Shown piece after piece: positions 1 through 64,000 of a DNA stretch of 64,000 nucleotides. The first letter of the stretch is position 1, and each line of letters opens with the position of its first letter. The notes below the pieces were generated by a model that was given only the letters and a program-made list of their open reading frames with translations, was not told the origin of the DNA and did no database searches. The stretch is from assembly GCF_000807255.1 (NCBI RefSeq), contig NZ_CP009268.1, forward strand, positions 1,890,384-1,954,383, read 5' to 3'. The stretch is from Clostridium pasteurianum DSM 525 = ATCC 6013. Its GTDB lineage: Bacteria > Bacillota > Clostridia > Clostridiales > Clostridiaceae. Position numbers and translations under genes: made by a program.

Positions 1-127
1 AGTAAGATTTGCTTCATTAAAGAAAGTATATCCAGAATTAGCTGATAAATTATATGCTAAGACTGAAGAAGATGCTAAAGAAAGATTAGATTCTTACAAG
101 GCCCTAGCAGAAAGAAAATATAACTAG
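1..127 (+). CDS. C-terminal end of probable pyruvate:ferredoxin oxidoreductase (partial)
   Basis: Only the last 41 codons lie in the window, ending in TAG. The peptide (RFASLKKVYPELADKLYAKT, then an AKERLDSYKALAER tail) resembles the extreme C-terminus of clostridial pyruvate:ferredoxin oxidoreductase, which makes acetyl-CoA, CO2 and reduced ferredoxin in the cytoplasm. No catalytic or Fe-S motif is visible in so short a piece, so the call rests on tail similarity from memory. A strong terminator follows directly. Confidence 0.5.
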   Translation, partial: VRFASLKKVYPELADKLYAKTEEDAKERLDSYKALAERKYN

Positions 128-135
128 CAACTATT

Positions 136-173
136 AAAAAAGAGAGAAAGGTTTTAACTTTTCTCTCTTTTTT
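136..173 (+). terminator. Rho-independent terminator
   Basis: A 14-bp stem (AAAAAAGAGAGAAA with TTTCTCTCTTTTTT) ends in a T-run, 8 bases after the stop of the partial oxidoreductase gene. Confidence 0.85.
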
Positions 174-266
174 AATAAAATAATATAAATTTTACTTAAA
201 CCCCTTTTATTATTTTCATTTTAAGAGTAGAATTAGAACATGACACGAAAAAGGAGGTATTTATTA

Positions 267-614
267 ATGAGTGAAAATGAAAAGAATGTATGCGGTATAG
301 ATGGATGTGGATGCGGTGAAAATGAACATGAACACCAGCATGAAGACAGCTGTAGTTGTGGTTGTGGAGACCATGATGGAGCATGCACTGTTGAACTTGA
401 AGATGAACATGGAAACGTAGTTTCTTGTGATGTTATAGACGGCTTTGTGTATAATGATTCAGAATTTGCATTAGTTCAAAATCCAGAAGATGGTTCAGTA
501 TATTTATTTAAAGTAGTTGGTGAAGGTGAAGATGGAGAACTTGTAGTTCCCGATGATGAAGAATTTAAAGCAGCTACTGCTTACTATGAATCAACTTTGG
601 AAAAAGATAAATAA
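267..614 (+). CDS. DUF1292 family protein with Cys/His-rich N-terminus
   Basis: 115 aa. Start chosen at the ATG preceded by AAAGGAGG at 250-256; an upstream in-frame ATG at 240 has no ribosome site. The C-terminal half (about residues 55-110, ALVQNPEDGSVYLFKV then DDEEFKAATAYYE) is a typical DUF1292/YrzB domain, a small acidic family common in Firmicutes with no established function. Residues 9-42 hold about nine cysteines and four histidines (CGCG, HEHQHE, CSCGCG), which would suit metal binding; that is inference. Monocistronic, with a terminator on each side. Confidence 0.8.
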   Translation: MSENEKNVCGIDGCGCGENEHEHQHEDSCSCGCGDHDGACTVELEDEHGNVVSCDVIDGFVYNDSEFALVQNPEDGSVYLFKVVGEGEDGELVVPDDEEFKAATAYYESTLEKDK

Positions 615-627
615 TTTCTAAAGGAAG

Positions 628-653
628 CCGCTGCTTATGTCAGCGGTTTTTTT
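628..653 (+). terminator. Rho-independent terminator
   Basis: CCGCTG / CAGCGG stem with a 7-nt loop followed by seven T, 13 bases after the DUF1292 stop. Confidence 0.85.
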
Positions 654-726
654 AATTTTTACATAGATATGCATTTTAAGAATATAATTAATAAAATAAA
701 TTGTAGGTAGTAAATGGAGGAGTAAA

Positions 727-1368
727 TTGGAAAAACTAGCTATATTCGATATAGATTATACATTGACAAAAAGAGAAACACTTTTTGAATTTTATATGTT
801 TCTATTAAAGAAAAAACCACATTTAATTATACATATGCCAAAGGGAACTATAGTATCAGTTCTATATGCATTAGGTATTGTTGAGGCGGCTAAAGCTAAG
901 AGTGATTTTATGACTTTTATAAAGGGAATTCATGAAGATGAAATAAGAGAACTTGCAAAAGAATTTTATCGCAAAAGATTTAGTAAAATTTTTTATACAG
1001 ATGCAATTAATACTTTAAAGAGACTAAAAGCACAGGGGTATAAGATATATTTAATTTCTGCATCTGCAGAATTTTATTTAAATGAACTCTATAATATAAA
1101 GGAAGTTGATAAAGTTATAGGTACACGGTTTAAATTTGTTAATGGCTATTATACGGGTGAAATTATAGGAGAAAATAATAAAGGTGAAGAAAAGGTTAGA
1201 AGACTTATGGAAGTGTTAAAAGAGGAAAATATAGAAGTGGATTTTAAAGAGTCCTATATGTATTCTGATTCTCTTGCAGATCTTCCATTACTTAAATTAG
1301 TAGGCCATCCTTATTTGATAAATTCAAGGAAAAAGATTAATAATATTGAAATTTTACATTGGAAGTAA
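727..1368 (+). CDS. HAD-superfamily IB phosphatase (SerB-like)
   Basis: 213 aa with a TTG start after GGAGGAG. Motif I DIDYTLT (nucleophile Asp8, acid/base Asp10), motif II Ser in LISAS (about 118-122) and motif IV YSDSLADLP (about 178-186) place it in HAD subfamily IB, which includes phosphoserine and related small-molecule phosphatases. The cap between motifs I and II is short and helical, as in IB enzymes. The substrate cannot be read from sequence. The aminotransferase gene begins 24 bp later on the same strand, so the two are probably co-transcribed. Cytosolic; no signal peptide. Confidence 0.8.
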   Translation: MEKLAIFDIDYTLTKRETLFEFYMFLLKKKPHLIIHMPKGTIVSVLYALGIVEAAKAKSDFMTFIKGIHEDEIRELAKEFYRKRFSKIFYTDAINTLKRLKAQGYKIYLISASAEFYLNELYNIKEVDKVIGTRFKFVNGYYTGEIIGENNKGEEKVRRLMEVLKEENIEVDFKESYMYSDSLADLPLLKLVGHPYLINSRKKINNIEILHWK

Positions 1369-1392
1369 CTATTTTCAGGAGGCGGAGTTTTA

Positions 1393-2226
1393 GTGGAAGA
1401 CATAAGTTATAGAGAATTTTATATGAAAAATGATAAAATTATGCAAAAGGATAGTTTTAACAGTGAATTTATGAATTTGGGAAAATCTCTTTATGAAGTG
1501 ATCAGGATAGAAGATGGAGTGCCTTTATTTATAGAAAAAAATCTTAAGCGAATAGAAAACTCAGCTAAGATCACAAATTTAATATTGCCAATAAATTCAG
1601 AGGAAATTAGAGAAAAGGTAAATAGAGTAATTGAAGTCAATAAGGTAGAAGTAGGTAATATAAAAATAGTATTTAATTTCTATAATGATAAATGTAACTT
1701 TTACGTCTATTTTATAAAACACAACTATCCAACGAAGGAGCAGTACAATAGGGGAGTAGATACTGTATTTTATCATGGAGAGAGAGTAAATCCCAATGCT
1801 AAAGTTGTAAATTTAAAATTTAGAGCAGCAGTAGAAGAGAAAATAAAAAACTGTAATGCCTATGAAGCTATACTAGTGGATCACAACGGAAATGTAACAG
1901 AAGGAAACAGATCAAATATATTTATGGTAAAGGAAAATACAGTCTATACTGCTCCCTTAGAAGATGTGCTTCCAGGCACCACCAGAGATTCAATTATAGA
2001 TGTTATTTTAAAATGTGGATATAAATTTATGGAAAAGAGAGTAAATTATATAGATGCAGTTAAAATGGATGGAATGTTTATTTCAGGAACACTGTCAAAG
2101 GTATTACCTATACGAAAGGTAGAGGATTTTCAGTTAAAATCTTCGGAAAATGAAGTGATTAGAGATATAATGAGAGAGTATGATGATATGATTAAAAGGT
2201 ACATTGATGAAAATAAGCTGCTTTAA
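1393..2226 (+). CDS. Class IV aminotransferase (BCAT / aminodeoxychorismate lyase fold)
   Basis: 277 aa with a GTG start after AGGAGGCGGAG. The fold-type IV PLP signature is present: the region NAKVVNLKFRAA (about 137-148) should carry the PLP lysine, and VTEGNRSNIF (about 169-178) is the family's TEG-x-SN motif that contacts the cofactor. LPGTTRDSI (about 195-203) is the phosphate-binding loop. Family members are branched-chain or D-amino-acid aminotransferases or 4-amino-4-deoxychorismate lyases. The short length fits PabC or D-amino-acid aminotransferase as well as BCAT, so the substrate is left open. Probably co-transcribed with the HAD phosphatase upstream. Confidence 0.8.
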   Translation: MEDISYREFYMKNDKIMQKDSFNSEFMNLGKSLYEVIRIEDGVPLFIEKNLKRIENSAKITNLILPINSEEIREKVNRVIEVNKVEVGNIKIVFNFYNDKCNFYVYFIKHNYPTKEQYNRGVDTVFYHGERVNPNAKVVNLKFRAAVEEKIKNCNAYEAILVDHNGNVTEGNRSNIFMVKENTVYTAPLEDVLPGTTRDSIIDVILKCGYKFMEKRVNYIDAVKMDGMFISGTLSKVLPIRKVEDFQLKSSENEVIRDIMREYDDMIKRYIDENKLL

Positions 2227-2270
2227 TCAGTGATCATGAGCAAAGACGAAATAAACGCAAAAGTATAAAG

Positions 2271-2304
2271 TTCAAAGAACAAATATCAAAATTTGTTCTT
2301 TGAA
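2271..2304. terminator. Inverted repeat between convergent genes (probable bidirectional terminator)
   Basis: TTCAAAGAACAAAT and its exact reverse complement flank a 6-nt loop, sitting between the convergent aminotransferase and ldh genes. The T-run is poor. The TTCAAAGAAC unit recurs in gaps near 20.75 and 23.1 kb, so this may be a dispersed repeat acting as terminator. Confidence 0.55.
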
Positions 2305-2320
2305 CTTTGATATTTGTTCT

Positions 2321-3265
2321 TTATTTAAGTGCTTCATCTAAAGATTTCTTCAATTTATCTGCTGAAGTTTTTAGGGCTGACAGTTCCTCCTCATTTAAAG
2401 GAGATTCTACTATATTTTTTACTCCCTCTGCGCCTACAATACTTGGTACACCTAGATATATCTCTTTTATTCCATATTGGCCGTTCAGTAAAGTTGAAAT
2501 AGTCAATATGGAATTCTCATCTCTTAATATGGCTTCTACAATTCTTCGTATTGCAAGAGCTACTGCGTAATAGGTGGCTCCTTTTTTATTGATAATTTCA
2601 TAGGCAGCATTTTTTACCTTTTCATGAATTTCATATCTTATATTTCCATCACATTTGTCGCAGTATTTGCTGCAGTATTCAGAAATATTTAGACCAGCTA
2701 TATTAGTTATGCTCCAAGTGGCTATTTCTGAATCTCCATGTTCTCCCATTATATAGGTGTGAATATTTCTTGCATCCACATTAAAATGATCACTGAGCAT
2801 ATATTTAAATCTTGAAGTATCAAGAACAGTACCGGAACCAATGACTCTTTCCTTTGGAAATCCTGAAATTTTGTAAGCTATATAAGCCAGTATATCTACA
2901 GGATTTGAAACTATTAACAAAATTGAATTTGGGCTGTATTTTACAACCTCAGGAACTATGGAGTTCATTATTTTATAATTTTTATTTATGAGATCCAGTC
3001 TGGTTTCACCGGGTTTTTGAGGAGCACCAGCTGTTATAATTACAATATCTGAATTATCAGTATCTTTATAATCTCCTGATTTTATGATGGTAGGCTTAAC
3101 AAAGGAAGCACCGTGAGACAGGTCCATTGCTTCACCTTCTGCCTTATCCTTGTTTATATCTACTATTACTATTTCTGAAGCAAGACCTTCGTCCATAATG
3201 GCAAAAGCAGTGGTGGAACCTACAAAGCCTGCACCGATTATAGATATTTTAGTTGTTGTCTTCAT
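2321..3265 (-). CDS. ldh: L-lactate dehydrogenase
   Basis: 314 aa, usual family length. It reduces pyruvate to L-lactate with NADH in the cytosol. Visible motifs: Rossmann loop [11 protein letters not shown] (about 9-19); mobile loop [12 protein letters not shown], where Gln at the specificity position favours pyruvate over oxaloacetate and the Arg polarises the substrate; NPVD (about 122); and GEHGDSE (about 174-180) with the catalytic His. Start is ATG with AAAGGAGG upstream on the minus strand. Transcribed alone and convergent with the aminotransferase gene. Malate dehydrogenase is the alternative, made unlikely by the loop Gln. Confidence 0.93.
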
Positions 3266-3526
3266 GAGTAAAACCTCCTTTAAAGTGATGAAATTTTTTT
3301 ATATATTGTTAAAGTAAATAATTTCTATAAATACATTATATATTAGTGAATAATGATTATCAATTAATATGTGAATATTTAATTAATGATATTTTTTGTT
3401 GGTATAGTGAAAGATTTTCACCAGCATCCAATTCTCCAAAACAAACATCATAAATTGTAAATACTATGTTATAATAATATTAATAATTTTGTGCAATATA
3501 TTTGAAATTATGCGGAGGATACGTAT

Positions 3527-4354
3527 ATGGAAGGTGCAATAATAAAAAAGATATTGAATAATAACGTTGTGATAGCAAAAGAAGGTAACAAGGAATTTAT
3601 ACTTGTTGGGAACGGCATTGGTTTTGATTTCCATAAGGAGAACATTGTACCTTCTAAAAGAATTGAAAAGGTATTCGTAAGAGAAAACACAGAAATAGAT
3701 AATAACTATGACAAGGTTTTGGAAACCATTGATAATAAAATTATAGGAATTTCAGAAGAAATAATATGTATGGCAGAAATGGATATAGGTGTAAAACTAA
3801 GCAAACCTATACATGTATCACTGCCGGATCATATAAACTTTTCCCTAAGGCGTATGGAGAAAAAAATTAAAATAGAAAATCCATTTTTAAATGAACTTAA
3901 AGTTTTGTATCCTAAAGAATATTCAATAGCTTCAAAGGCTTTGGAAATGATAAATGTAAGATTTAACGTTGAGCTTCCGCAGGATGAAATTGGATTTATA
4001 TGCCTTCATATAAAGGCTGCAATTGAGGAAAGCGGCATAGGAACTCAACTGGAATATACAAAAAAGATTAAGGACATTATGGATCTTATTTCAAATCTCA
4101 TAGGAAGAACTTTGCATAAGGATTCCTTGGAATATGCTAGAACATTAACTCATATAAATTTTATGCTGGAGAGAATACTAACGGGCAAAACTGTGAACAA
4201 TTTGCTTTTAGATACCATAAAGGATAAATTTTCTAAAGAATATGCTATTGCCATAAAACTGTCCTTAAAAATAGAAGCCCTTTTTTCTGTAAGGGTTCCA
4301 GAAGATGAAACAGGATATTTAGCAGTACATCTAAAGAGACTTTCTGACATATAG
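3527..4354 (+). CDS. BglG/LicT-family transcriptional antiterminator with two PRD domains
   Basis: 275 aa. Residues 1-55 form the CAT RNA-binding domain (MEGAIIKKILNNN start, KEFILVGNGIGF). Two PTS-regulation domains follow at about 65-170 and 175-275. All four expected PRD histidines are visible, in LPDHINF, CLHIKAA, LTHINFM and AVHLKRL, so control by PTS phosphorylation is plausible. These proteins bind a leader RNA hairpin and prevent termination of sugar-uptake operons. No PTS gene is adjacent and no clear RAT hairpin was seen near it, so the target probably lies elsewhere. Ribosome site GGAGG; a TATAAT box sits at 3470-3475. Confidence 0.88.
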   Translation: MEGAIIKKILNNNVVIAKEGNKEFILVGNGIGFDFHKENIVPSKRIEKVFVRENTEIDNNYDKVLETIDNKIIGISEEIICMAEMDIGVKLSKPIHVSLPDHINFSLRRMEKKIKIENPFLNELKVLYPKEYSIASKALEMINVRFNVELPQDEIGFICLHIKAAIEESGIGTQLEYTKKIKDIMDLISNLIGRTLHKDSLEYARTLTHINFMLERILTGKTVNNLLLDTIKDKFSKEYAIAIKLSLKIEALFSVRVPEDETGYLAVHLKRLSDI

Positions 4355-4393
4355 AGCTAATAAAAACTATTTTAAATCTGTAAATTTTACTGA

Positions 4394-4420
4394 TAAAGTT
4401 TGTAATAAATTTTACGATAT
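4394..4420 (+). promoter_or_regulatory. Sigma-D (FliA/SigD)-type promoter for the fapA-che operon
   Basis: TAAA (4394-4397), 15-nt spacer, TACGATAT (4413-4420). This fits the known flagellar sigma consensus TAAA-N14/16-GCCGATAT and has the same spacing as five other sites in this window. It lies 89 bp upstream of the first gene of the chemotaxis operon. Confidence 0.65.
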
Positions 4421-4440
4421 AATATATAAAGTGTAATTTA

Positions 4441-4490
4441 GGCATCTTCAAAGAAATAAGATGTTATTATTTCTTTTCTATGCCTTATTT
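4441..4490 (+). terminator. Hairpin between antiterminator gene and fapA
   Basis: Nested stems GGCAT/ATGCC and AAAGAAATAA/TTATTTCTTT end in a short T-rich stretch. It lies downstream of the sigma-D-type site, so it could end the upstream transcript or attenuate the leader of the chemotaxis operon. Confidence 0.45.
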
Positions 4491-4508
4491 TAATTGGAGT
4501 ATTTTAAT

Positions 4509-6056
4509 ATGGGTAAATTACATGAGTTCATAAGAAAATTAGATATTATAACCAGTAATGATAATATGGAAGTACATATAAATATAGAATATGTACCTAA
4601 ATTTAAAGATTCTTATAAAAATACATCGCTGTTAACTTCTGATAAAAAAGTAAAGTCCATATATCCTCCGGTGTATTCAGCAGATGAGATTAGGAATCAG
4701 CTGAAAAAAAATAAAATTATTTATGGAATTTTACCGGAAGCATTAGAGAAATGCAGCAATATAAATGGAGTAAAGAACCTGTTAATTGCCAAGGGGAAAA
4801 AAACAGTAGATGGTACTGATGACACCCTGAATATTATCTTTAAAAGAGACCTCAAAATACAATTTACAGAGGACAGTACTGGAAAAGTAAATTTTAAAAG
4901 CATAGGTTCTATTGAATATGTAAAAAAGGGAACAGTTCTGGCAGTAAAGCATAGCGGAGCAGAGGGAAGCGATGGAAAAGATGTATATGGACACAATATA
5001 AGACATAAGCCCAGTAATAGAATTAAACTTACAGCAGGGGAAGGCTGTACACTTAAAGATGAAAATGAGATTATTGCTTTAATAGATGGAAAACCAAGCT
5101 TTCTGCAGAATATTTTTTTTGTTCATGAAATTCATGAAATAAATTCAGATGTGGATATAAAAACGGGAAATATAAAATTTTATGGTCCTATTCTCATAAG
5201 AGGAGCTGTCAGAGAAGATATGATGGTGCAATCAGAAGATTCCATAGAAATAAAAAAAAATGTGGAAAAGTCAAATATCATTGCAAAGGGTAATATAAAA
5301 ATAGATGGAAATGTAATCTTATCAAAAATTGTATCTGGTGGAGAGAATATAATAAATATAAGAAATTTAAATATTTTTATGGAATTAAAGGACAATATTT
5401 TGGATTTGGTTAAAGCAGCCAGTGAGTTGAAAAGATTTAACAGATTACAAAATAATATAAATTATGGAGAAATAATAAAATTACTCATTGAAGGCAGATT
5501 TAAGTCCATAATAAGGCTGTGCAGTGAAATCGTAAATCTTGATGAATATGCATATAGCCTATTTACAAAAAGATTATTTCATTTATCACCACTAAATTTA
5601 AAGGGCCCAAAGGAATTGCTGGAGATTGTTTATATTATAGACAATAACATAGAAAATATTAAAAAGAATGTTATAATATCTACAAATGTTGATATTTCTT
5701 ATTGTCAGGATTCAATAATTGAAAGTGCCGGTAGTATAATAATAGGTGGCAAAGGAGAGTATATATCAAAACTTACAGCAAAAGATAATATAATATTTAC
5801 AGAGAACGACAGTGTTTCAAGAGGAGGACTTATTAAAGCTGGACAAGAGGTGCACTGCGGCACCGTTGGAAGTTTAAGTGGAGTATCTACAAAAATTTCT
5901 GTTGAAAGAAAAGGACATATATATGCAAAAGAGGTCTATGCCAATACTATATTTTCCATAGGAAAATTAGAATACATAGTAGAGGCACCTTGTAGAGAAG
6001 TACATGCTTATTTAAATTGTAACGGAGAGATTACAGTGGATAAATTATTGTTATAG
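4509..6056 (+). CDS. fapA: FapA (DUF342) family protein
   Basis: 515 aa. Start at the ATG 9 nt after TTGGAG; the TTG at 4494 overlaps that ribosome site and was not used. The protein matches the FapA/DUF342 layout: a mixed N-terminal part, then repeated short beta strands with many small-residue turns (SDVDIKTGNIKFYGPILIRG, GNIKIDGNV, GSIIIGGKGEY), as in a right-handed beta helix. A coiled-coil insert lies at about 300-380. In Firmicutes such genes often lie next to chemotaxis or flagellar genes and the family is linked to cell-surface or envelope processes, but its exact role here is unknown. It starts the probable operon that continues with cheW 11 bp later. Confidence 0.8.
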   Translation: MGKLHEFIRKLDIITSNDNMEVHINIEYVPKFKDSYKNTSLLTSDKKVKSIYPPVYSADEIRNQLKKNKIIYGILPEALEKCSNINGVKNLLIAKGKKTVDGTDDTLNIIFKRDLKIQFTEDSTGKVNFKSIGSIEYVKKGTVLAVKHSGAEGSDGKDVYGHNIRHKPSNRIKLTAGEGCTLKDENEIIALIDGKPSFLQNIFFVHEIHEINSDVDIKTGNIKFYGPILIRGAVREDMMVQSEDSIEIKKNVEKSNIIAKGNIKIDGNVILSKIVSGGENIINIRNLNIFMELKDNILDLVKAASELKRFNRLQNNINYGEIIKLLIEGRFKSIIRLCSEIVNLDEYAYSLFTKRLFHLSPLNLKGPKELLEIVYIIDNNIENIKKNVIISTNVDISYCQDSIIESAGSIIIGGKGEYISKLTAKDNIIFTENDSVSRGGLIKAGQEVHCGTVGSLSGVSTKISVERKGHIYAKEVYANTIFSIGKLEYIVEAPCREVHAYLNCNGEITVDKLLL

Positions 6057-6067
6057 GAGGGCATAAA

Positions 6068-6514
6068 ATGGATGATAAAGAACTAAAAGTACTGGTTTTT
6101 AGCGTTAATGGAGAGTATTATGCATCGGATATTATGGAGGTAGAGAGAATACTTGGATATGAGGAGACTACAAAATTACCTGATTCTCCTGAATTTGTAG
6201 ATGGGGTAATAAATTATGAAGGTAAAATCCTTCCTGTTATATCTCTTGTGAAAAGATTTAATATATCAGAAAATACCATAACTGCAGATTCAAAGATTAT
6301 AGTGTCAAAACAAAGGGAAAGCAAATTTGGAATTATTGTAGATGTAGTTTCAGAAGTAAAGGATATAAATACTAATGATATGGAGGAGGCACCAGAAGTT
6401 GTAGGTGGGATCTCAAAGAGATATATAAAGGGATTAATAAAAACTGATGGTAAGATAATTATATTTTTAAAATTATCAAGTATTTTAACTGAAGAAGAAA
6501 AAACATTAATATAA
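6068..6514 (+). CDS. cheW: Chemotaxis coupling protein CheW (copy 1)
   Basis: 148 aa, one CheW domain. It bridges chemoreceptors and the CheA kinase in the membrane-associated array. Characteristic stretches are VFSVNGEYYASDIMEVERIL near the start, PEFVDGVINYEGKILPVISL (about 40-60), and GLIKTDGKIIIFLKL near the end, as in the CheW double beta-barrel. AGGAGG lies just before the ATG. It has only modest similarity to the second CheW at 12.15 kb and may serve a different receptor set or act as a CheV-less partner. Confidence 0.9.
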   Translation: MDDKELKVLVFSVNGEYYASDIMEVERILGYEETTKLPDSPEFVDGVINYEGKILPVISLVKRFNISENTITADSKIIVSKQRESKFGIIVDVVSEVKDINTNDMEEAPEVVGGISKRYIKGLIKTDGKIIIFLKLSSILTEEEKTLI

Positions 6515-6533
6515 TGATTGATAGGGTGAAGAT

Positions 6534-7025
6534 ATGGAGAAGGTAAAAGAGATAAGGGTAGGAATAGCCGATTTAGATTTAGCCCGTTCACCGGAGAAAA
6601 TAATAACTGTAGGATTAGGTTCCTGTGTGGGTATAGCTTTGTATGATCAATATAAAAAAATAGGAGGACTGGCACATATAATGCTGCCGGACAGCAATCA
6701 ATTTAATACCATTACAAATGAAAAGAAGTTTGCCAATCTTGCGATACCTATTTTAGTGGAGAAAATGGTAAAAGAAGGAGCTAATGTAAGAAATATAAGA
6801 GCTAAAATTGCAGGCGGTGCCTCTATGTTTAATTTTTCTGATAAAAGTATGAATATGGATATAGGCAAGAGAAACGGCATAGCAGTTAAAGATACGCTTA
6901 AAAAACTCAAGATACCTATAATAAGCGAAGATGTAGGAGGTAATAAGGGGAGGACCATGATCTTTGATACATCAGCTTTTCTTGTAAAAATAAGAACCGT
7001 GGGACTGGGTATGAAAGAAATTTGA
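6534..7025 (+). CDS. cheD: Chemoreceptor glutamine deamidase CheD
   Basis: 163 aa. CheD deamidates receptor glutamines and, in Bacillus-type systems, partners with CheC. The catalytic Cys31 (VGLGSCVGIALYD) and His48 (GGLAHIMLP) are both present, as is the downstream AKIAGGASMFNF segment (about 93-104) conserved in the family. It sits in the standard cheW-cheD-cheB order. The gap to cheB is 44 bp. Confidence 0.95.
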   Translation: MEKVKEIRVGIADLDLARSPEKIITVGLGSCVGIALYDQYKKIGGLAHIMLPDSNQFNTITNEKKFANLAIPILVEKMVKEGANVRNIRAKIAGGASMFNFSDKSMNMDIGKRNGIAVKDTLKKLKIPIISEDVGGNKGRTMIFDTSAFLVKIRTVGLGMKEI

Positions 7026-7069
7026 AAATTTTAGAATTAATTGTTGAAGACATAAATGGAGTGATATAG

Positions 7070-8137
7070 TTGAAAAGCATAAAAGTCTTGGTAGTAGATG
7101 ATTCAGCATTAATGAGAAAAATAGTATCTGATATGCTAAATGAAGAATCAGATATTCAAGTGGTTGCAACTGCCAGAAATGGAAAAGATGCGTTGAAAAA
7201 AATTAAAACATTAGATGTAAATATCATTACCCTGGATGTAGAAATGCCCTTAATGAATGGCATTGATACTTTGAAAGAATTGAAAAGAAACAAAATCAGC
7301 CTGCCAGTTATTATGTTAAGCGGCATGAACAGGGAAAGCCCAAAGCTCACAATGGAATGTCTTGATCTTGGAGCTTTTGATTTTATCTCCAAGCCCTCTG
7401 GAGTCATATCTATAGACATAAATAAGGTTCAGGATGAGCTTATTTTAAAAGTAAGGGCAGCCTTTGACAAATGTTCCAGAGAGGGTACTTGTGAAATAGG
7501 AAATTTATCAGCGAACCTTAACATAGAAAGCTACAGGGAAAAAATTAATAAAGCTTCCTTTGGAAATATTGAAGCAGTGGCTATAGGTGCTTCTACAGGA
7601 GGACCTAGAGCACTATATGAGGTGATTACTAAATTGCCAGGTGACATAGGAGTTCCTATATTTATTGTACAACACATGCCTGTGGGATTTACAAAAGCTT
7701 TTGCAGAGAGATTGAATTCAAACAGTAGATTAGAAGTAGTGGAAGCACAAGAGGGCGAAATATATAAAAGAAATAAAGTCTATGTGGCACCAGGAGGTTT
7801 TCATATGGAAGTAAAAAATGATGGTAAAATCCATCTCAATGAAAAGTCTGCCTTATGGGGGGTGAGACCTGCAGTAGATATACTTTTTAAATCAGCTGCT
7901 GAGGTATTTAAGGATAAAATTCTCAGCGTAGTTTTAACTGGTATGGGTAAAGACGGTGCAGAGGGTACAGAAGTAATAAAGCAAAAGGGTGGAATTACTA
8001 TAGCAGAAGATAAATCTACTTGCGTTATCTATGGTATGCCTAAAGTGGCCTATGAGACTGGTGCTGTGGATTTTGTAATACCCCTTGATAAAATTGCAGA
8101 TGAAATTATAAAAATAGTTAATAAAACTAGGAGGTAG
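7070..8137 (+). CDS. cheB: Chemotaxis protein-glutamate methylesterase CheB
   Basis: 355 aa with a TTG start. The N-terminal receiver (1-120) has the acidic pair at 10-11, phospho-acceptor Asp56 (IITLDVEMP) and Lys in FISKPS. The C-terminal methylesterase (about 165-350) has the catalytic Ser in IGASTGGP, His in VQHMPVGF and Asp in GMGKDGAEG. It removes methyl groups from receptors during adaptation and opposes CheR, which is encoded 3 bp downstream. Confidence 0.96.
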   Translation: MKSIKVLVVDDSALMRKIVSDMLNEESDIQVVATARNGKDALKKIKTLDVNIITLDVEMPLMNGIDTLKELKRNKISLPVIMLSGMNRESPKLTMECLDLGAFDFISKPSGVISIDINKVQDELILKVRAAFDKCSREGTCEIGNLSANLNIESYREKINKASFGNIEAVAIGASTGGPRALYEVITKLPGDIGVPIFIVQHMPVGFTKAFAERLNSNSRLEVVEAQEGEIYKRNKVYVAPGGFHMEVKNDGKIHLNEKSALWGVRPAVDILFKSAAEVFKDKILSVVLTGMGKDGAEGTEVIKQKGGITIAEDKSTCVIYGMPKVAYETGAVDFVIPLDKIADEIIKIVNKTRR

Positions 8138-8140
8138 GTA

Positions 8141-8908
8141 ATGGATTTAGAACAGTTTAAAGATTGGGTGTTAAAATATTTTGGGATAAATCTATTTGCC
8201 TATAAATCAAATCAGCTTCATAGAAGAATTTTAAGTCTTATGTCAAGAATTGGGGTAGATACTATTGACGATTATGTGAAGTTGTTAAAGGCTGATAAAA
8301 AGCAGCAGCAAAAATTTTTAGATTTTATTACCATAAATGTAACGGAATTTTTTAGAAATCCAGAATTGTTTAAAGAATTTGAAAGGGAAATTCAAAAATA
8401 TGCAAGGGATAAAAGTGAGAATATAAAGGCCTGGAGTGCTGCCTGTTCTATAGGAGCAGAGCCTTATTCTATGGCAATGATATTCAATAATTTGAAAAAT
8501 GGAGGAAAGCATTCCATATTAGCTACGGATATTGATGTAACTATTTTGGAAAGAGCTAAAAAAGGTGAATATGTCCAGGCAGAAATGAAAAATATAGAAA
8601 AATCTTATATAGATAAGTATTTTAAGCTGATGGGAAACAAATATGTTATAGACACAGCTATTAAAAACATGGTAACATTTAAGAAGCATGACTTAATACT
8701 GGAGGAATATGAAAAAAATTTTGATATAATTGTATGCAGAAATGTAGTTATCTATTTTAATAATGAAATAAAGGAAAAGATATATAAAAAGTTTAGCAGT
8801 TCACTTAAAAAAGATGGATTATTATTTGTAGGGGCAACGGAAAGCATATACAATTACAGGGACTATGGCTTTGAAAAAGCTTCTACCTTTATCTATAGAA
8901 AGCTTTAA
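8141..8908 (+). CDS. cheR: Chemotaxis protein methyltransferase CheR
   Basis: 255 aa. A helical N-terminal domain (about 1-80) precedes an S-adenosylmethionine-dependent methyltransferase with AWSAACSIGAEPYSMAM (about 95-111) as the SAM loop, the ATDID motif and IIVCRNVVIYF (about 194-204). It methylates receptor glutamates. Only 3 bp separate it from cheB, so the two are very likely translated from one message. There is no C-terminal receptor-tethering pentapeptide domain. Confidence 0.95.
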   Translation: MDLEQFKDWVLKYFGINLFAYKSNQLHRRILSLMSRIGVDTIDDYVKLLKADKKQQQKFLDFITINVTEFFRNPELFKEFEREIQKYARDKSENIKAWSAACSIGAEPYSMAMIFNNLKNGGKHSILATDIDVTILERAKKGEYVQAEMKNIEKSYIDKYFKLMGNKYVIDTAIKNMVTFKKHDLILEEYEKNFDIIVCRNVVIYFNNEIKEKIYKKFSSSLKKDGLLFVGATESIYNYRDYGFEKASTFIYRKL

Positions 8909-8920
8909 GGGGGGAGAATA

Positions 8921-10984
8921 ATGGATACTTCACAATACCTGTCAATGTTTTTAGAGGAATCAATGGACAATTTACAGACTTTAAATGAGTCACTTCTAGA
9001 GCTAGAGCAAGAGCCAGAAGATATAGATAAATTAAATGAAATATTTAGAGTTGCTCATACTATAAAGGGAATGGCAGCTACTATGGGATTTAATAGAATG
9101 GCTGAATTAACTCATAAAATGGAAGATGTGCTTTCAGAATTTAGAAATGGAGAACTTAAAGTTACTCAGGAAGTAGTTACAGTATTGTTTAAATGTCTTG
9201 ATACTCTAGAGCAGATGGTAGACAATATATCAAATGGCGAAGAAGAAGAAATGCCTGTAGAGGATATAATAGACAAGTTAGAACATATATCTAACAATGT
9301 TAAGAATTCTTCAGAAGAAATAGCCGCTAAAGAACCACAACAGGAGGAAACTGTAAAATCCGAAAAATCTCCTAAGGAAGATCCTAAGGCAAGTAAAATT
9401 GATTTAAACGAATATGACATAAATATAATAAAGCAAGCAGTGGAAAGGGGATATAATGCACTTGAGATCACTATAGTTCTCAGTGAAACAACTCTTTTAA
9501 AATCAGCCAGAGCTTTTTTAATAATTAAAGCTTTAGAAGAAAATGGTGAAATTATAAAATCCATTCCAAGTACAGAGGATTTAGAAAATGAGAATTTTGA
9601 TTTTGAAATACAGCTGATATACTTGACAGAAAAATCAGAAGAGGATACTAAAAAAGTATTGGAAAGTATTTCTGAAATTGATAAAATTGTAGTAGTTCCT
9701 GTTAAACAGGATGCTGTAAAAGCATCCAATGCCAGTGTCAAAGAAGAAACTGTTAAAAAAGAGGAGCCAAAACCTGTTAAATCGGAAGCAAAAGTCAGCG
9801 CCAGTAATGTACCTAAAAAGCCAGCAGAAAATCATAAAAAGGAAAATCATAAAAAAGTCCATCAATCTGTAAGGGTAGAGCTGGATAGACTAGATAAATT
9901 TTTAAATATGGTTTCTGAACTGGTTATAAATAGGACAAGACTTGAACAAATCAGCAGTAACTATAAGCTTGTAGAATTAAATGAAACTATAGAGCAGGTG
10001 GCAAGGACTACAAATGATCTGCAGGACCTGGTTATGAAGATAAGAATGCTTCCTCTGGATACAGTTTTCAATAGATTTCCAAGAATGGTAAGGGACCTAT
10101 CTGTGGAATTAAACAAGGAAATAGAACTTATAATTGAAGGACAGGACACAGAGCTTGACAGAACAGTTATTGATGAAATAGGAGAACCCTTGATTCACCT
10201 TATAAGAAATTCTGCTGATCATGGCATTGAAACCAAGGAAGAGAGACTTTCAAGGGGAAAAGATGAAGTTGGCACGATAAAATTAATAGCCTATCAGGAA
10301 GGAACTAAAGCAGTAATAAAGGTTCAGGATGACGGTGCCGGCATAGATGTAGAAAAGGTTCAGGAAAAGGCAGAAAAAGTTGGTATAAACACCGATGGAA
10401 TGAATGAAAATGATATTAGAAATCTTATTTTTGCTCAGGGTTTTAGTACTAACGAAGTGGTTACAGATATCTCAGGAAGAGGAGTTGGCATGGATGTAGT
10501 AAAGACAAAAATTTCAGCTCTTGGAGGTACTGTAGATCTTACCAGTGAGGAGGGAAAGGGCACCACCTTTACTATAAAATTGCCTTTGACTCTTCAAATT
10601 ATAACAGCTCTTTTGGTAAAAGTAGGAGAAGAAAATTTGGCTATTTCACTAAATTATATTGATAGTGTCATCGATTATAAAGAGGAAGATATAAAGAGAA
10701 CTAACAATAAAGAGGTTATTATCTATAGAGATAAAGTACTGCCCATAATAAGAGTTAATGAAAAACTTGGAATTCCTAAAACAGATAAGGATAGAGTATA
10801 TATAGTTATAGTGAATGTAGGAGAAAAGAGTGCAGGACTGCTTGTAGACTCTCTTGAAGGTCAGCAGGACATTGTAATAAAGCCCCTTGGAAAGACCTTG
10901 AAGGGATTAAAGGAATACATAGGAGCGACGATACTAGGAGATGGGCTTGTAACTCTGATTCTAGATGTTGGGGCTTTTGTATAG
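8921..10984 (+). CDS. cheA: Chemotaxis histidine kinase CheA
   Basis: 687 aa. Domains in order: P1 phosphotransfer with His46 (RVAHTIKGMAATMG); P2, CheY-binding, about 165-255, flanked by Lys/Glu-rich linkers; P3 dimerisation about 315-380; P4 ATPase about 380-545 with the N box LIRNSADHGIE, G1 DDGAGID and G2 GRGVGMDVVK; P5 CheW-like about 550-687. It phosphorylates CheY and CheB in response to receptors. AAGGGGGGAG precedes the ATG. Length and order are normal for clostridial CheA. Confidence 0.97.
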   Translation: MDTSQYLSMFLEESMDNLQTLNESLLELEQEPEDIDKLNEIFRVAHTIKGMAATMGFNRMAELTHKMEDVLSEFRNGELKVTQEVVTVLFKCLDTLEQMVDNISNGEEEEMPVEDIIDKLEHISNNVKNSSEEIAAKEPQQEETVKSEKSPKEDPKASKIDLNEYDINIIKQAVERGYNALEITIVLSETTLLKSARAFLIIKALEENGEIIKSIPSTEDLENENFDFEIQLIYLTEKSEEDTKKVLESISEIDKIVVVPVKQDAVKASNASVKEETVKKEEPKPVKSEAKVSASNVPKKPAENHKKENHKKVHQSVRVELDRLDKFLNMVSELVINRTRLEQISSNYKLVELNETIEQVARTTNDLQDLVMKIRMLPLDTVFNRFPRMVRDLSVELNKEIELIIEGQDTELDRTVIDEIGEPLIHLIRNSADHGIETKEERLSRGKDEVGTIKLIAYQEGTKAVIKVQDDGAGIDVEKVQEKAEKVGINTDGMNENDIRNLIFAQGFSTNEVVTDISGRGVGMDVVKTKISALGGTVDLTSEEGKGTTFTIKLPLTLQIITALLVKVGEENLAISLNYIDSVIDYKEEDIKRTNNKEVIIYRDKVLPIIRVNEKLGIPKTDKDRVYIVIVNVGEKSAGLLVDSLEGQQDIVIKPLGKTLKGLKEYIGATILGDGLVTLILDVGAFV

Positions 10985-10995
10985 GAGGTTGGAAA

Positions 10996-11598
10996 ATGAA
11001 TTATTCTGAGCTTACGCCCATGCAAATGGATGCTTTAAAAGAAGTAAGTAACATAGGTGCAGGTAATGGAGCTACAGCTCTATCAAAGCTATTAAATAGG
11101 AAGATAGATATGACAGTTCCTTCAGTAAATATAATTCCGCTGGAATCAGTATTCACAAAAATTGATGCAGAAGAAATAGCAGTAGGAGTAATTGTAAGAG
11201 TACTTGGAGATACCCCAGGAAACATTTTATTTGTCTTTGAGGAAGATGTAGCTTTTGATATTATAAAAAGGCTTACAGGTTCAGAGGAAGAAGAGTTAAG
11301 TGAAATGGGAATTTCAGTATTATCTGAAATAGGTAATATAATATCTGCTTCCTATATGAATGCCATAAGCAGATTTACAAAACTTAACATAACACCATCA
11401 GTACCGGCAGTAAGCTATGATATGGTTTCTGCTATTCTCTCTACAAGCTTTATTGAAGCTGGTCAGTTTGATGACAATGTATTAGACTTTGAAACAGAAT
11501 TTTTAGAAGATAATTCAAACACAATGAGCGGGCATTTTTATTATATTCCCATGCCTGGTTCATTAGAAAAAATATTAAACACATTAGGAGTAATTTAA
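10996..11598 (+). CDS. cheC: CheY-P phosphatase CheC
   Basis: 200 aa. Two phosphatase helices with the Glu-x2-Asn signature are visible: LKEVSNIGAGNGATALSKLL (about 14-33) and LSEIGNIISASYMNAI (about 109-124). It dephosphorylates CheY-P and binds CheD in Bacillus-type chemotaxis. AGGAGG lies before the ATG and the gene is tightly spaced between cheA and cheY. Confidence 0.95.
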   Translation: MNYSELTPMQMDALKEVSNIGAGNGATALSKLLNRKIDMTVPSVNIIPLESVFTKIDAEEIAVGVIVRVLGDTPGNILFVFEEDVAFDIIKRLTGSEEEELSEMGISVLSEIGNIISASYMNAISRFTKLNITPSVPAVSYDMVSAILSTSFIEAGQFDDNVLDFETEFLEDNSNTMSGHFYYIPMPGSLEKILNTLGVI

Positions 11599-11615
11599 TT
11601 TGGAGGTTATATAAA

Positions 11616-11975
11616 ATGGCAAAAGTATTAATTGTTGATGACGCTGCTTTCATGAGAATGATGATAAAGGACATATTGGAAAAAAATGGATTTGAAGTAA
11701 TAGGAGAAGCTAGTAATGGTGCAAAAGCTGTAGAACTCTATAAAAAAGACAGACCAGATGTAGTTACCATGGATATAACAATGCCTGATATGGATGGTAT
11801 TGAAGCTGTAAAAGCCATAAAGGAATTTGATTCCACTGCAAAGGTAATTATGTGTAGTGCCATGGGACAGCAGACTATGGTAATGGATGCTATAAAGGCT
11901 GGAGCAAAGGATTTTATTGTTAAGCCTTTTCAGTCAGACAGAGTACTTGAGGCAATTAGAAAAGCTATAGGATAG
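11616..11975 (+). CDS. cheY: Chemotaxis response regulator CheY
   Basis: 119 aa, a lone receiver domain. Asp8-Asp9 bind Mg2+, Asp53 (VVTMDITMPD) is the phospho-acceptor, Ser in MCSAMGQ occupies the conserved Thr/Ser position, and Lys in FIVKPF closes the site. CheY-P would bind the N-terminal EIDALL-type peptides of FliM and FliY encoded just downstream. A 176-bp gap follows, so the downstream cheW may be on a partly separate transcript. Confidence 0.95.
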   Translation: MAKVLIVDDAAFMRMMIKDILEKNGFEVIGEASNGAKAVELYKKDRPDVVTMDITMPDMDGIEAVKAIKEFDSTAKVIMCSAMGQQTMVMDAIKAGAKDFIVKPFQSDRVLEAIRKAIG

Positions 11976-12151
11976 GCTTTGCTTTAATATGAGAACTTTT
12001 TAAAAGTGTAAGATATTTTACAGGGGGATTTGTTAAAAGTATAAAATATTCATTAAATTTAATCACAGTATCTTTTATTTATTTAAAAATGAGATTGTAT
12101 TGGTTACTTTTGTCAGATCCCTGTAAGTATTTTTGTTGGAGGTAAAAAGTT

Positions 12152-12553
12152 ATGCAGGTAGTTATTTTTAAATTAAAAAATGAACAATTTGCGGTAGAAA
12201 CCTCAAAGGTTCAGACTATAAGTGAAGCTGTAACAGTGACAAAAGTACCTAAAGCCCCAGAATATGTAAAGGGACTTATTAATCTTCGAGGTACTGTAAT
12301 TTCTCTTTTAGATATAAATTTACTTTTGGATATAGAAAAAAGCGAAAATAGCCAGCAAAGCGTAATAATACTTAAACTGGAAGATGAACTTATAGCTGTT
12401 TCAGTAGATCAGGTGGATGAAGTTTTGGAAATAGATGAGGATATAATAGAAAACACAAGAGAAGATACAAACAAGCCCTACATAAAGGGAATTATAAACT
12501 TTAAAGATAGAATAGTAACTTTTATTGACATTGATAAATTGATTGCTAAATAA
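12152..12553 (+). CDS. cheW: Chemotaxis coupling protein CheW (copy 2)
   Basis: 133 aa, a single CheW domain: VIFKLKNEQFAVETSKV at the start, APEYVKGLINLRGTVISLLDINLLL (central strand pair) and GIINFKDRIVTFIDIDKL at the end. It is closer to canonical CheW than the copy at 6.07 kb. GGAGG lies 7 nt upstream of the ATG. Sitting between cheY and fliM, it probably provides the main CheA-receptor coupling. Confidence 0.93.
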   Translation: MQVVIFKLKNEQFAVETSKVQTISEAVTVTKVPKAPEYVKGLINLRGTVISLLDINLLLDIEKSENSQQSVIILKLEDELIAVSVDQVDEVLEIDEDIIENTREDTNKPYIKGIINFKDRIVTFIDIDKLIAK

Positions 12554-12642
12554 GGCACATTCTAATAAATAACTAGTCAGTATCTAGACTTTATATTTAT
12601 TTTCATATGCCTAAAACTAATTTAGAGAAATGAGGAGAAAAA

Positions 12643-13638
12643 ATGGCAGACGTTTTATCTCAAAATGAAATAGATGCTCTTTTATCTGCCCTATCCTCTG
12701 GTGAATTAACGCCAGAAGAAGTTCCAAAGGAAGAAGAAAAACAAAAAGTTAAAGTTTATGACTTTAGAAGCCCTCAAAAGTTTTCTAAAGATCATATAAG
12801 AACCCTTGAACTCATACATGATAATTATGCGAGAATTATTTCTAATTATCTTACAGCTCAAGTAAGAAGCAATGTGAAGGTAAAGATTGAATCGGTTGAA
12901 CAGATAACCTATGAAGAGTTTATTCACTCCATACCAAATCCAACTATTCTGACAGTTTTTAAGATGCCTCCACTAAGTGGTTCTATATTGTTTGAAACAA
13001 ATCCTCAGTTTGTATATCAGGTAATTGATATACTCCTTGGTGGAAGTGGATCAGGACATTATAGATCAAGAGAGTTTACAGATATTGATAAAAATATAAT
13101 TATGAAAATTAATCAGGAATTGATATCAAATTTAAAACTTGCCTGGGGAGATGTGCTGGAAGTTACACCAGAAATAGAATCACTTGAGACCAATCCTGCT
13201 TTAAATCAAACTCTGGCTCCTCATGAGCCTGTGGCACTTATAACTTTTTCTGTGGAAATGGGAGATAATAGTACCTTTATAAATATATGCATACCCTATT
13301 TAAGTATAGAAAAGGTATTGGACAAACTAGTAGTTCAATATTGGTATCAGGAAAACGATGAAGAGATAGTAAGTCAATCAAGAGAAAAGCTAAAAAACAG
13401 ACTTAACATTGTAGATCTTCCACTGTTAGTAGAATTGGGAGAGGCCAGTATTACTGTAGATGAATTTTTAAGGCTTTCAGTGGGAGATGTAATTACTTTG
13501 AATAGTAAATGCAGTCACCCAGTTTCTATACTTGTAGGGGACCATATACATTATATTGGCAAGCCGGGGATTATAGGTAAAAATGTTGGGGTTCAAATTT
13601 TAGATATTATTGATAAGGATGTGGAAAATTATGAGTGA
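12643..13638 (+). CDS. fliM: Flagellar motor switch protein FliM
   Basis: 331 aa. The N-terminal CheY-P-binding peptide LSQNEIDALLSAL is at residues 5-17. A middle domain (about 45-230; PPLSGSILFETNPQFVYQVIDILLGGSG) binds FliG, and a C-terminal SpoA/FliN-like domain (about 250-325) forms the C-ring. It sets rotation sense when bound by CheY-P. Its last 8 bp overlap the start of fliY, indicating translational coupling. Confidence 0.96.
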   Translation: MADVLSQNEIDALLSALSSGELTPEEVPKEEEKQKVKVYDFRSPQKFSKDHIRTLELIHDNYARIISNYLTAQVRSNVKVKIESVEQITYEEFIHSIPNPTILTVFKMPPLSGSILFETNPQFVYQVIDILLGGSGSGHYRSREFTDIDKNIIMKINQELISNLKLAWGDVLEVTPEIESLETNPALNQTLAPHEPVALITFSVEMGDNSTFINICIPYLSIEKVLDKLVVQYWYQENDEEIVSQSREKLKNRLNIVDLPLLVELGEASITVDEFLRLSVGDVITLNSKCSHPVSILVGDHIHYIGKPGIIGKNVGVQILDIIDKDVENYE

Positions 13639-14800
13639 TGGATTTCTTTCACAGGAAGAAATAGATTCTCTTTTAAATGGTGGATCAAATTCTTCTGATG
13701 ATGCAAAAGCAATAGATAAAGATTATGATCTTTCAGATGAACAAAAAGATATGCTAGGTGAAATTGGAAATATATCCATGGGATCAGCATCAACAGCACT
13801 TTCTACTATAATAAATCAGCAGGTAAATATAACCACACCGGTAGTCTCCATTACTACTCTAAAAGAATTGAGAACTCAGTTTCAAGTGCCAAACATTGCC
13901 TTGGATGTACAGTATACCAGCGGTATAGTGGGAGAAAATCTTCTTATAATGAAAGTTACCGATGCAGGGGTTATAGCAAACTTAATGATGGGAGGAGACG
14001 GTCATGTTAGCACTTCAGAACTGTCAGAAATTGAACTCAGTGCAGTATCTGAGGCAATGAATCAGATGATAGGTTCTGCAGCTACAGCTATGGCCACTAT
14101 GCTTCTTAGAGAGGTAAATATTTCACCACCTACTTCTGAAATAATAAATAGTGATACCCAAAAATTATCTGCGGGAATAACTGAAGATGAACCTATAATT
14201 CAAGTGGCCTTCAGAATTACTATAGGGGATCTTGTAGACAGCAGTATCATGCAGATTCTTCCTATAGAAACAGGAAAAAAACTTACTTCAATTATGATGG
14301 GAGTAAACTCTGAAGATGAACCTAAAGAAACTGAAACAGCGAAAGAGGAAACTGCTGCTTCTAAACCAGTGGAATCATCAAATAATACTCCTCAGCAGCC
14401 TGTAAATAATGCAAGCTATGAAGAAGCTGATAGAGGAAACATAATTGAAGAGAAGACCATTGAAACCAATCAGCCTCCAGTAGAAGTGCAAAAGGCAAAT
14501 TTTCAGCCTCTTGAGGAGGTTACCAGATACTCTGAGCCCAAAAATATTGATTTGATATTGGATGTGCCTTTAGATATTTCTGTAGTTCTTGGCAGGAGTA
14601 AAAAGAGTATTAAGGAAATTTTAAACCTAGGTACAGGTTCTCTTATAGAATTGGACAGACTGGCAGAAGAACCGGTGGAAATACTGGTAAATGGCAAGAA
14701 GATAGCCTACGGTGAAGTAGTTGTGGTTGATGAAAACTTTGGTGTTAGAATAACCAGTATAGTAAGCAGTCACGATAGAGTTAAGAGTCTTGGAAGATAA
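13631..14800 (+). CDS. fliY: Flagellar motor switch phosphatase FliY
   Basis: 389 aa. Start at the ATG inside the end of fliM. It has an N-terminal CheY-P-binding peptide (LSQEEIDSLL), then a CheC-like domain (about 35-215) with two Glu-x2-Asn helices, GEIGNISMGSASTALS and SEAMNQMIGSAATAM. A low-complexity Glu/Asn/Pro linker (about 225-305) leads to a C-terminal FliN/SpoA domain (about 310-385, DLILDVPLDISVVLGRSK). It combines a C-ring subunit with CheY-P phosphatase activity, as in Bacillus. Last gene of the chemotaxis/switch operon. Confidence 0.95.
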   Translation: MSDGFLSQEEIDSLLNGGSNSSDDAKAIDKDYDLSDEQKDMLGEIGNISMGSASTALSTIINQQVNITTPVVSITTLKELRTQFQVPNIALDVQYTSGIVGENLLIMKVTDAGVIANLMMGGDGHVSTSELSEIELSAVSEAMNQMIGSAATAMATMLLREVNISPPTSEIINSDTQKLSAGITEDEPIIQVAFRITIGDLVDSSIMQILPIETGKKLTSIMMGVNSEDEPKETETAKEETAASKPVESSNNTPQQPVNNASYEEADRGNIIEEKTIETNQPPVEVQKANFQPLEEVTRYSEPKNIDLILDVPLDISVVLGRSKKSIKEILNLGTGSLIELDRLAEEPVEILVNGKKIAYGEVVVVDENFGVRITSIVSSHDRVKSLGR

Positions 14801-14818
14801 GAAAGATTTGATGGATTA

Positions 14819-14857
14819 AGATACAATTGCAAAAAGATGCAATTGTGTCTTTTTTTA
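14819..14857 (+). terminator. Rho-independent terminator after fliY
   Basis: AGATACAATTGC / GCAATTGTGTCT form a 12-bp stem with an 8-nt loop followed by a run of T. Confidence 0.9.
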
Positions 14858-14871
14858 TTATAAAAAAATTG

Positions 14872-14900
14872 TTGACAAAGGTCTAATTATTTTATATAAG
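14872..14900 (+). promoter_or_regulatory. Sigma-A-type promoter upstream of flgM
   Basis: TTGACA (14872-14877), 17-nt spacer, TATAAG (14895-14900). It lies just before the sigma-D-type site, so flgM would have dual promoters, as is known for flgM operons. Confidence 0.6.
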
Positions 14901-14906
14901 TAATGC

Positions 14907-14933
14907 TAAACTTTTATGTTATAATAACGATAA
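14907..14933 (+). promoter_or_regulatory. Sigma-D-type promoter for flgM-flgN-flgK-flgL
   Basis: TAAA (14907-14910), 15-nt spacer, AACGATAA (14926-14933). It lies 57 bp before flgM and matches the other sites in the window in spacing and CGATA core. Confidence 0.65.
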
Positions 14934-14989
14934 TATAAGTAAGATAATATAGAGGCACTATAGTGGCCTTATGCAGGGAGTGTATCAAT

Positions 14990-15277
14990 ATGAAAATAAA
15001 TGGAGTGGGTTTAGGAAAGGTTTTGCAGATGTATAACAATAATAGTAACAATAAAAATATTTCTGAAAATAAAACCCCGGAAAAATCAGCTAAGGACTCA
15101 CTGGAAATATCAAAGCTGGGTAAGAGCCTTAGTGCGTACTCCACAGAAGATAATTTTGGAACTTCAAAGGCAAAGATTGAAGAGATAAAAAAACAGATAG
15201 AAAATGGCACCTATAACAGGGATTCTAAGCTGGTGGCCCAAAAGCTTCTAGATCATATAAAGGGAAAAGGTGTTTAG
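14990..15277 (+). CDS. flgM: Anti-sigma-D factor FlgM
   Basis: 95 aa. Start at the ATG after GCAGGGAGTG; an upstream in-frame TTG at 14963 lacks a ribosome site. N-terminal MKINGVG and a C-terminal helical region (about 32-95, including SLEISKLGKSLS and AKIEEIKKQIENGTY) match FlgM, which holds the flagellar sigma factor until the hook is complete and is then exported. Its place at the head of the hook-filament junction operon is typical. The flgN start follows 1 bp after the stop. Confidence 0.9.
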   Translation: MKINGVGLGKVLQMYNNNSNNKNISENKTPEKSAKDSLEISKLGKSLSAYSTEDNFGTSKAKIEEIKKQIENGTYNRDSKLVAQKLLDHIKGKGV

Positions 15278-15278
15278 T

Positions 15279-15689
15279 ATGAAAGAAGAGCTTAAAGATA
15301 TAATGGTAAAGGAATACAATGCATTAAAAAATCTGCTGAATTCTTTGGATAAGCAGCACCAATTGTTCCTTCAAAATGATATCTTTGCACTGGAAAATAT
15401 GGTGAAGGTTATAGAAAACAACAATAAATCCATTGCAGAACTGGAAGTGGAGAGAAGAAAATTGGTGGGTGCAAATTCCATGAAAGATATTATAAACGTC
15501 TTTAAAGATGAAGAACTGGAAAACAACTATAGAGATATAAATATGCTTCTTCAGGAGATAAAATTTCAAAAGGACAGCAATGAGCTTCTTTTTAAGCAGG
15601 GGTTGGTATTTACCAATAGAGTATTAAACATATTCAGTCCAAATAGAAATTTAAAAACCTATAATTCTCTTGGGAAAATAGGAAGATAA
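15279..15689 (+). CDS. flgN: FlgN-type export chaperone
   Basis: 136 aa, almost entirely alpha-helical (KEYNALKNLLNSLDKQHQLF, then VIENNNKSIAELEVERRKLV), as in FlgN. The family keeps the hook-associated proteins FlgK and FlgL soluble before export. Identification rests on size, helical character and position directly before flgK. Start at the ATG 2 nt after the flgM stop. The terminal basic tail (NRNLKTYNSLGKIGR) is common in FlgN proteins. Confidence 0.85.
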   Translation: MKEELKDIMVKEYNALKNLLNSLDKQHQLFLQNDIFALENMVKVIENNNKSIAELEVERRKLVGANSMKDIINVFKDEELENNYRDINMLLQEIKFQKDSNELLFKQGLVFTNRVLNIFSPNRNLKTYNSLGKIGR

Positions 15690-15702
15690 GAGAGGTGTAA
15701 TA

Positions 15703-17523
15703 ATGGCAGGATTATTTTCAACATTGAATATTGGAACCAGTGGTATGTCCGCACAGCAAAAGGCTATTGACGTTACTTCTCACAATATAGCCAATGCCAA
15801 CACAGAGGGTTATACAAGACAGAGGGCAATTATAGAAGCTACCAGGCCTTATGACATGCCTTCCGTTAATAACGCAATTGGTGCAGGTCAGGTGGGGACT
15901 GGTGCTTTCGTATCAGCGATACAGAGAGTAAGAGATGATTTTTTAGATTATCAGATCAGAAATGAGACAAGTACTAAGGGAACTTATGAAACTAGAGATA
16001 ATTACTTAACTCAGGTAGAAAGTATATTTAACGGACTTTCAGATACAAGTATATCTACTTTAATGGGAAAAGTTTTTAATTCCTGGCAGTCTCTTTCAAC
16101 TCAGGCTCAGACCTCCAGTGCTAAAACTTTAGTAGCTCAGCAATCTGTGGCTCTTACAGGAGAATTAAATCATACTTATAGTCAGCTGCAAAACCTTAAA
16201 GCGGATTCTCAGTCCTATTTAAATCAGCAGGTTGTTGAGGTTAACAGCATATTTGATCAGATAGATTCTCTTAATCAGCAGATAACCAGAGTTAAAGTTT
16301 CAGGCAGTGAACCAAATGATCTTATGGATAAAAGAGATCTGCTTCTTGATCAGCTAAGTGAGAATTTTAATATTAACATAGATAAGAAAAGCTATGATGG
16401 AATAGATTTAAAGCCTGTGGATTCAGGAAACATTAGTGATACAGCTCTTGTAAAATCAGTAGATAATACAAATGTAAAAAGGTTTTCCTATGTAAGTGCC
16501 ATTGAACCAGCTGTGGATAGTGATGGTAACAAGATTTCTGGTGAATACAAGGTTACCTACTATAAAAATGGCGATACCACTAGTGATAGTAATAAAATGG
16601 AAGTATATGTTTCTATGACTGCAGATGAGGCAAAACAATTAGATGAAAACAGAGTACTTTGGGCAAATAGTGATGGAATTGCTATAAATGCTGATGGAAC
16701 GGCTTTGGGAACAACTACAGTAGATACTCCATTAGCTTTTTCAAATCTCAATCTATTTACACCAAGCAGCGGCAATATTAAAGGAGCTATGTCTGTACAA
16801 GCGGATATTGATACCTATATAGATCAATTAAATAATATAGCAAAGGCCTTAGCTTTTACGGTTAATGCGGTGCATAGTGGTAGTAATACAGCAGATGCTT
16901 CTTCAGATGATTTGCCGTTCTTTGTAAATGGTGATACAGCTGTCTATACAACGGATAGTAATGGAAACTCAGTTTTAACCGGTGGAAATTTATCCTCAGT
17001 ACTTGACAGCGAAAGTGAAATAACAGCAGGTAATATTACTGTAAATAAAGAAATTTTAGATGATCCTACTAAAATCAAGGCCAGTACCACTGGAGATACA
17101 TCTGTAGATGGTGATGGGGATGGAAATAGAGCTCTTGCTATAGCTCAGCTTAGAGACAAACTCATTACCATACAGAATATCAATTCAAATACATCAAGAA
17201 GTGACTTTATAACCAATTTTTCAGCAGATGATAACGGAGTTATGACAGTTCAAAATAGTGCCAATGGAACTACTTTAGAAGGTTACTTTAAAGATGTTGT
17301 AAATAAATTGGCAGTGCAGGGACAGGAAGCTGAAAGAGTAATTAAAAATCAAACTACTCTCCTTCAAAGTTTTCAGCAGTCAAGGGCTTCTGTTTCCGGA
17401 GTATCCATTGATGAAGAAATGGCTAATTTAATTCAATATCAACATGCCTATCAGGCAAATGCAAAAGTTATATCTACTGTAGATGAGCTTTTGGATGTGG
17501 TAATTAATGGACTTAAAAAATGA
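15703..17523 (+). CDS. flgK: Flagellar hook-associated protein FlgK (HAP1)
   Basis: 606 aa. The N-terminal rod/hook signature LNIGTSGMSAQQKAIDVTSH, then NIANANTEGYTRQ, at about residues 8-38 and the C-terminal helix (about 565-606, EEMANLIQYQHAYQANAKVI) are the D0 parts of the hook-filament junction protein. The middle (about 260-520) is a variable, Asp/Ser/Thr-rich domain. It is exported by the flagellar type III system and caps the hook. AGAGGTG precedes the ATG. Confidence 0.95.
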   Translation: MAGLFSTLNIGTSGMSAQQKAIDVTSHNIANANTEGYTRQRAIIEATRPYDMPSVNNAIGAGQVGTGAFVSAIQRVRDDFLDYQIRNETSTKGTYETRDNYLTQVESIFNGLSDTSISTLMGKVFNSWQSLSTQAQTSSAKTLVAQQSVALTGELNHTYSQLQNLKADSQSYLNQQVVEVNSIFDQIDSLNQQITRVKVSGSEPNDLMDKRDLLLDQLSENFNINIDKKSYDGIDLKPVDSGNISDTALVKSVDNTNVKRFSYVSAIEPAVDSDGNKISGEYKVTYYKNGDTTSDSNKMEVYVSMTADEAKQLDENRVLWANSDGIAINADGTALGTTTVDTPLAFSNLNLFTPSSGNIKGAMSVQADIDTYIDQLNNIAKALAFTVNAVHSGSNTADASSDDLPFFVNGDTAVYTTDSNGNSVLTGGNLSSVLDSESEITAGNITVNKEILDDPTKIKASTTGDTSVDGDGDGNRALAIAQLRDKLITIQNINSNTSRSDFITNFSADDNGVMTVQNSANGTTLEGYFKDVVNKLAVQGQEAERVIKNQTTLLQSFQQSRASVSGVSIDEEMANLIQYQHAYQANAKVISTVDELLDVVINGLKK

Positions 17524-17556
17524 TAGATATATCCTTAGAATATGAGAGGTGAAAAC

Positions 17557-18534
17557 ATGAGAATAACAAATAATATGTTAACTAGCAACTTTTTATCAGA
17601 TATGCAGAACAATCTTCAAAATATGCAGAAAATACAGCAGCAAATGACTTCCGGAAAGGTTATAAGCAAAGCATCTGACGATCCCTTTATAGCAGCAAGA
17701 TCCATGCAGCTGAATACTCAGCTTGATGCAAATAATCAATATAACAGCAATATAAAAGATGCGTCTAATTGGTTAAGTACAACAGATACGACTTTAGGAC
17801 AGGTGGGAAATGCACTTTCAAGGATAAATGAACTCTTAGTTTCCACTGGTAATGCAGGTTTTAGTGATAATGAAAGACAATCTGTAAAAGATGAAATAAA
17901 TCAGGTAATAAGCGGACTTTCTCAAACATTAAACACTAACTTCGATGGTAAGTATATATTTGGTGGTAGTAGAGCCACTACAAAACCATTAGCAGCAGTT
18001 ACGGATTCAAACGGAAATACAAAACTTGATTATAATGCTAGTTCTGCAGAACTGAATATGATAGACAAGAAATTGTACACAGAAATATCTCAAGGAGTTA
18101 CTATAGACTACAGTGTGTCAGCTCAGGATGTATTAGAATATAAAAATGGTGATTCTACTGAGGATTTAAGAAACTTACTTCAGAACATTGTAAATCATCT
18201 GGATGGAAAAAATGCAGATGGATCAACTCCAGCAGAAGGAAGTACCAGTCCTATAAGTCTTTTGACTACAGATGATTTAGCAGGTATACAGGCTGCAGCT
18301 AACAATGTGCTAAAACTTCGTTCAGAGGTGGGAGCCAAAGAAAACAGAATGAAAGATGCCTTGGATAATAACACAACAGAGTCACAGAATCTAACTACAA
18401 TTTTATCTAAGACAGAGGACATAGACATAACTCAAAAAACCATGGAGTATGCCACTGCCCAGACAGTGTACCTTGCCTCTCTTCAAACAAGCGCAAGAGT
18501 AATACAGCCTACTCTTTTGGACTACCTTAGATAA
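17557..18534 (+). CDS. flgL: Flagellar hook-associated protein FlgL (HAP3)
   Basis: 325 aa. Start at the ATG after GAGAGGTG; the ATG at 17542 overlaps that ribosome site. The flagellin-like N-terminus (MRITNNMLTSNFLSDM, then QQQMTSGKVISKASDDPFIA at about 33-52) and C-terminal helix (MEYATAQTVYLASLQTSARV) are typical. It forms the second junction ring between FlgK and the filament. Last gene of the flgM operon; a repeat island follows instead of a clean terminator. Confidence 0.95.
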   Translation: MRITNNMLTSNFLSDMQNNLQNMQKIQQQMTSGKVISKASDDPFIAARSMQLNTQLDANNQYNSNIKDASNWLSTTDTTLGQVGNALSRINELLVSTGNAGFSDNERQSVKDEINQVISGLSQTLNTNFDGKYIFGGSRATTKPLAAVTDSNGNTKLDYNASSAELNMIDKKLYTEISQGVTIDYSVSAQDVLEYKNGDSTEDLRNLLQNIVNHLDGKNADGSTPAEGSTSPISLLTTDDLAGIQAAANNVLKLRSEVGAKENRMKDALDNNTTESQNLTTILSKTEDIDITQKTMEYATAQTVYLASLQTSARVIQPTLLDYLR

Positions 18535-18537
18535 ACC

Positions 18538-18736
18538 AGTTGAGAGTTAAGAGTTGAGAGTGAAAAGTTAAAGATATTTTTTCTCCGCTGCACTGCGAAA
18601 AAATAGAACAACTAGATAATTAATTTTAAAGGTTTTTTCATAGCATAGCGGAGAAAAAGCATCATAAACTCTTAATTTTTCACTTTTCACTCTTAACTGA
18701 TTTTAACTATCAACTGTCAACTATCCACTATCAACT
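18538..18736. repeat. Heptamer hairpin island A
   Basis: Left arm AGTTGAGAGTTAAGAGTTGA, right arm its degenerate complement CAACTGTCAACTATCCACTA. The inner part pairs TTCTCCGCT with AGCGGAGAA. It fills the flgL-fliW gap and belongs to the family of arms built from AGTNGAN units. Confidence 0.75.
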
Positions 18737-18759
18737 TAACAAAGTGAAGGGTGAATTTT

Positions 18760-19185
18760 ATGGAGCTTAAGACAAAATATCATGGAACAATTGAATACAG
18801 TGAAGGGGAAGTAATACATTTTAAAAAGGGAATGCCGGGTTTTCAGAATTTAAAGAAGTTTATAATGTTTCCCGTAGAGGAGAATAATCTTTTCAGTGTA
18901 CTTCATTCTATAGAAAACAATAGTATAGGTTTTATAGTTACATCACCTTTTAATGTAGAAAAGGACTATGAAATAGAACTGAGTGATGCTGTACTTGAGG
19001 ATTTAAACATAAAGGAAGAGAAAGATGTGTTAATCTTTAATACAGTTACTTTGAGTTCAGATGTAAAAAAAATAACTTCTAATTTAAAAGCTCCCATAGT
19101 GATAAATATAAAGGATAGATTAGGGGAACAAATAATATTGAATGATGAAAAATATGAAATAAAATATCCTCTATTTAAGGAGTGA
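18760..19185 (+). CDS. fliW: Flagellar assembly factor FliW
   Basis: 141 aa. Start at the ATG 8 nt after GAAGGGTG; an in-frame GTG at 18751 overlaps that site. The family signature [20 protein letters not shown] (about 18-37; family GLPGF) and central strands ([12 protein letters not shown]) match FliW. FliW binds free flagellin or CsrA, so flagellin build-up frees CsrA to repress flagellin translation. It is directly followed by csrA 4 bp later, the conserved arrangement. Confidence 0.95.
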
Positions 19186-19189
19186 TTTG

Positions 19190-19405
19190 GTGCTTGTAAT
19201 TACAAGAAAAAAAGGTGAATCCATAATTATAGGAGATAATATAGAAGTTAAAATTATAAAAATAGATGATGGCTCTGTAAAAATTGCCATAGATGCCCCT
19301 AAGGAGGTAGTGATCCTTCGTGGTGAGCTCTACAAGGAAGTAGAGGAAGAAAATAAAAATGCGGTAGTTTTTGAAAAATCAATTTTAAAGAATATTAAAA
19401 AATAG
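19190..19405 (+). CDS. csrA: Carbon storage regulator CsrA
   Basis: 71 aa. GTG start 6 nt after AAGGAG, giving the standard [21 protein letters not shown]-terminus; the TTG one codon earlier is less well spaced. The conserved RNA-binding edges LVITRK and the VAIDAPKEV-like stretch [17 protein letters not shown] (about 37-53) are present. CsrA blocks translation by binding GGA-loop hairpins; one occurs in the flagellin leader at 25614. Paired with fliW. Confidence 0.96.
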
Positions 19406-19500
19406 TTTAGGTGTAGATAAGAAATAGTAAAGTGAAAGCTATTAGTATACATGACTGTTTATTTCTTTGAAGATACCTGAGTAAATAGAGGTGTAATGAT

Positions 19501-19866
19501 ATGGATGTTAATGGAATTAGTCAAGGAAGACTAGCAGCTTCAGGATTGTCTCAAACAACTATCAGTAGTGAAAAAAATGTAAATACCAATGTAAATGATA
19601 ATAGCAGCAGTACACAAAGCTCTGTTGAAAGCAAACCCGTTACAAAAGCACAGGTGGAAAATGTAGTGGAAAAAATGAGTAAACTCTTAGATGAAGACAG
19701 TACCCGTGTAGAATATGAAGCCCATAAGGGAATGTGGAGTGCCGTAATAAAGATAATAGACACAAAAACCGATGAAGTTGTCACCCAAATACCAGCTAAA
19801 CAGGTGGTAGAAGCTATGGAAAACTTTTATGATGCTATAGGGATTATGATGGATAAGAAAGCTTAA
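19501..19866 (+). CDS. flaG: FlaG family protein
   Basis: 121 aa. A Ser/Asn-rich N-terminal half is followed by the FlaG domain (about 50-118): VEKMSKLLDEDSTRVEYEAH, then TDEVVTQIPAKQVVEAMENF, the conserved V-(x)-IP-x-K-x-V core. FlaG proteins influence filament length and are encoded beside fliD and fliS in many species. AGAGGTG lies before the ATG. Repeat island B follows. Confidence 0.88.
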   Translation: MDVNGISQGRLAASGLSQTTISSEKNVNTNVNDNSSSTQSSVESKPVTKAQVENVVEKMSKLLDEDSTRVEYEAHKGMWSAVIKIIDTKTDEVVTQIPAKQVVEAMENFYDAIGIMMDKKA

Positions 19867-19872
19867 TTAAAA

Positions 19873-20018
19873 ACAGTGGATAGTGGATAGTGGACAGTTG
19901 AAAGTTAAGGAAGATTTTTAGCTGTGCTAAAAATCTTTAACTAAATTTTAAATTTTTCGTAGCAAAGCGTAGAAAAATTATCCATAACTGTCCACTATCC
20001 ACTGTCAACTTTCAACTG
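19873..20018. repeat. Heptamer hairpin island B
   Basis: Left arm AGTGGATAGTGGATAGTGGA, right arm CTGTCCACTATCCACTGTCA. The centre holds two small hairpins: GATTTTTAGC/GCTAAAAATC and TTTTTCGTAGC with GCGTAGAAAAA. About 140 bp are nearly identical to island C. Confidence 0.85.
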
Positions 20019-20037
20019 CATTTTCGGGGGTGTTTCT

Positions 20038-20328
20038 ATGGAATTTAAAATAAATAAAATTGACATGGAAATTAGACAGAGAATTAATGAAAAAAGACAA
20101 GAAGGTAAAGTTCACAGTAATGGCAATGTAAAAATAAATAAAGTTCGCTTTGATAAGGACGATAATAGTAGAAATGATAAATTTGAACAGATAATGTCAA
20201 AGATTAAAAAGGGTAAAAAGAAAATTATTGTCCAGGCTACTAAAAGTGAAGACTTAGAAGTGGAAGCTTTTAAAGATGGCAAGGTTAGCCTGGAAGATAT
20301 CGGCATATATTTAGATACAAAAAAATAG
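20038..20328 (+). CDS. Conserved hypothetical protein between flaG and fliS
   Basis: 96 aa, very basic and helical in its first half (MEIRQRINEKRQEGKVH), with KFEQIMSKIKKGKKKIIVQA in the middle and a short acidic C-terminus (LEVEAFKDGKVSLEDIGIYL). I do not recognise a named domain. It lies 12 bp upstream of fliS with AGGAGG between, so it is probably translated in the same unit and may be a flagellar accessory or chaperone-like protein; that is position-based inference. Confidence 0.6.
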   Translation: MEFKINKIDMEIRQRINEKRQEGKVHSNGNVKINKVRFDKDDNSRNDKFEQIMSKIKKGKKKIIVQATKSEDLEVEAFKDGKVSLEDIGIYLDTKK

Positions 20329-20339
20329 GAGGTAGTATC

Positions 20340-20726
20340 ATGTACGCAGCTAATGCCTATAATACTTACAAAAATAATAGTGTTAATTTTGCTTCAAAAG
20401 AGCAATTGCTAATAATGCTATTAGATGGTGCAGTTAAATTTGCCGGTAAAGCAAAACAAGCATTATTAAATAAAAATATACAGGAAGCACATATGAATTT
20501 AGTTAAAACTCAAGATATATTCTATGAGCTTATAGTATCCTTAGATGTTTCAAAAGCTGGAGAATGGGGAGAAAGTTTAAGAGCCCTCTATCAGTTTATA
20601 GTGGACAAACTTGCAGATGCTAACATGAAGAAAAGTGTAGCAACTTTGGATGAAGTTATGCCTTTTATTGAAGATGTAAGGGATACTTGGAGAGAAGCTT
20701 ATAAGGTTTCTAAAGGAAAAGCTTAA
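20340..20726 (+). CDS. fliS: Flagellin export chaperone FliS
   Basis: 128 aa, a four-helix protein. N-terminal YAANAYNTYKNNSVNFASKE, then QLLIMLLDGAVKFAGKAKQAL (about 23-43), is the typical FliS region; FYELIVSLDVSKAGEWGESLRALYQFI (about 61-87) follows the family pattern. It binds the flagellin C-terminus in the cytosol and prevents premature polymerisation, delivering flagellin to FlhA. GGAGGTAG lies upstream. Confidence 0.95.
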   Translation: MYAANAYNTYKNNSVNFASKEQLLIMLLDGAVKFAGKAKQALLNKNIQEAHMNLVKTQDIFYELIVSLDVSKAGEWGESLRALYQFIVDKLADANMKKSVATLDEVMPFIEDVRDTWREAYKVSKGKA

Positions 20727-20767
20727 ATATAAAGTTAAGAGATCAAAGAACAAAGTTCAAAGATTTG

Positions 20768-20910
20768 AGTTGATAGTTGATAGTGGAAAGTTGAAAGTGT
20801 AGGAGGATTTTTAGCTGTGCTAAAAATCTTAAATTAAATTAGAAATTTTTCGTAGCAAAGCGTAGAAAAATTATCCATAACTGTTCACTATCCACTGTCA
20901 ACTCTCAACT
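20768..20910. repeat. Heptamer hairpin island C
   Basis: Left arm AGTTGATAGTTGATAGTGGA, right arm TTCACTATCCACTGTCAACT. The inner GATTTTTAGC-TGT-GCTAAAAATC and TTTTTCGTAGC...GCGTAGAAAAA parts are shared with island B. It fills the fliS-fliD gap. Confidence 0.85.
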
Positions 20911-20934
20911 GAAGAAATGAAAGGAGAGAGTTTT

Positions 20935-22587
20935 ATGAGTGATATATCTTCAACTTCCACCACAACTACCGGTATGACCGGAGCTGGCGGCGGAAGTATG
21001 ATAAGAATAACGGGTATGGCATCTGGTCTTGATGTAGATGCTATAGTTAAAAAAATGCTGGTAGCTGAGCAGAATAAAATTGATAAGGCAAAACAGGATC
21101 AGCAGACAATACAATGGAAACAGGAAGCTTATCAGGATATTATTAAGGATATAAAGGATTTGCAGAATACGTATTTTAATTCTTTGGATAGTGCTAATAA
21201 TATTTTGTCTTCTAGTAATTATGCTGGATTTGACTCTAGTGTAGCTGATTCAACGGTTTTGTCAGTTACACCTGGAGTTAGTTCTCAGACTGGAACTTAT
21301 AAGGTGGATTTTACAGATGGTCATTTGGCGGCAACGGCTTCTGTATCAACTACAGATAAGGTATCATCAAGTAGTGGAGATGCAAGTTTATCTAGTACTA
21401 TGAAAGATTTGGGAATGTCAGGATCTACTGGCACTTTTGACATAACATATAATGGGACTACAAAAACTATTACAGTAAATAGTACAGATAAATTAAGTGA
21501 TGTTATTAACAATATTTCAAATGCTACATCTGGGGCAGTAATGGCATCTTTTAGTCAATTAACAGGGAAATTTACCATACAGACTGCAAATACAGGAAGT
21601 GCACAAAATATAACTGTTTCTAATGATTCAGGATCATCACTTACGGCTTTAGGAATAACAACTGGTAGTAGTGGTACAGGTGAGGATGCTGTCGTAAAAA
21701 TAACACCGCCAGGTGGAATTGCAGTAACAGTAACAAAATCGACTAATAATTTTACAATAGATGGAATTACTTATAATTTACAAAGTGCACAAGGAGCAGA
21801 TGAAGGGAAAAGCACAACTTTTACTATAACTCAAAACACTCAAAAGGTTTATGATAAAATAAATGATTTTTTAGATAAATATAATGCTATAGTAGATAAA
21901 ATTCAGACTAAATTAAGTGAGAAGAAAAGTTATGATTATCCACCATTAACAGATGCACAGAGGTCTAGTATGAGTGCTTCCCAAATTACCGATTGGGAAA
22001 CAAAAGCTAAAACTGGCATACTTAGAAATGATGAAAATCTTCAAAGTCTTCTTACATCTATGAGAAGTGCCTTTACCACAGCAGTTTCTAATACAGGTTT
22101 AAGTTTTGGGAAATATGGCAGTAACTCTATAGGACTAGATACCTCCAGTGATATAACAGAAGGTGGAAAGATAACTATTGTTGATGAACAAAAATTTAAA
22201 GCGGCTATAGCTGAACATGGTGATCAAATACTAAAATTATTTACTAATATTTCAGATTCTACGGATAAAACAACTAAATTTAATGAAAGCGGAATATTTC
22301 AGAGACTTAGCAGTATATTTGTTGACAATGTGGGTTATACAGGAACCACTTTAAATAGTGCCATACTTACAAAGTATGCAAACTATCAAGGAGATTATAG
22401 TATCTATGGAAGTTCAGGAACTAATACCCTTCCAGATCAACTGTATAGACAAACACTATTGATTAAAAAACTTAACTCTGATTTTAGTGATAAACAGGAA
22501 AAATATTATCAACAGTTTTCAGCATTAGAAACGGCTTTGACCCAGATGAATGCACAACAGTCAATGCTTTCACAATACGGAATGTAA
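20935..22587 (+). CDS. fliD: Flagellar filament cap protein FliD (HAP2)
   Basis: 550 aa. Start at the ATG after GGAGAGAG; the ATG at 20917 overlaps the ribosome site. The N-terminal signature IRITGMASGLDVDAIVKKML (about 22-41) and the C-terminal helices (KEKYYQQFSALETALTQMN-like, about 520-545) are those of FliD. The centre is a Ser/Thr/Gly-rich variable domain (about 100-290). It caps the growing filament and assists flagellin folding after export. The first 18 residues are a Ser/Thr/Gly tail before the D0 region. Confidence 0.95.
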   Translation: MSDISSTSTTTTGMTGAGGGSMIRITGMASGLDVDAIVKKMLVAEQNKIDKAKQDQQTIQWKQEAYQDIIKDIKDLQNTYFNSLDSANNILSSSNYAGFDSSVADSTVLSVTPGVSSQTGTYKVDFTDGHLAATASVSTTDKVSSSSGDASLSSTMKDLGMSGSTGTFDITYNGTTKTITVNSTDKLSDVINNISNATSGAVMASFSQLTGKFTIQTANTGSAQNITVSNDSGSSLTALGITTGSSGTGEDAVVKITPPGGIAVTVTKSTNNFTIDGITYNLQSAQGADEGKSTTFTITQNTQKVYDKINDFLDKYNAIVDKIQTKLSEKKSYDYPPLTDAQRSSMSASQITDWETKAKTGILRNDENLQSLLTSMRSAFTTAVSNTGLSFGKYGSNSIGLDTSSDITEGGKITIVDEQKFKAAIAEHGDQILKLFTNISDSTDKTTKFNESGIFQRLSSIFVDNVGYTGTTLNSAILTKYANYQGDYSIYGSSGTNTLPDQLYRQTLLIKKLNSDFSDKQEKYYQQFSALETALTQMNAQQSMLSQYGM

Positions 22588-22622
22588 TAATGAAATAAAA
22601 AATTGGAAAACATTTTTTATTT

Positions 22623-22701
22623 AGTTGACAGTGGAGAGTGGATAGTTGAAAGTTAAAAAATTAATAATGACTCTCCACTATCCACTTTCAACTTTCCACT
22701 G
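22623..22701. repeat. Heptamer hairpin island D
   Basis: AGTTGACAGTGGAGAGTGGA and the complement CTCTCCACTATCCACTTTCA form a compact hairpin around an AT-rich centre, between fliD and the FliT-like gene. It may double as a terminator. Confidence 0.8.
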
Positions 22702-22724
22702 TTTTTACAGATTGGAGAACTAAA

Positions 22725-23066
22725 ATGAATACATTAAAACAGTATTTAGATTATTATAAAAATATCACTATAGAGCTTATAAACAATCTCTACTGCGATA
22801 AATTAGATGATATAGATGAATTTATGAAGAAAAGACAGAGCATTTTAGAAGAGATAGGACAATTAAACTGTTCAAAAAAGGAGTTTAATTTAATAACAAC
22901 TGAAATTGAACTGCCTGAAATTGAAAAAAGATTAAAGTATGTAATGACAGAAAAAAAGGAAAAGTTATTAATGGAAATGGAAAAGATGGCAATGTCAAGA
23001 AATGCCAACAATAGCTATAATAAAAATCTGTATGGTAAGTCACAGGTGTTTAGTAAGAAAATATAA
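22725..23066 (+). CDS. FliT-like flagellar chaperone
   Basis: 113 aa, predicted all-helical (MNTLKQYLDYYKNITIELIN, FMKKRQSILEEIGQL, TEIELPEIEKRLKYVMTEKK). Size, helicity and position right after fliD fit the FliT/FliT-like family that binds FliD before export; direct sequence motifs are weak, so position carries much of the call. The DDIDEFMKKRQSILEEI segment matches the usual 'DD/ll-kR-ll-ei' pattern of FliT. GGAGAAC lies upstream of the ATG. Confidence 0.7.
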   Translation: MNTLKQYLDYYKNITIELINNLYCDKLDDIDEFMKKRQSILEEIGQLNCSKKEFNLITTEIELPEIEKRLKYVMTEKKEKLLMEMEKMAMSRNANNSYNKNLYGKSQVFSKKI

Positions 23067-23069
23067 TTA

Positions 23070-23240
23070 TTCAAAGAATAAAGTTCAAAGAACAGAGTTC
23101 AAATAATGTAATTTTGCCTCTTGGGCAAAATGAAATATAAAAATTTTCTGACGCAGGAAGAAAATTCACATTATTTGTTCTTTAATCTTTGAACTTTGTT
23201 ATTTTTTGAACTGTCCACTATCCACTTTCAACTCTCCACT
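23070..23240. repeat. Heptamer/TTCAAAG repeat island E
   Basis: A TTCAAAGAATAAAGTTCAAAG arm and its complement at 23178-23206 enclose a small GCCTCTTGGGC hairpin. The island ends with a right-arm-type CTGTCCACTATCCACTTTCA stretch. Confidence 0.65.
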
Positions 23241-23256
23241 AAAATGAAATCTGTGC

Positions 23257-23262
23257 TATAAT
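23257..23262 (+). promoter_or_regulatory. Probable -10 box of the first AAA/PD-(D/E)XK gene
   Basis: TATAAT preceded by TG (extended -10 like, TGTGCTATAAT), 36 bp before the ATG at 23298. No good -35 hexamer is seen. Confidence 0.4.
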
Positions 23263-23297
23263 TATAAAAAACTAACTAGATTTTGGGAGGGTTTATC

Positions 23298-24857
23298 ATG
23301 AGAAAACGCTTCAATACTACCGGTGTTTGCATTCCTCATAAGCATTTTATGGTTAATATAGATAATAAAATAGATGAAGTTGAAAAAATGGTTTTTAGAG
23401 GGGAATATTTCATTATAAATAGACCACGTCAGTATGGAAAGACAACTATATTATCAGAATTATCTAAAAGACTGCAAAAGAAATATTTAGTTATTCGTTC
23501 AAGTTTTGAAGGTATAGGGGATACGATATTCGAAAATGAACAGATATTCAGCAGTAAAATATTAAGTATATTTTCAAAAACACTGAGATTTACTAATAAG
23601 GAAAAAGCAAGTGAATTAGAAAAATTAGGTAAGAACTTAAAAAGTTTAGAAGAAGTTTCAGAAGGAATCACAGAATTTGTAATGAATTCAGATAAAGAAG
23701 TCATTCTTTTTATAGATGAAGTTGATAAAAGTAGTAATAATCAACTTTTTTTGAGCTTTTTAGGAGTACTTAGAAATAAATTTTTATTAAAAGAACAGGG
23801 ATTAGATTATACTTTCCATAGTGTAATATTAGCAGGTGTATATGATGTTAAAAATTTAAAATTAAAATTACGTCCGAAAGAAGAAAAAAAATACAATAGT
23901 CCCTGGAACATAGCGGTAAACTTTGAAGTAGATATGAATTTTAAGCCAGTTGAAATAGAAACTATGCTTAAACAATATGTACAGGAAACTGGTATTTCAA
24001 TGGATACAGAAACAATAGCCAATAAACTTTATTATTATACCAGTGGATATCCTTTCTTAGTAAGCAGATTATGTCAGATAATAGATGAAAAGCTTTTAAA
24101 GGAACATGAAAAGGAATGGACGGAAAACCATGTTGTTGAAGCTGTGAAACTTATTTTAAAAGAAAATAATACTTTATTTGATGACTTAGTAAAAAATCTA
24201 GAAAATAATAGAGAGTTATATGAGCAGGTATATTATATAACTGTTAAAGGTGATATTAGAGTTTTTAACATTTTAAATCCAATAATTAACTTAGGAGTTA
24301 TATATGGTATTTTTAAAGAAGAAGATAATAAAGTATATATCCACAACAGAATTTATGAGCAGATAATATATAACTATATGATTTCTAAAACAGAATCAAA
24401 AGGAGATATAAGCAGATATAATTTTAGAGATAATTTTATTAAATATAATAATGAGCTTGATTTTGAAAAAATACTTTTAAAATATCAGCAATTTATGAAA
24501 GAACAGTACTCAGATAAAGATTCAAAATTTATTGAAAGAGAAGGAAGATTATTATTTTTAGCCTTTATAAAGCCAATAATAAATGGCATAGGTTTTGATT
24601 TTAAAGAAGTTCAAATATCACAAGAAAAAAGACTGGATGTAGTTGTTACCTATGACAAATATAAATATGTAGCAGAACTTAAAATATGGCATGGGGAAGA
24701 ATATCATAAAAAAGGACTTAAACAACTTTGTGATTATCTTGAAATCCAGGGACTTAATAAGGGTTATTTAGTTATATATGATTTTAATAAAGGTAAGAAG
24801 TTTAAGAGTGATAGAGTGGTTGTTGAGGGGAAAGAGATATTTATGATTTGGGTTTAG
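23298..24857 (+). CDS. AAA-ATPase-like protein with C-terminal PD-(D/E)XK nuclease domain (paralogue 1)
   Basis: 519 aa; ATG after GGGAGGG. The N-terminal ATPase (about 1-300) has a P-loop variant NRPRQYGKTT (about 36-45) and Walker B VILFIDEVDKSSN (about 134-146). The C-terminal nuclease (about 400-519) shows the PD-(D/E)XK pattern: EKRLDVVVTY with the Asp, then YVAELKIW with Glu-x-Lys. This pairing is the AAA-ATPase-like/DUF1703 (PDDEXK_9) family, expanded in clostridia and Bacteroides and not functionally resolved; a conflict or mobile role is suspected. Paralogues 2 and 3 at 40.5 and 43.7 kb are much closer to each other than to this one. Confidence 0.85.
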   Translation: MRKRFNTTGVCIPHKHFMVNIDNKIDEVEKMVFRGEYFIINRPRQYGKTTILSELSKRLQKKYLVIRSSFEGIGDTIFENEQIFSSKILSIFSKTLRFTNKEKASELEKLGKNLKSLEEVSEGITEFVMNSDKEVILFIDEVDKSSNNQLFLSFLGVLRNKFLLKEQGLDYTFHSVILAGVYDVKNLKLKLRPKEEKKYNSPWNIAVNFEVDMNFKPVEIETMLKQYVQETGISMDTETIANKLYYYTSGYPFLVSRLCQIIDEKLLKEHEKEWTENHVVEAVKLILKENNTLFDDLVKNLENNRELYEQVYYITVKGDIRVFNILNPIINLGVIYGIFKEEDNKVYIHNRIYEQIIYNYMISKTESKGDISRYNFRDNFIKYNNELDFEKILLKYQQFMKEQYSDKDSKFIEREGRLLFLAFIKPIINGIGFDFKEVQISQEKRLDVVVTYDKYKYVAELKIWHGEEYHKKGLKQLCDYLEIQGLNKGYLVIYDFNKGKKFKSDRVVVEGKEIFMIWV

Positions 24858-24860
24858 AAC

Positions 24861-24938
24861 TAGTGGATAGTTGAAAGTGGAGAGTGGATAGTTAAAACAC
24901 AACCAATTAACAGTTAAGAATTAAGAGTGAAAGTTTAA
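24861..24938. repeat. Heptamer repeat F (left-type arm)
   Basis: TAGTGGATAGTTGAAAGTGG and further units directly after the AAA/PD-(D/E)XK stop. A complementary arm (G) lies beyond the next gene. Confidence 0.65.
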
Positions 24939-24971
24939 GAAAAAAACTTAAAAAAAATTTTTTATAACCTA

Positions 24972-24998
24972 TAAAGTAATAAAAAAATAGTGCGATGT
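24972..24998 (+). promoter_or_regulatory. Candidate sigma-D-type promoter upstream of four-helix gene and flagellin
   Basis: TAAA (24972-24975), 15-nt spacer, TGCGATGT (24991-24998). One change from the CGATA core. It is 115 bp before the four-helix gene and about 650 bp before the flagellin ATG; no better site was found nearer to flagellin. Confidence 0.4.
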
Positions 24999-25112
24999 AA
25001 TAAGTATAAAGTTGATAAAAACAAATTTTAAATAATAAATATTTTCATCTGACTAAATGTCAATTAATCTGTTAAGAATGCAGATATATTATTATATTTA
25101 GGAGGTTGAAAA

Positions 25113-25469
25113 TTGAAAGAAAGTTTAGTTTATAATAAGGCTTTTGAATTTGCTATAAGAATAGTTAATTTATATAGGTATTTATGTAAAGAAAAAAATG
25201 AATATACTCTTTCAAAACAAGTTTTGAGATCAGGAACTAGTATAGGTGCTAATACAAAAGAAGCAATACAGGCGTCAAGTAAACGGGATTTTCTAATGAA
25301 AATGAATATAGCTTTAAAAGAAGCTTCAGAAACAGATTATTGGCTAAATCTTCTTAAAGCTACTGATTATTTAGATTCAAAACTATCAGAATCAATTATA
25401 AATGATTGTAAAGAGTTAAATAAAATGCTTATATCTATAGTTAAAACAACAAAAGAAAAAGTAAATTAG
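25113..25469 (+). CDS. Four-helix bundle protein (23S rRNA intervening-sequence family)
   Basis: 118 aa, TTG start after AGGAGG. VYNKAFEFAIRIVNLYRYL, SKQVLRSGTSIGANTKEAIQA (about 34-54) and KMNIALKEASETDYWLNLL (about 62-80) are the hallmarks of the TIGR02436/S23 four-helix bundle family. Members occur in rRNA intervening sequences and, more often, as single genes of unknown role; some act as structural partners of retroelements. Its place 185 bp before the flagellin gene and its flanking by inverted heptamer arms are unusual. Confidence 0.85.
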   Translation: MKESLVYNKAFEFAIRIVNLYRYLCKEKNEYTLSKQVLRSGTSIGANTKEAIQASSKRDFLMKMNIALKEASETDYWLNLLKATDYLDSKLSESIINDCKELNKMLISIVKTTKEKVN

Positions 25470-25497
25470 AGATGTGTTAATATTTTACCTATATAGC

Positions 25498-25530
25498 TAA
25501 CTTTCAACTGTCCACTATCAACTTTCAACT
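25498..25530. repeat. Heptamer repeat G (right-type arm)
   Basis: TTTCAACTGTCCACTATCAA, complementary to arm F at 24861, so the pair flanks the four-helix gene as an inverted repeat. Confidence 0.65.
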
Positions 25531-25613
25531 CATTAATGCTAGTAAACTTTCATCTTAACTAACAACCAACAATTGCAAGTTAAATGAAGGATTTATCTAT
25601 AAATCAAAAAAAA

Positions 25614-25627
25614 GGACAAGGATGTCC
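25614..25627 (+). promoter_or_regulatory. CsrA-binding hairpin in the flagellin leader
   Basis: GGACAAGGATGTCC folds as GGACA-AGGA-TGTCC with GGA in the loop, and contains ACAAGGATGT, a full match to the known high-affinity CsrA consensus core ACARGGAUGU. A second GGA lies in the ribosome site GGGAGG (25639-25644). Two such sites allow one CsrA dimer to block the flagellin ribosome site, as shown for Bacillus hag. Confidence 0.8.
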
Positions 25628-25653
25628 GTTAAAAATCAGGGAGGTAACATATT

Positions 25654-27135
25654 ATGATAATTAATCACAATTTAATGGCAAATAATGCTTTAAGAAACAT
25701 GAACATTAACTCTGGTAATGCATCTAAATCAATGCAAAAATTATCTTCAGGTCTTAGAATTAATGGTGCAGCAGATGACGCAGCAGGATTGGCTATATCT
25801 GAAAAAATGAGAGGACAAATTAGAGGTCTTGATCAAGCTTCAAGCAATGCTCAAGATGGTATATCATTAATACAAACTGCTGAAGGTGCATTAAATGAAA
25901 CTCACAGCATTCTTCAAAGAATGAGAGAATTAGCAGTTCAATCAGCTACTGATACTAATACAGATGATGATAGAGCAAAAATCCAGGCTGAAACTGATGA
26001 ACTTGCAAAAGAAATAACTAGAATATCAAATACAACAGAGTTCAATACTCAAAATTTGCTTGCTGGTGGATTGGATGATACTTTCCAAATAGGAGCAAAT
26101 AAAGGTCAAAATATTAATTTGAAAATTTCAGCAATGGATGCACAAAGTTTGGGAGTTTCTGGAAGCAAGTTAAATGCTACATTAGCATCTGGAGCAACTG
26201 ATGTAACTGGAGTTGCATTAAGTGGTGCTAAAGGTACATCAGTAGTGGATGGTAAAACAGTTACAATTTCTGCTAGTGATACTGCTGCAGTTGCAACTTG
26301 GGCTGCTGCTGATACAGGATTAACAGGTACTACAATTAGTACTAAAAACAACACTTCAGATTACAATGGTTGGAAATTTAGCTTTTCAACATCAGGTTCA
26401 TCAACTATTGCAGCTACAGCTGATTCAGCAAATAAAACAATTACATTAACTGGAAGTACAACTGCTGGAGATTGGACAGAGGATGCTATTAATGATGCAT
26501 TAAGTGCAGCCGGATATGGTAGTGTATTTGTTGCAACTGGAGATGCTTCTGCTGTATCTACTAGTACTGGAGTTGTTGCTTCTACAGATGGTTTAGCTGC
26601 TGATGAAGTTTTATTAACAGCTACTGAAGGTTTAAATACTGGTAAAGTAATAGTTAAAGATAATGCAGCAACTGCAACTTTTACAGATGATAAATTTAAA
26701 GGATTATCAATAAGCCTTGATGGATCAAGTAGTGCTTCAACTGCATCTACTATAACATTGGCAACACAACAATCAAGTATTACTACATTTAATGATGATG
26801 GTAGTATAAATAAAGAAGCTATTGCAGCGGCAGGTATTGATGTTTCTACTCAAGAATCTGCAAATACAGCAATAGAAACAATAAACAATGCAATTACAAA
26901 GGTTTCAGAAGAAAGAAGTAAACTTGGTGCTTATTCAAATAGATTAGAGCACACAATAGCTAACTTAGGAACTTCATCAGAAAACTTGACAGCATCTGAA
27001 TCAAGAATAAGAGACGTTGATATGGCAAAAGAAATGTCAACATTCTCAAAAAACAATATTCTTTCTCAAGCTGCTCAAGCTATGTTGGCTCAAGCAAATA
27101 ATCAACCACAGCAGGTTTTACAACTTCTTAGGTAG
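25654..27135 (+). CDS. fliC: Major flagellin
   Basis: 493 aa; ATG 9 nt after GGGAGG. The N-terminal D0/D1 (about 1-170; MIINHNLMANNALRNMNINS, KLSSGLRINGAADDAAGLAI) and C-terminal D1/D0 (about 405-493; DVDMAKEMSTFSKNNILSQA, ending QQVLQLLR) are complete. The centre (about 172-400) is Ser/Thr/Ala/Gly-rich, low in aromatic residues, and is the surface-exposed variable part, likely glycosylated. Filament subunit exported with FliS. The leader has a CsrA hairpin. Immediately after its stop a group I intron core begins, and a second copy of the last codons lies beyond the intron. Confidence 0.96.
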   Translation: MIINHNLMANNALRNMNINSGNASKSMQKLSSGLRINGAADDAAGLAISEKMRGQIRGLDQASSNAQDGISLIQTAEGALNETHSILQRMRELAVQSATDTNTDDDRAKIQAETDELAKEITRISNTTEFNTQNLLAGGLDDTFQIGANKGQNINLKISAMDAQSLGVSGSKLNATLASGATDVTGVALSGAKGTSVVDGKTVTISASDTAAVATWAAADTGLTGTTISTKNNTSDYNGWKFSFSTSGSSTIAATADSANKTITLTGSTTAGDWTEDAINDALSAAGYGSVFVATGDASAVSTSTGVVASTDGLAADEVLLTATEGLNTGKVIVKDNAATATFTDDKFKGLSISLDGSSSASTASTITLATQQSSITTFNDDGSINKEAIAAAGIDVSTQESANTAIETINNAITKVSEERSKLGAYSNRLEHTIANLGTSSENLTASESRIRDVDMAKEMSTFSKNNILSQAAQAMLAQANNQPQQVLQLLR

Positions 27136-27337
27136 GATTATTTGAGGGTCTCTTAAAGAGTAATCTTTAAGCACACATTGGGTGAATTGCTGGAACTTCC
27201 TTAAGATGTTTCTCTACAACGAAGTTCGAAAGGACAGGCGTGAAGGATTGAAAAGCAAACAGATTGGATAATCAGCAGCCAAGCTCCTGGATCGAAAGGT
27301 TGGAGAAGGTTCAACGACTAGAGTATACCACCTAAGC

Positions 27338-27370
27338 AGTTGACAATTGATAGTGGATAGTTGACAGTTA
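27338..27370. repeat. Heptamer repeat H inside the group I intron
   Basis: AGTTGACAATTGATAGTGGA, then TAGTTGACAGTT, between the R and S elements, where a peripheral loop is expected. Confidence 0.7.
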
Positions 27371-27451
27371 AAAACATTACTATCATTTAAAAATTTGTAT
27401 GGTGATGAAACTCGTAGGGATGAGGTTTCCCGAAGTGCCCAACCCCAGAAG

Positions 27452-27486
27452 ACAGTTGAAAGTTGAGAGTCGATAGTGGAAAGTTA
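27452..27486. repeat. Heptamer repeat I inside the group I intron
   Basis: ACAGTTGAAAGTTGAGAGTC, then GATAGTGGAAAGTT, again between R and S. Same orientation as H, so the two do not form one hairpin. Confidence 0.7.
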
Positions 27487-27569
27487 AAAAATTCCTATCA
27501 ATCTTAAGCATAAATTGATTATGGGTGAAGATATAGTCTGGCAATGATTGAAAGGTCATTGATGAAACG

Positions 27570-27614
27570 CAAGCAAATCAACAACCTCAACAGGTTCTTC
27601 AATTATTGAGATAA
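27570..27614 (+). pseudogene. Second flagellin C-terminus (exon 2 or remnant)
   Basis: 15 codons reading QANQQPQQVLQLLR then TAA. The last 15 codons of the flagellin gene at 27091-27135 read QANNQPQQVLQLLR then TAG. The DNA of the two copies differs at many third positions while the peptide is nearly the same. It is either the downstream exon of a spliced flagellin or the end of a lost second flagellin gene. If the 5' splice site is after T at 27090, splicing would give the same frame. Confidence 0.75.
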
Positions 27615-28084
27615 TTGAGAATTTAGTAAGAATAATTAGGAGGAGTCAGGGTGAAAACTCTGGCTTCTTTGTTATTGCTTTAATATTTTAAAATGTCATA
27701 GTTTTATATTTATTTTCATAAAATATTTCAGATAAATTCATGAGATGTATTAAAAGGTGTTGATTTACAATAAAAATTTCTTGACAATCTACAGTAAGGC
27801 TTTTTATTTGATATAAAGTTGATATTTTATAGTTGAAGAATTGATGAAAATTAGAATAAAAATGTTATAATAAGTTTATATTGGTAAATATACAGTTTAG
27901 TATATATTATTAAAAGATATATAAGCATGAAATTATAGTATATTTAATAGAAAAGGTATTAAATTAACTAATTAAAGTTATTGAAAGAAAAATGCTTCAA
28001 AATATAAGTTAAGTAAATTCAATATAGATTGAGATGTTTTTGAGGAAAGCAAAATAATATATAGAAAGTATGATGGGAATATAA
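27615..28084. other. 470-bp AT-rich gap after flagellin
   Basis: It holds a hairpin at 27644-27671 (see below) and then about 400 bp of very AT-rich DNA before the DUF4263 gene. TTGACA at 27781 has no well-spaced -10 box. I see no gene, REP or heptamer island here. Confidence 0.5.
27644..27671 (+). terminator. Probable terminator of the flagellin transcript
   Basis: AGTCAGGGT / AACTCTGGCT stem with G-U pairs and a GAAA-type loop, followed by a T-rich but broken run (TCTTTGTTATT). Confidence 0.6.
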
Positions 28085-28942
28085 ATGTATGATGAAAAAG
28101 AAAAATTAATAACAGAGTTCAAAAAAATGCTAGACGATGTAAATACAAAAGAGAATGATATACAAGAATTTATTGAAACTTATTCACAATTAATACCAAC
28201 ACCATTTTTATTAGGGCATGCCTTACATTTTAATAGTGTTATATCGAAGTTTAAACTTTCGGATAGTTATATAACAGATTTTGCATATATGACTAAGTGT
28301 ACAGACTATTGGAATTTAGTTTTAATTGAGTTAGAAGATTCTCATAAAAAAATATTTACAAATAATAAAAATAATACTTATTTTCATAATGAGTTCAATC
28401 ATGCTTATGATCAAATTACTTCATGGAAAAATTACATAGAACAAAATAAAGAATGTGTATTAAAAAAAATAACTAAACTAAAATTGCCAATAAAATATAC
28501 ACCAATAAGAATAAAATATGTATTAATTATAGGAAGAAATAGTGATAAGAATACTGAGGAAAAAATAAACATGTTTGCACAGAAGAGTAATGATGACGTT
28601 AAAGTAATGACTTATGATAGTATTATATCAATGTATAAGCATTTGGAGGTATCTATAAATAAAATGGTTTTATCTCATTGGAAGGGAGGATTTAAAGTTA
28701 AACATGTTCCAGATAATCTTGACACAAGTATATTTGCATCTGTAAAACCAGAATATTTAGATATTGGTACAGAAAATACAAAAAAACTAATTGCTCAGGA
28801 TTATCAAATAGATCGTTGGAGACGAGGATATCCATTAATGTATAATTCCAAATATGATGCTAAAACATATAAAGAAAAAGCTACTAATATTTTGGCAAAA
28901 GTTACTGTTACAGATGATGAAATCGAAAGAAAGTTTGACTAA
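28085..28942 (+). CDS. Shedu-like immune protein SduA (DUF4263)
   Basis: 285 aa. The central block YITDFAYMTKC...WNLVLIELEDSHKKIF (about 60-92), followed by NEFNHAYDQITSWKNYIEQN (about 101-120), is the DUF4263 pattern of Shedu, a single-gene anti-phage nuclease of the PD-(D/E)XK fold. The Asp in ITDFAY and Glu in IELED fit the active site, but the usual Lys two after the Glu is replaced by Glu here, so activity is uncertain. The N-terminus is short and helical. First gene of the accessory region; its codon use is very AT-rich. No partner gene is seen. Confidence 0.72.
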   Translation: MYDEKEKLITEFKKMLDDVNTKENDIQEFIETYSQLIPTPFLLGHALHFNSVISKFKLSDSYITDFAYMTKCTDYWNLVLIELEDSHKKIFTNNKNNTYFHNEFNHAYDQITSWKNYIEQNKECVLKKITKLKLPIKYTPIRIKYVLIIGRNSDKNTEEKINMFAQKSNDDVKVMTYDSIISMYKHLEVSINKMVLSHWKGGFKVKHVPDNLDTSIFASVKPEYLDIGTENTKKLIAQDYQIDRWRRGYPLMYNSKYDAKTYKEKATNILAKVTVTDDEIERKFD

Positions 28943-29018
28943 AAGATATAAGAATTATCATAAGCAATAAAATAACAAAGCAATTATTATAAATTCAATA
29001 GATCCACTAATAAATTCC

Positions 29019-29077
29019 CTAGCAAGCTCAGTTGTTCCTCCCTCGCAAGGGTAACTGTGACTTGGGAAAAATAGTAA
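29019..29077 (+). repeat. REP element 1
   Basis: TAGCAAGCTCAGTTG, then GGGTAACTGTGACTTGGGAA (core 29049-29074). Part of the dispersed family restricted to 29-60 kb in this window. Confidence 0.7.
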
Positions 29078-29116
29078 AAGTAATAGAAATTGAAGCTTAA
29101 AATTACAACAGGGTCA

Positions 29117-29157
29117 GTCCATCTAGGAGACAACTTCCAGTTATCTCCTAGATGGAC
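29117..29157. terminator. Perfect 14-bp hairpin
   Basis: GTCCATCTAGGAGA and its exact complement flank a 13-nt loop. No T-run follows, so it may be a terminator or another palindromic repeat. Confidence 0.45.
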
Positions 29158-29222
29158 GATTGTTATATGTAATCCTAATTACTTTTAAATTGAGTCAGTA
29201 ATTATTAAAATTATACTCTTAT

Positions 29223-29249
29223 TAAAGAATTATTTAAATACTGCGATAA
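29223..29249 (+). promoter_or_regulatory. Sigma-D-type promoter before a gene remnant
   Basis: TAAA (29223-29226), 15-nt spacer, TGCGATAA (29242-29249). The surrounding 70 bp resemble the promoter and leader of the coiled-coil gene at 34895. Confidence 0.55.
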
Positions 29250-29280
29250 TTATAATATAAGACATAATTGGACAAATATA

Positions 29281-29340
29281 TTGGATGATTTTATTGATAA
29301 GAATAAATTAGAACATCAGGTAAGGGAGGCTTTTTCGTGA
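29281..29340 (+). pseudogene. Truncated copy of the sigma-D-linked coiled-coil gene
   Basis: From a TTG 31 bp after the promoter site it reads LDDFIDKNKLEHQVREAFS then stop, against LEDSKDRNRLEQELIEVKYR in the intact gene at 34895. The leader DNA (ATAATATAAGACA, AAATATATTGGA) is also shared. Only the first 13 or so codons are homologous, then the sequence breaks into REP DNA, so this is a remnant. Confidence 0.65.
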
Positions 29341-29357
29341 AAACTAGAACAACGTTA

Positions 29358-29410
29358 ATAGCAAGTGAGACTCTTCGATTCCCACTATGGTGACTGTCAC
29401 CTGTCGGTTT
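29358..29410 (+). repeat. REP element 2 (GTGACTGTCACC palindrome)
   Basis: TAGCAAGTGAGACTC, then CACTATGGTGACTGTCACCT. Nearly the same element occurs at 32338. Confidence 0.7.
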
Positions 29411-29476
29411 AATAAACTCGATAAATCTGCGTATTAGTATCACCTTACTGCCATAACACATGAGGGGTTACGTTAT

Positions 29477-29515
29477 CAGGTCACAAGAGTAACTGTGACC
29501 TGGGAAATAAAGTAA
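29477..29515 (+). repeat. REP element 3 (hairpin form)
   Basis: CAGGTCACA and TGTGACCTG form a 9-bp stem over AGAGTAAC, followed by GGAAATAAAGTA. Confidence 0.65.
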
Positions 29516-29642
29516 GTGATTTAAAAATAAATACTCTATGTAAATAATTCTTTTTATAAGAATAAAATTAATATCATTAAAACTCTTAGATGCTTATATT
29601 TTACAAATCTTATAAAATACAATAAGTATTCGAGTGATAATC

Positions 29643-29822
29643 ATGGATATAGCAGCATTATCAACAATAATGAGCCGATCAAAAGTACAATAGTCAGCTG
29701 ATATATCAGTAATGAAGATGGCAATGGATACAGGGAATGAAACTGCTGCTCAAATGACGGAAATGATGAAGAATGTTGCAGTAGACCCTAATCTAGGGCA
29801 ACATTTGGATGCAAGGGTATAG
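29643..29822 (+). pseudogene. YjfB-like putative motility protein with in-frame amber codon
   Basis: The frame reads MDIAALSTIMSRSKVQ, a TAG at 29691, then SADISVMKMAMDTGNETAAQ and a C-terminus near DPNLGQHLDARV before a second TAG. This is the full-length pattern of the YjfB family (about 60 aa, start MDIAALS, end like LG-x-x-LD-x-x), which is tied to motility genes. An AGTGATAA box 16 nt after a TAAA lies just upstream, a weaker sigma-D-like site. One base change would restore the gene; a sequencing error is also possible. Confidence 0.7.
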
Positions 29823-29862
29823 CATTATATGAATGAGAAATAAGAAATTATAGAGGTTAAAT

Positions 29863-30918
29863 ATGTTATCTTTATGTATGATAGTTAAAAATGAAGAAAA
29901 AAATCTTAAAAGTTGCTTATCCAAAGTAGCTGCTTTTGTAGACGAAATAATTATAGTAGATACAGGTTCTATTGATAATACAAAGATTATCGCATCACAA
30001 TTTACAGATGAAATTTATGACTTTAAGTGGTGTAATGATTTCTCAAAAGCTAGAAATTTCTCTATATGTAAAGCTTCAAAGGATTGGATACTTGTGTTAG
30101 ATGCAGATGAGTTTGTTACAGATTTTTTTAGAGATAATATAGATAAATTTATAAAAAACTCTTTAAATAAAAATAAGGTAGGTAGAATTCAGAGAATTAA
30201 TATAATGGAGGATTCTAACGGTAATAAGAAGTATACTGAAAGGGTAAATAGACTTTTTAACAGAAATTATTTTCATTATGAAGGAATAATTCATGAGCAG
30301 CTTATAGCTTTGGATGGTAAAACCTATGAAACAGAGATCATAGATATAACTGTAGATCATTTGGGTTATACAGAGGAAGCATTAAATAGAACAGATAAAC
30401 TTAAAAGGAATATAGGTTTATTAAAAGTAGCAGTGAAAAATGACTCAGAAGATCCGTATCTTTATTTTCAATTAGGTAAGTCCTATTATATGTTGAAGGA
30501 TTATAAAACTTCTGCCTTATATTTTGAAAAGGCGTTATCTTTTCAGTTAGATTTCAAATTAGAATATGTGGAGGACTTAGTAGAAACCTATGGATATTCT
30601 CTGATTAATAATGGTAGGTACTCGGAGTCTCTTATTTTAGAGAATTGCCTTGAGGTCTACTCAAAACTACCAGATTTTCATTTCCTTTTGGGATTAATAT
30701 ATATGAATAATGCTAAATTTACACAGGCAATAAAGTGCTTTTTAGAGTGTACTAAATTTCCATATTCTAAGGTAGAAGGAATAACTACATATATTTCATA
30801 CTATAATGTAGGGGTTATATATGATGTGCTGGGTTTTGGAGAAAAAGCGATGGAATATTATAAGATGTGTGGGGATTATGAGCCAGCAAGGAATAGGATT
30901 AAAGCACAGCTGAATTAA
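29863..30918 (+). CDS. Family 2 glycosyltransferase with TPR repeats
   Basis: 351 aa. The N-terminal GT2 domain (about 1-200) starts with LSLCMIVKNEEKNLKSCLSK and has the nucleotide-sugar/metal motif LVLDADEF (about 76-83). The C-terminal part (about 205-345) holds tetratricopeptide-like helices (PYLYFQLGKSYYMLKDYKTS, YFEKALSF). No membrane segment or signal peptide is seen, so it acts in the cytosol. Such GT2-TPR proteins in clostridial flagellar loci are often flagellin glycosyltransferases; that role is inferred from position, 2.7 kb after the flagellin gene. Confidence 0.85.
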   Translation: MLSLCMIVKNEEKNLKSCLSKVAAFVDEIIIVDTGSIDNTKIIASQFTDEIYDFKWCNDFSKARNFSICKASKDWILVLDADEFVTDFFRDNIDKFIKNSLNKNKVGRIQRINIMEDSNGNKKYTERVNRLFNRNYFHYEGIIHEQLIALDGKTYETEIIDITVDHLGYTEEALNRTDKLKRNIGLLKVAVKNDSEDPYLYFQLGKSYYMLKDYKTSALYFEKALSFQLDFKLEYVEDLVETYGYSLINNGRYSESLILENCLEVYSKLPDFHFLLGLIYMNNAKFTQAIKCFLECTKFPYSKVEGITTYISYYNVGVIYDVLGFGEKAMEYYKMCGDYEPARNRIKAQLN

Positions 30919-30978
30919 GTGGATACTTATGTATACTATTAAGTTTATTAAAATTATATATTGGAGGGATAAAAATGT

Positions 30979-31033
30979 AGCAAGTTCACTCCGTTCACAA
31001 AGACCCCAAGGGGTTGTGAACGGAGTGAACACA
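30979..31033. repeat. Palindrome with TAGCAAG border
   Basis: GTTCACTCCGTTCACAA and its exact 17-bp complement (31014-31030) over a 13-nt loop with CCCCAAGGGG-like centre, preceded by TAGCAAG as in REP 1, 2 and 4. It follows the glycosyltransferase gene and may act as its terminator. Confidence 0.65.
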
Positions 31034-31191
31034 GTAAATAATAGAAAATTAAGACAAGATAATAAAAAGAGAGAATCGTCATTTCGGTGGCGCTTCTTTA
31101 AGGTTTTTTGATGGCTTAAGCATATATCATAATTAGTAAGTATATGATTTTTCGGTCATATATTAGAGGTACCATCTAATGTGAGACAATT

Positions 31192-32208
31192 CTAGTTTTC
31201 ATATTTTTTCTTGAGTTCAAGTATCTTTTCTAAACTTAACCCAGTTCCTTTAGCTATAATTGCTGTATCTATCCCAAGTTTTAAAAGATTTACAGCAGTT
31301 TCTTCTTTTCCTTGTTCAATGCCTTTATCGATGCCTTGTTCAATGCCTTGCTTAATGCCTTGTTTAATGCCTTGTTTGATACCTCTTTGTTCAGAGGTTT
31401 TAAAGCCTTTCTCAATGGTCTTACCTAAATTACTTACCATATCTTCCACCTCCAATTCAGATGTTTGCTTTAACAATTCGTTAATGTTTGTATCTATATT
31501 GTCTTTAAATCTATTTCTTAGTATATTTACTAGCCAAGCTTTAAATATTTTCTGTTGTTCTTTAGAGGAATCTTTTCTAAGTATTCTTCCCACAAGCTTA
31601 AGTCTGTCTACTATTTCTATATCATTGACATTTTGATCTAATAAAAATACTGTACTTACTATATTGGCTATCTCTAATAACTCTTCTTTTTCCATTCTAT
31701 TAACGTCAAATAATAAATATCTGAAATCAACTATACTGTCTTCAAAGAGTTCATGTCCTTTCAATATATCTTTAAAGTTTCTAGCTGCAGTCCAGTTATT
31801 TTTTCCGTTATACACTACCATTGGAACTATGGCTGGCAATTTGTAATCTTTTCTCTTTTTAATTTTAGTATCTGTGTTTTTAAGTTCGTCTCTCCAAATT
31901 TCGGTCATATACATGAGAAGTCTTATGGGCATAGAAAAATCCACTTTTGACTGAAATTCAAGAAGAACATAGAATATAATATCATTTCCATCTATATTTA
32001 CTCTATAGACTATGTCAGCTTCTTCCTCTTTGAAATCCTTAAGGATAAATTCTTTATCTATTAAGATTAGATTATCTTCTTTTATGAAGTTTACCCAATC
32101 TTTCTTTACAAAACCTTTAAGGAATTCTAAAAAGTTCTTTTTACTGGATAGTATATGCTTATATCCTAAATCATTCTCATTATTTATACGTTTATTCAAA
32201 GTTTTCAC
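31192..32208 (-). CDS. Rpn-family recombination-promoting nuclease / PD-(D/E)XK putative transposase
   Basis: 338 aa with GTG start. The N-terminus (NDLGYKHILSSKKNFLEFLKGF) and ADIVYRV...FYVLLEFQSKVD (about 63-90; Asp and Glu-x-Gln of the nuclease) match the Rpn/YhgA (Transposase_31) family of DNA nucleases. The C-terminus has an in-frame array of tetrapeptides (GIKQ, GIEQ, GIDK) at about 282-305, coded by 12-bp repeats at 31318-31390, a common site of length change in this family. The end (LGIDTAIIAKGTGLSLEKIL) is the usual helix-turn-helix-like tail. Rpn proteins promote recombination and some act against phage. Confidence 0.85.
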   Translation of the reverse strand: MKTLNKRINNENDLGYKHILSSKKNFLEFLKGFVKKDWVNFIKEDNLILIDKEFILKDFKEEEADIVYRVNIDGNDIIFYVLLEFQSKVDFSMPIRLLMYMTEIWRDELKNTDTKIKKRKDYKLPAIVPMVVYNGKNNWTAARNFKDILKGHELFEDSIVDFRYLLFDVNRMEKEELLEIANIVSTVFLLDQNVNDIEIVDRLKLVGRILRKDSSKEQQKIFKAWLVNILRNRFKDNIDTNINELLKQTSELEVEDMVSNLGKTIEKGFKTSEQRGIKQGIKQGIKQGIEQGIDKGIEQGKEETAVNLLKLGIDTAIIAKGTGLSLEKILELKKKYEN

Positions 32209-32337
32209 CAGCCCTTTATAGTTTAATTATATCATAGGGAAAGGTGGTGATGCTATAGATAAAAGAGAGAAATAATACAAGAAAACATGTATTTAACGAT
32301 AAAAAGCAGCTTATATCCGTTACATATGAAAATGGGA

Positions 32338-32390
32338 CTAGCAAGTGAGAGCTTAGCTCTCACTATAGTGACTGTCACCTGTCGATTTAT
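32338..32390 (+). repeat. REP element 4
   Basis: TAGCAAGTGAGAGCTTAGCT with a perfect 9-bp stem AGTGAGAGC/GCTCTCACT, then AGTGACTGTCACCTGTCG. Close copy of REP 2. Confidence 0.75.
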
Positions 32391-32465
32391 GACATAATTT
32401 ATGTTGAAATTTCAGTCTTCTTATTTTATCAACTACTCCCCAATAAATTCTGTTTAAAGCGGAGG

Positions 32466-32969
32466 CTATTTCTTTATCAGTAAGACCAGTGAGTTTTGAG
32501 TTAATAATATATTTTCATCTTCTGAGAAGTTAAGTGTATAGATAGATATTCTTGGAAAAATGTAAATGGAGCCATTTTTTCTCTTACTTGAATCTATAAC
32601 CAATGAACCATCATCCATATATAGACATGCTAATCCTATTGGATGATCCAGTAACAGCAGATTTTCTTTTGTAATAGATTTTTCTCCATTTATATAAAAG
32701 CTATTATAAAGATTAGTATAGACCTTATTACTAGGGGAACGTAGTTGTGGATTTTTGCATGTAATTAAGAGTTTAAAGTCAAGATTTTTAAGTTTATCAG
32801 CTTTCCATTGTCTATAAGGAACTTGTTTTGTGCATCCATGTTCTCTATAGTATGCATTTTTACTTCTGCCATAAAGAGCTAAGCTGCCATCACCAAGTAA
32901 GCCTCCAATTATTATATTTCTTTCTAATCTATTCATATCATATATCTTAGTATTTTCAACGAAAGGCAT
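32466..32969 (-). CDS. LAGLIDADG homing endonuclease, C-terminus altered
   Basis: 167 aa; AAGGAGATAG precedes the ATG. Two LAGLIDADG-type helices are visible, IIIGGLLGDGSLAL (about 19-32) and GLACLYMDDGSLVI (about 112-125), each ending in the catalytic acidic residue (GDG, DDG). The usual 40-60 residues after the second motif are missing: the frame breaks at about SEDENILL. In another frame the DNA continues as LTGLTDKEIASALNRIYWGV, a helix-turn-helix-like tail down to about 32400, so the gene is probably truncated or frameshifted. It stands outside any intron that I can see. Confidence 0.75.
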   Translation of the reverse strand: MPFVENTKIYDMNRLERNIIIGGLLGDGSLALYGRSKNAYYREHGCTKQVPYRQWKADKLKNLDFKLLITCKNPQLRSPSNKVYTNLYNSFYINGEKSITKENLLLLDHPIGLACLYMDDGSLVIDSSKRKNGSIYIFPRISIYTLNFSEDENILLTQNSLVLLIKK

Positions 32970-33125
32970 TTCTATCTCCTTTTTAATATTTAGATTAGTC
33001 GCTTGCGGAATACCGCAAGCATTGATTTGCCTAACTTTTTAGCCGTTAGGCTTTTATATTTTCCTCCACTATGAAATAATAAATGCGACCAAACAAAATA
33101 CTAATCCACAGGGAGGAGAATAAAC

Positions 33126-34601
33126 ATGTTTTGTCTCAATAAAATTAAACAACTTACTATTTTTGAACAGGTATCTGAATTAAATCACATGGCTTCAAAC
33201 CAACCCGTAGGGTTTATTAAACTGCTCTCTCAAAATTTTGATATTGCTACTTTTATTCCTGAATCTTTCACACAGCATTATTATGCCGATTTAGGCAGAG
33301 ATAGAAAATATACCTTAACATCAGTGCTGTCAGCTTTATTAATCATGCAAATATTTCACATACCCACTACTACCTTATTAACAATTTTTCTTATATTTTC
33401 TACTGAAATAAGAGATTTTTGTAGTTTTTATGAATCTATACCAGATGAATCTTTTTTCAGTAGATTTAAAACTGATTTTCAAAATGATATCGCTAATCTG
33501 TTTGATTCCATGGCGATTGAAGTTATTGATATCTGTGAAAAAATTGATGATAATCTTCCAGAAGATTCACCTTATAAAAATCTTAGTTCTATGCTTATAT
33601 ATGATACTTCTGGTTTAAAACCAAAAGTTAAAGAAAATAACCCCAAAACACTAGTAGCTGAAGTTAACAGACAAAAATCTTATGCTAAAGCTACTAACAA
33701 AGAAAATTTCAATCCATATGCTGCCGCATATAAGAATATGCCTAAGTTTGCACAAGCTAATCCTAATATCAGATTAGATTTTGTCAATGGACACTTTGGT
33801 TATTTCTATAAATTTGGTCTTTTAACTAATGGGTTAGGTATTCCTCTCAATTTAAAATTCTTTGATGAAGAGTTTTATAAATCAATGGAAAAAGAATTTC
33901 ATACACCAGAAGACCAAAAATATTTCTATGATAATGCTTCTTTAAAGTCAGTAATCATGCCATTTTTAAATAACATAGATAAAAATTCTAATTTCAAATT
34001 TAAAACCTTTTTAGGTGATTCAGAATTTGATAGTTATGAAAATTTTGGATTACTTAAATCTTTAAATTTTGGAAAAGTATTTATCCCACTTAATCCTCGT
34101 AACCAAGCTAATAATAAGCTTAATGGCTTGGAGTATGACATTGAAGGTGTTCCTCTCTGCCCTTTGACTAAAGAGCAATTCAAAGCTGATGGTCCTTGCA
34201 AAGGTAAAAATAGAAGCTTAAGGTATAAATTCACCTGTCCAAAATCCCATAGAGATAAAAAGGGAAAGTGCTATCATACTTGCGAAGATCCTTGTACGGA
34301 TAGTAAAAGTGGTCGTATGACCTACGTTTATCCTGATAAAGATTTTAGACTATATCCTGGTGTTCAAAGGAACTCCACAGAGTGGGATGAAACTTATCCT
34401 ACTCGCGCATCTATTGAAAGATGCTTAGCTTCTTTAAAATCCAATCCATGCATTGAAAAACCAAAAACAGTAAACACCTTAACTATGCGTTCTGATTTAT
34501 ATCTAACTTGTATTGCTAAACTTATAAATGTCCTATTGGCTTACGCCATAAACAAACCAGAATACATCAGAAGCATAAATAAGCTTCTTAAAATAGCATA
34601 A
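33126..34601 (+). CDS. DDE-type insertion sequence transposase
   Basis: 491 aa, intact; GGGAGGAG precedes the ATG. The candidate DDE triad lies in LIYDTSGLK (about residue 159), FLGDSEFDSYENF (about 298) and RASIERCLASLK (about 438). A Cys-rich insert (CPKSHRDKKGKCYHTCEDPC) lies between the second Asp and the Glu, as in IS1182/IS4-like groups. The exact IS family is not assigned. Two hairpins precede it (GCTTGCGG/CCGCAAGC at 33001 and CCTAAC/GTTAGG at 33040). Terminal inverted repeats are not evident. Confidence 0.85.
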   Translation: MFCLNKIKQLTIFEQVSELNHMASNQPVGFIKLLSQNFDIATFIPESFTQHYYADLGRDRKYTLTSVLSALLIMQIFHIPTTTLLTIFLIFSTEIRDFCSFYESIPDESFFSRFKTDFQNDIANLFDSMAIEVIDICEKIDDNLPEDSPYKNLSSMLIYDTSGLKPKVKENNPKTLVAEVNRQKSYAKATNKENFNPYAAAYKNMPKFAQANPNIRLDFVNGHFGYFYKFGLLTNGLGIPLNLKFFDEEFYKSMEKEFHTPEDQKYFYDNASLKSVIMPFLNNIDKNSNFKFKTFLGDSEFDSYENFGLLKSLNFGKVFIPLNPRNQANNKLNGLEYDIEGVPLCPLTKEQFKADGPCKGKNRSLRYKFTCPKSHRDKKGKCYHTCEDPCTDSKSGRMTYVYPDKDFRLYPGVQRNSTEWDETYPTRASIERCLASLKSNPCIEKPKTVNTLTMRSDLYLTCIAKLINVLLAYAINKPEYIRSINKLLKIA

Positions 34602-34836
34602 TTAACATATCCACAATTCAATACATCCCCAAATGCTCCGCATACCTTTTTATCAAAAGGTTTTTTGTCATGTCTATTTTTTTGCACATTTTAAGAAATT
34701 TTTTAAAAGTTATCCACATTATTTAATTTTCAATATCACATCCACCTAAATATTTAGATTGATATAATTATTATTTGTTAATATGAATAGATACATACTT
34801 AAGATTTTTAATTTGTCTATCAGATATTGTTGTTAC

Positions 34837-34863
34837 TAAAGAATAACCTGAATACTTCGATAA
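34837..34863 (+). promoter_or_regulatory. Sigma-D-type promoter of the small coiled-coil gene
   Basis: TAAA (34837-34840), 15-nt spacer, TTCGATAA (34856-34863); identical -10 octamer to the promoter of the second flagellin at 60597. Confidence 0.6.
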
Positions 34864-34894
34864 TTACAGTATAAGACAGGCTTGGAGAAATATA

Positions 34895-35131
34895 TTGGAA
34901 GATTCAAAGGATAGGAATAGATTAGAGCAGGAATTGATAGAGGTAAAATATAGAATTCAAGTTTTAGATGTTATAGAAAATAAGCTTTTTCAAATGAAGG
35001 CTATAGCTGAATATGTTAGGGATAATGATTTAAGTGGGGAAGAAATGTTGGGTTTGAATATTAAAATTGGTATATTAAGGGATGATGTTATAGCTTTAGA
35101 GGAAGAATGCAGAGAAATTAATAATATTTAG
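34895..35131 (+). CDS. Small coiled-coil protein, sigma-D-linked (family copy 2)
   Basis: 78 aa with TTG start 7 nt after GGAG. Charged and helical throughout (RLEQELIEVKYRIQVLDVIE, then ENKLFQMKAIAEYVRD and LRDDVIALEEECREIN), predicted to form a coiled coil. I do not know a named family. Homologues in this window are the frameshifted copy at 40043 (LDIIEDKLLEMREIAEQ matches LDVIENKLFQMKAIAEY) and the remnant at 29281. A good sigma-D-type promoter suggests expression with late flagellar genes. The Gabija genes start 95 bp downstream on the same strand. Confidence 0.7.
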   Translation: MEDSKDRNRLEQELIEVKYRIQVLDVIENKLFQMKAIAEYVRDNDLSGEEMLGLNIKIGILRDDVIALEEECREINNI

Positions 35132-35225
35132 AAGATGTAAAATAGATAAGAGGATTAATGGAAGTGTTTTAAGATATTGAATATAATGTCTATAATGGGA
35201 AATTGAGAAGGTGGTGGAATTTAAT

Positions 35226-37181
35226 ATGTATATATCAAAATTAAACATAGAAGGTTATAAAAATTGTAAAAATAAATCTGAAATACAATTTAATAAAGGG
35301 TTAAATATACTAGTTGGAGAGAATGCATCAGGCAAAACAACAATAATAAATGCATTAAGGATGATTTTAAAAGAGAATGAATTTTCTTATATGAATATTA
35401 GTGAAGATGATTTTTATAAATCATTTAAAGATAGCGAACAAGCACATGCAATTAAAATAAATATAAGTTTTGAAGAGTTAAATTCGAATGAAGAAGTAAC
35501 ATTCTTAACTTGGTGTGATGCAGATTTCAAAGCAAAATTAAATTTGGAAGTTAATAGTAATCCGAATAGAAAAGGATATTTTAGAAAAAGTATATGGGGC
35601 GGCGCTTCTAAAACTAGTGCATTTGAAGAAGAAACTTTTGATTGTATAGATTGTATCTACTTACCGCCATTAAGGGATGCAGAGGAGAAGTTAACAAATG
35701 GTAAAAAATCAAGATTAGCAACTTTACTAAAGCACCAATATAAAGATAAAAATGATGAAAATAATTTAGTTGAAAAAGTTTCAGAATTCAATAATAAAAT
35801 TACAACAAATGAAGGAAATAACTACAAAGAAATATCTAAAGCAAAAGAGAATATTAATTTTAATATAAAAAATTCAATGGGAGAAATGTTTGGTCAAAGT
35901 ATTAATTTACAATTTGCAGATGTTTCGTTTAATAAAATACTTGAAAGTATTAAGATGGTATTTTTCCCTGAAATAGATGCCACAGATATAAAAAGATTTA
36001 GAGATATAGCAATAAATAGTTTAGGATATAATAATTTGTTATATATAGCGACTGTATTTGCTGAATTGCAAATAGCAGGGAAATCAAAAGACTTATTTAC
36101 AGTGCTGCTTATAGAAGAACCAGAAGCACATCTCCATCCACAGTTGCAAATAAAGTTAATAAAACATCTTGAAACTTTAGCAAATCAACAAACTAACACT
36201 CAAGTTATTATTACAACGCATTCTCCAATATTAGCATCTTCGGTTAGTATAGACAACCTTATACATGTATCTGAGCAAAATGATACGATAAAAACAACTT
36301 CATTATGTAAAATACGATTAGATGATAGCAAAAACTATATAAACAGATGGCTAGATGTAACAAAATCTACGTTACTATTTTCAAAAGGAGTTATATTAGT
36401 TGAAGGAATAAGCGAAAATATGCTAATACCTGAATTGGCTAAAATATGTTTGTGTAAATACAATAAATATAATTCAGCTAAGCAATTGCCTAGTTCACTT
36501 GAGGAAGCTGGTATATCTGTTATAAATATAAATGGTATTAACTTTAAGCACTTTCTAAAACTGTTTTGTAGTATTGATGAGGATAAAAATATTATAAAAA
36601 TTCCAATAAAATGCTCAGGGATGACTGATAATGATCCTGAAAAAGAAGAAATAGATGCTGTAAATAAAAAGGGTGAGAAAATAAAAGTTAAGATTGATAC
36701 ATATCCTAATTTTAATGATAATATTGAAGGCAAAAACAGTGCGTTAAAATTAATTTCTCAAATAAATAATAGTAACTATGCAAGATTATATCATTCTCCA
36801 TTAAAGACATTTGAATATGATTTGGCAATGGAAGGAAATATTATGATAATGGTTAAATGTCTAAATAATATATGGTATTCAAAAACTGGAGAAGTAAAAG
36901 ATACATGTAAGGATATAAGTGAAAACTATGATGATACTAAATTACAAGAGTATTCTAAGTTTATCCATAAAAGAGCTAGTGATAAGAAACTAGGGAAAGG
37001 CATATTTGCACAGGAACTAGCTGAAGATATAAAAAAAGAATATGATGAAAAATTATTAGAACTAAATTCAAAAGATGAAACTAAAGAAAATGTATATGAT
37101 GAAATTATAGAAATATTCAAAGTACCTCAATACATATATAATTCGGTTGTTTGGGCTTGTGGTGGTGATGTAAGTGACTAA
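35226..37181 (+). CDS. gajA: Gabija anti-phage protein GajA (OLD-family ATPase/TOPRIM nuclease)
   Basis: 651 aa. Start at the ATG after AAGGTGGTGG; in-frame GTGs at 35211 and 35214 are inside that site. The N-terminal ABC-type ATPase has P-loop ILVGENASGKTTII (about 28-41), signature/Walker B LLIEEPEAHLHPQLQIKL (about 296-313) and switch His VIITTHSPILAS. The C-terminal TOPRIM domain starts at GVILVEGISENML (about 387) and includes the DNDP stretch. KTFEYDLA (about 525) is common in class 2 OLD proteins. GajA is a DNA endonuclease that works with GajB; gajB overlaps its last 8 bp. Confidence 0.88.
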   Translation: MYISKLNIEGYKNCKNKSEIQFNKGLNILVGENASGKTTIINALRMILKENEFSYMNISEDDFYKSFKDSEQAHAIKINISFEELNSNEEVTFLTWCDADFKAKLNLEVNSNPNRKGYFRKSIWGGASKTSAFEEETFDCIDCIYLPPLRDAEEKLTNGKKSRLATLLKHQYKDKNDENNLVEKVSEFNNKITTNEGNNYKEISKAKENINFNIKNSMGEMFGQSINLQFADVSFNKILESIKMVFFPEIDATDIKRFRDIAINSLGYNNLLYIATVFAELQIAGKSKDLFTVLLIEEPEAHLHPQLQIKLIKHLETLANQQTNTQVIITTHSPILASSVSIDNLIHVSEQNDTIKTTSLCKIRLDDSKNYINRWLDVTKSTLLFSKGVILVEGISENMLIPELAKICLCKYNKYNSAKQLPSSLEEAGISVININGINFKHFLKLFCSIDEDKNIIKIPIKCSGMTDNDPEKEEIDAVNKKGEKIKVKIDTYPNFNDNIEGKNSALKLISQINNSNYARLYHSPLKTFEYDLAMEGNIMIMVKCLNNIWYSKTGEVKDTCKDISENYDDTKLQEYSKFIHKRASDKKLGKGIFAQELAEDIKKEYDEKLLELNSKDETKENVYDEIIEIFKVPQYIYNSVVWACGGDVSD

Positions 37182-39186
37182 AGAAGAAATGCAAAATGAA
37201 GTTGCTAAAATATTATGTGAAAAAAATAGTGATTTAACATGTGATGAGTGCTATAAGAGCAAAAAAGATATAGATTATATTTGCAAAAATTCAAATCATT
37301 GTAGAATATCAGAAAAAACAGAAAAACAGCTTCAGTATATTTTGTCTTCTATAAATGAGAGTACATTTTTAGAAGCTTGTCCTGGAAGCGGAAAAACAGA
37401 AGTAGTTGGAATGAAATCAGCTTATGAAATTAAAAGGTGGGATAGCAATTCTAAAAATGGAATGGCTATTTTAACTTTTACAAATGATGCAACTAGTGTT
37501 ATTAGAGAAAGAGCGAATCAATTTAGTAAAAAAACATCATTCTATCCTCATTTTATAGGTACTATAAGCAGCTTTATTCATCAATATATTGCTCAACCTT
37601 TTGGATATAGTGAAATAAATTACTCAGGTATAGATGGAGACTATTCTTTAAAGTTAATTGATGCTGATTTAAATGCTGTTACTAATCCTTGGCTAAAAAA
37701 ATACAAATGCTCGATACCGTATATAGGTAAAAATGGAAAAAGAACAGATATATTCGCTAATCAAATATTCTACGATGAAAAAAACCGAAATTTTTATATA
37801 AAAATTGATAAAATTTATTTATCAATAAATGAATATTATGATATCCAACAAATGCAGAAACATATTAAAGATAGCAGAAAAAAATTTAATAATAATTATT
37901 ATTACTCAAATTCCTATTTTTATAATGAATTTAAAAAGTGTAAAAATAATTTTCTTAAAGATGGTTTTGCAACATATGAAGATATGAATTGTATTGCCTA
38001 TCAAATTTTAGATAACGATACAATAGTCAAGAAAATATCAAGAAAATTTCCTTTAATTATAGTAGATGAATGCCAAGATTTATCATGGATAGAAATTGAA
38101 ATATTGAATAAATTAAAGGAAAAAGGAACAATATTACATTTTGTCGGGGACATAAATCAATCTATATTTGAATTTAAGGAAATAGCATTAGAATCTGAAT
38201 ATACATCTGAATACATTAAAAGATTAAAAAAGTTAGAACTTACTGATAATTTTAGGAGTTGCCAGCCTATTGTAAATTTATCTAATAAGTTGATGAGTAT
38301 AAGTAATACAATAAAAGGGATAGAAGAAAATAAATTTTTAGAAAATAGTGTTCTATATTTAGAGTATGAAAATCCGGAAGAAGCTGTTACTAAATATTTA
38401 AGAATATTAAATCATTTTAAAATATCTGAGAGCAAGTCTTGTATAATTGTCAAACAGAATATATTAAAGAATCAGTTGCTATGTAATATAAATGATAATG
38501 AAAGACATTTGTTAATATCATCAATTCAGCTTTGGGGAAAAGAAAATCCTAATTCGAAAAAGAAATCACTGGAATATGCAGGAAAGCAAATTTCAAAATG
38601 GTTTGGAGGAGCTAGAAGTAAAAGTAGTTATTATTGTCCTAAAGATATAACTTCAGTATTCGCATGGAGGATATTTTTAAAAGATATTTTAAATGATTGT
38701 TATATTAATAGCAAATTAATAAATTATGATAGAAAATATGGCAAGTGGTATTGTGATGCAAGAAAGGAATTACCCAGTATTATTAAGAAAAACTATTGTA
38801 AAATACAATGTTTTGATAATCTAATAAGAGACTTTGACGAAATTTTTTCTTCTAAATGGTATATAGGAAAAGATGTTCAAGAAGACATTTTAATATTAAA
38901 TAGTGAATTAAAGAATAATGATAGTGCGATAAAGATATCAACAGTGCATGGATCTAAAGGCTGTACATATGATAGCACTTTAGTTATATCTAGTGAGACA
39001 GCTAAAAGTGAATCTGGACATTGGAAAAGTCATTGGATAGAAGGAACAGATGAAGATAGGAGGGTTGGCTATGTAGCAAGTACAAGAGCTAAATTTCTTA
39101 TGATTTGGGCTGTTCCAACTCTTGGTAAAAAGGACAAAGAGTTAATAGAAGGTTATGGATTTCAGAATGGCAATACTATAGTTTAA
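37174..39186 (+). CDS. gajB: Gabija protein GajB (UvrD/Rep-like helicase)
   Basis: 670 aa with GTG start overlapping gajA. Superfamily 1 helicase motifs: Walker A LEACPGSGKTEVV (about 65-77), Ia AILTFTNDAT, motif II LIIVDECQDLSWIE (about 290-303), III HFVGDINQSIFEF (about 314-326), IV LTDNFRSCQPIV (about 347-358), V ISTVHGSKGCTYD (about 585-597) and VI VASTRAKFLMIWA. A Cys-rich N-terminal stretch (CDECYKSKKDIDYICKNSNHC) could bind zinc. It is longer than the roughly 500-aa GajB commonly described, mainly through this N-terminus and an insert at about 395-560. In Gabija it senses nucleic acid and nucleotide state and activates GajA. Confidence 0.85.
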   Translation: MTKEEMQNEVAKILCEKNSDLTCDECYKSKKDIDYICKNSNHCRISEKTEKQLQYILSSINESTFLEACPGSGKTEVVGMKSAYEIKRWDSNSKNGMAILTFTNDATSVIRERANQFSKKTSFYPHFIGTISSFIHQYIAQPFGYSEINYSGIDGDYSLKLIDADLNAVTNPWLKKYKCSIPYIGKNGKRTDIFANQIFYDEKNRNFYIKIDKIYLSINEYYDIQQMQKHIKDSRKKFNNNYYYSNSYFYNEFKKCKNNFLKDGFATYEDMNCIAYQILDNDTIVKKISRKFPLIIVDECQDLSWIEIEILNKLKEKGTILHFVGDINQSIFEFKEIALESEYTSEYIKRLKKLELTDNFRSCQPIVNLSNKLMSISNTIKGIEENKFLENSVLYLEYENPEEAVTKYLRILNHFKISESKSCIIVKQNILKNQLLCNINDNERHLLISSIQLWGKENPNSKKKSLEYAGKQISKWFGGARSKSSYYCPKDITSVFAWRIFLKDILNDCYINSKLINYDRKYGKWYCDARKELPSIIKKNYCKIQCFDNLIRDFDEIFSSKWYIGKDVQEDILILNSELKNNDSAIKISTVHGSKGCTYDSTLVISSETAKSESGHWKSHWIEGTDEDRRVGYVASTRAKFLMIWAVPTLGKKDKELIEGYGFQNGNTIV

Positions 39187-39306
39187 TTTCCTATAATCCA
39201 TATAATTGTACAAGTTGTGTCTATAATGCGCAGTTGGTAAAGTGAACTTAAGTTACAAGATATTTTTATTTAAGAATTAACTTACAATATATCTTAGTAA
39301 GTTCGT

Positions 39307-39350
39307 CGGCAAGACTCCAGCCTCCTCACTAGGGTGACAGGCACTTGTAA
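39307..39350 (+). repeat. REP element upstream of the RAYT gene
   Basis: GGCAAGACTCCAGCCTCCTC, then ACTAGGGTGACAGGCACTTG. It has the same GCAAG...ACT-A-GGTGAC layout as REP 2 and 4. Confidence 0.65.
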
Positions 39351-39459
39351 ATATGAAAAAATATAGAGTACGTTGTTTATATATAGCCTATGTATAAAAT
39401 CAGTAAAATCAATCCGTGTAGCGTATGCTACACGAGATATTGACAGGAGAATATATAAA

Positions 39460-40029
39460 ATGGGAAGAAAGAAGTTAGAATGGTATCGAGGAGCCATGTA
39501 TCACGTAACAGCTAGAGGTAATCGCAGAAGCGACTTATTCAAAGAAGAAATTGATTTTGAAATTTATTTAAAATGTATGGAAGAGGCATTAAGTTATTAC
39601 AAAGATTGTTATAGAATTATAAGCTATTGTTTGATGACAAATCATGTACACATACAAATAGAAGCAAAAGAAAAACCTATAAATTTTTATATTGGTAGGA
39701 TTAATAACTTCTATGCAAAGAATTTTAATAAGAAATATAATTTTATAGGTCATTTATTTCAATCAAGATATAATGCTGAAATAATAGAGAAAGATGAATA
39801 TGTTTTAGAAGTAAGCAGGTATATACACTTAAACCCTATGATGGCACAAATGGTTGAAAAGCCAGAAAATTATAAGTGGAGTAGCTATGGGATGTATATT
39901 GGAGATAAGCATGAGTATTTAATAACTACAAGTAAAATACTATCCTATTTTTCAAGTCGTAATCAGAGACAAAGATATAAAGATTTCGTTGATAGTAAGG
40001 TAACCGTTGATTGGAAAAATTGTAAGTAA
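39460..40029 (+). CDS. REP-associated tyrosine transposase (RAYT, Y1_Tnp family)
   Basis: 189 aa; ATG after AGGAGA. The HUH transposase motif is present as MTNHVHIQIEA (about 65-75), the candidate catalytic Tyr lies in the NFYIGRINNFYAKNF region or near SRYIHLNP (about 120-127), and GHLFQSRYNAEII (about 97-109) is typical of RAYTs and IS200-like relatives. RAYTs mobilise short palindromic REP sequences, and a REP precedes this gene. Its last codons (GTAACCGTTGATTGGAAAAA) resemble the dispersed repeat core GGTAACTGTGACTTGGGAAA. It looks intact. Confidence 0.85.
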   Translation: MGRKKLEWYRGAMYHVTARGNRRSDLFKEEIDFEIYLKCMEEALSYYKDCYRIISYCLMTNHVHIQIEAKEKPINFYIGRINNFYAKNFNKKYNFIGHLFQSRYNAEIIEKDEYVLEVSRYIHLNPMMAQMVEKPENYKWSSYGMYIGDKHEYLITTSKILSYFSSRNQRQRYKDFVDSKVTVDWKNCK

Positions 40030-40042
40030 ATGAGATGATGTG

Positions 40043-40329
40043 ATGGATGAAAAAGAAGAGCTAAAGCAGAAGTTGAGCAGGAACTGCATTGGGTTAAATA
40101 TAGACAGAAGATGCTGGACATCATTGAAGATAAGTTACTGGAAATGAGGGAAATAGCTGAACAGGCTAATCAGGATAGCTTGAGTGCAGAAGATATAGAA
40201 ATCTTAAATGATAGTATAAACAACTTAGCAGCACAGGTAAGAGCAATAGATAGTGAAATCAGAAAAATGGAAGATCATGATGCTTATGCTGACCTTCTTC
40301 AAAATGTATTTGATATGATTGAAATATGA
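40043..40329 (+). pseudogene. Frameshifted copy of the small coiled-coil gene (family copy 3)
   Basis: ATG at 40043 reads MDEKEELKQKLSR and stops making sense, while the next frame from about 40060 reads AKAEVEQELHWVKYRQKMLD and continues to the stop at 40327. Together they would give a protein like the 78-aa one at 34895 (EQELHWVKYRQKMLDIIEDK against EQELIEVKYRIQVLDVIENK). An indel of about one base near 40065 explains this. An internal ATG at 40111 could still yield 72 aa. No sigma-D-type promoter is seen; the RAYT gene lies 13 bp upstream. Confidence 0.65.
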
Positions 40330-40456
40330 ATTGATAATATTGCTCAAAAAGTTTAAAAGTTAGAAATTGTAGAACTAAGGTTTTGCAGTTTCTTTTTATG
40401 TTTAAATTCAGTTTGATATGGTAAAATACTAATATAATAAGGGGCGTGAGAAGACT

Positions 40457-42040
40457 ATGGAAAAGAGATTCAATGTTACCGGAACATGTATACCAGAGAA
40501 ACATTACATGGTAGATATATCAGAAAAATTAAAGGATATAATGAAACTTATAGAAAATGAAGAGTATTTTATCATAAATAGACCAAGGCAGTATGGAAAA
40601 ACAACCACTTTATATATGATTGAAAGAGCTCTTGATAAAAACAATGATTATTTAACTATATCAATAAGTTTTGAAGGTGTAGGAGATTTGATTTTTGAAG
40701 AAGAACAGAGATTTACTAGAGGATTTTTGAATTTAGTTGAAAGAAGCCTTTTGTTAGAGCATGAAGAGTTATCAAAATTTATTGAAGAGCAAAAACTTAA
40801 AGTTGAAACTATGGATGATTTATCTTATTCTATAACAAAGTTTATTATAGAGGTTAATAAAAAAATTATACTTATGATAGATGAAGTAGATAAAAGCAGT
40901 AACAATCAGTTGTTTTTAAGTTTTTTAGGTATGCTTAGAAACAAATATTTACTTAGAAATTCGGGTAAAGATAAAACTTTTCATAGTATAATATTAGCAG
41001 GTGTACATGATGTAAAGATTTTAAAAGTAAAGATAAGACCAGATGAGGAGCACAAATACAATAGTCCTTGGAATATAGCTTCAGATTTTGATATAGATAT
41101 GAGTTTTTCAAAGGAAGAAATAGGTACTATGCTTGATGAGTATATAAAAAATGAAGGAGTAAAGTTAGACAAGGAATATTTTTCAGAAAAAATTTATTTT
41201 TATACTTCAGGATATCCTTTTCTTGTTAGTAAGCTTTGTAAAATAATAGATGAAAAAATTATGGATATAAAACAACTAAAATGGGATAAGGAATATATGG
41301 ACAGAGCGGTTAAAGAACTTTTAAAAGACAGCAATACTAATTTTGACAGTTTGATTAAAAATGTAGAAAATAATATTGCTTTAAAAGAATTAATAAAGAA
41401 AATAACGGTAGATGGCAGTGAAATTACTTATAATAAAGATAATCCTACTATAAACTTGGGTGTAATATATGGAATATTTAAGGATGAGCAGGGAAAACTA
41501 AAGCTTCATAATAGAATTTACGAACAAAAAATATACGATTATATGAGTTCGTTAATAGAGACTTCTACGAATTTAAGTTTTTATAATGAAAGATCGGAAT
41601 TCATAAAAAAAGATGGAAGTCTAGATATAGCTAAAGTACTATTAAAATTTCAAAATTTTATGAAACATGAGTATTCACATAAAAGAGAAAGCTTTTTAGA
41701 AGAAGATGGAAGATTGCTATTTCTTGCATTTTTAAGTCCCATAATAAATGGTACTGGTTTTGCTTTTAAAGAAGTAAAGGGTGGGGAAGAAAAAAGATTT
41801 GATATAGTTATAACTTATGAAAAGAAGATGTATATACTGGAACTTAAAATATGGCGTGGAGATAAGTATCACGAAAAAGGTCTTGTACAGTTAGGTGAAT
41901 ATTTAGAGCAGTATGGATTAGAGGAAGGGTATCTTTTAATATTTGATTTTAGGAAAGTTAAAGGAGTGGTAGGAAAGGTAGAAGAAGTAACGGTTAAAAT
42001 TAATAAAAAGGAAAAGAAAATTGTTGAGGTTTACTGTTAA
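40457..42040 (+). CDS. AAA-ATPase-like protein with PD-(D/E)XK nuclease domain (paralogue 2)
   Basis: 527 aa. P-loop NRPRQYGKTTTL (about 36-47), Walker B IILMIDEVDKSSN (about 134-146), and the C-terminal nuclease with EKRFDIVITY (Asp) and MYILELKIWRGD (Glu-x-Lys). It is nearly identical to paralogue 3 from about residue 200 on but differs at about 48-130, so the N-terminal half has diverged or recombined. The upstream 30 bp (TTTATGTTTAAAT-CAGTTT...) are shared with paralogue 3 as well, so the duplication included the promoter. Function unknown; see paralogue 1 for the family. Confidence 0.85.
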   Translation: MEKRFNVTGTCIPEKHYMVDISEKLKDIMKLIENEEYFIINRPRQYGKTTTLYMIERALDKNNDYLTISISFEGVGDLIFEEEQRFTRGFLNLVERSLLLEHEELSKFIEEQKLKVETMDDLSYSITKFIIEVNKKIILMIDEVDKSSNNQLFLSFLGMLRNKYLLRNSGKDKTFHSIILAGVHDVKILKVKIRPDEEHKYNSPWNIASDFDIDMSFSKEEIGTMLDEYIKNEGVKLDKEYFSEKIYFYTSGYPFLVSKLCKIIDEKIMDIKQLKWDKEYMDRAVKELLKDSNTNFDSLIKNVENNIALKELIKKITVDGSEITYNKDNPTINLGVIYGIFKDEQGKLKLHNRIYEQKIYDYMSSLIETSTNLSFYNERSEFIKKDGSLDIAKVLLKFQNFMKHEYSHKRESFLEEDGRLLFLAFLSPIINGTGFAFKEVKGGEEKRFDIVITYEKKMYILELKIWRGDKYHEKGLVQLGEYLEQYGLEEGYLLIFDFRKVKGVVGKVEEVTVKINKKEKKIVEVYC

Positions 42041-42052
42041 GAGGAACTGTGA

Positions 42053-42717
42053 GTGCGCCAAGCAAAGGGCACAATGTATAGCAGGTGGGAATCCTGCAAT
42101 GCATAGGGTGACAGGCACTTATAAAAATTTAGAAATAGCTGAAGATAAAACTAAAATTATATATTTTGGGAAAAAGGCATGCTTTGATATAAAAATTGGA
42201 AGAATACAGAAGAAGTTTCAGCCGAAAACATTTGATTTTCTGGGATTTACTCATTATTGTAGCTGCAGAATGAATGGTAGTTTTAGAGTTAAAGGGAAAA
42301 CGAGTAGTAAGAAATTTCGAGCCAGTCTAATGAAAGTTAAAGTTTGGACTAGAGCGAATATGCATATGCCGTTAGATATTCTGTTTAAGAAACTAAATAG
42401 AAAACTACAAGGCTATTACAGGTATTATGGTATTACAGACAATTCAAGTAGTATGAGTAAATTTAAATACCAGGTACAAAGAATACTATTTAAAATCTTA
42501 AATAGAAGAAGTCAAAAGAGGAGCTTTAATTGGGAAGAATATAATAAACTACTGAAGATATTTAAACTTCAGAGTCCTAAAATATATGTAAATATATTTG
42601 AATTAAGAAAGGAAATTAGCTATATTATGTAATGGTAATATGAAAAGCCGGATGCGGGAAATCCGCAAGTCCGGTTTTGTGAGGGTTGCGAGAAAGTGAT
42701 TTCTCCCTCTACTCGAC
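42053..42717 (+). mobile_element. Internally deleted group II intron
   Basis: The 5' end is GTGCGCCAAGCAAAGGGCAC, matching the bacterial group II start GTGYG. The 3' end has domain V-like AGCCGGATGCGGGAAATCCG, CAAGTCCGGTTTTGTGAGGG and ends CTACTCGAC. Between them is only the end of the reverse transcriptase, so domains II-III and most of the protein are missing. Joining the flanks (AGGAACTGTGA and CTTGGGAAAAA) restores the REP core found elsewhere in the window, which fixes both ends to the base. Confidence 0.85.
42123..42632 (+). pseudogene. C-terminal fragment of group II intron reverse transcriptase/maturase
   Basis: The frame from about 42123 (LEIAEDKTKIIYFGKKA, then FDFLGFTHYCSCRMNGSFRV and KLNRKLQGYYRYYGITDN) is the thumb and maturase (domain X) part of LtrA-type proteins. 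The palm with the YADD active site is missing, so it cannot be an active reverse transcriptase. The 5' boundary lies in a TAGGGTGACAGGCACTT sequence shared with the REP at 39331, which suggests that the deletion involved this REP. Confidence 0.88.
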
Positions 42718-42780
42718 CTTGGGAAAAAGTTACAAATGCACAATTAGTCGCTTATCTGAAAAATAGAAATTGTTAAATTT

Positions 42781-42810
42781 AAGAACAGTCAAAGAGGCTG
42801 TTCTTTTTTG
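42781..42810 (+). terminator. Rho-independent terminator
   Basis: AGAACAG / CTGTTCT stem followed by six T, after the group II intron and its 3' flank. Confidence 0.8.
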
Positions 42811-42835
42811 ACATCAAATTTTATTATGGAAAGAG

Positions 42836-43519
42836 ATGATTGTTTTGGATTATAATAAAGTTGAAGATATTAAGAGATTTCTCTACTATGATGCCTCTAT
42901 TTTTTATAGAGAAAATAAAAAAGTCAGGACTATTGTAGTGTATTCTTCAGATATAGAAAATGTAGAAGAATGTGTGGATGCAGGAACAATAAAATATAGA
43001 ATAGAACCATTTTATATGATAAATATAGACGGTGATGAAAAACTAGAATATCTGAAAAATAAAATACAAAATAAAGAAAAACTAACGAAGGAAGATATGA
43101 TGGTTATGACATTTCTGCCACTAATGAGGGGTAGAGAAAGTAGAAGTGAAAGAGCAATAAAGAGTATAGAATTAGCACAAAGTATAGAAGATAATGGAAT
43201 TAAATTGGAATGTATAAGTATGCTGTATGCATTACTAGATAAATTTGGAGATAAAGTAACTAAGAAAAAATTAAAGGAGATGATAACCATGACTGAGATA
43301 GGAAAAATGATAAGAGAAGAGGCAATTGAAGAAGGAATTGAAAAAGGTAAAACAAAGGGAAAATCAGAATTAATTATTAAACTGTTGATAAAGAAATTTA
43401 ATAAGATTCCCAAAAACTATACTGATAAAATAAATAATTTATCAAATGAAACACTTGATATTATAGCTACTGATATATTTGATATGGATAAGATAGATGA
43501 GTTGGAGAAGTATTTTTGA
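42836..43519 (+). CDS. N-terminally truncated Rpn/PD-(D/E)XK transposase-like protein
   Basis: 227 aa. The sequence DIKRFLYYDASIFYRENKKV, then RTIVVYSSDIENVEECVDAG, corresponds to the middle of clostridial Rpn-type proteins; the segment with the catalytic Asp and Glu-x-Gln/Lys that normally precedes it is missing. The C-terminal half is helical and ends with a GIEKGKTKGKSELIIKLLIK tail, as in the family. An ATG with GGAAAGAG upstream allows expression of the remnant, but nuclease activity is not expected. It lies directly after the group II intron segment. Confidence 0.7.
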   Translation: MIVLDYNKVEDIKRFLYYDASIFYRENKKVRTIVVYSSDIENVEECVDAGTIKYRIEPFYMINIDGDEKLEYLKNKIQNKEKLTKEDMMVMTFLPLMRGRESRSERAIKSIELAQSIEDNGIKLECISMLYALLDKFGDKVTKKKLKEMITMTEIGKMIREEAIEEGIEKGKTKGKSELIIKLLIKKFNKIPKNYTDKINNLSNETLDIIATDIFDMDKIDELEKYF

Positions 43520-43547
43520 TCTCAAAGTAACGGAAGTGCAGTGGTAA

Positions 43548-43575
43548 GGGTAACTGTTGCTTAGGAAAATATAGT
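43548..43575 (+). repeat. REP core (variant)
   Basis: GGGTAACTGTTGCTTAGGAA, then AATATAGT, 28 bp after the Rpn remnant stop. Confidence 0.6.
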
Positions 43576-43682
43576 AAAAATCAATCTGCTAAAGTTTAAT
43601 GTGTATTTTAGTGGATTGGGTTTTATGTTTAAATACAGTTTTATATGATAAAATAATCAATATAAAGGGGGGTGAGAAGGTT

Positions 43683-45266
43683 ATGAAAAAGAAATTCAAT
43701 GTTACGGGAACATGTATACCAGAGAAACATTATATGGTAGATATATCAGAAAAATTAAAGGATATAATGAAACTCATAGAAAATGAGGAGTATTTTATAA
43801 TAAATAGACCAAGACAGTATGGTAAAACTACAACTTTATTTTTACTTAATAAAAAGCTTAAAAAAAATCAAACTTATCTACCAATCAAGATAAGTTTTGA
43901 AGGCATAGGGGATTCCGTTTTTGAAAGTGAAAAAAATTTTTCGAAAACTTTTCTACAGATTTTAGAGAGAAATCTTCTACTAAATGATAAAAATTTAGCA
44001 ACCTTTTTAGAGGAACAGGAAGTAAAAGTTCAAAATCTAAATGACTTATCAAATGTTATAACTAAATTAGTTGTAAAGGCTGATAAAAAAGTTGTACTTA
44101 TGATAGATGAAGTAGATAAAAGTAGTAATAATCAGTTGTTCTTAAGCTTTTTAGGAATGTTAAGGAATAAATATTTACTTAGGAATGAAGGAGAAGATGT
44201 TACTTTTCACAGCGTTATACTAGCAGGTGTACATGATATTAAGAGTTTAAAAATAAAGATAAGGTCTAATGGAGAACATAAATACAATAGTCCTTGGAAT
44301 ATAGCTTCAGATTTTGATATAGATATGAGTTTTTCAAAGGAAGAAATAGGTACTATGCTTGATGAGTATATAAAAAATAAAGGAGTAAAACTAGACAAGG
44401 AATATTTTTCAGAAAAAATTTATTTTTACACTTCAGGATATCCTTTTCTTGTTAGTAAGCTTTGTAAAATAATAGATGAAAAGATTATGGACATAAAACA
44501 ACTAAAGTGGGATAAGGAATATATGGACAGAGCTGTCAAAGAACTTTTAAAAGATAGCAATACTAATTTTGATAGTTTGATTAAAAATATGGGAAACAAT
44601 GTTGATTTAAGAGAATTGATAAAGAAGATAACTGTAGATGGCAGTGAAATTACTTATAATAAAGATAATCCTACTATAAATCTGGGTGTAATATATGGAA
44701 TATTTAAGGATGAGCAGGGAAAACTAAAGCTTCATAATAGAATTTACGAACAAAAAATATATGATTATATGAGTTCGTTAATAGAGACTTCTACCAATTT
44801 AAGTTTCTATAATCAAAGATCGGAATTTATAAAAAAAGATGGAAGTTTAGATATATCTAAAGTATTATTAAAATTTCAAAATTTCATGAAACATGAGTAT
44901 TCAGATAAAAGAGAAGGCTTTTTAGAAGAGGACGGAAGATTACTATTTCTTGCTTTTTTAAGTCCAATAATAAATGGTACTGGTTTTGCTTTTAAGGAGG
45001 TAAAAGGTGGGGAAGAGAAAAGATTTGATATAGTTATAACTTATAATAAAAAGATACATATACTGGAGCTGAAAATATGGCGTGGAGATAAGTATCACGA
45101 AAAAGGTCTTGTACAGCTCGCAGAATATTTAGAGCAGTATGGATTAGGGGAAGGGTATCTTTTAATATTTGATTTTAGAAAAGTTAAAGGAGTAGTAGGC
45201 AAAATAGAGGAAGTAACAGTGAAAGTTTGTGAAAAGGAAAAGAAAATTGTGGAGGTTTACTGTTAA
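43683..45266 (+). CDS. AAA-ATPase-like protein with PD-(D/E)XK nuclease domain (paralogue 3)
   Basis: 527 aa; start at the ATG after GGGGGGTGAGAAGG. Same motifs as paralogue 2: NRPRQYGKTTTL, VVLMIDEVDKSSN, EKRFDIVITY and ELKIWRGD. The first 45 residues and everything after about residue 185 are nearly identical to paralogue 2, while about 48-130 differ strongly, a mosaic pattern suggesting recombination or gene conversion with diversification of one segment. A short REP core follows the stop directly, as in paralogue 2, where the group II intron sits. Confidence 0.85.
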   Translation: MKKKFNVTGTCIPEKHYMVDISEKLKDIMKLIENEEYFIINRPRQYGKTTTLFLLNKKLKKNQTYLPIKISFEGIGDSVFESEKNFSKTFLQILERNLLLNDKNLATFLEEQEVKVQNLNDLSNVITKLVVKADKKVVLMIDEVDKSSNNQLFLSFLGMLRNKYLLRNEGEDVTFHSVILAGVHDIKSLKIKIRSNGEHKYNSPWNIASDFDIDMSFSKEEIGTMLDEYIKNKGVKLDKEYFSEKIYFYTSGYPFLVSKLCKIIDEKIMDIKQLKWDKEYMDRAVKELLKDSNTNFDSLIKNMGNNVDLRELIKKITVDGSEITYNKDNPTINLGVIYGIFKDEQGKLKLHNRIYEQKIYDYMSSLIETSTNLSFYNQRSEFIKKDGSLDISKVLLKFQNFMKHEYSDKREGFLEEDGRLLFLAFLSPIINGTGFAFKEVKGGEEKRFDIVITYNKKIHILELKIWRGDKYHEKGLVQLAEYLEQYGLGEGYLLIFDFRKVKGVVGKIEEVTVKVCEKEKKIVEVYC

Positions 45267-45290
45267 GGAAAACTGTGATTTGGAAAATAG
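45266..45290 (+). repeat. REP core (variant)
   Basis: AGGAAAACTGTGATTTGGAA, then AATAG, overlapping the stop of paralogue 3. The rest of the gap to 45545 holds short open frames without a recognisable family. Confidence 0.6.
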
Positions 45291-45445
45291 TAAATATATG
45301 GTATTTGATAAGTTCATTTATAATTATAATTTTAGTGAAAAAATTAATAAAACAGAACTATTATATAGAATTAAAGCAGAAGATTTACTATTAGGAAGTG
45401 GACTAAAAATATTGATAAAAAAAGATAAGCTGCATAATAAAAAAT

Positions 45446-45477
45446 AGAATCGTTATTTTAATAGGGATTCTTTTTTT
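45446..45477 (+). terminator. Rho-independent terminator
   Basis: AGAATC / GATTCT stem followed by seven T. Confidence 0.65.
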
Positions 45478-45545
45478 GTTTTAAAGTTTAAACTTTATAA
45501 CGATGAATGGTATGAAGATTTGAAAACAAGAAGGAGGTAATATAT

Positions 45546-45776
45546 ATGAATTGTATTTTATGTAAGGCCAACTTAGTTCAAGGTAAAGTTAATCATATTG
45601 TAGATTTAGATGGACATATTATTATAATTAAAGGTGTTCCAGCAAATGTTTGTAAACAATGTGGTGAATATTTTATTGAAAATGATATAGCATTAAAATT
45701 GGAAAAAATAATTGAAGAAGTTATAAAAAATAAGGCTGAAATATTTGTTGTAAATTATTCTGAAATGGCAGCATAG
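45546..45776 (+). CDS. YgiT-type zinc finger protein
   Basis: 76 aa; AGGAGG precedes the ATG. Two CxxC pairs, CILC (3-6) and CKQCGEYF (about 37-44), form the YgiT/MqsA N-terminal zinc ribbon, and the linker GVPANVC is typical. In many bacteria the family is the antitoxin partner of a DUF4258 or MqsR toxin encoded just upstream. No such toxin is visible here, so it is an orphan. It lacks the DNA-binding helix-turn-helix domain of full MqsA. Confidence 0.82.
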   Translation: MNCILCKANLVQGKVNHIVDLDGHIIIIKGVPANVCKQCGEYFIENDIALKLEKIIEEVIKNKAEIFVVNYSEMAA

Positions 45777-45778
45777 AA

Positions 45779-45805
45779 GGGTAACTGTGATTTGGGAAAA
45801 ATAGT
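45779..45805 (+). repeat. REP core
   Basis: GGGTAACTGTGATTTGGGAA, then AAATAGT, 2 bp after the YgiT-type stop. Confidence 0.7.
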
Positions 45806-45850
45806 AAAAAAACAACGGCACAAGTTACAGCATTAGCATTGTATGAGAAA

Positions 45851-45901
45851 AGCTGAATAATTAGATTAACTTTTATGGTTAATCTAATTATTCAGCTTTT
45901 T
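45851..45901. terminator. Strong terminator with 20-bp stem
   Basis: AGCTGAATAATTAGATTAAC and its exact complement over a 7-nt loop, then a T-run. Confidence 0.9.
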
Positions 45902-45961
45902 TAGTGTGGGGGCTGTACAGAGTGCGTTGGAGACTTACGCCAAGTTAGTCAGGTGAAATTT

Positions 45962-46417
45962 TTATTCAATTTTGCCATCCAAATAAGCATTCAGGATATT
46001 CTGTGGAGCATCGTAGTAAAAGCTGCTGTTGAAGTCCTCAATCTTGTCGCTGACAAAGGAGTTGTAAGCAGCAAGCAGAGCATCAATGACATCCATGTCC
46101 TTTTCTTTGGCGATTCCGAGAATAAGTCTTTTATATACCTTACCGATATCCCAGTGGCTCGGAACAGAATACTTAGCAGCAGATACATTGTCAAAAGTTC
46201 CTTCTGTAATTCCTGATGATTCAATGAAGTCATCGCTGACACGGTCGATGTTGTCACTGTGGTAAATATCAGCTAAATCATAAATTTTCGCAATAGAGGT
46301 TCTGCCCAGTGCATTCACTATGGCAGACCTCTTATTTTTTGTCTTTCTTGCGATATAGTCAATTAGACTGCAGGTAAAAAATAGGTCATTTTCTTTATGG
46401 TCTTCACGTCCAGTCAT
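45962..46417 (-). CDS. Uncharacterised protein of foreign base composition
   Basis: 151 aa; GAGGTGGTGG lies upstream of the ATG. Contains SLIDYIARKTKNKRSAIVNA, DLADIYHSDNIDRVSDDFIE and KYSVPSHWDIGKVYKRLI. I recall similar proteins in gut Firmicutes in small clusters with DUF3791- and DUF3990-type proteins, possibly toxin-antitoxin-like, but this is not firm. G+C content and codon use are visibly higher than in the neighbours, so recent transfer is likely. The sequence just upstream on the same strand reads like a fragment of another gene. Confidence 0.55.
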   Translation of the reverse strand: MTGREDHKENDLFFTCSLIDYIARKTKNKRSAIVNALGRTSIAKIYDLADIYHSDNIDRVSDDFIESSGITEGTFDNVSAAKYSVPSHWDIGKVYKRLILGIAKEKDMDVIDALLAAYNSFVSDKIEDFNSSFYYDAPQNILNAYLDGKIE

Positions 46418-46547
46418 TATTTTGCCACCACCTCGCTTGATATTAATTCCAGATATTTCAGAGCTTCCGAGCCTTGTGAATACTAATCCACTTTTATCAC
46501 ATATAACAGTTATATCTGGAATAACTTCATTAGAATATTCTTCACTT
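46418..46547 (-). pseudogene. Possible Uma2-like fragment
   Basis: After the TAA that ends the 86-aa frame, the same strand continues open: SEEYSNEVIPDITVICDKSG, then LVFTRLGSSEISGINI. The VIPDITVICDKS part resembles the PD core of Uma2-type PD-(D/E)XK proteins. It then runs into the ribosome site of the 151-aa gene. Likely a remnant; weak evidence. Confidence 0.3.
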
Positions 46548-46807
46548 TATTTATCAATTCTCAAAAATTCTTCTTTTATATGGATAAGTTCATGTTCTAT
46601 TGCTAAATGCTTTTTAACATATTTTTCAATATATTTATCGTATTCAGCTGGAATTGCTATTACAGGTAGATAATACAGATGTTTATAGTCAACAATAATT
46701 TCTTGTATATTTAGAAATAATCCTATATATTTTGCAGCATAGATTATATTATTTTTACCAGTATGATTTTCTGTAATAAGTATATATGGAAATTCATCTT
46801 TACACAT
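46547..46807 (-). CDS. Short uncharacterised protein with HELIH-like motif
   Basis: 86 aa. The stretch KKHLAIEHELIHIKEEFLRI (about 65-84) has EHELIH, close to the HExxH zinc-protease motif of ImmA/IrrE-type proteins, but the motif is not exact and the protein is far shorter than that family. It could be the N-terminal piece of a broken metallopeptidase. Next to the Uma2-like fragment and the foreign gene, so this 850-bp stretch looks like joined remnants. Confidence 0.35.
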   Translation of the reverse strand: MCKDEFPYILITENHTGKNNIIYAAKYIGLFLNIQEIIVDYKHLYYLPVIAIPAEYDKYIEKYVKKHLAIEHELIHIKEEFLRIDK

Positions 46808-47167
46808 AAATTGTATGTTATCTATGTTATGATATTCAATTAACCTTTGTTCTTTAAAAAATCTTATTTAATAACGGCATATTTTTTTCTTTAATAATTT
46901 TAAAATAAATATTTTTATGAGTCATGAAGTTTTACTGATTTTAAAAATCAGTATTACACCTACCTTTCATTATAATTTTTAGACTAGTATATAAATATAA
47001 TAATATCTTTTTTTGATATTTGCAATATAAATATATTGATTATTTCTAAAATAGATATTAAAATATCTATATATTGATTTAAATTATAGGTAAGAAAGCA
47101 TGAATTTATAAATAAATTGCTAAAATATTAAACTAAAAAATATGTGATTTAGAGGAGTAAAAATTTA
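46808..47167. other. 360-bp AT-rich gap before the radical-SAM gene
   Basis: Contains a small hairpin ACTGATTTT/AAAATCAGT (46934-46952) and repeated ATATTGAT words, but no gene or clear promoter. AGAGGAG just before 47168 is the ribosome site of the next gene. Confidence 0.4.
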
Positions 47168-48241
47168 ATGATATTGAAAAAGTTTGATAAAAATTATAAA
47201 TTTGTTTCTGTATTTAATACAGAAAATGGATTCTATATGAGAACGGGAATATTGGATAGTAAAGGGAAAGACACTGGGGTAGAAGTGTTTCAATCTTCTT
47301 TTCCTGAATTGATAGATATAGGAATTATGGGACATTGTGTCCATGGAGAATCTGGGTTGTGTTTAGAGACAGGAGTACAATGCTATCAAAAGGGTGGGAA
47401 TACACATAGCGAAAATATGAGCTTAGAGAACTATATTAGAGTAATAGATGAAATAAAAGGGAAAACATTTCAAGTGGCACTTGGAGGAAGGGGTGATCCT
47501 AATAAACATGAAAATTTTAAAGAGATATTAAAATATACAAGAATTAATAATATCATACCCAATTATACTACATCAGGATTTTTATTAGATGAAAAGGAAG
47601 TAGAACTAACAAAAAAATATTGTGGTGCAGTTGCAGTTTCTTGGTATTGTAAAGAATATACTATAAAAGCCATAGATATGTTTAAAGTTGCAGGTATGAA
47701 GGTTAATATTCATTATGTATTAAATAATGAAAGTATTGAAAGAGCTTTATATATGCTAAATAATAAGGGGTTTCCAAAAGGAATAAATGCAGTTATATTT
47801 TTAATGCATAAGCCTGTAGGTTTGGGAAAAGAAGATAATGTTTTAAAGTATGAGGATGCAGTTGTAAGAGACTTTTTTAACATTGTAACATCAAAAAAAT
47901 ATCCTTTTAAAATAGGTTTTGATAGTTGCAGTGTACCAGCACTAATAAATTTCAATAATAATTTCAATGTTTGTAGTGTTGATACCTGTGAAGCAGCTAG
48001 ATGGTCCATGTATATCACTTCAGATATGAAAGCTTTACCCTGCAGTTTTGATCAAAAATTAAAATACTCCGTAGATTTAAAATATAAAAGTATAGTTAAT
48101 GCTTGGAATAGCAGTAAATTTGAAAATTTTAGATGCAAGTTAAAAAAAACCTGTCCAGATTGTGAAGAAAGGGATAACTGCATGGGTGGATGTCCATTGT
48201 GTAGAAGTATAATATTGTGCAATAGAAAGGAAGTTTATTGA
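47168..48241 (+). CDS. Radical-SAM/SPASM domain protein with atypical cysteine motif
   Basis: 357 aa. Cys57, Cys65 and Cys72 in MGHCVHGESGLCLETGVQCY form C-x7-C-x6-C in place of the usual C-x3-C-x2-C, in the position expected for the SAM-binding 4Fe-4S cluster; VALGGRGDPNKHENF (about 106-120) resembles the glycine-rich SAM motif. The C-terminus has a SPASM-like set: CSVDTCEAARWSMYITSDMK and CPDCEERDNCMGGCPLC. SPASM enzymes usually modify ribosomal peptides or proteins. The next gene starts 2 bp after its stop and encodes the likely substrate or partner. Confidence 0.75.
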   Translation: MILKKFDKNYKFVSVFNTENGFYMRTGILDSKGKDTGVEVFQSSFPELIDIGIMGHCVHGESGLCLETGVQCYQKGGNTHSENMSLENYIRVIDEIKGKTFQVALGGRGDPNKHENFKEILKYTRINNIIPNYTTSGFLLDEKEVELTKKYCGAVAVSWYCKEYTIKAIDMFKVAGMKVNIHYVLNNESIERALYMLNNKGFPKGINAVIFLMHKPVGLGKEDNVLKYEDAVVRDFFNIVTSKKYPFKIGFDSCSVPALINFNNNFNVCSVDTCEAARWSMYITSDMKALPCSFDQKLKYSVDLKYKSIVNAWNSSKFENFRCKLKKTCPDCEERDNCMGGCPLCRSIILCNRKEVY

Positions 48242-48243
48242 TT

Positions 48244-48627
48244 ATGAAAATAAGAATGGATTTTGTTACTAATAGTTCGTCATCAAGTTTTGTTTTAGGG
48301 GTAAAAGGTGAGTTGACAAAAGAAAAAATATTAAATATGTTGAATGTACCAGAAAAATCTCCTCTTAGAGAAGTAGCTGAAGAAATTGCAGACAGTATTT
48401 ATTCGAGTTCAGGGAAGTTTGATTTAAAGCAAATGTTAGAGGACTACGGATGTGAGGATGCCTCTGAATTGCCGGATGTATATAAGAAGGCTATTGGAAA
48501 CAATAAGTTTGTATTTTATGAAGGTGAAATATACGATGAATCAAATAGTGTGGATAGTTTCTTATGTGATATGGCCTTTGATTATGAAGACGAAAATTTT
48601 ATATTTTATAAGGAAGGTGGATATTAA
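48244..48627 (+). CDS. TNSSSSSF-leader protein, probable substrate/partner of the radical-SAM enzyme
   Basis: 127 aa; start at the ATG 10 nt after AAAGGAAG (a TTG at 48238 is too close). The N-terminus MKIRMDFVTNSSSSSFVLGV carries the DFVTNSSSSSF motif that I recognise from many otherwise unrelated bacterial proteins, always at the extreme N-terminus; its meaning is not known to me. The rest is acidic (LREVAEEIADSIYSSSGKFD, then acidic C-terminus DYEDENFIFYKEGGY). Tight coupling to the radical-SAM gene suggests that the Ser/Asn leader or the core is modified. This is inference. Confidence 0.6.
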   Translation: MKIRMDFVTNSSSSSFVLGVKGELTKEKILNMLNVPEKSPLREVAEEIADSIYSSSGKFDLKQMLEDYGCEDASELPDVYKKAIGNNKFVFYEGEIYDESNSVDSFLCDMAFDYEDENFIFYKEGGY

Positions 48628-48632
48628 AAAAG

Positions 48633-48664
48633 GATGAATAGACAAGTTGGCTTTTCTATTCATC
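48633..48664. terminator. Bidirectional terminator between convergent genes
   Basis: GATGAATAG / CTATTCATC stem around a 14-nt loop with T-rich and A-rich sides, overlapping the stop codon of the regulator gene. Confidence 0.65.
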
Positions 48665-49279
48665 TATATAGAATTTAACATATACTGCTTTTCCAATAAC
48701 TTTCAAGTAATCTTCTGCTAGATTTTTTTTAGATAAAACTACGGGATTATATTTATGGTTTTCTGGTAATATAATTAAATTGTCTTTACATTTAATTATT
48801 CTTCTTAATAAAACACCTATATTTTTAATATGTATAAGCATTAATTTATTATCTTCTATATAATCCTGTTTATAAATACACACTAAATCATTTTTAAATA
48901 TACGGGCATTTGACATACTGTCATCTTTTACTTTAAAGAAGAAATAATCTTTGGATAGATCTTCAGATTTATTGATATAGTCATATCCCGCAATATTTTC
49001 TGCAACAAATATTGCAGGGGTACTTTTATTAATTTCAAATATAGGAATCTTTGAAAAATCATTGTCTTCAGTTTTTTTTATATTAGTTATGCCAATTAAA
49101 TAATCTATTGAAACATTAAAATAATTTGACAAAAGCTTTAGTGTTTCAATACTTGGCTGAAGTTTTCCAAGTTCATACTTTGATATGTTTGCCTTAGTGA
49201 GATTTAAAAGTGAAGCAATTGTTTCTTGAGTTAAATTGTTTTCTTCCCTAAGTTCTCTAAGTCTTGTTGAAAAATTCAT
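48656..49279 (-). CDS. cI-like repressor: XRE helix-turn-helix plus S24 peptidase-like domain
   Basis: 207 aa. The HTH (about 5-60: LRELREENNLTQETIASLLN, then LTKANISKYELGKLQPS) precedes a C-terminal LexA/cI-type domain (about 95-205). The catalytic Ser is in KVKDDSMSNARIF. The Lys expected in the VKRL-like segment is replaced by Arg (GVLLRRII), so self-cleavage is doubtful. The LexA-like end (NLIILPEN) aligns well. It could be an orphan phage or integrative-element regulator; no phage genes are near. Divergent from the heptad-repeat gene 275 bp away. Confidence 0.82.
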   Translation of the reverse strand: MNFSTRLRELREENNLTQETIASLLNLTKANISKYELGKLQPSIETLKLLSNYFNVSIDYLIGITNIKKTEDNDFSKIPIFEINKSTPAIFVAENIAGYDYINKSEDLSKDYFFFKVKDDSMSNARIFKNDLVCIYKQDYIEDNKLMLIHIKNIGVLLRRIIKCKDNLIILPENHKYNPVVLSKKNLAEDYLKVIGKAVYVKFYIDE

Positions 49280-49554
49280 AATTGTATCACTCCCAATTAT
49301 ATTTTATAATAAATACAATAAAAACCATATTTAAATTCCAAAAAAGATATTAAATTATTTATGTTTCTTAAAAAGAAACTGAAAGAGTATCAATTTAGAA
49401 AATAAAACTATATGGTAATATTATACAATATGGCGTGGGATAAAAAATTCTGATAAAATAAAGGTGGAAAACATATAATTACAGGTATAAGAACATATGT
49501 TTTGGTAAATGCTGATAATAGATAAAAATTCATTGATAAGAAGAGGTGGTTTAT

Positions 49555-50088
49555 GTGGATAAAGAAATATTGGAACTATTAAAGCTAATGAGAAGTGATA
49601 TAACTTCAATGAAGAGTGATATAGGTTCACTAAAGAGCGATGTGGGTGCATTGAAGAGCGATGTGGGTGCATTGAAGAGCGATGTGGGTGCATTGAAGAG
49701 CGATGTGGGTGCATTGAAAAGCGATGTGGGTGCATTGAAAAGTGATGTAGGTGCATTGAAAAGCGATGTGGGTGTATTGAAAAGTGATGTAAGATCACTA
49801 AAAAGTGATGTAAGATCACTAAAAAGTGATGTAAGATCACTAAAAAGTGATGTAAGTTCAATGCAAGATGATATAAAAGACTTAAAGACAGGGCAAGATG
49901 AAACTAATAAAAGACTTTATAATATAGAGAATAAAATGGATGCAATATATGATCATACTGCAGAACTTACGGAATTTAGAACTGAAACCAAGGATGGTTT
50001 AAAAAGTATAAAAGATGATTTGACCAGTGTAGAATTAATAACGGCTAAAAATTATTCGGATATAGTTAAATTAAAAGCAGTAAAATAA
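49555..50088 (+). CDS. Heptad-repeat coiled-coil protein
   Basis: 177 aa. GTG start 5 nt after AAGAGGTGG, since the nearby ATG is out of frame. Residues about 20-100 are perfect heptads SDVGALK (six), SDVGVLK and SDVRSLK (three), coded by 21-bp tandem repeats at 49633-49855; the rest is non-repeated helix (DDIKDLKTGQDETNKRLYNI). The register places Leu/Val at a/d positions, a long parallel coiled coil. No domain is recognised; such proteins occur near clostridial phage or surface genes. Array length should vary among strains. Confidence 0.75.
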   Translation: MDKEILELLKLMRSDITSMKSDIGSLKSDVGALKSDVGALKSDVGALKSDVGALKSDVGALKSDVGALKSDVGVLKSDVRSLKSDVRSLKSDVRSLKSDVSSMQDDIKDLKTGQDETNKRLYNIENKMDAIYDHTAELTEFRTETKDGLKSIKDDLTSVELITAKNYSDIVKLKAVK

Positions 50089-50277
50089 CATTTGTTAAGA
50101 TTTAGCTAATTAAAGATTATTTTTATAAAGTATGAACGAAAAAGATAAGTTAAATAAAATATTGAATTAAATAGTGAAGGCTTATTAAAGTGCACCTTTT
50201 TGAAATTATTGACAGAATCGACCCAGCTGTTGAATTTATTTTTACTTGAAATATCATGAGTTTTTCTATAGAATACT

Positions 50278-50323
50278 AAAAAACGCTGTCCAATTAGCAT
50301 ATTTTTTATGCTAATTGGACAGC
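50278..50323 (-). terminator. Strong terminator of the dehydrogenase-transporter unit
   Basis: On the minus strand GCTGTCCAATTAGCATA pairs exactly with TATGCTAATTGGACAGC, followed by a six-T run. Confidence 0.9.
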
Positions 50324-50403
50324 CCAAATTTCATACTTTACAGCTATATGTTAATGTAAAAATTTCAAGCTTATAGTTCACTTAAATAGTTTTCATTACA
50401 CTC

Positions 50404-51342
50404 CTATATATTATTATCTTTTTCTATAAAATGTAAAAGTAATTCTGTACGTTCTCTTTGCTTTTTTTCTAGAGTTTCTTTTGTCCAGTTATAAAATCCA
50501 TTTCCGGTTTTGCTGCCTAAGTTTCCTTCTTCTACCTTTTCTTTCATTAATTTAGAAGGTTCTTTATAATCGCATAAATCTTGAAATAAATAAGCTGATA
50601 TACTTTGGAATATATCTAATCCACCTAGATCAGCACTGCTTAATGGTCCTGTAACTGGAAGTCTTCTTCCATGTCCATATTCCATAGCCTTATCCACTTC
50701 TTCGGGTTTTGCCCAGCCTTGTTCAACTATATACATCGCCTCACGAAGAAGGGCAAGCTGTAGTCTATTTCCTATAAAACCAAGGCACTCTTTTTCCATG
50801 CAGACAGCTTTTTTGCCTATGAATTCAATTAATTCCTTAGTTTTTAAAATTGTATCTTTTGAAGTTTTTGCACCGGGTACTATTTCTACCAAGGGAATTA
50901 ATTGAGGGGGATTCCAAAAATGAGTTACAACAATTCTCTCTGGATGCTTTGTATTTTCAGCTATTTCTGTAGGGCTAAGTCCTGAAGTATTTGTAGCAAG
51001 AATAACCTGGGGGTTGCAGAGCAAATCTAATTTTTGAAAGAATTCTTTTTTCACCTTTAAGTCTTCAGCCAAAGATTCTATTATAAAATCAGCATCTTTA
51101 GCTGCTTCTTCTATAGTTTTTACCCCTTTGATTTTATTTAATATGTTATGACAATCATTTTTATTTAGATCACCTTCTGCTTCTAATCTGTTTAAATCAG
51201 CCTTTATTGAATTAAAGCCTCTTTCCAAACTTGCATCTGATCTTCCGTACATAACTACATTTAAACCAGCTAGCGCAGAAAATAACGCTATACCATGTCC
51301 CATGGTTCCAGTACCTAGTACCGATATATTTTTGATATCCAT
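50404..51342 (-). CDS. 3-hydroxyacyl-CoA dehydrogenase family protein
   Basis: 312 aa. NAD-binding GTGTMGHGIALFSALAG (about 10-26), catalytic His in VVTHFWNPPQLIPLVEIVPG (about 138-157) with the Glu partner, and the C-terminal dimerisation domain (CLGFIGNRLQLALLREAMYI, about 188-207; KTGNGFYNW near 286). It oxidises or reduces 3-hydroxyacyl-CoA in the cytosol. It is not the compact ~282-aa Hbd of the butyrate operon; the C-terminal extension and lone context suggest a different substrate. It follows the transporter gene by 48 bp, probably as one operon. Confidence 0.88.
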   Translation of the reverse strand: MDIKNISVLGTGTMGHGIALFSALAGLNVVMYGRSDASLERGFNSIKADLNRLEAEGDLNKNDCHNILNKIKGVKTIEEAAKDADFIIESLAEDLKVKKEFFQKLDLLCNPQVILATNTSGLSPTEIAENTKHPERIVVTHFWNPPQLIPLVEIVPGAKTSKDTILKTKELIEFIGKKAVCMEKECLGFIGNRLQLALLREAMYIVEQGWAKPEEVDKAMEYGHGRRLPVTGPLSSADLGGLDIFQSISAYLFQDLCDYKEPSKLMKEKVEEGNLGSKTGNGFYNWTKETLEKKQRERTELLLHFIEKDNNI

Positions 51343-51390
51343 TGTATCACTCCTCGTTTTCTTATTATATCATTTACATGAAGTATATAT

Positions 51391-52752
51391 TTAAGTTCCA
51401 ATTAAAAAAGTTCCCATTATAATTATCCCAGTATAAAATAAATCTATTATACAAAATCCCATTATATCTTTTGCCCCAAGTCCAGCTATAGCTAAAGCAG
51501 GTAAAGCCCAGAAGGGTTGTATCATACAAGCCCACGCGTCACCCCAGGATATTGCCATTGCTGCGGTACTTGGGCTAATTCCTAAATTTGCAGCTGCAGG
51601 CATAATTATAGGAGCTTGAAGTGCCCATTCTCCTCCACCGGAAGGAATAAATATGGTACAAAAAGCAGTACTCAATATGGCAAATAGAGGGAAAGTAGTT
51701 GGAGTTGCAATACTTATAAGTCCTGAAGCAATAGTTTTTCCAAGTGAAATCCCCACAGCATTAGTACCTATCATCATTCCCATTATTCCAGCATAAAATG
51801 GAAATTGAACAATTATACCCGTTGTAGCTTTAACTCCTGAAGATGCTGCATTGAGAAATTTTCTTGGAGTTTTATGAAGCAGTATGCTTAAAAATAGAAA
51901 TGTAAAATTAACTACATTCAAATCTAATTTAAATCCATTAGTTACAAAATAGTAAAGGGTATATATAATTCCCATCAAGCCAATAATTGTTGAAATTATA
52001 AAACTATTTTCCAATCTTTCTGCCGGGGTCCTTTCTTTTTTATTATCAATTGAAGCTTTAGCAGGTATTTTATCTTCCAATTTTTTAGGATCCACTATGA
52101 ATACGTTGTCATCTTTGGGGTGCATAAACCAATTTATAATAGGCATTGTAAGTAAAATTACTATTACTATAAATAAATTATAAGGGCTAAATAAAGTTTG
52201 GCTAGTGGGTATAGCAGCCTTTATAATTCCGGCACTTACTGTTGTTACATCTTTACCTCCTGCGGCAATAGTAAGTGGTATTGACCCTGATAATCCTCCA
52301 TGCCATACTACAAATCCAGAATAAGCAGAGGCAATTAAAAGTCTATAGTCAACTTTTTTAACTTTTTTAGCTATTTCTTTTGCAAGTATTGCTCCAAGAA
52401 TCAGTCCAAACCCCCAATTTATCCAACAGGCTACACCTGATACGAAGGTGGTTACTATTATTGCCTGGCAGGGTGTTTTGGGAATAGATGCTATCTTTCT
52501 AATGCCTTTATTTACTATAGGAGTATTTGCCAGTGTATGACCTGTAACTACTATCAAAGCCATTTGCATTGAGAATGACAATAATCCCCAAAATCCTGAG
52601 TTCCAATGTATAAGCATGGCAAGAGGGGTTTGTTTAGTAACTATAATTCCCGATATAAATACTATTACTGTAAGTATGCATGCAAATAGAAAGGGGTCTG
52701 GTAAATATTTTTGTACCAGCGTAACAAGTGTATTTGTGATTTTTTTAAACAT
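51391..52752 (-). CDS. atoE: Short-chain fatty acid transporter (AtoE family)
   Basis: 453 aa integral membrane protein with about 11-12 hydrophobic segments (for example LLSFSMQMALIVVTGHTLANT and GFVVWHGGLSGSIPLTIAAG). The conserved family features WNSGFWGLLSFSMQM near residue 50, CWINWGFGLILGAI near 110 and FIPSGGGEWALQAPI near 370 are present. It would import short-chain fatty acids such as acetoacetate or butyrate across the cell membrane. With the downstream dehydrogenase it suggests use of a hydroxy- or keto-acid as CoA ester; that link is inferred. Confidence 0.88.
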   Translation of the reverse strand: MFKKITNTLVTLVQKYLPDPFLFACILTVIVFISGIIVTKQTPLAMLIHWNSGFWGLLSFSMQMALIVVTGHTLANTPIVNKGIRKIASIPKTPCQAIIVTTFVSGVACWINWGFGLILGAILAKEIAKKVKKVDYRLLIASAYSGFVVWHGGLSGSIPLTIAAGGKDVTTVSAGIIKAAIPTSQTLFSPYNLFIVIVILLTMPIINWFMHPKDDNVFIVDPKKLEDKIPAKASIDNKKERTPAERLENSFIISTIIGLMGIIYTLYYFVTNGFKLDLNVVNFTFLFLSILLHKTPRKFLNAASSGVKATTGIIVQFPFYAGIMGMMIGTNAVGISLGKTIASGLISIATPTTFPLFAILSTAFCTIFIPSGGGEWALQAPIIMPAAANLGISPSTAAMAISWGDAWACMIQPFWALPALAIAGLGAKDIMGFCIIDLFYTGIIIMGTFLIGT

Positions 52753-53295
52753 AAATTTTCACGTCCTCTCTGTTACAAATTATAAAAATATATACAGCAA
52801 TTTATGTACCATTTTAATAATCACAGATCTTTGTTTTAGATAGAGTTTTTTGTTAGAAGTACTTAAGTTTACTAATAGAGCTGTTGTTATTGTTATTTTC
52901 CATACTTAGAAGTAGTTGTCCTTTAGGATAAATATTTATTTAAAATATTATTGTGTAAAAAATAGATATCAATAATGTATAAAAAATATGCACTATTGAT
53001 ATCCATTACTTGTTCAATTGGCACTAATACATTATAAATTTACAAGTGCATATTAAATTTATATGTATACTTTTTATACAATGGTAACAGTGACTTGGAA
53101 GAAATAGTAGTTGTTTTTTTGAATATATTAAAGGGTAAGCAGTCTTTGGAAAAATACAGTATATAAATAGAATTTTTAAAGGATTTATAGCTTTTGAGTA
53201 GAATAATATTTAGTGGAATAAAATTATAAATTGGAGTCTTAAATATTATATTATTTGGATATAGTTATCCTAAAAAGAAAGCAGAGGTAATCATT
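52753..53295. other. 543-bp gap between divergent genes
   Basis: Contains an imperfect hairpin GATATCAATAATG/CACTATTGATATC (52965-53003), a REP core at 53083, and AT-rich DNA. GCAGAGG before 53296 is the ribosome site of the DUF4317 gene. No gene or clear promoter is seen. Confidence 0.5.
53083..53109 (+). repeat. REP core
   Basis: GGTAACAGTGACTTGGAAGA, then AATAGT; isolated in the divergent intergenic gap. Confidence 0.6.
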
Positions 53296-54519
53296 ATGAA
53301 TAAAAAAGAATTAGCTGACTTACGAAAAGAATTTAAATTAAACAGCTATATGATGTCTATAAAAGAAATATATAGTATATATTTAAAAAAAGATAATAAT
53401 GAAATCATAAAAAAAGAGCTTAGTTATTTTGATATGTTAGAAATTGAAATAAAGGAACTCTATTTGAATAATTTTAAAAAGGTTCTTACTGGAACTATAG
53501 ATACAAAAATATTTGAATTGGATTTTAACAGTGAAAACTTAGAAGAAAGTACACAAAAGGTATTATATAAGGCATTGAATTCAGAAGAAAGGGTAGCAGA
53601 ATATGCTGATAAAATAGTAGAAAAAATATCTGAAAACTATACATATGACACAGATATAGTAATAAATTTTGTAAAAGCTGAGTACTATAAGGGAAGTAAA
53701 AAAAGAAGAGAAGAGATAGATGAATCAGCAGCAGATTCTGTACAAGCTATCCAGTTTATTTTATGCAGTATAAATAAAGTAGATATCCCTAAAAGAGTTT
53801 TGAAATTTGACTATGAAGAAAGAACTTTTAAACCTAATTCTGCCTTGGATACTACAATAAATTTAAATTCACCTTTAGATGGATTTATGTTTCCCAGCTT
53901 TAGTGATGGAAATATGGATGTAAATAAAGTTGTATACTATTCTTCAAAATCAAAACAATTGAATTTGAAATTTGTGGAAGAGGTTTTAAATTGTAGTACA
54001 AAACAGACTGCTGTAGAAGAAAAAGAGAGATTTAATGCTATATTGAATGATGTAATTGGTGATAAAATAAAAGCTGATGCTATGCAGGAGATTTATGAAA
54101 AAATCAATGAAAAATTGGAGGATAATATAGATGAAGAAGAGCCCACTGTTAATATGACAGAAATAAAGAGAGTTTTAGAAGACAGTGGAGTAGACAATAC
54201 TGAAATTTTAGAAAGTTCCTTTGAAGAAATCTGTGGAGGAGATTACGATTTTAAGGTGAAAAATATAATTCCAGACTTTAGAAGCAAATCTATAAAAATT
54301 GAAAATGAGGATACTAGTATAAGTATTAATCCAAGAGATTTAAGCTCAGTTAAACAATTTATTGATAAAAATGGCACTAGATGTCTTGTAATTGAATTAA
54401 GTGATGATGTAGAGATAAATGGATTTAAGTTGGAAATGGAAGGCGAGGATAGCAGTAAACTCATCCCCTTTGCAAAGGCACAGGACTCAGAAGTTGTGAA
54501 TAATATTCAAAGAGCTTAG
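53296..54519 (+). CDS. DUF4317 family protein
   Basis: 407 aa. MNKKELADLRKEFKLNSYMM at the start, a helical central part with INFVKAEYYKGSKKRREEID, and FDYEERTFKPNSALDTTINL followed by SPLDGFMFPSFSDG (about 200-215) are what I recognise as DUF4317, a soluble cytosolic family of clostridia and relatives with no known role. No signal peptide or membrane segment. Transcribed alone, followed by a terminator. It appears complete. Confidence 0.78.
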   Translation: MNKKELADLRKEFKLNSYMMSIKEIYSIYLKKDNNEIIKKELSYFDMLEIEIKELYLNNFKKVLTGTIDTKIFELDFNSENLEESTQKVLYKALNSEERVAEYADKIVEKISENYTYDTDIVINFVKAEYYKGSKKRREEIDESAADSVQAIQFILCSINKVDIPKRVLKFDYEERTFKPNSALDTTINLNSPLDGFMFPSFSDGNMDVNKVVYYSSKSKQLNLKFVEEVLNCSTKQTAVEEKERFNAILNDVIGDKIKADAMQEIYEKINEKLEDNIDEEEPTVNMTEIKRVLEDSGVDNTEILESSFEEICGGDYDFKVKNIIPDFRSKSIKIENEDTSISINPRDLSSVKQFIDKNGTRCLVIELSDDVEINGFKLEMEGEDSSKLIPFAKAQDSEVVNNIQRA

Positions 54520-54605
54520 AATGTCTTGGTATTGATGAATTTGTTTTAAAAAGCACATATAATACAAAAATAAGAGGCCCAAGGGTTTACTCGCCTTGGT
54601 GCACC

Positions 54606-54650
54606 AAAAGAGTCTAATGAATTTATTATCCATAGGCTCTTTTAATTTTA
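54606..54650. terminator. Terminator between convergent DUF4317 and AraC genes
   Basis: AAAAGAG / CTCTTTT closing stem over an AT-rich loop with a T-rich tail on the plus strand and A-rich start, so it can serve both directions. Confidence 0.65.
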
Positions 54651-54682
54651 TATAAAAATATTCTCATAAATATTTTTGTTAA

Positions 54683-55570
54683 TTAAATCTTTAAAAATAC
54701 GTTTTTATATTCTAAGGGAGTCATATTATTTTGATCTTTGAAAAGTTTAATAAAATAACTAGGATTTTGAAATCCAACCCTTAGGCAAACTTCCAGCACA
54801 GATAAATCTTCTGATTGAAGATATTTATTAGCACGGTTAATTCTATAGTTATTAATATATTCAATAGGTGTTTTATTAACCATAGCTTTGAAAAAACGAC
54901 AAAAATATTGAGGGTTCATACCAACTACCTTAGCTAATTCTGTTATATATATTCTTTCAGTGAAATTTTCATGGATATACGCAATAGCTTTTTTTACTTG
55001 TTCCATTTTGTAACCCAAATTTTTTAAGTTATGGGTCATAGTAATAAATAAATCTTCACCTGCCAAAATAGATAATATTTTATATAGACAAGCTTTTACA
55101 TTTAAATACCATCCAGGTTTTCTTACTTTATTAACTTCTAAAATCTCAAGAAATAATTTTAGTATCTCCTGTCCATAGGGTTTATCTGTACATATGACTT
55201 GTGGAAGTAGTAAAGTATGATTTAATAAAGGGTGAATAAAGTGGCTTTGGCTATGGTCAAAATATTCAAAGCTTAATATGTCAGGTGAAAAAACTAAAGC
55301 ATGATGGATTGAGGAGGTTCTTCCTATGCTGTAGATTTGATGCAGCTCCTGACTGTTGATACAAAAAAATTGATTTTTATATACTCGTTTAGTTATGGTA
55401 TTTATGGTCATCTCCATGGATCCTTCTTCGACATAAATCAGTTCAATTTCTTCATGCCAATGATAGGGTACAGTTAAACCTCCATGTTCATAGTATTGAT
55501 TATAGATGTACAGGGGTAACTGAGCTGTTCCATGTTTTGTAAAGTCTTTAAGTTTATTTAAATTTTTCAT
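54683..55570 (-). CDS. AraC-family transcriptional regulator
   Basis: 295 aa. Start at the ATG after AAAGGTGG; the GTG three codons earlier lies in that ribosome site. An N-terminal cupin (about 20-100, HWHEEIELIYVEEGSMEMTI) is followed by a C-terminal double helix-turn-helix (about 190-295; AKVVGMNPQYFCRFFKAMVN and the second helix VCLRVGFQNPSYFIKLFKDQ). It is divergent from the glucosidase/ABC operon and probably activates it on binding a sugar. Confidence 0.9.
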   Translation of the reverse strand: MKNLNKLKDFTKHGTAQLPLYIYNQYYEHGGLTVPYHWHEEIELIYVEEGSMEMTINTITKRVYKNQFFCINSQELHQIYSIGRTSSIHHALVFSPDILSFEYFDHSQSHFIHPLLNHTLLLPQVICTDKPYGQEILKLFLEILEVNKVRKPGWYLNVKACLYKILSILAGEDLFITMTHNLKNLGYKMEQVKKAIAYIHENFTERIYITELAKVVGMNPQYFCRFFKAMVNKTPIEYINNYRINRANKYLQSEDLSVLEVCLRVGFQNPSYFIKLFKDQNNMTPLEYKNVFLKI

Positions 55571-55607
55571 AATAACCACCTTTATAATGTCAAAATCCTT
55601 TTATTAA

Positions 55608-55635
55608 TTCTCAAAATTGAGTGAGAATTTGAGAA
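55608..55635. promoter_or_regulatory. Inverted repeat in the araC-glucosidase promoter region
   Basis: TTCTCAAAATT and AATTTGAGAA around GAGTGAG. It is placed as a candidate operator for the AraC regulator or another sugar regulator. Confidence 0.35.
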
Positions 55636-55662
55636 AAATATTCTATATAATTAAATTATAGT

Positions 55663-55676
55663 TGAAAACGATTAAA
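55663..55676 (+). promoter_or_regulatory. Possible cre-like site
   Basis: TGAAAACGATTAAA fits the left half and centre of the CcpA cre consensus TGWAANCGNTNWCA but not its last two positions. Confidence 0.3.
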
Positions 55677-55853
55677 TTATCAATTTATATTAATGATACC
55701 GATTTCAGGTATTTGCTAATATCAATGACTCTTATTTAGTTGGAGTTTGTACTTCAACCAAGTTTAGATGAATTATCCAGGAATCTGGAGCTGTTATCGG
55801 ATAAAACTATACAAAGAAATTATATTTCCTTAATGAAGAGTGGAGGGTGCAAT

Positions 55854-57497
55854 ATGGAGAAAAAATGGTGGCATAATAAGGCAGTTTATCAAATCTATCC
55901 AAGAAGTTTTTTTGACAGTAATGGAGATGGTATAGGGGATTTAAAAGGTATTATGGAAAAACTTGAATACCTAAAAAAATTAGGTGTTCATATTATTTGG
56001 ATGTGTCCTATAAATAAATCACCCAATGACGACAATGGTTACGATATTAGTGATTATTATGACATTATGGATGAGTTTGGAACTATGAAGGATATGGAGT
56101 TGCTAATAGAAGCATGTAAAAATTATGGTATTTCTATTATTATGGATTTGGTTTTAAATCACAGTTCAGATGAACATAAATGGTTTATTGAAGCTAAATC
56201 TTCAAGAGAAAGTCCATATAGAGACTTTTATATCTGGAGAGATTCTATTAATGGTAAAGTACCAAATGAATTAAAAGCATTTTTTGGAGGTAGTGCATGG
56301 GAATTTGATGAGGAATCTGGTCAGTATTATCTGCACTCTTTTAGCAAAAAGCAGCCTGATTTGAACTGGGAAAATTCTAGGATGCGTGGTGAACTGTATG
56401 ATATGATTAATTTTTGGATTGATAAAGGAATCAAGGGTTTTAGACTGGATGCAATTGATAATATAAGTAAAGATCTAGAAAAGAAAATTATGAATTCAGG
56501 ACCTAAAATTCATGAATATTTAAAGAAAATGAATGAAAATACCTTCGGTAAGCATAACCAATTAGTTACAGTTGGAGAAACTGGAGGAGCTACACCTGAG
56601 CTTGCAAAGCTTTACACAGATCCTGAACGTCATGAATTAGATATGATTTTTCAATTTGAGTTAATGGGAATTGATGGGGTACGTTCTGGAGATTGGATAC
56701 AAAAAGAGTATTCATTGATAGATTTAAAAAATATTATGACAAAATGGCAGACAGAATTAAATGAAATAGGATGGAACAGTCTATTTTGGGGTAATCATGA
56801 CTACCCAAGGGTAGTATCTAGATTTGGAGATCACAGTGAGGACTATCGTATATTAAGTGCAAAAATGCTGGCAACTATGCTACATGGAATGAAGGGTATT
56901 CCCTATATCTATCAGGGAGAAGAAATTGGTATGACGAATATAAAGTTTACAAACATAGAAGATTATAGAGATGTAGAAACAAAAAATTTTTATAAGAGAA
57001 AGATAGATGAAGGATGTTCTATGGATGAAATTATGTCATACATCTATAGAAACAGCAGAGATAATGCCAGAACACCTATGCAATGGGATGACACGGAGCA
57101 TGGAGGCTTTACCAAAGGAGTGCCATGGATAAAGGAGAATTCCAATTATACTACTATTAATGTGAAACAATGTTTAGAAGATAAAAACTCTATTTTTTAC
57201 CATTACCAAAAGCTTCTTAAACTTAGACAGGAAAAAGAAGTTTTTGTATATGGAAGTTATGAATTAATTTATCCGGAGCATCCACAAGTATTTGCCTATA
57301 GGAGGACTCTAGAAAAAGAGAAGATACTGGTTATCTGCAATTTTTATGGAACAGAAACTATAATTAATATAAAGACAAATGATAAGCCAAAACTTTTAAT
57401 CAGTAATTATCGTGATACCAATATAAATATTGATAACTTACATTTGCGACCTTATGAAGCAGTAATATATCAAATGGAGGGAGGAGAAAAAGAATGA
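55854..57497 (+). CDS. GH13 alpha-glucosidase (oligo-1,6-glucosidase type)
   Basis: 547 aa. ATG after TGGAGGGTG; an open extension back to 55740 has no ribosome site. Begins KKWWHNKAVYQIYPRSFFDS, then NGDGIGDLKGI, typical of GH13 subfamily 31. Catalytic nucleophile Asp in GFRLDAIDNI (about 200), acid/base Glu in TVGETGGA (about 242), third Asp in WGNHDYPRV (about 318). No signal peptide, so it cleaves imported oligosaccharides in the cytosol. Its stop overlaps the start of the binding-protein gene by 4 bp. A trehalose-6-phosphate hydrolase or sucrose-type hydrolase are alternatives. Confidence 0.9.
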   Translation: MEKKWWHNKAVYQIYPRSFFDSNGDGIGDLKGIMEKLEYLKKLGVHIIWMCPINKSPNDDNGYDISDYYDIMDEFGTMKDMELLIEACKNYGISIIMDLVLNHSSDEHKWFIEAKSSRESPYRDFYIWRDSINGKVPNELKAFFGGSAWEFDEESGQYYLHSFSKKQPDLNWENSRMRGELYDMINFWIDKGIKGFRLDAIDNISKDLEKKIMNSGPKIHEYLKKMNENTFGKHNQLVTVGETGGATPELAKLYTDPERHELDMIFQFELMGIDGVRSGDWIQKEYSLIDLKNIMTKWQTELNEIGWNSLFWGNHDYPRVVSRFGDHSEDYRILSAKMLATMLHGMKGIPYIYQGEEIGMTNIKFTNIEDYRDVETKNFYKRKIDEGCSMDEIMSYIYRNSRDNARTPMQWDDTEHGGFTKGVPWIKENSNYTTINVKQCLEDKNSIFYHYQKLLKLRQEKEVFVYGSYELIYPEHPQVFAYRRTLEKEKILVICNFYGTETIINIKTNDKPKLLISNYRDTNINIDNLHLRPYEAVIYQMEGGEKE

Positions 57498-58729
57498 AGT
57501 ATATAAAAAGAATCTGTAGTCTATTTATGATTTTTATACTATTGAGCTTCTTATTAATAGGATGTGGCAGTGAAAGTAAAGCAGATAAAAAGACCACAAT
57601 AGAATTTTTCGCTTTTAAACCAGAAGCTGTAAACATTCTCAAAGAACTTGGTGAAAAATTTGAAAAAGAAAATCCTGATATAAAGGTATATGTAAATACC
57701 CCTAATGATGCCTATTCTCTGTTAAAAGCACGAATAGTAAAGGGAGATGTGCCTGATATAGTTGGTCTGGGTGCAGAGCAATATTATGTGGATTATGCAA
57801 AAGCTGGAGTTTTTATAGATTTAACAGACTCTCAAGTGATGAAAAAGGTTAAACCAGCTTATGGCAAAATGCTTGCAGATCTTGAGGGAGAATCAGGACG
57901 TGTACATGCAGTTCCCTATGCGGCAAATGTAACTGGAGTTATCTACAATAAAGATTTATTTAATCAAATGGAGCTAAAGATTCCTAAGACCTGGGCGGAA
58001 TTAGAGGAGGTATGTAAGACTATTCAGAAGCTAGGAAAGACGCCTTTTTATATGGGATATAAGGATGATTGGACCATTAATTGTGCTTGGAATCCATTAG
58101 CTGGAAATTTTACGGATTCAGATTTTTATACACAGGTGACAGAGGGTAAAAAATCTTTTTCAAAAGCCTATGAAGAACCTTTAAAACGTTTGCAGGAACT
58201 TGTCCAATTTAGCCAGGGAGATGTCTTTTCTTATGGTTATAACAATGCTACAGTAGGTTTTGCAAAAGGAGAATTTGTTATGTATATTCAAGGGAACTGG
58301 GCTATTCCTATGATTAAAAAAACTAATCCTAATATTAATATAGGTATGTTTCCAATGCCTGTAATGGACAATGAAAAAGAAAATAGATTATGTTCCAGTA
58401 TTGACGTAATGTTTTCTATTACCAAGAATTCTAAGCATCCAAAGGAAGCAATGAAATTTTTGGAATTTCTAATGGAGCAGGAAAATGTGAATGACTATAT
58501 GAAAGATCAATATGGAATACCAGCAGTTGAATATGATTTTAATTATCCCAGTGAAATGGATGGAATAGTAAAGGATTTTCAGAGCGGAAATGTAGTGGCA
58601 TCACCACAGGCCTTTTATCCTTCTGAAATGAGTGTTCAAACTTTGTTACAAACCTATTTATTAGATAAAGACAAAGAAAAATTATTTTCTCAAATGGATG
58701 CTTATTGGAAAGAAGCACATATGAACTAA
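57494..58729 (+). CDS. Sugar ABC transporter substrate-binding lipoprotein
   Basis: 411 aa. A lipoprotein signal peptide ends in LLIGCGS (lipobox Cys about residue 24), so it is anchored outside the membrane. The rest is a family 1 solute-binding protein (TIEFFAFKPEAVNILKELGE; GDVPDIVGLGAEQYY; GRVHAVPYAANVTGVIYNKD; KGEFVMYIQGNW near 260). It delivers an oligosaccharide, probably an alpha-glucoside, to the permeases encoded downstream. Start ATG 8 nt after GGGAGG, within the end of the glucosidase gene. Confidence 0.92.
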   Translation: MKYIKRICSLFMIFILLSFLLIGCGSESKADKKTTIEFFAFKPEAVNILKELGEKFEKENPDIKVYVNTPNDAYSLLKARIVKGDVPDIVGLGAEQYYVDYAKAGVFIDLTDSQVMKKVKPAYGKMLADLEGESGRVHAVPYAANVTGVIYNKDLFNQMELKIPKTWAELEEVCKTIQKLGKTPFYMGYKDDWTINCAWNPLAGNFTDSDFYTQVTEGKKSFSKAYEEPLKRLQELVQFSQGDVFSYGYNNATVGFAKGEFVMYIQGNWAIPMIKKTNPNINIGMFPMPVMDNEKENRLCSSIDVMFSITKNSKHPKEAMKFLEFLMEQENVNDYMKDQYGIPAVEYDFNYPSEMDGIVKDFQSGNVVASPQAFYPSEMSVQTLLQTYLLDKDKEKLFSQMDAYWKEAHMN

Positions 58730-58744
58730 GAAGGGGTGAGAAAT

Positions 58745-59608
58745 TTGAAAAATAGAAATAAAATCTTTATGGCAATGACTTTACCAATGGTAATGCTGTT
58801 CTTTTGCTTTCATACCTTACCATTATTTTCTGGCTTCTTTTACAGTCTTACAAACTCCAAGGGATTTGGTGATTTTGATTTTATAGGATTAAAAAATTAT
58901 ATACATTTATTTTCTAATACTAAGGTAATAAATGCATACGGATTTACTTTTAAATTTGCTGTAGTTACAACAATATTGGTGAATATTATAAGTATGATTT
59001 TGGCTCTGGCTTTAAATGCAAAAATAAAATTTAAAAGTGCATTACGGGGACTTTATTTTATGCCAAATATTCTTGGTGGATTGATTGTAGGATATATATT
59101 TAACTTTATATTTACATTTGTTATTCCCGCTATTGGCAAGTCCATTGCTTCAGGATCTTTAAGTACTAGCATTCTTGGAAACCCAAGCATTGCATGGATT
59201 GGCATTGTGATTTGTGTGGCATGGCAGGCTATAGCATTTAATACTATTATTTATATTTCTGGTTTACAGACAATTCCACAGGATGTTTATGAAGCAAGTT
59301 CTATAGATGGAGCAGGAAATTGGAAAACCTTTTGGAAGATTACATTTCCTTTGGTAGCACCATTCTTCACTATTAATATGGTATTATGTATGCGTAATTT
59401 CCTTATGGTATTTGATCAGATTATGTCTTTGACGGCAGGAGGACCAGCAGGATCTACTACATCTATATCCATGCTTATTTATAAAAATGGATTGACTGGT
59501 AACCAGTTTGGATTTCAAAGTGCAAATTCAGTAATTTACTTTTTAGTTATTGTAGGAATTTCTGTATTCCAGATGAAAGTTTTGAATAAGAGGGAGGTGC
59601 AGTTATGA
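58745..59608 (+). CDS. Sugar ABC transporter permease (MalF type)
   Basis: 287 aa. TTG start 7 nt after AAGGGGTG; a GTG at 58736 is inside that ribosome site. Six hydrophobic segments and the EAA loop YEASSIDGAGNWKTFWKITF, then PLVAPF (about 183-208), which contacts the ATPase. It is the membrane partner of the MalG-type protein next to it, overlapping by 4 bp. It ends IVGISVFQMKVLNKREVQL. Confidence 0.93.
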   Translation: MKNRNKIFMAMTLPMVMLFFCFHTLPLFSGFFYSLTNSKGFGDFDFIGLKNYIHLFSNTKVINAYGFTFKFAVVTTILVNIISMILALALNAKIKFKSALRGLYFMPNILGGLIVGYIFNFIFTFVIPAIGKSIASGSLSTSILGNPSIAWIGIVICVAWQAIAFNTIIYISGLQTIPQDVYEASSIDGAGNWKTFWKITFPLVAPFFTINMVLCMRNFLMVFDQIMSLTAGGPAGSTTSISMLIYKNGLTGNQFGFQSANSVIYFLVIVGISVFQMKVLNKREVQL

Positions 59609-60471
59609 TAAATGTTAAAAAAGGAGAAGTTAAAACTGATAAAAGGAATTGGCCTATTACCATTATGCTTATGCTCACCAGCATACTTATATTGATTCCT
59701 ATATATATGGCAGTTATGATTGCTTTTAAGCAGCCTTCTGAAATGAGCAACGATATTGCTGGTGCTTTTAAATTTCCATCAAAATTTAGTTTCTCAAATT
59801 TTATTGAAGCAATACAGGTAACTGATTTTTTCCACACTGCAGGCAACTCATTGGTTATTACCATATTTAGTGTTATTGCAGTAGTTTTGATTAGTTCTAT
59901 GGTATCTTTTGCTATTGCAAGAAATATGGAACGTAAGAAGATTTATAAATTCTTTTATTTATATTTTGTAAGTGCAATGTTTGTACCATTTTCTATGTTG
60001 ATGCTGCCTCTAGTAAAACAAATGGCTTTTTTACATTTGGATAATAAGATTGGCATTATATTTCTCTATGTTATATTTAATACACCTATAAATACTTTGC
60101 TTTATGTAGGGTACCTAAAAAACGTTCCAGTGAGCTTGGAAGAAGCGGCCTATGTAGATGGAGCTAACACATGGACCTTATTTTGGAAAATAATATTTCC
60201 TATGATGAAGCCTATGCATGCAACTGTTGCTGTACTTACTGCGTTAGCAGCCTGGAATGACGTTCTATTGCCTCTGGTATTATTAAGTGGAGGAGATGGT
60301 AAGGATATTACATTACCCTTAGCTCAGATGATGTTCCAGTCACAATTTGGTACCAATTATAATCTGGCATTTGCTTCTTATATTCTGGCATTACTGCCAA
60401 TGCTTATTTTCTATTTAGTTGAACAGAAACAAGTTATAAATGGTGTGATGAATGGAGCTGTAAAAGGGTAA
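59605..60471 (+). CDS. Sugar ABC transporter permease (MalG type)
   Basis: 288 aa. The ATG overlaps the end of the MalF-type gene. Six membrane segments; EAA loop LEEAAYVDGANTWTLFWKII, then FPMMKP (about 176-201). The operon has no MalK-type ATPase gene, so the transporter must use an ATPase encoded elsewhere, as is known for MsmK-type shared ATPases. The stop lies in a REP core. Confidence 0.93.
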   Translation: MINVKKGEVKTDKRNWPITIMLMLTSILILIPIYMAVMIAFKQPSEMSNDIAGAFKFPSKFSFSNFIEAIQVTDFFHTAGNSLVITIFSVIAVVLISSMVSFAIARNMERKKIYKFFYLYFVSAMFVPFSMLMLPLVKQMAFLHLDNKIGIIFLYVIFNTPINTLLYVGYLKNVPVSLEEAAYVDGANTWTLFWKIIFPMMKPMHATVAVLTALAAWNDVLLPLVLLSGGDGKDITLPLAQMMFQSQFGTNYNLAFASYILALLPMLIFYLVEQKQVINGVMNGAVKG

Positions 60472-60494
60472 TTGTGACCTGAGAAAAACAGTAG
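60466..60494 (+). repeat. REP core (variant)
   Basis: GGGTAATTGTGACCTGAGAA, then AAACAGTAG, overlapping the stop of the MalG-type gene. Last copy of the family in the window. Confidence 0.6.
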
Positions 60495-60596
60495 TTAATC
60501 CTGCTTTGAGGATTTCTTGAAAAAGTTCATTTTCTTCTACGGTGAAACAATAAGGGGTAGAATCTTTTTTCTCATTAATATTTTTGATAATATGTC

Positions 60597-60623
60597 TAAA
60601 GACTTATGAAAAAACTTCGATAA
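60597..60623 (+). promoter_or_regulatory. Sigma-D-type promoter of the second flagellin
   Basis: TAAA (60597-60600), 15-nt spacer, TTCGATAA (60616-60623), 41 bp before the ATG. Confidence 0.7.
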
Positions 60624-60663
60624 ATATAAATAATTAAGATAACATTTAGATGGAGTTGATAAA

Positions 60664-61536
60664 ATGAGATTAAGTCATAACTTAGCATCATTAAATATAT
60701 ATTATGCATATACTAAAAATATTAATAATCAAAGTATAGCTCTTAATAGATTGACTTCTGGGAAAAAAGTCAATAGTTCCTTAGATGATCCAGATGCATT
60801 ATCTAAAAGTGAAAAGCTGAATATGCAGATAAGAGGACTTCAGGCAGGAGCAAGAAATTCTCAGGATGGAGTTAGTATGCTTCAAACTGCAGAAGGAGGT
60901 CTAAGTAATATAAGTGATGATCTTCAGAGAATAAGAGAACTTGTGGTGTCTTCTGGAAATGGAACCCTTACGGATAATGATAAAAAAAATATTCAAATGG
61001 AAATAGATCAGCTGAAGCAGAACATTAATGAAATAGCTAATAATACTGAATTTAATGGAGTTAAATTATTAAGTGCCAATTCAACTGATGGAAGTTATTA
61101 TAATAATAGTAATCCTACATCTAATATAGCGGCGTCTGTAAGTGGAGATGTGGGTGATACTGTAACAATACCAAGATTTAATATAACTACAGCTATGCAG
61201 GATTCAAATGGTAACACTTTAGAAAATTTGGACATAACTAAAGAAAATTCTGTAGATGAAAATTTAAATTCGATAGATTCTGCAATAAAAGATGCAATAC
61301 ATGCCAGAAGTGTATATGGTGGTTTAGAAAATAGATTTAATACTACTTATAATAATACCAATGAAATATCTGACAAGCTTGAAGAGACAGGTAGTGATTT
61401 AAGTGATGCAGATATAGCTTCCGAGATTATGGAATATTCAAAGTCTGGAATTTTAATTAGTGCAGGTATAGCTATGATGGCACAGACAAACAAATTTCCA
61501 CAGGATATATTAAATATATTAAGTAGAATTAAATAA
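60664..61536 (+). CDS. Second, shorter flagellin
   Basis: 290 aa; ATG 7 nt after TGGAG. The N-terminal D0/D1 (MRLSHNLASLNIYYAYTKNI, RLTSGKKVNSSLDDPDALSK) and C-terminal D1/D0 (DIASEIMEYSKSGILISAGI, ending QDILNILSRIK) are complete. The variable part is short (about 140-200). The N-terminus diverges from the major flagellin and the end lacks the VLQLLR motif, so it is a distinct minor filament protein rather than a recent duplicate. Own sigma-D-type promoter and terminator. Confidence 0.93.
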   Translation: MRLSHNLASLNIYYAYTKNINNQSIALNRLTSGKKVNSSLDDPDALSKSEKLNMQIRGLQAGARNSQDGVSMLQTAEGGLSNISDDLQRIRELVVSSGNGTLTDNDKKNIQMEIDQLKQNINEIANNTEFNGVKLLSANSTDGSYYNNSNPTSNIAASVSGDVGDTVTIPRFNITTAMQDSNGNTLENLDITKENSVDENLNSIDSAIKDAIHARSVYGGLENRFNTTYNNTNEISDKLEETGSDLSDADIASEIMEYSKSGILISAGIAMMAQTNKFPQDILNILSRIK

Positions 61537-62161
61537 AAGGAAAGTATAGCTTATTATAAAAGCTATCTTACAATGAATAATAATGTTGTAAGATAGTTTT
61601 TTTATTTAGTATTACTAATATTTGAAATAAATTTTCCGGTTTTATTTTATTAAATAATTGACAATCTAATTTTAACTTATAATAATTGTTAATTTATGTA
61701 TTAATGAGGTCTTATTGGTTAAATATTTAATAAATATGTAAATAAATTATATATTTTATAAATTTAAAAAAAATATATATAAAGCTATAAATTTAGTTGC
61801 AATAAATGAAATATAATCAATAAAATGGTATAAAAACGTTTAAATGTTAAATTATTTGTAAAGTTTTGTTTATTTATAGATAAAATTTAATAATTTTATA
61901 GAATAATTGAAAAAAGTTTACTATAATTATAGTAGACTTTTAAATTTTAAATTTAATAATATTAATATTTAGTTATAAAATGTAAATGACAATATAAAAA
62001 AACTATTGAATAACTTTTATTGTATTATTAATTAATATAATTTATTATATAATTAGAAATTTTATTTAATAAGTTTTAATAAATTAAGTAGAATAAAACA
62101 CATATACTTTATTGCAATATGTACATAAATACAGAAGAACTTACAGTTAGGGGATGATATT
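61537..62161. other. 625-bp, extremely AT-rich gap before flgB
   Basis: After the flagellin terminator comes about 550 bp of nearly pure A/T with a palindrome AGTTTACTATAATTATAGTA, GACT (about 61917-61940) and no open frame of note. No sigma-D-type site is seen before flgB, so early flagellar genes are probably read by sigma-A from here. No c-di-GMP riboswitch consensus was recognised. Confidence 0.5.
61563..61603 (+). terminator. Rho-independent terminator after the second flagellin
   Basis: CTATCTTACAA / TTGTAAGATAG 11-bp stem followed by seven T. Confidence 0.92.
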
Positions 62162-62569
62162 TTGACAGTTAATAATATTTCGGGGCAGCAAATTACATAT
62201 GATTTAATAAAAAAATCTTTAGATGCATCTAGTACTAGAGCTGATGTTATATCCAATAATATAGCTAATATAAATACAGCTGGGTATAAGAGAAGGTATG
62301 TTACCTTTGAAGATACTCTTAAGCAGAGTTTGGATAATATAACTATGAAGAAAGACAATTCATTACATATGGATGATGGAAATAGTTTTGGTGCTATCAG
62401 TGTCAAAGAAGATTCCAGCAGCAGTATGAAGGTGGATGGAAATAATGTAGATATTGATTCCGAAATGGCAAATCAGGCACAGAATACTCTAATGTATCAA
62501 GCGTTAACAAGTCAGGCAAGCAGCAGAATATCTATGAGAAGATATGTAATAACTGGAGGAGGTAATTAG
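62162..62569 (+). CDS. flgB: Flagellar proximal rod protein FlgB
   Basis: 135 aa with TTG start after [30 protein letters not shown], then [13 protein letters not shown] (about 22-54), is the rod signature. The C-terminus [22 protein letters not shown] is typical of FlgB. It is part of the rod in the periplasmic-side/wall region of the basal body. First gene of the basal-body operon; flgC follows after 2 bp. Confidence 0.93.
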
Positions 62570-62571
62570 TA

Positions 62572-63003
62572 GTGGGAGCTTTTACGGGTTTAAATATCAG
62601 TTCTAGTGGTCTTTCTGCAGAGAGACTCAGAATGGATACAATTTCATCTAATATAGCTAATGCAGATACTACAAGGACAGAAACTGGGGAGCCTTATAGA
62701 AGGAAGATAGCTGTATTTCAGGAGAATCTGGATAGAGAACTAAATTCAGTTACAGGTCAGTATGAAACCAAATTAAAGGGTGTAAAGGCTGTGCAAATTG
62801 TAAATGATAATTCATCTCTTAGACAAGTTTATGATCCAAGTAATCCAGATGCAAATGCTGAAGGATATGTTTCAATGCCAAATGTAAATATACTGAATGA
62901 GATGGCTGATCTCATTTCCTCTACAAGGGCATATGAAGCCAATGTAAGCGCTATTAATGCACAAAAAAGTATGTTTTCTTCTGCATTACAAATAGGAAGG
63001 TAA
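62572..63003 (+). CDS. flgC: Flagellar basal-body rod protein FlgC
   Basis: 143 aa with GTG start after [29 protein letters not shown], then [16 protein letters not shown] (about 10-45), and the C-terminal [20 protein letters not shown] (about 104-123) are classic FlgC. Rod component exported by the flagellar type III system. Confidence 0.95.
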
Positions 63004-63016
63004 AGGTGATTGATTA

Positions 63017-63367
63017 ATGAATATAAGCGGGTTTATTCCAGTAGATACTTTAACTAAATTAAATAGTATGACAGGAACAAATAATACATATAAATTGGAC
63101 AGTATAGTAGGAAATGATGAAGATAAAAGCACTGATAATGATACTGCTATAGATTTTTCTTCTATATTAAAGGACAAATTGAATGAAGTAAATGATAAAC
63201 AGGTAAGTGCAGATAATATGACTAATCAATTTATAGCTGGTGATGATGTAGATGTACATCAAGTTATGCTTTCAACTCAGGAGGCTCAAATGTCTCTCCA
63301 ATTAGCTGTACAGATTAGAAATAAAATTGTAGAGTCCTATCAGGAATTAAACAGAATGCAAGTGTAA
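63017..63367 (+). CDS. fliE: Flagellar hook-basal body complex protein FliE
   Basis: 116 aa. The C-terminal half (DFSSILKDKLNEVNDKQVSA, then VDVHQVMLSTQEAQMSLQLA and VRNKIVESYQELNRMQV) is the FliE domain that joins the MS ring to the rod. The first 45 residues are poorly conserved. AAAGGTGATTG lies upstream of the ATG. Confidence 0.95.
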   Translation: MNISGFIPVDTLTKLNSMTGTNNTYKLDSIVGNDEDKSTDNDTAIDFSSILKDKLNEVNDKQVSADNMTNQFIAGDDVDVHQVMLSTQEAQMSLQLAVQIRNKIVESYQELNRMQV

Positions 63368-63384
63368 TGTAGGGAGTGCATGAT

Positions 63385-64000
63385 ATGAACAGGCTTTCAG
63401 AGATTGTTGGCAAAATTAAGGATAAATGGCTTAGTTTAAGTAAAATTAAAAAAATAGTAATTGGTATTTTGCTTGTAGCAATAATAGCTTCTATAACGGT
63501 ATTTGCAGCATTATCCAGCAGGACTAAATATGGAGTGCTCTTTTCAAATATGGATGCTACAGATTCGGCGGCCATTATAAATAAATTAAAATCAGACAAA
63601 GTGGAATATAAGGTAGATTCAAGTACTAACACTATTTATGTTCCAGAAAGTAAAGTGGATGATTTGAGATTACAGTATGCTACTTCTGTAAAAGGTGGAA
63701 GTGTGGGCTTTGAATTGTTTGATAACAGCAGTCAGCTGGGGATGACAGATCAGCAGTTTAATGTACAATATCAAAGAGCACTACAAGGAGAACTGGAAAG
63801 AACCATTAAGGGTTTCTCTCAAGTGGACAATGCCAATGTGCAGATAGTTATGCCGGATAATTCAGTGTTTGTAAGGGACGGATCTCCTGCCAAGGCCTCC
63901 GTATTTTTAAAGATGAAACCAGGACAGACCTTATCTAAAAATCAAGTAAAAGCAATTGTATCTCTGGTATCTGGGGCTGTTAAAAATTTGTCTCCTAATG
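63385..64000 (+). CDS. fliF: Flagellar MS-ring protein FliF (partial, 3' end outside window)
   Basis: 205 codons visible. A first membrane segment KIVIGILLVAIIASITVFAA (about 22-42) is followed by the secretin-like ring-building domains (YGVLFSNMDATDSAAIINKL, VEYKVDSSTNTIYVPESKVD; GELERTIKGFSQVDNANVQI). It forms the MS ring in the cell membrane. The rest, including the second membrane segment and FliG-binding end, lies beyond 64000. AGGGAGTG precedes the ATG. Confidence 0.95.
   Translation, partial: MNRLSEIVGKIKDKWLSLSKIKKIVIGILLVAIIASITVFAALSSRTKYGVLFSNMDATDSAAIINKLKSDKVEYKVDSSTNTIYVPESKVDDLRLQYATSVKGGSVGFELFDNSSQLGMTDQQFNVQYQRALQGELERTIKGFSQVDNANVQIVMPDNSVFVRDGSPAKASVFLKMKPGQTLSKNQVKAIVSLVSGAVKNLSPN

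Follow-up and report, generated by a model that had tools for sequence, protein, structure and literature searches.

The closest described counterparts of the intron considered here are the flagellin group I introns of Geobacillus and of thermophilic Bacillus (Hayakawa and Ishizuka 2009, 2012), which the open-access sources present as self-splicing and temperature-dependent (PMC3984707, PMC4853749). The intron of this study has the same setting, a flagellin gene of the Bacillota. A second point of comparison is the combined c-di-GMP riboswitch and group I intron of Clostridioides difficile (Lee et al. 2010, as described in PMC3984707 and PMC8987985). Both are clostridial group I introns whose outcome alters, or here would alter, the coding product; by these accounts, however, the C. 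difficile element affects the ribosome-binding site, whereas here it is the flagellin C-terminus. In the window, that is, the whole 64,000-nucleotide stretch of Clostridium pasteurianum DSM 525 that was analysed, there is no aptamer or riboswitch match: only RF00028 and RF00029 have matches at the gathering thresholds, the latter being a group II intron domain match at 42643-42717 (+ strand, 55.6 bits).

IStrons, in which an IS605-type element is joined to a group I intron, are likewise group I introns within Bacillota protein-coding genes as they are described in PMC3984707. The flagellin intron differs from them in that no embedded IS605-type transposase gene is found, the list of open reading frames holding none of 60 aa or more inside 27136-27569. 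Many group I introns have an in-frame stop near their start, which the same source sees as shielding the core from ribosomes (PMC3984707). The flagellin intron also has an in-frame stop 5' of its catalytic core, but in this family that stop comes after a surrogate C-terminus (at the insertion position of this locus, site C) or an AA-ending tail (at two other flagellin positions, sites A and B). The duplicated C-terminus and the AA tails are undescribed in the open-access literature searched, a scope outside which the primary flagellin-intron papers (Hayakawa and Ishizuka) fall. The finding, a group I intron with its own replacement 3' exon, is more general than a single locus.

The flagellin locus and its two C-terminal copies

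Because bacterial translation is coupled to transcription, ribosomes arrive at a group I intron in a protein-coding gene ahead of its splicing, and such introns are therefore regarded as costly. The intron in this flagellin gene most probably carries a surrogate 3' exon in its first 45 nt, such that a complete flagellin would be made from either the spliced or the unspliced mRNA. Its splicing is what we infer from the sequence. The features of the locus are as follows.

25654..27135, + strand: flagellin reading frame on the unspliced mRNA, 493 aa (Pfam Flagellin_N and Flagellin_C)
25654..27090, + strand: exon 1, with the predicted 5' splice site after T27090 (from the P1 register; joined to exon 2 it gives 493 aa without internal stop)
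27091..27569, + strand: group I intron, 479 nt (RF00028 match 27129-27560; ends predicted from the P1 register and omega-G)
27091..27135, + strand: surrogate C-terminus (copy 1), 14 codons and TAG, within the intron (two-copy comparison, conservation)
27185..27195, + strand: P element, P3/P4 strand (covariance-model match, sequence positions)
27270..27280, + strand: Q element (covariance-model match, sequence positions)
27309..27320, + strand: R element (covariance-model match, sequence positions)
27528..27538, + strand: S element, P7 3' strand (covariance-model match, sequence positions)
27569, + strand: omega-G, predicted 3' splice site (sequence; equal position before exon 2 in 12 family members)
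27570..27614, + strand: exon 2 (copy 2), the true C-terminal 14 codons and TAA (two-copy comparison, conservation)
27639..27670, + strand: terminator-like stem-loop (terminator scan)

The preliminary description of this DNA had placed a group I core directly after the flagellin stop, and a covariance-model search finds it there. RF00028 matches 27129-27560 with 71.5 bits against a cut-off of 50 (E 3.6e-16), this being the single match of that model in the 4.35-Mb genome, and the elements that we take to be P, Q, R and S (27185, 27270, 27309 and 27528) are present in the expected order. The two copies of the C-terminal codons and the many synonymous differences between them, both noticed earlier, are equally real. 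Copy 1 encodes QANNQPQQVLQLLR and a stop at 27091-27135 and copy 2 encodes QANQQPQQVLQLLR and a stop at 27570-27614, with 33 of 45 nt and 13 of 14 residues identical; seven codons differ synonymously and one nonsynonymously. The best match to copy 1 among 500 shuffles of the following kilobase is 27 of 45 nt, compared with the real 33. The intron is inserted after an Ala codon and before a Gln codon (LA/QAN), 14 codons upstream of the flagellin stop, and G27569, directly 5' of copy 2, stands in the place expected for omega-G. On the + strand from 25400 to 27800 the sole terminator-like site is 3' of copy 2 (27639-27670), so that copy 2 is within the predicted transcript, as is copy 1.

Two further observations concern the surroundings of these features. 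One loop of the intron, at about 27453-27491, contains a dispersed repeat (agttgaaagttgagagtcgatagtgg-like); eight other places in the genome match about 27453-27493, one further match overlaps the intron copy, and a similar sequence lies upstream of the flagellin gene at about 25500-25535. The window also contains a second flagellin-like gene (60667-61521, + strand), short, divergent and without this intron, which has 41% identity over its N-terminal part and the C-terminus MMAQTNKFPQDILNILSRIK.

The predicted P1 hairpin and two candidate 5' splice sites

Two positions had been put forward for the 5' splice site. The first is after T27090, where both RNAs would code for a full C-terminus. The second is after the stop, near GGATT (27139), where splicing would trim the 3' UTR and copy 2 would be a non-coding relic. 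The elements on which the choice turns are listed here.

27087..27091, + strand: P1 5' strand GGCUC, with U27090 at the splice site (fold; 117 of 132 relatives)
27146..27150, + strand: P1 3' strand GGGUC, the internal guide sequence (fold)
27095..27103, + strand: P1 extension 5' strand CAAAUAAUC, surrogate codons 2-5 (fold; covariation)
27136..27144, + strand: P1 extension 3' strand GAUUAUUUG, directly 3' of the surrogate stop (fold; covariation)
27152..27171, + strand: P2 hairpin (fold)

The segment 27084-27152 is predicted to fold with GGCUC (27087-27091) on GGGUC (27146-27150) and CAAAUAAUC on GAUUAUUUG, at -19.8 kcal/mol (z -3.55, with none of 200 shuffles as low). P1 proper is short, at 4-5 pairs. 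The predicted fold contains the pair U27090.G27147, and a U at -1 with the second guide G recurs in 117 of 132 relatives among the matches listed; it is missing from the predicted fold of the other 15, in at least one of which (L004) the folded segment was too short. Minimum-energy folding of the whole intron is uninformative: the result does not outperform shuffled sequences (z -1.10), and the core fails to appear in it.

The extension of P1 can be followed across the relatives by pairing surrogate codons 2-7 with the gene's own post-stop strand and with the strands of other genes. For 102 unique pairs among the matches listed (L049, L056 and L132 excluded), the own strand gives -6.17 compared with -3.78 (sd 0.17) for shuffled partners, and none of 20,000 shuffles is as strong; the shuffle statistics are inflated by the relatedness of the sequences. 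The same result, 0 of 20,000, is obtained separately in 86 Bacilli and in 15 Clostridia-type genes, and with one record per distinct peptide the figures are 0 of 20,000 (23 Bacilli) and 188 of 20,000 (5 Clostridia-type). Exact compensatory pairs occur (AAUAAUC/GAUUAUU, AAUACUC/GAGUAUU, AAUUCUC/GAGAAUU), and the post-stop strand pairs better with copy 1 than with copy 2 in 90 of 100 cases. This covariation places the surrogate inside an extended P1 hairpin, which also explains a peculiarity of its peptide: of 15 clostridial surrogates, 13 have N, T or S at codon 4, as against Q in copy 2 and in all 11 intronless clostridial flagellins, most of which were found by similarity to copy 2, a route that favours Q. 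Taken together, the P1 fold, the U.G pair and the covariation point to a 5' splice site after T27090, and the recurrence of the layout supports the same position.

A splice site near GGATT is very improbable by comparison with what these relatives contain. It does have the Rfam alignment on its side, which draws P1 in the post-stop region (about 27133 to 27150), and the GGATT/GGTCT pairing proposed for it is possible in the window; at least four such pairs can form in 42 of 110 relatives among the matches listed. In the relatives, however, the pairing is weak, with a mean stem energy of -1.0 kcal/mol compared with -18.7 kcal/mol for the site after T27090. The stretch from the stop to the guide is 7-12 nt in 105 of the 110, and the post-stop strand covaries with surrogate codons. 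Splicing after the stop predicts an untranslated copy 2 that is free to decay, but copy 2 is conserved as protein and is intact in 130 of 133 introns among the matches listed. The accompanying P10, CAAG with TTTG, is not conserved, since the linker before GGG varies; no conserved P10, and no substitute for this one, is found among the alignments of the relatives. The idea that copy 2 remains from a lost tandem flagellin fits badly because the intron is followed by just a 14-codon 3' exon in 130 of 133, and we rejected it together with the post-stop site on the 110 relatives among the matches listed.

With the 5' splice site after T27090, the two mRNAs would be read as follows. On the unspliced mRNA the ribosome would read 14 codons into the intron and meet a stop within the extended P1 hairpin, giving a complete flagellin ending in QANNQPQQVLQLLR; on the spliced mRNA it would read into exon 2 and give a nearly identical complete flagellin ending in QANQQPQQVLQLLR. 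The same nucleotides would both code and fold, surrogate codons 2-5 pairing with the strand just 3' of the surrogate stop, and translation of the last codons would thus compete with the formation of P1. Ribosomes that reach the intron before splicing would finish on the surrogate and halt in the P1 loop, short of the core; upon their release P1 could form and the RNA could splice. Such early ribosomes would otherwise make a truncated flagellin, so the surrogate would render the race harmless: with a complete protein from either mRNA, translation and splicing could compete at no cost to the protein. That the RNA is spliced in vivo at these positions, that both mRNAs are translated and that ribosomes race with splicing are deductions from the patterns above and from those in the relatives.

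Recurrence of the layout and conservation of both copies

We examine 206 genomes of the family, 14 of which have a match at E 1e-12 or better. Twelve of them have a flagellin with the whole layout (copy 1 and stop, intron, omega-G, copy 2 and stop), and both copies are kept in 12 of 12; the other two matches cover 45 nt of copy 2 only (G064) and part of the core only (G226). A scan of the genomes of 84,980 species, for a pattern in which codons 1-5 of copy 2 are fixed, gives at least 118 loci with 119 matches in more than 30 named genera, mostly Bacillales and some Clostridia. Eight matches too close to the locus start, one at a contig end (L044) and four without an intact flagellin beside the matched intron (L068, L079, L133, L144) were excluded before counting. 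Among 193 genomes of a Bacilli family, 87 match a Bacillus flagellin intron to some extent and 36 do so over its full or nearly full length.

Of the 133 distinct site-C introns among the matches listed, 132 have an intact copy 1 and 130 an intact copy 2; of the three without an intact copy 2, two run past the locus end and one is degenerate. Both copies are also intact in all 32 site-C introns that were obtained by similarity and not by the copy-2 pattern. The core elements are conserved between Clostridia and Bacilli, and a search with RF00028 of the loci of seven relatives matches six (eight matches in total), the exception being a site-B locus (L164). The only site-C intron with stop codons in its surrogate is that of Oceanobacillus arenosus (L056), where the surrogate is therefore not indispensable; this locus is a natural test of the need for a surrogate.

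The preliminary description had suggested that selection kept the peptide in both copies, and this holds for the family as a whole. Over codons 6-14, copies 1 and 2 of 108 genes among the matches listed differ by 779 synonymous and 46 nonsynonymous nucleotides, compared with 26% synonymous expected for random changes (L059, L060, L093 and L152, whose genomes were already included, and rows without a full 45-nt copy were left out). This excess of synonymous change indicates that both copies are kept as protein. The copies agree within a gene even where the family varies. At codon 8 (Q, G, A or S) the pairs in the 108 genes are G/G 91, Q/Q 9, A/A 4, S/S 3 and S/A 1, and at codon 14 (R, Q or G) they are R/R 96, Q/Q 5 and G/G 4, with 3 mismatched. 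The peptide of codons 6-14 is identical in both copies of 89 of 110 genes among the matches listed, not in all. An untranslated copy 2 should decay, as should an untranslated copy 1.

These comparisons bear on the possibility that the intron splices rarely or no longer, the flagellin coming from copy 1 alone and copy 2 being present through conversion from intronless alleles or a recent insertion. The surrogate by itself could serve the cell, and the intron family appears to be mobile, but we consider such a loss of the predicted splicing quite unlikely. The mean DNA identity of the copies within a gene is 0.71 (range 0.58-0.82, n=108), an average difference of 29%, so that recent conversion does not account for the agreement of the peptides. 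The conservation of the core from Clostridia to Bacilli also argues against a loss of splicing, as do site-A introns in the same genes, which need splicing for any complete flagellin. Two species of Anoxybacillus (L062, L072) have both a site-A and a site-C intron.

A regulated isoform switch is somewhat less improbable, although we still regard it as unlikely. In such a switch the spliced and unspliced mRNAs would give differing flagellins or 3' ends in a ratio set by temperature or GTP, and the surrogate would be a switch arm, not a safeguard. Temperature-dependent splicing is reported for flagellin introns in the open-access account (PMC4853749), and in Bacilli codons 2-5 of the surrogates differ from those of exon 2 (for example SNQM vs ANQQ). 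The varying residues, however, track the RNA pairing and show no single conserved alternative, and at gathering thresholds the window has no riboswitch.

Sister introns, AA tails and a downstream endonuclease

Related cores occur at two more positions of flagellin genes, site A (RDVD/MAKEM) and site B (within the Leu codon of AML), which leave about 37 and about 15 codons downstream, respectively. At both sites the unspliced frame is a truncated flagellin. It ends in AA and a stop in 49 of 50 introns at site A (37 of them YALAA; the exception ends in VA) and in 8 of 8 at site B, counting introns whose upstream flagellin frame ends within 140 nt of the core motif. The sister introns noted with AA-stop tails are L160, L162, L164, L165, L166-L168, L169 and L170-L173, together with the 50 rows at site A. 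As a control, 17 ribonucleotide-reductase introns (identified by Pfam) with a stop before the core have SR 12 times, PK 3 times, SA once and AA once as the last residues; the frame runs on in L231 and L232, and L234 has no open reading frame. On a tree of 105 cores the site-C introns of Clostridia group together as a single clade (100/98), and placing the labels A, B, C-Clostridia and C-Bacilli on it takes five changes.

AA-ending tmRNA tags are recognized by ClpX. The tails at sites A and B resemble tmRNA tags, which are predicted in three of six genomes with the ends ALAA, ALAA and YAA, and they are possible degradation tails. The last position at site A uses all four Ala codons (GCT 26, GCC 10, GCA 7, GCG 7), and the second base of this codon is unpaired in the predicted P1 hairpin in 9 of 50, where it is still C. 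A G+C-rich P1 stem at site A could itself favour GCN codons without any role in degradation, and the relatedness of the site-A and site-B sequences weakens the case for the tails. We hold it as a tentative proposal, to which we give a little under even credence, that the flagellin intron family evolved to control the fate of the unspliced product, with a replacement C-terminus at the last site and, upstream, an AA tail leading to ClpXP-type degradation. Exon length as the factor that decides between surrogate and tail was considered and dropped, because site B has the AA tail although it leaves about 15 codons, just one more than site C.

A gene downstream of the flagellin gene in the window may concern the spread of the intron.

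32466..32969, - strand: LAGLIDADG_2 endonuclease gene, convergent with the flagellin gene, possibly truncated; candidate mobility partner (67.2 bits to Pfam PF03161, over positions 1-136 of the 168 in the profile)

This gene is 4.9 kb from the flagellin intron. Its relatives are found at 37 site-C loci among the matches listed. All are convergent with the flagellin gene and lie on its downstream side, 36 at a distance within 2 kb; in most, the distance from the surrogate stop is about 0.8-0.9 kb. Where the matches listed hold 2 kb of downstream sequence (77 site-C loci), the endonuclease is present in 20 of 77. A second endonuclease subtype (query from L165) is found at five of seven loci that have a site-A but no site-C intron, and the window's subtype at none of the seven. 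In collaborative homing, as in some phages, a free-standing endonuclease serves an intron in a neighbouring gene. The present arrangement would be comparable at the loci that have the endonuclease gene beside, not inside, the intron-bearing gene; it differs in that it occurs on bacterial chromosomes, next to flagellin, and its role in homing is putative. Since the endonuclease gene stands beside intron-bearing flagellins, its product may spread the intron along with its 3' exon.

For the problem of group I introns in translated genes, this intron family would represent an evolved answer: the missing end of the protein lies inside the splice-site hairpin, and one stretch of RNA is both code and part of a ribozyme. 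How introns survive in highly translated bacterial genes thereby becomes open to direct test, many Bacillota providing natural replicates. Should the AA tails indeed be degradation signals, one intron family would have arrived at two opposite solutions for its unspliced product, repair and disposal.
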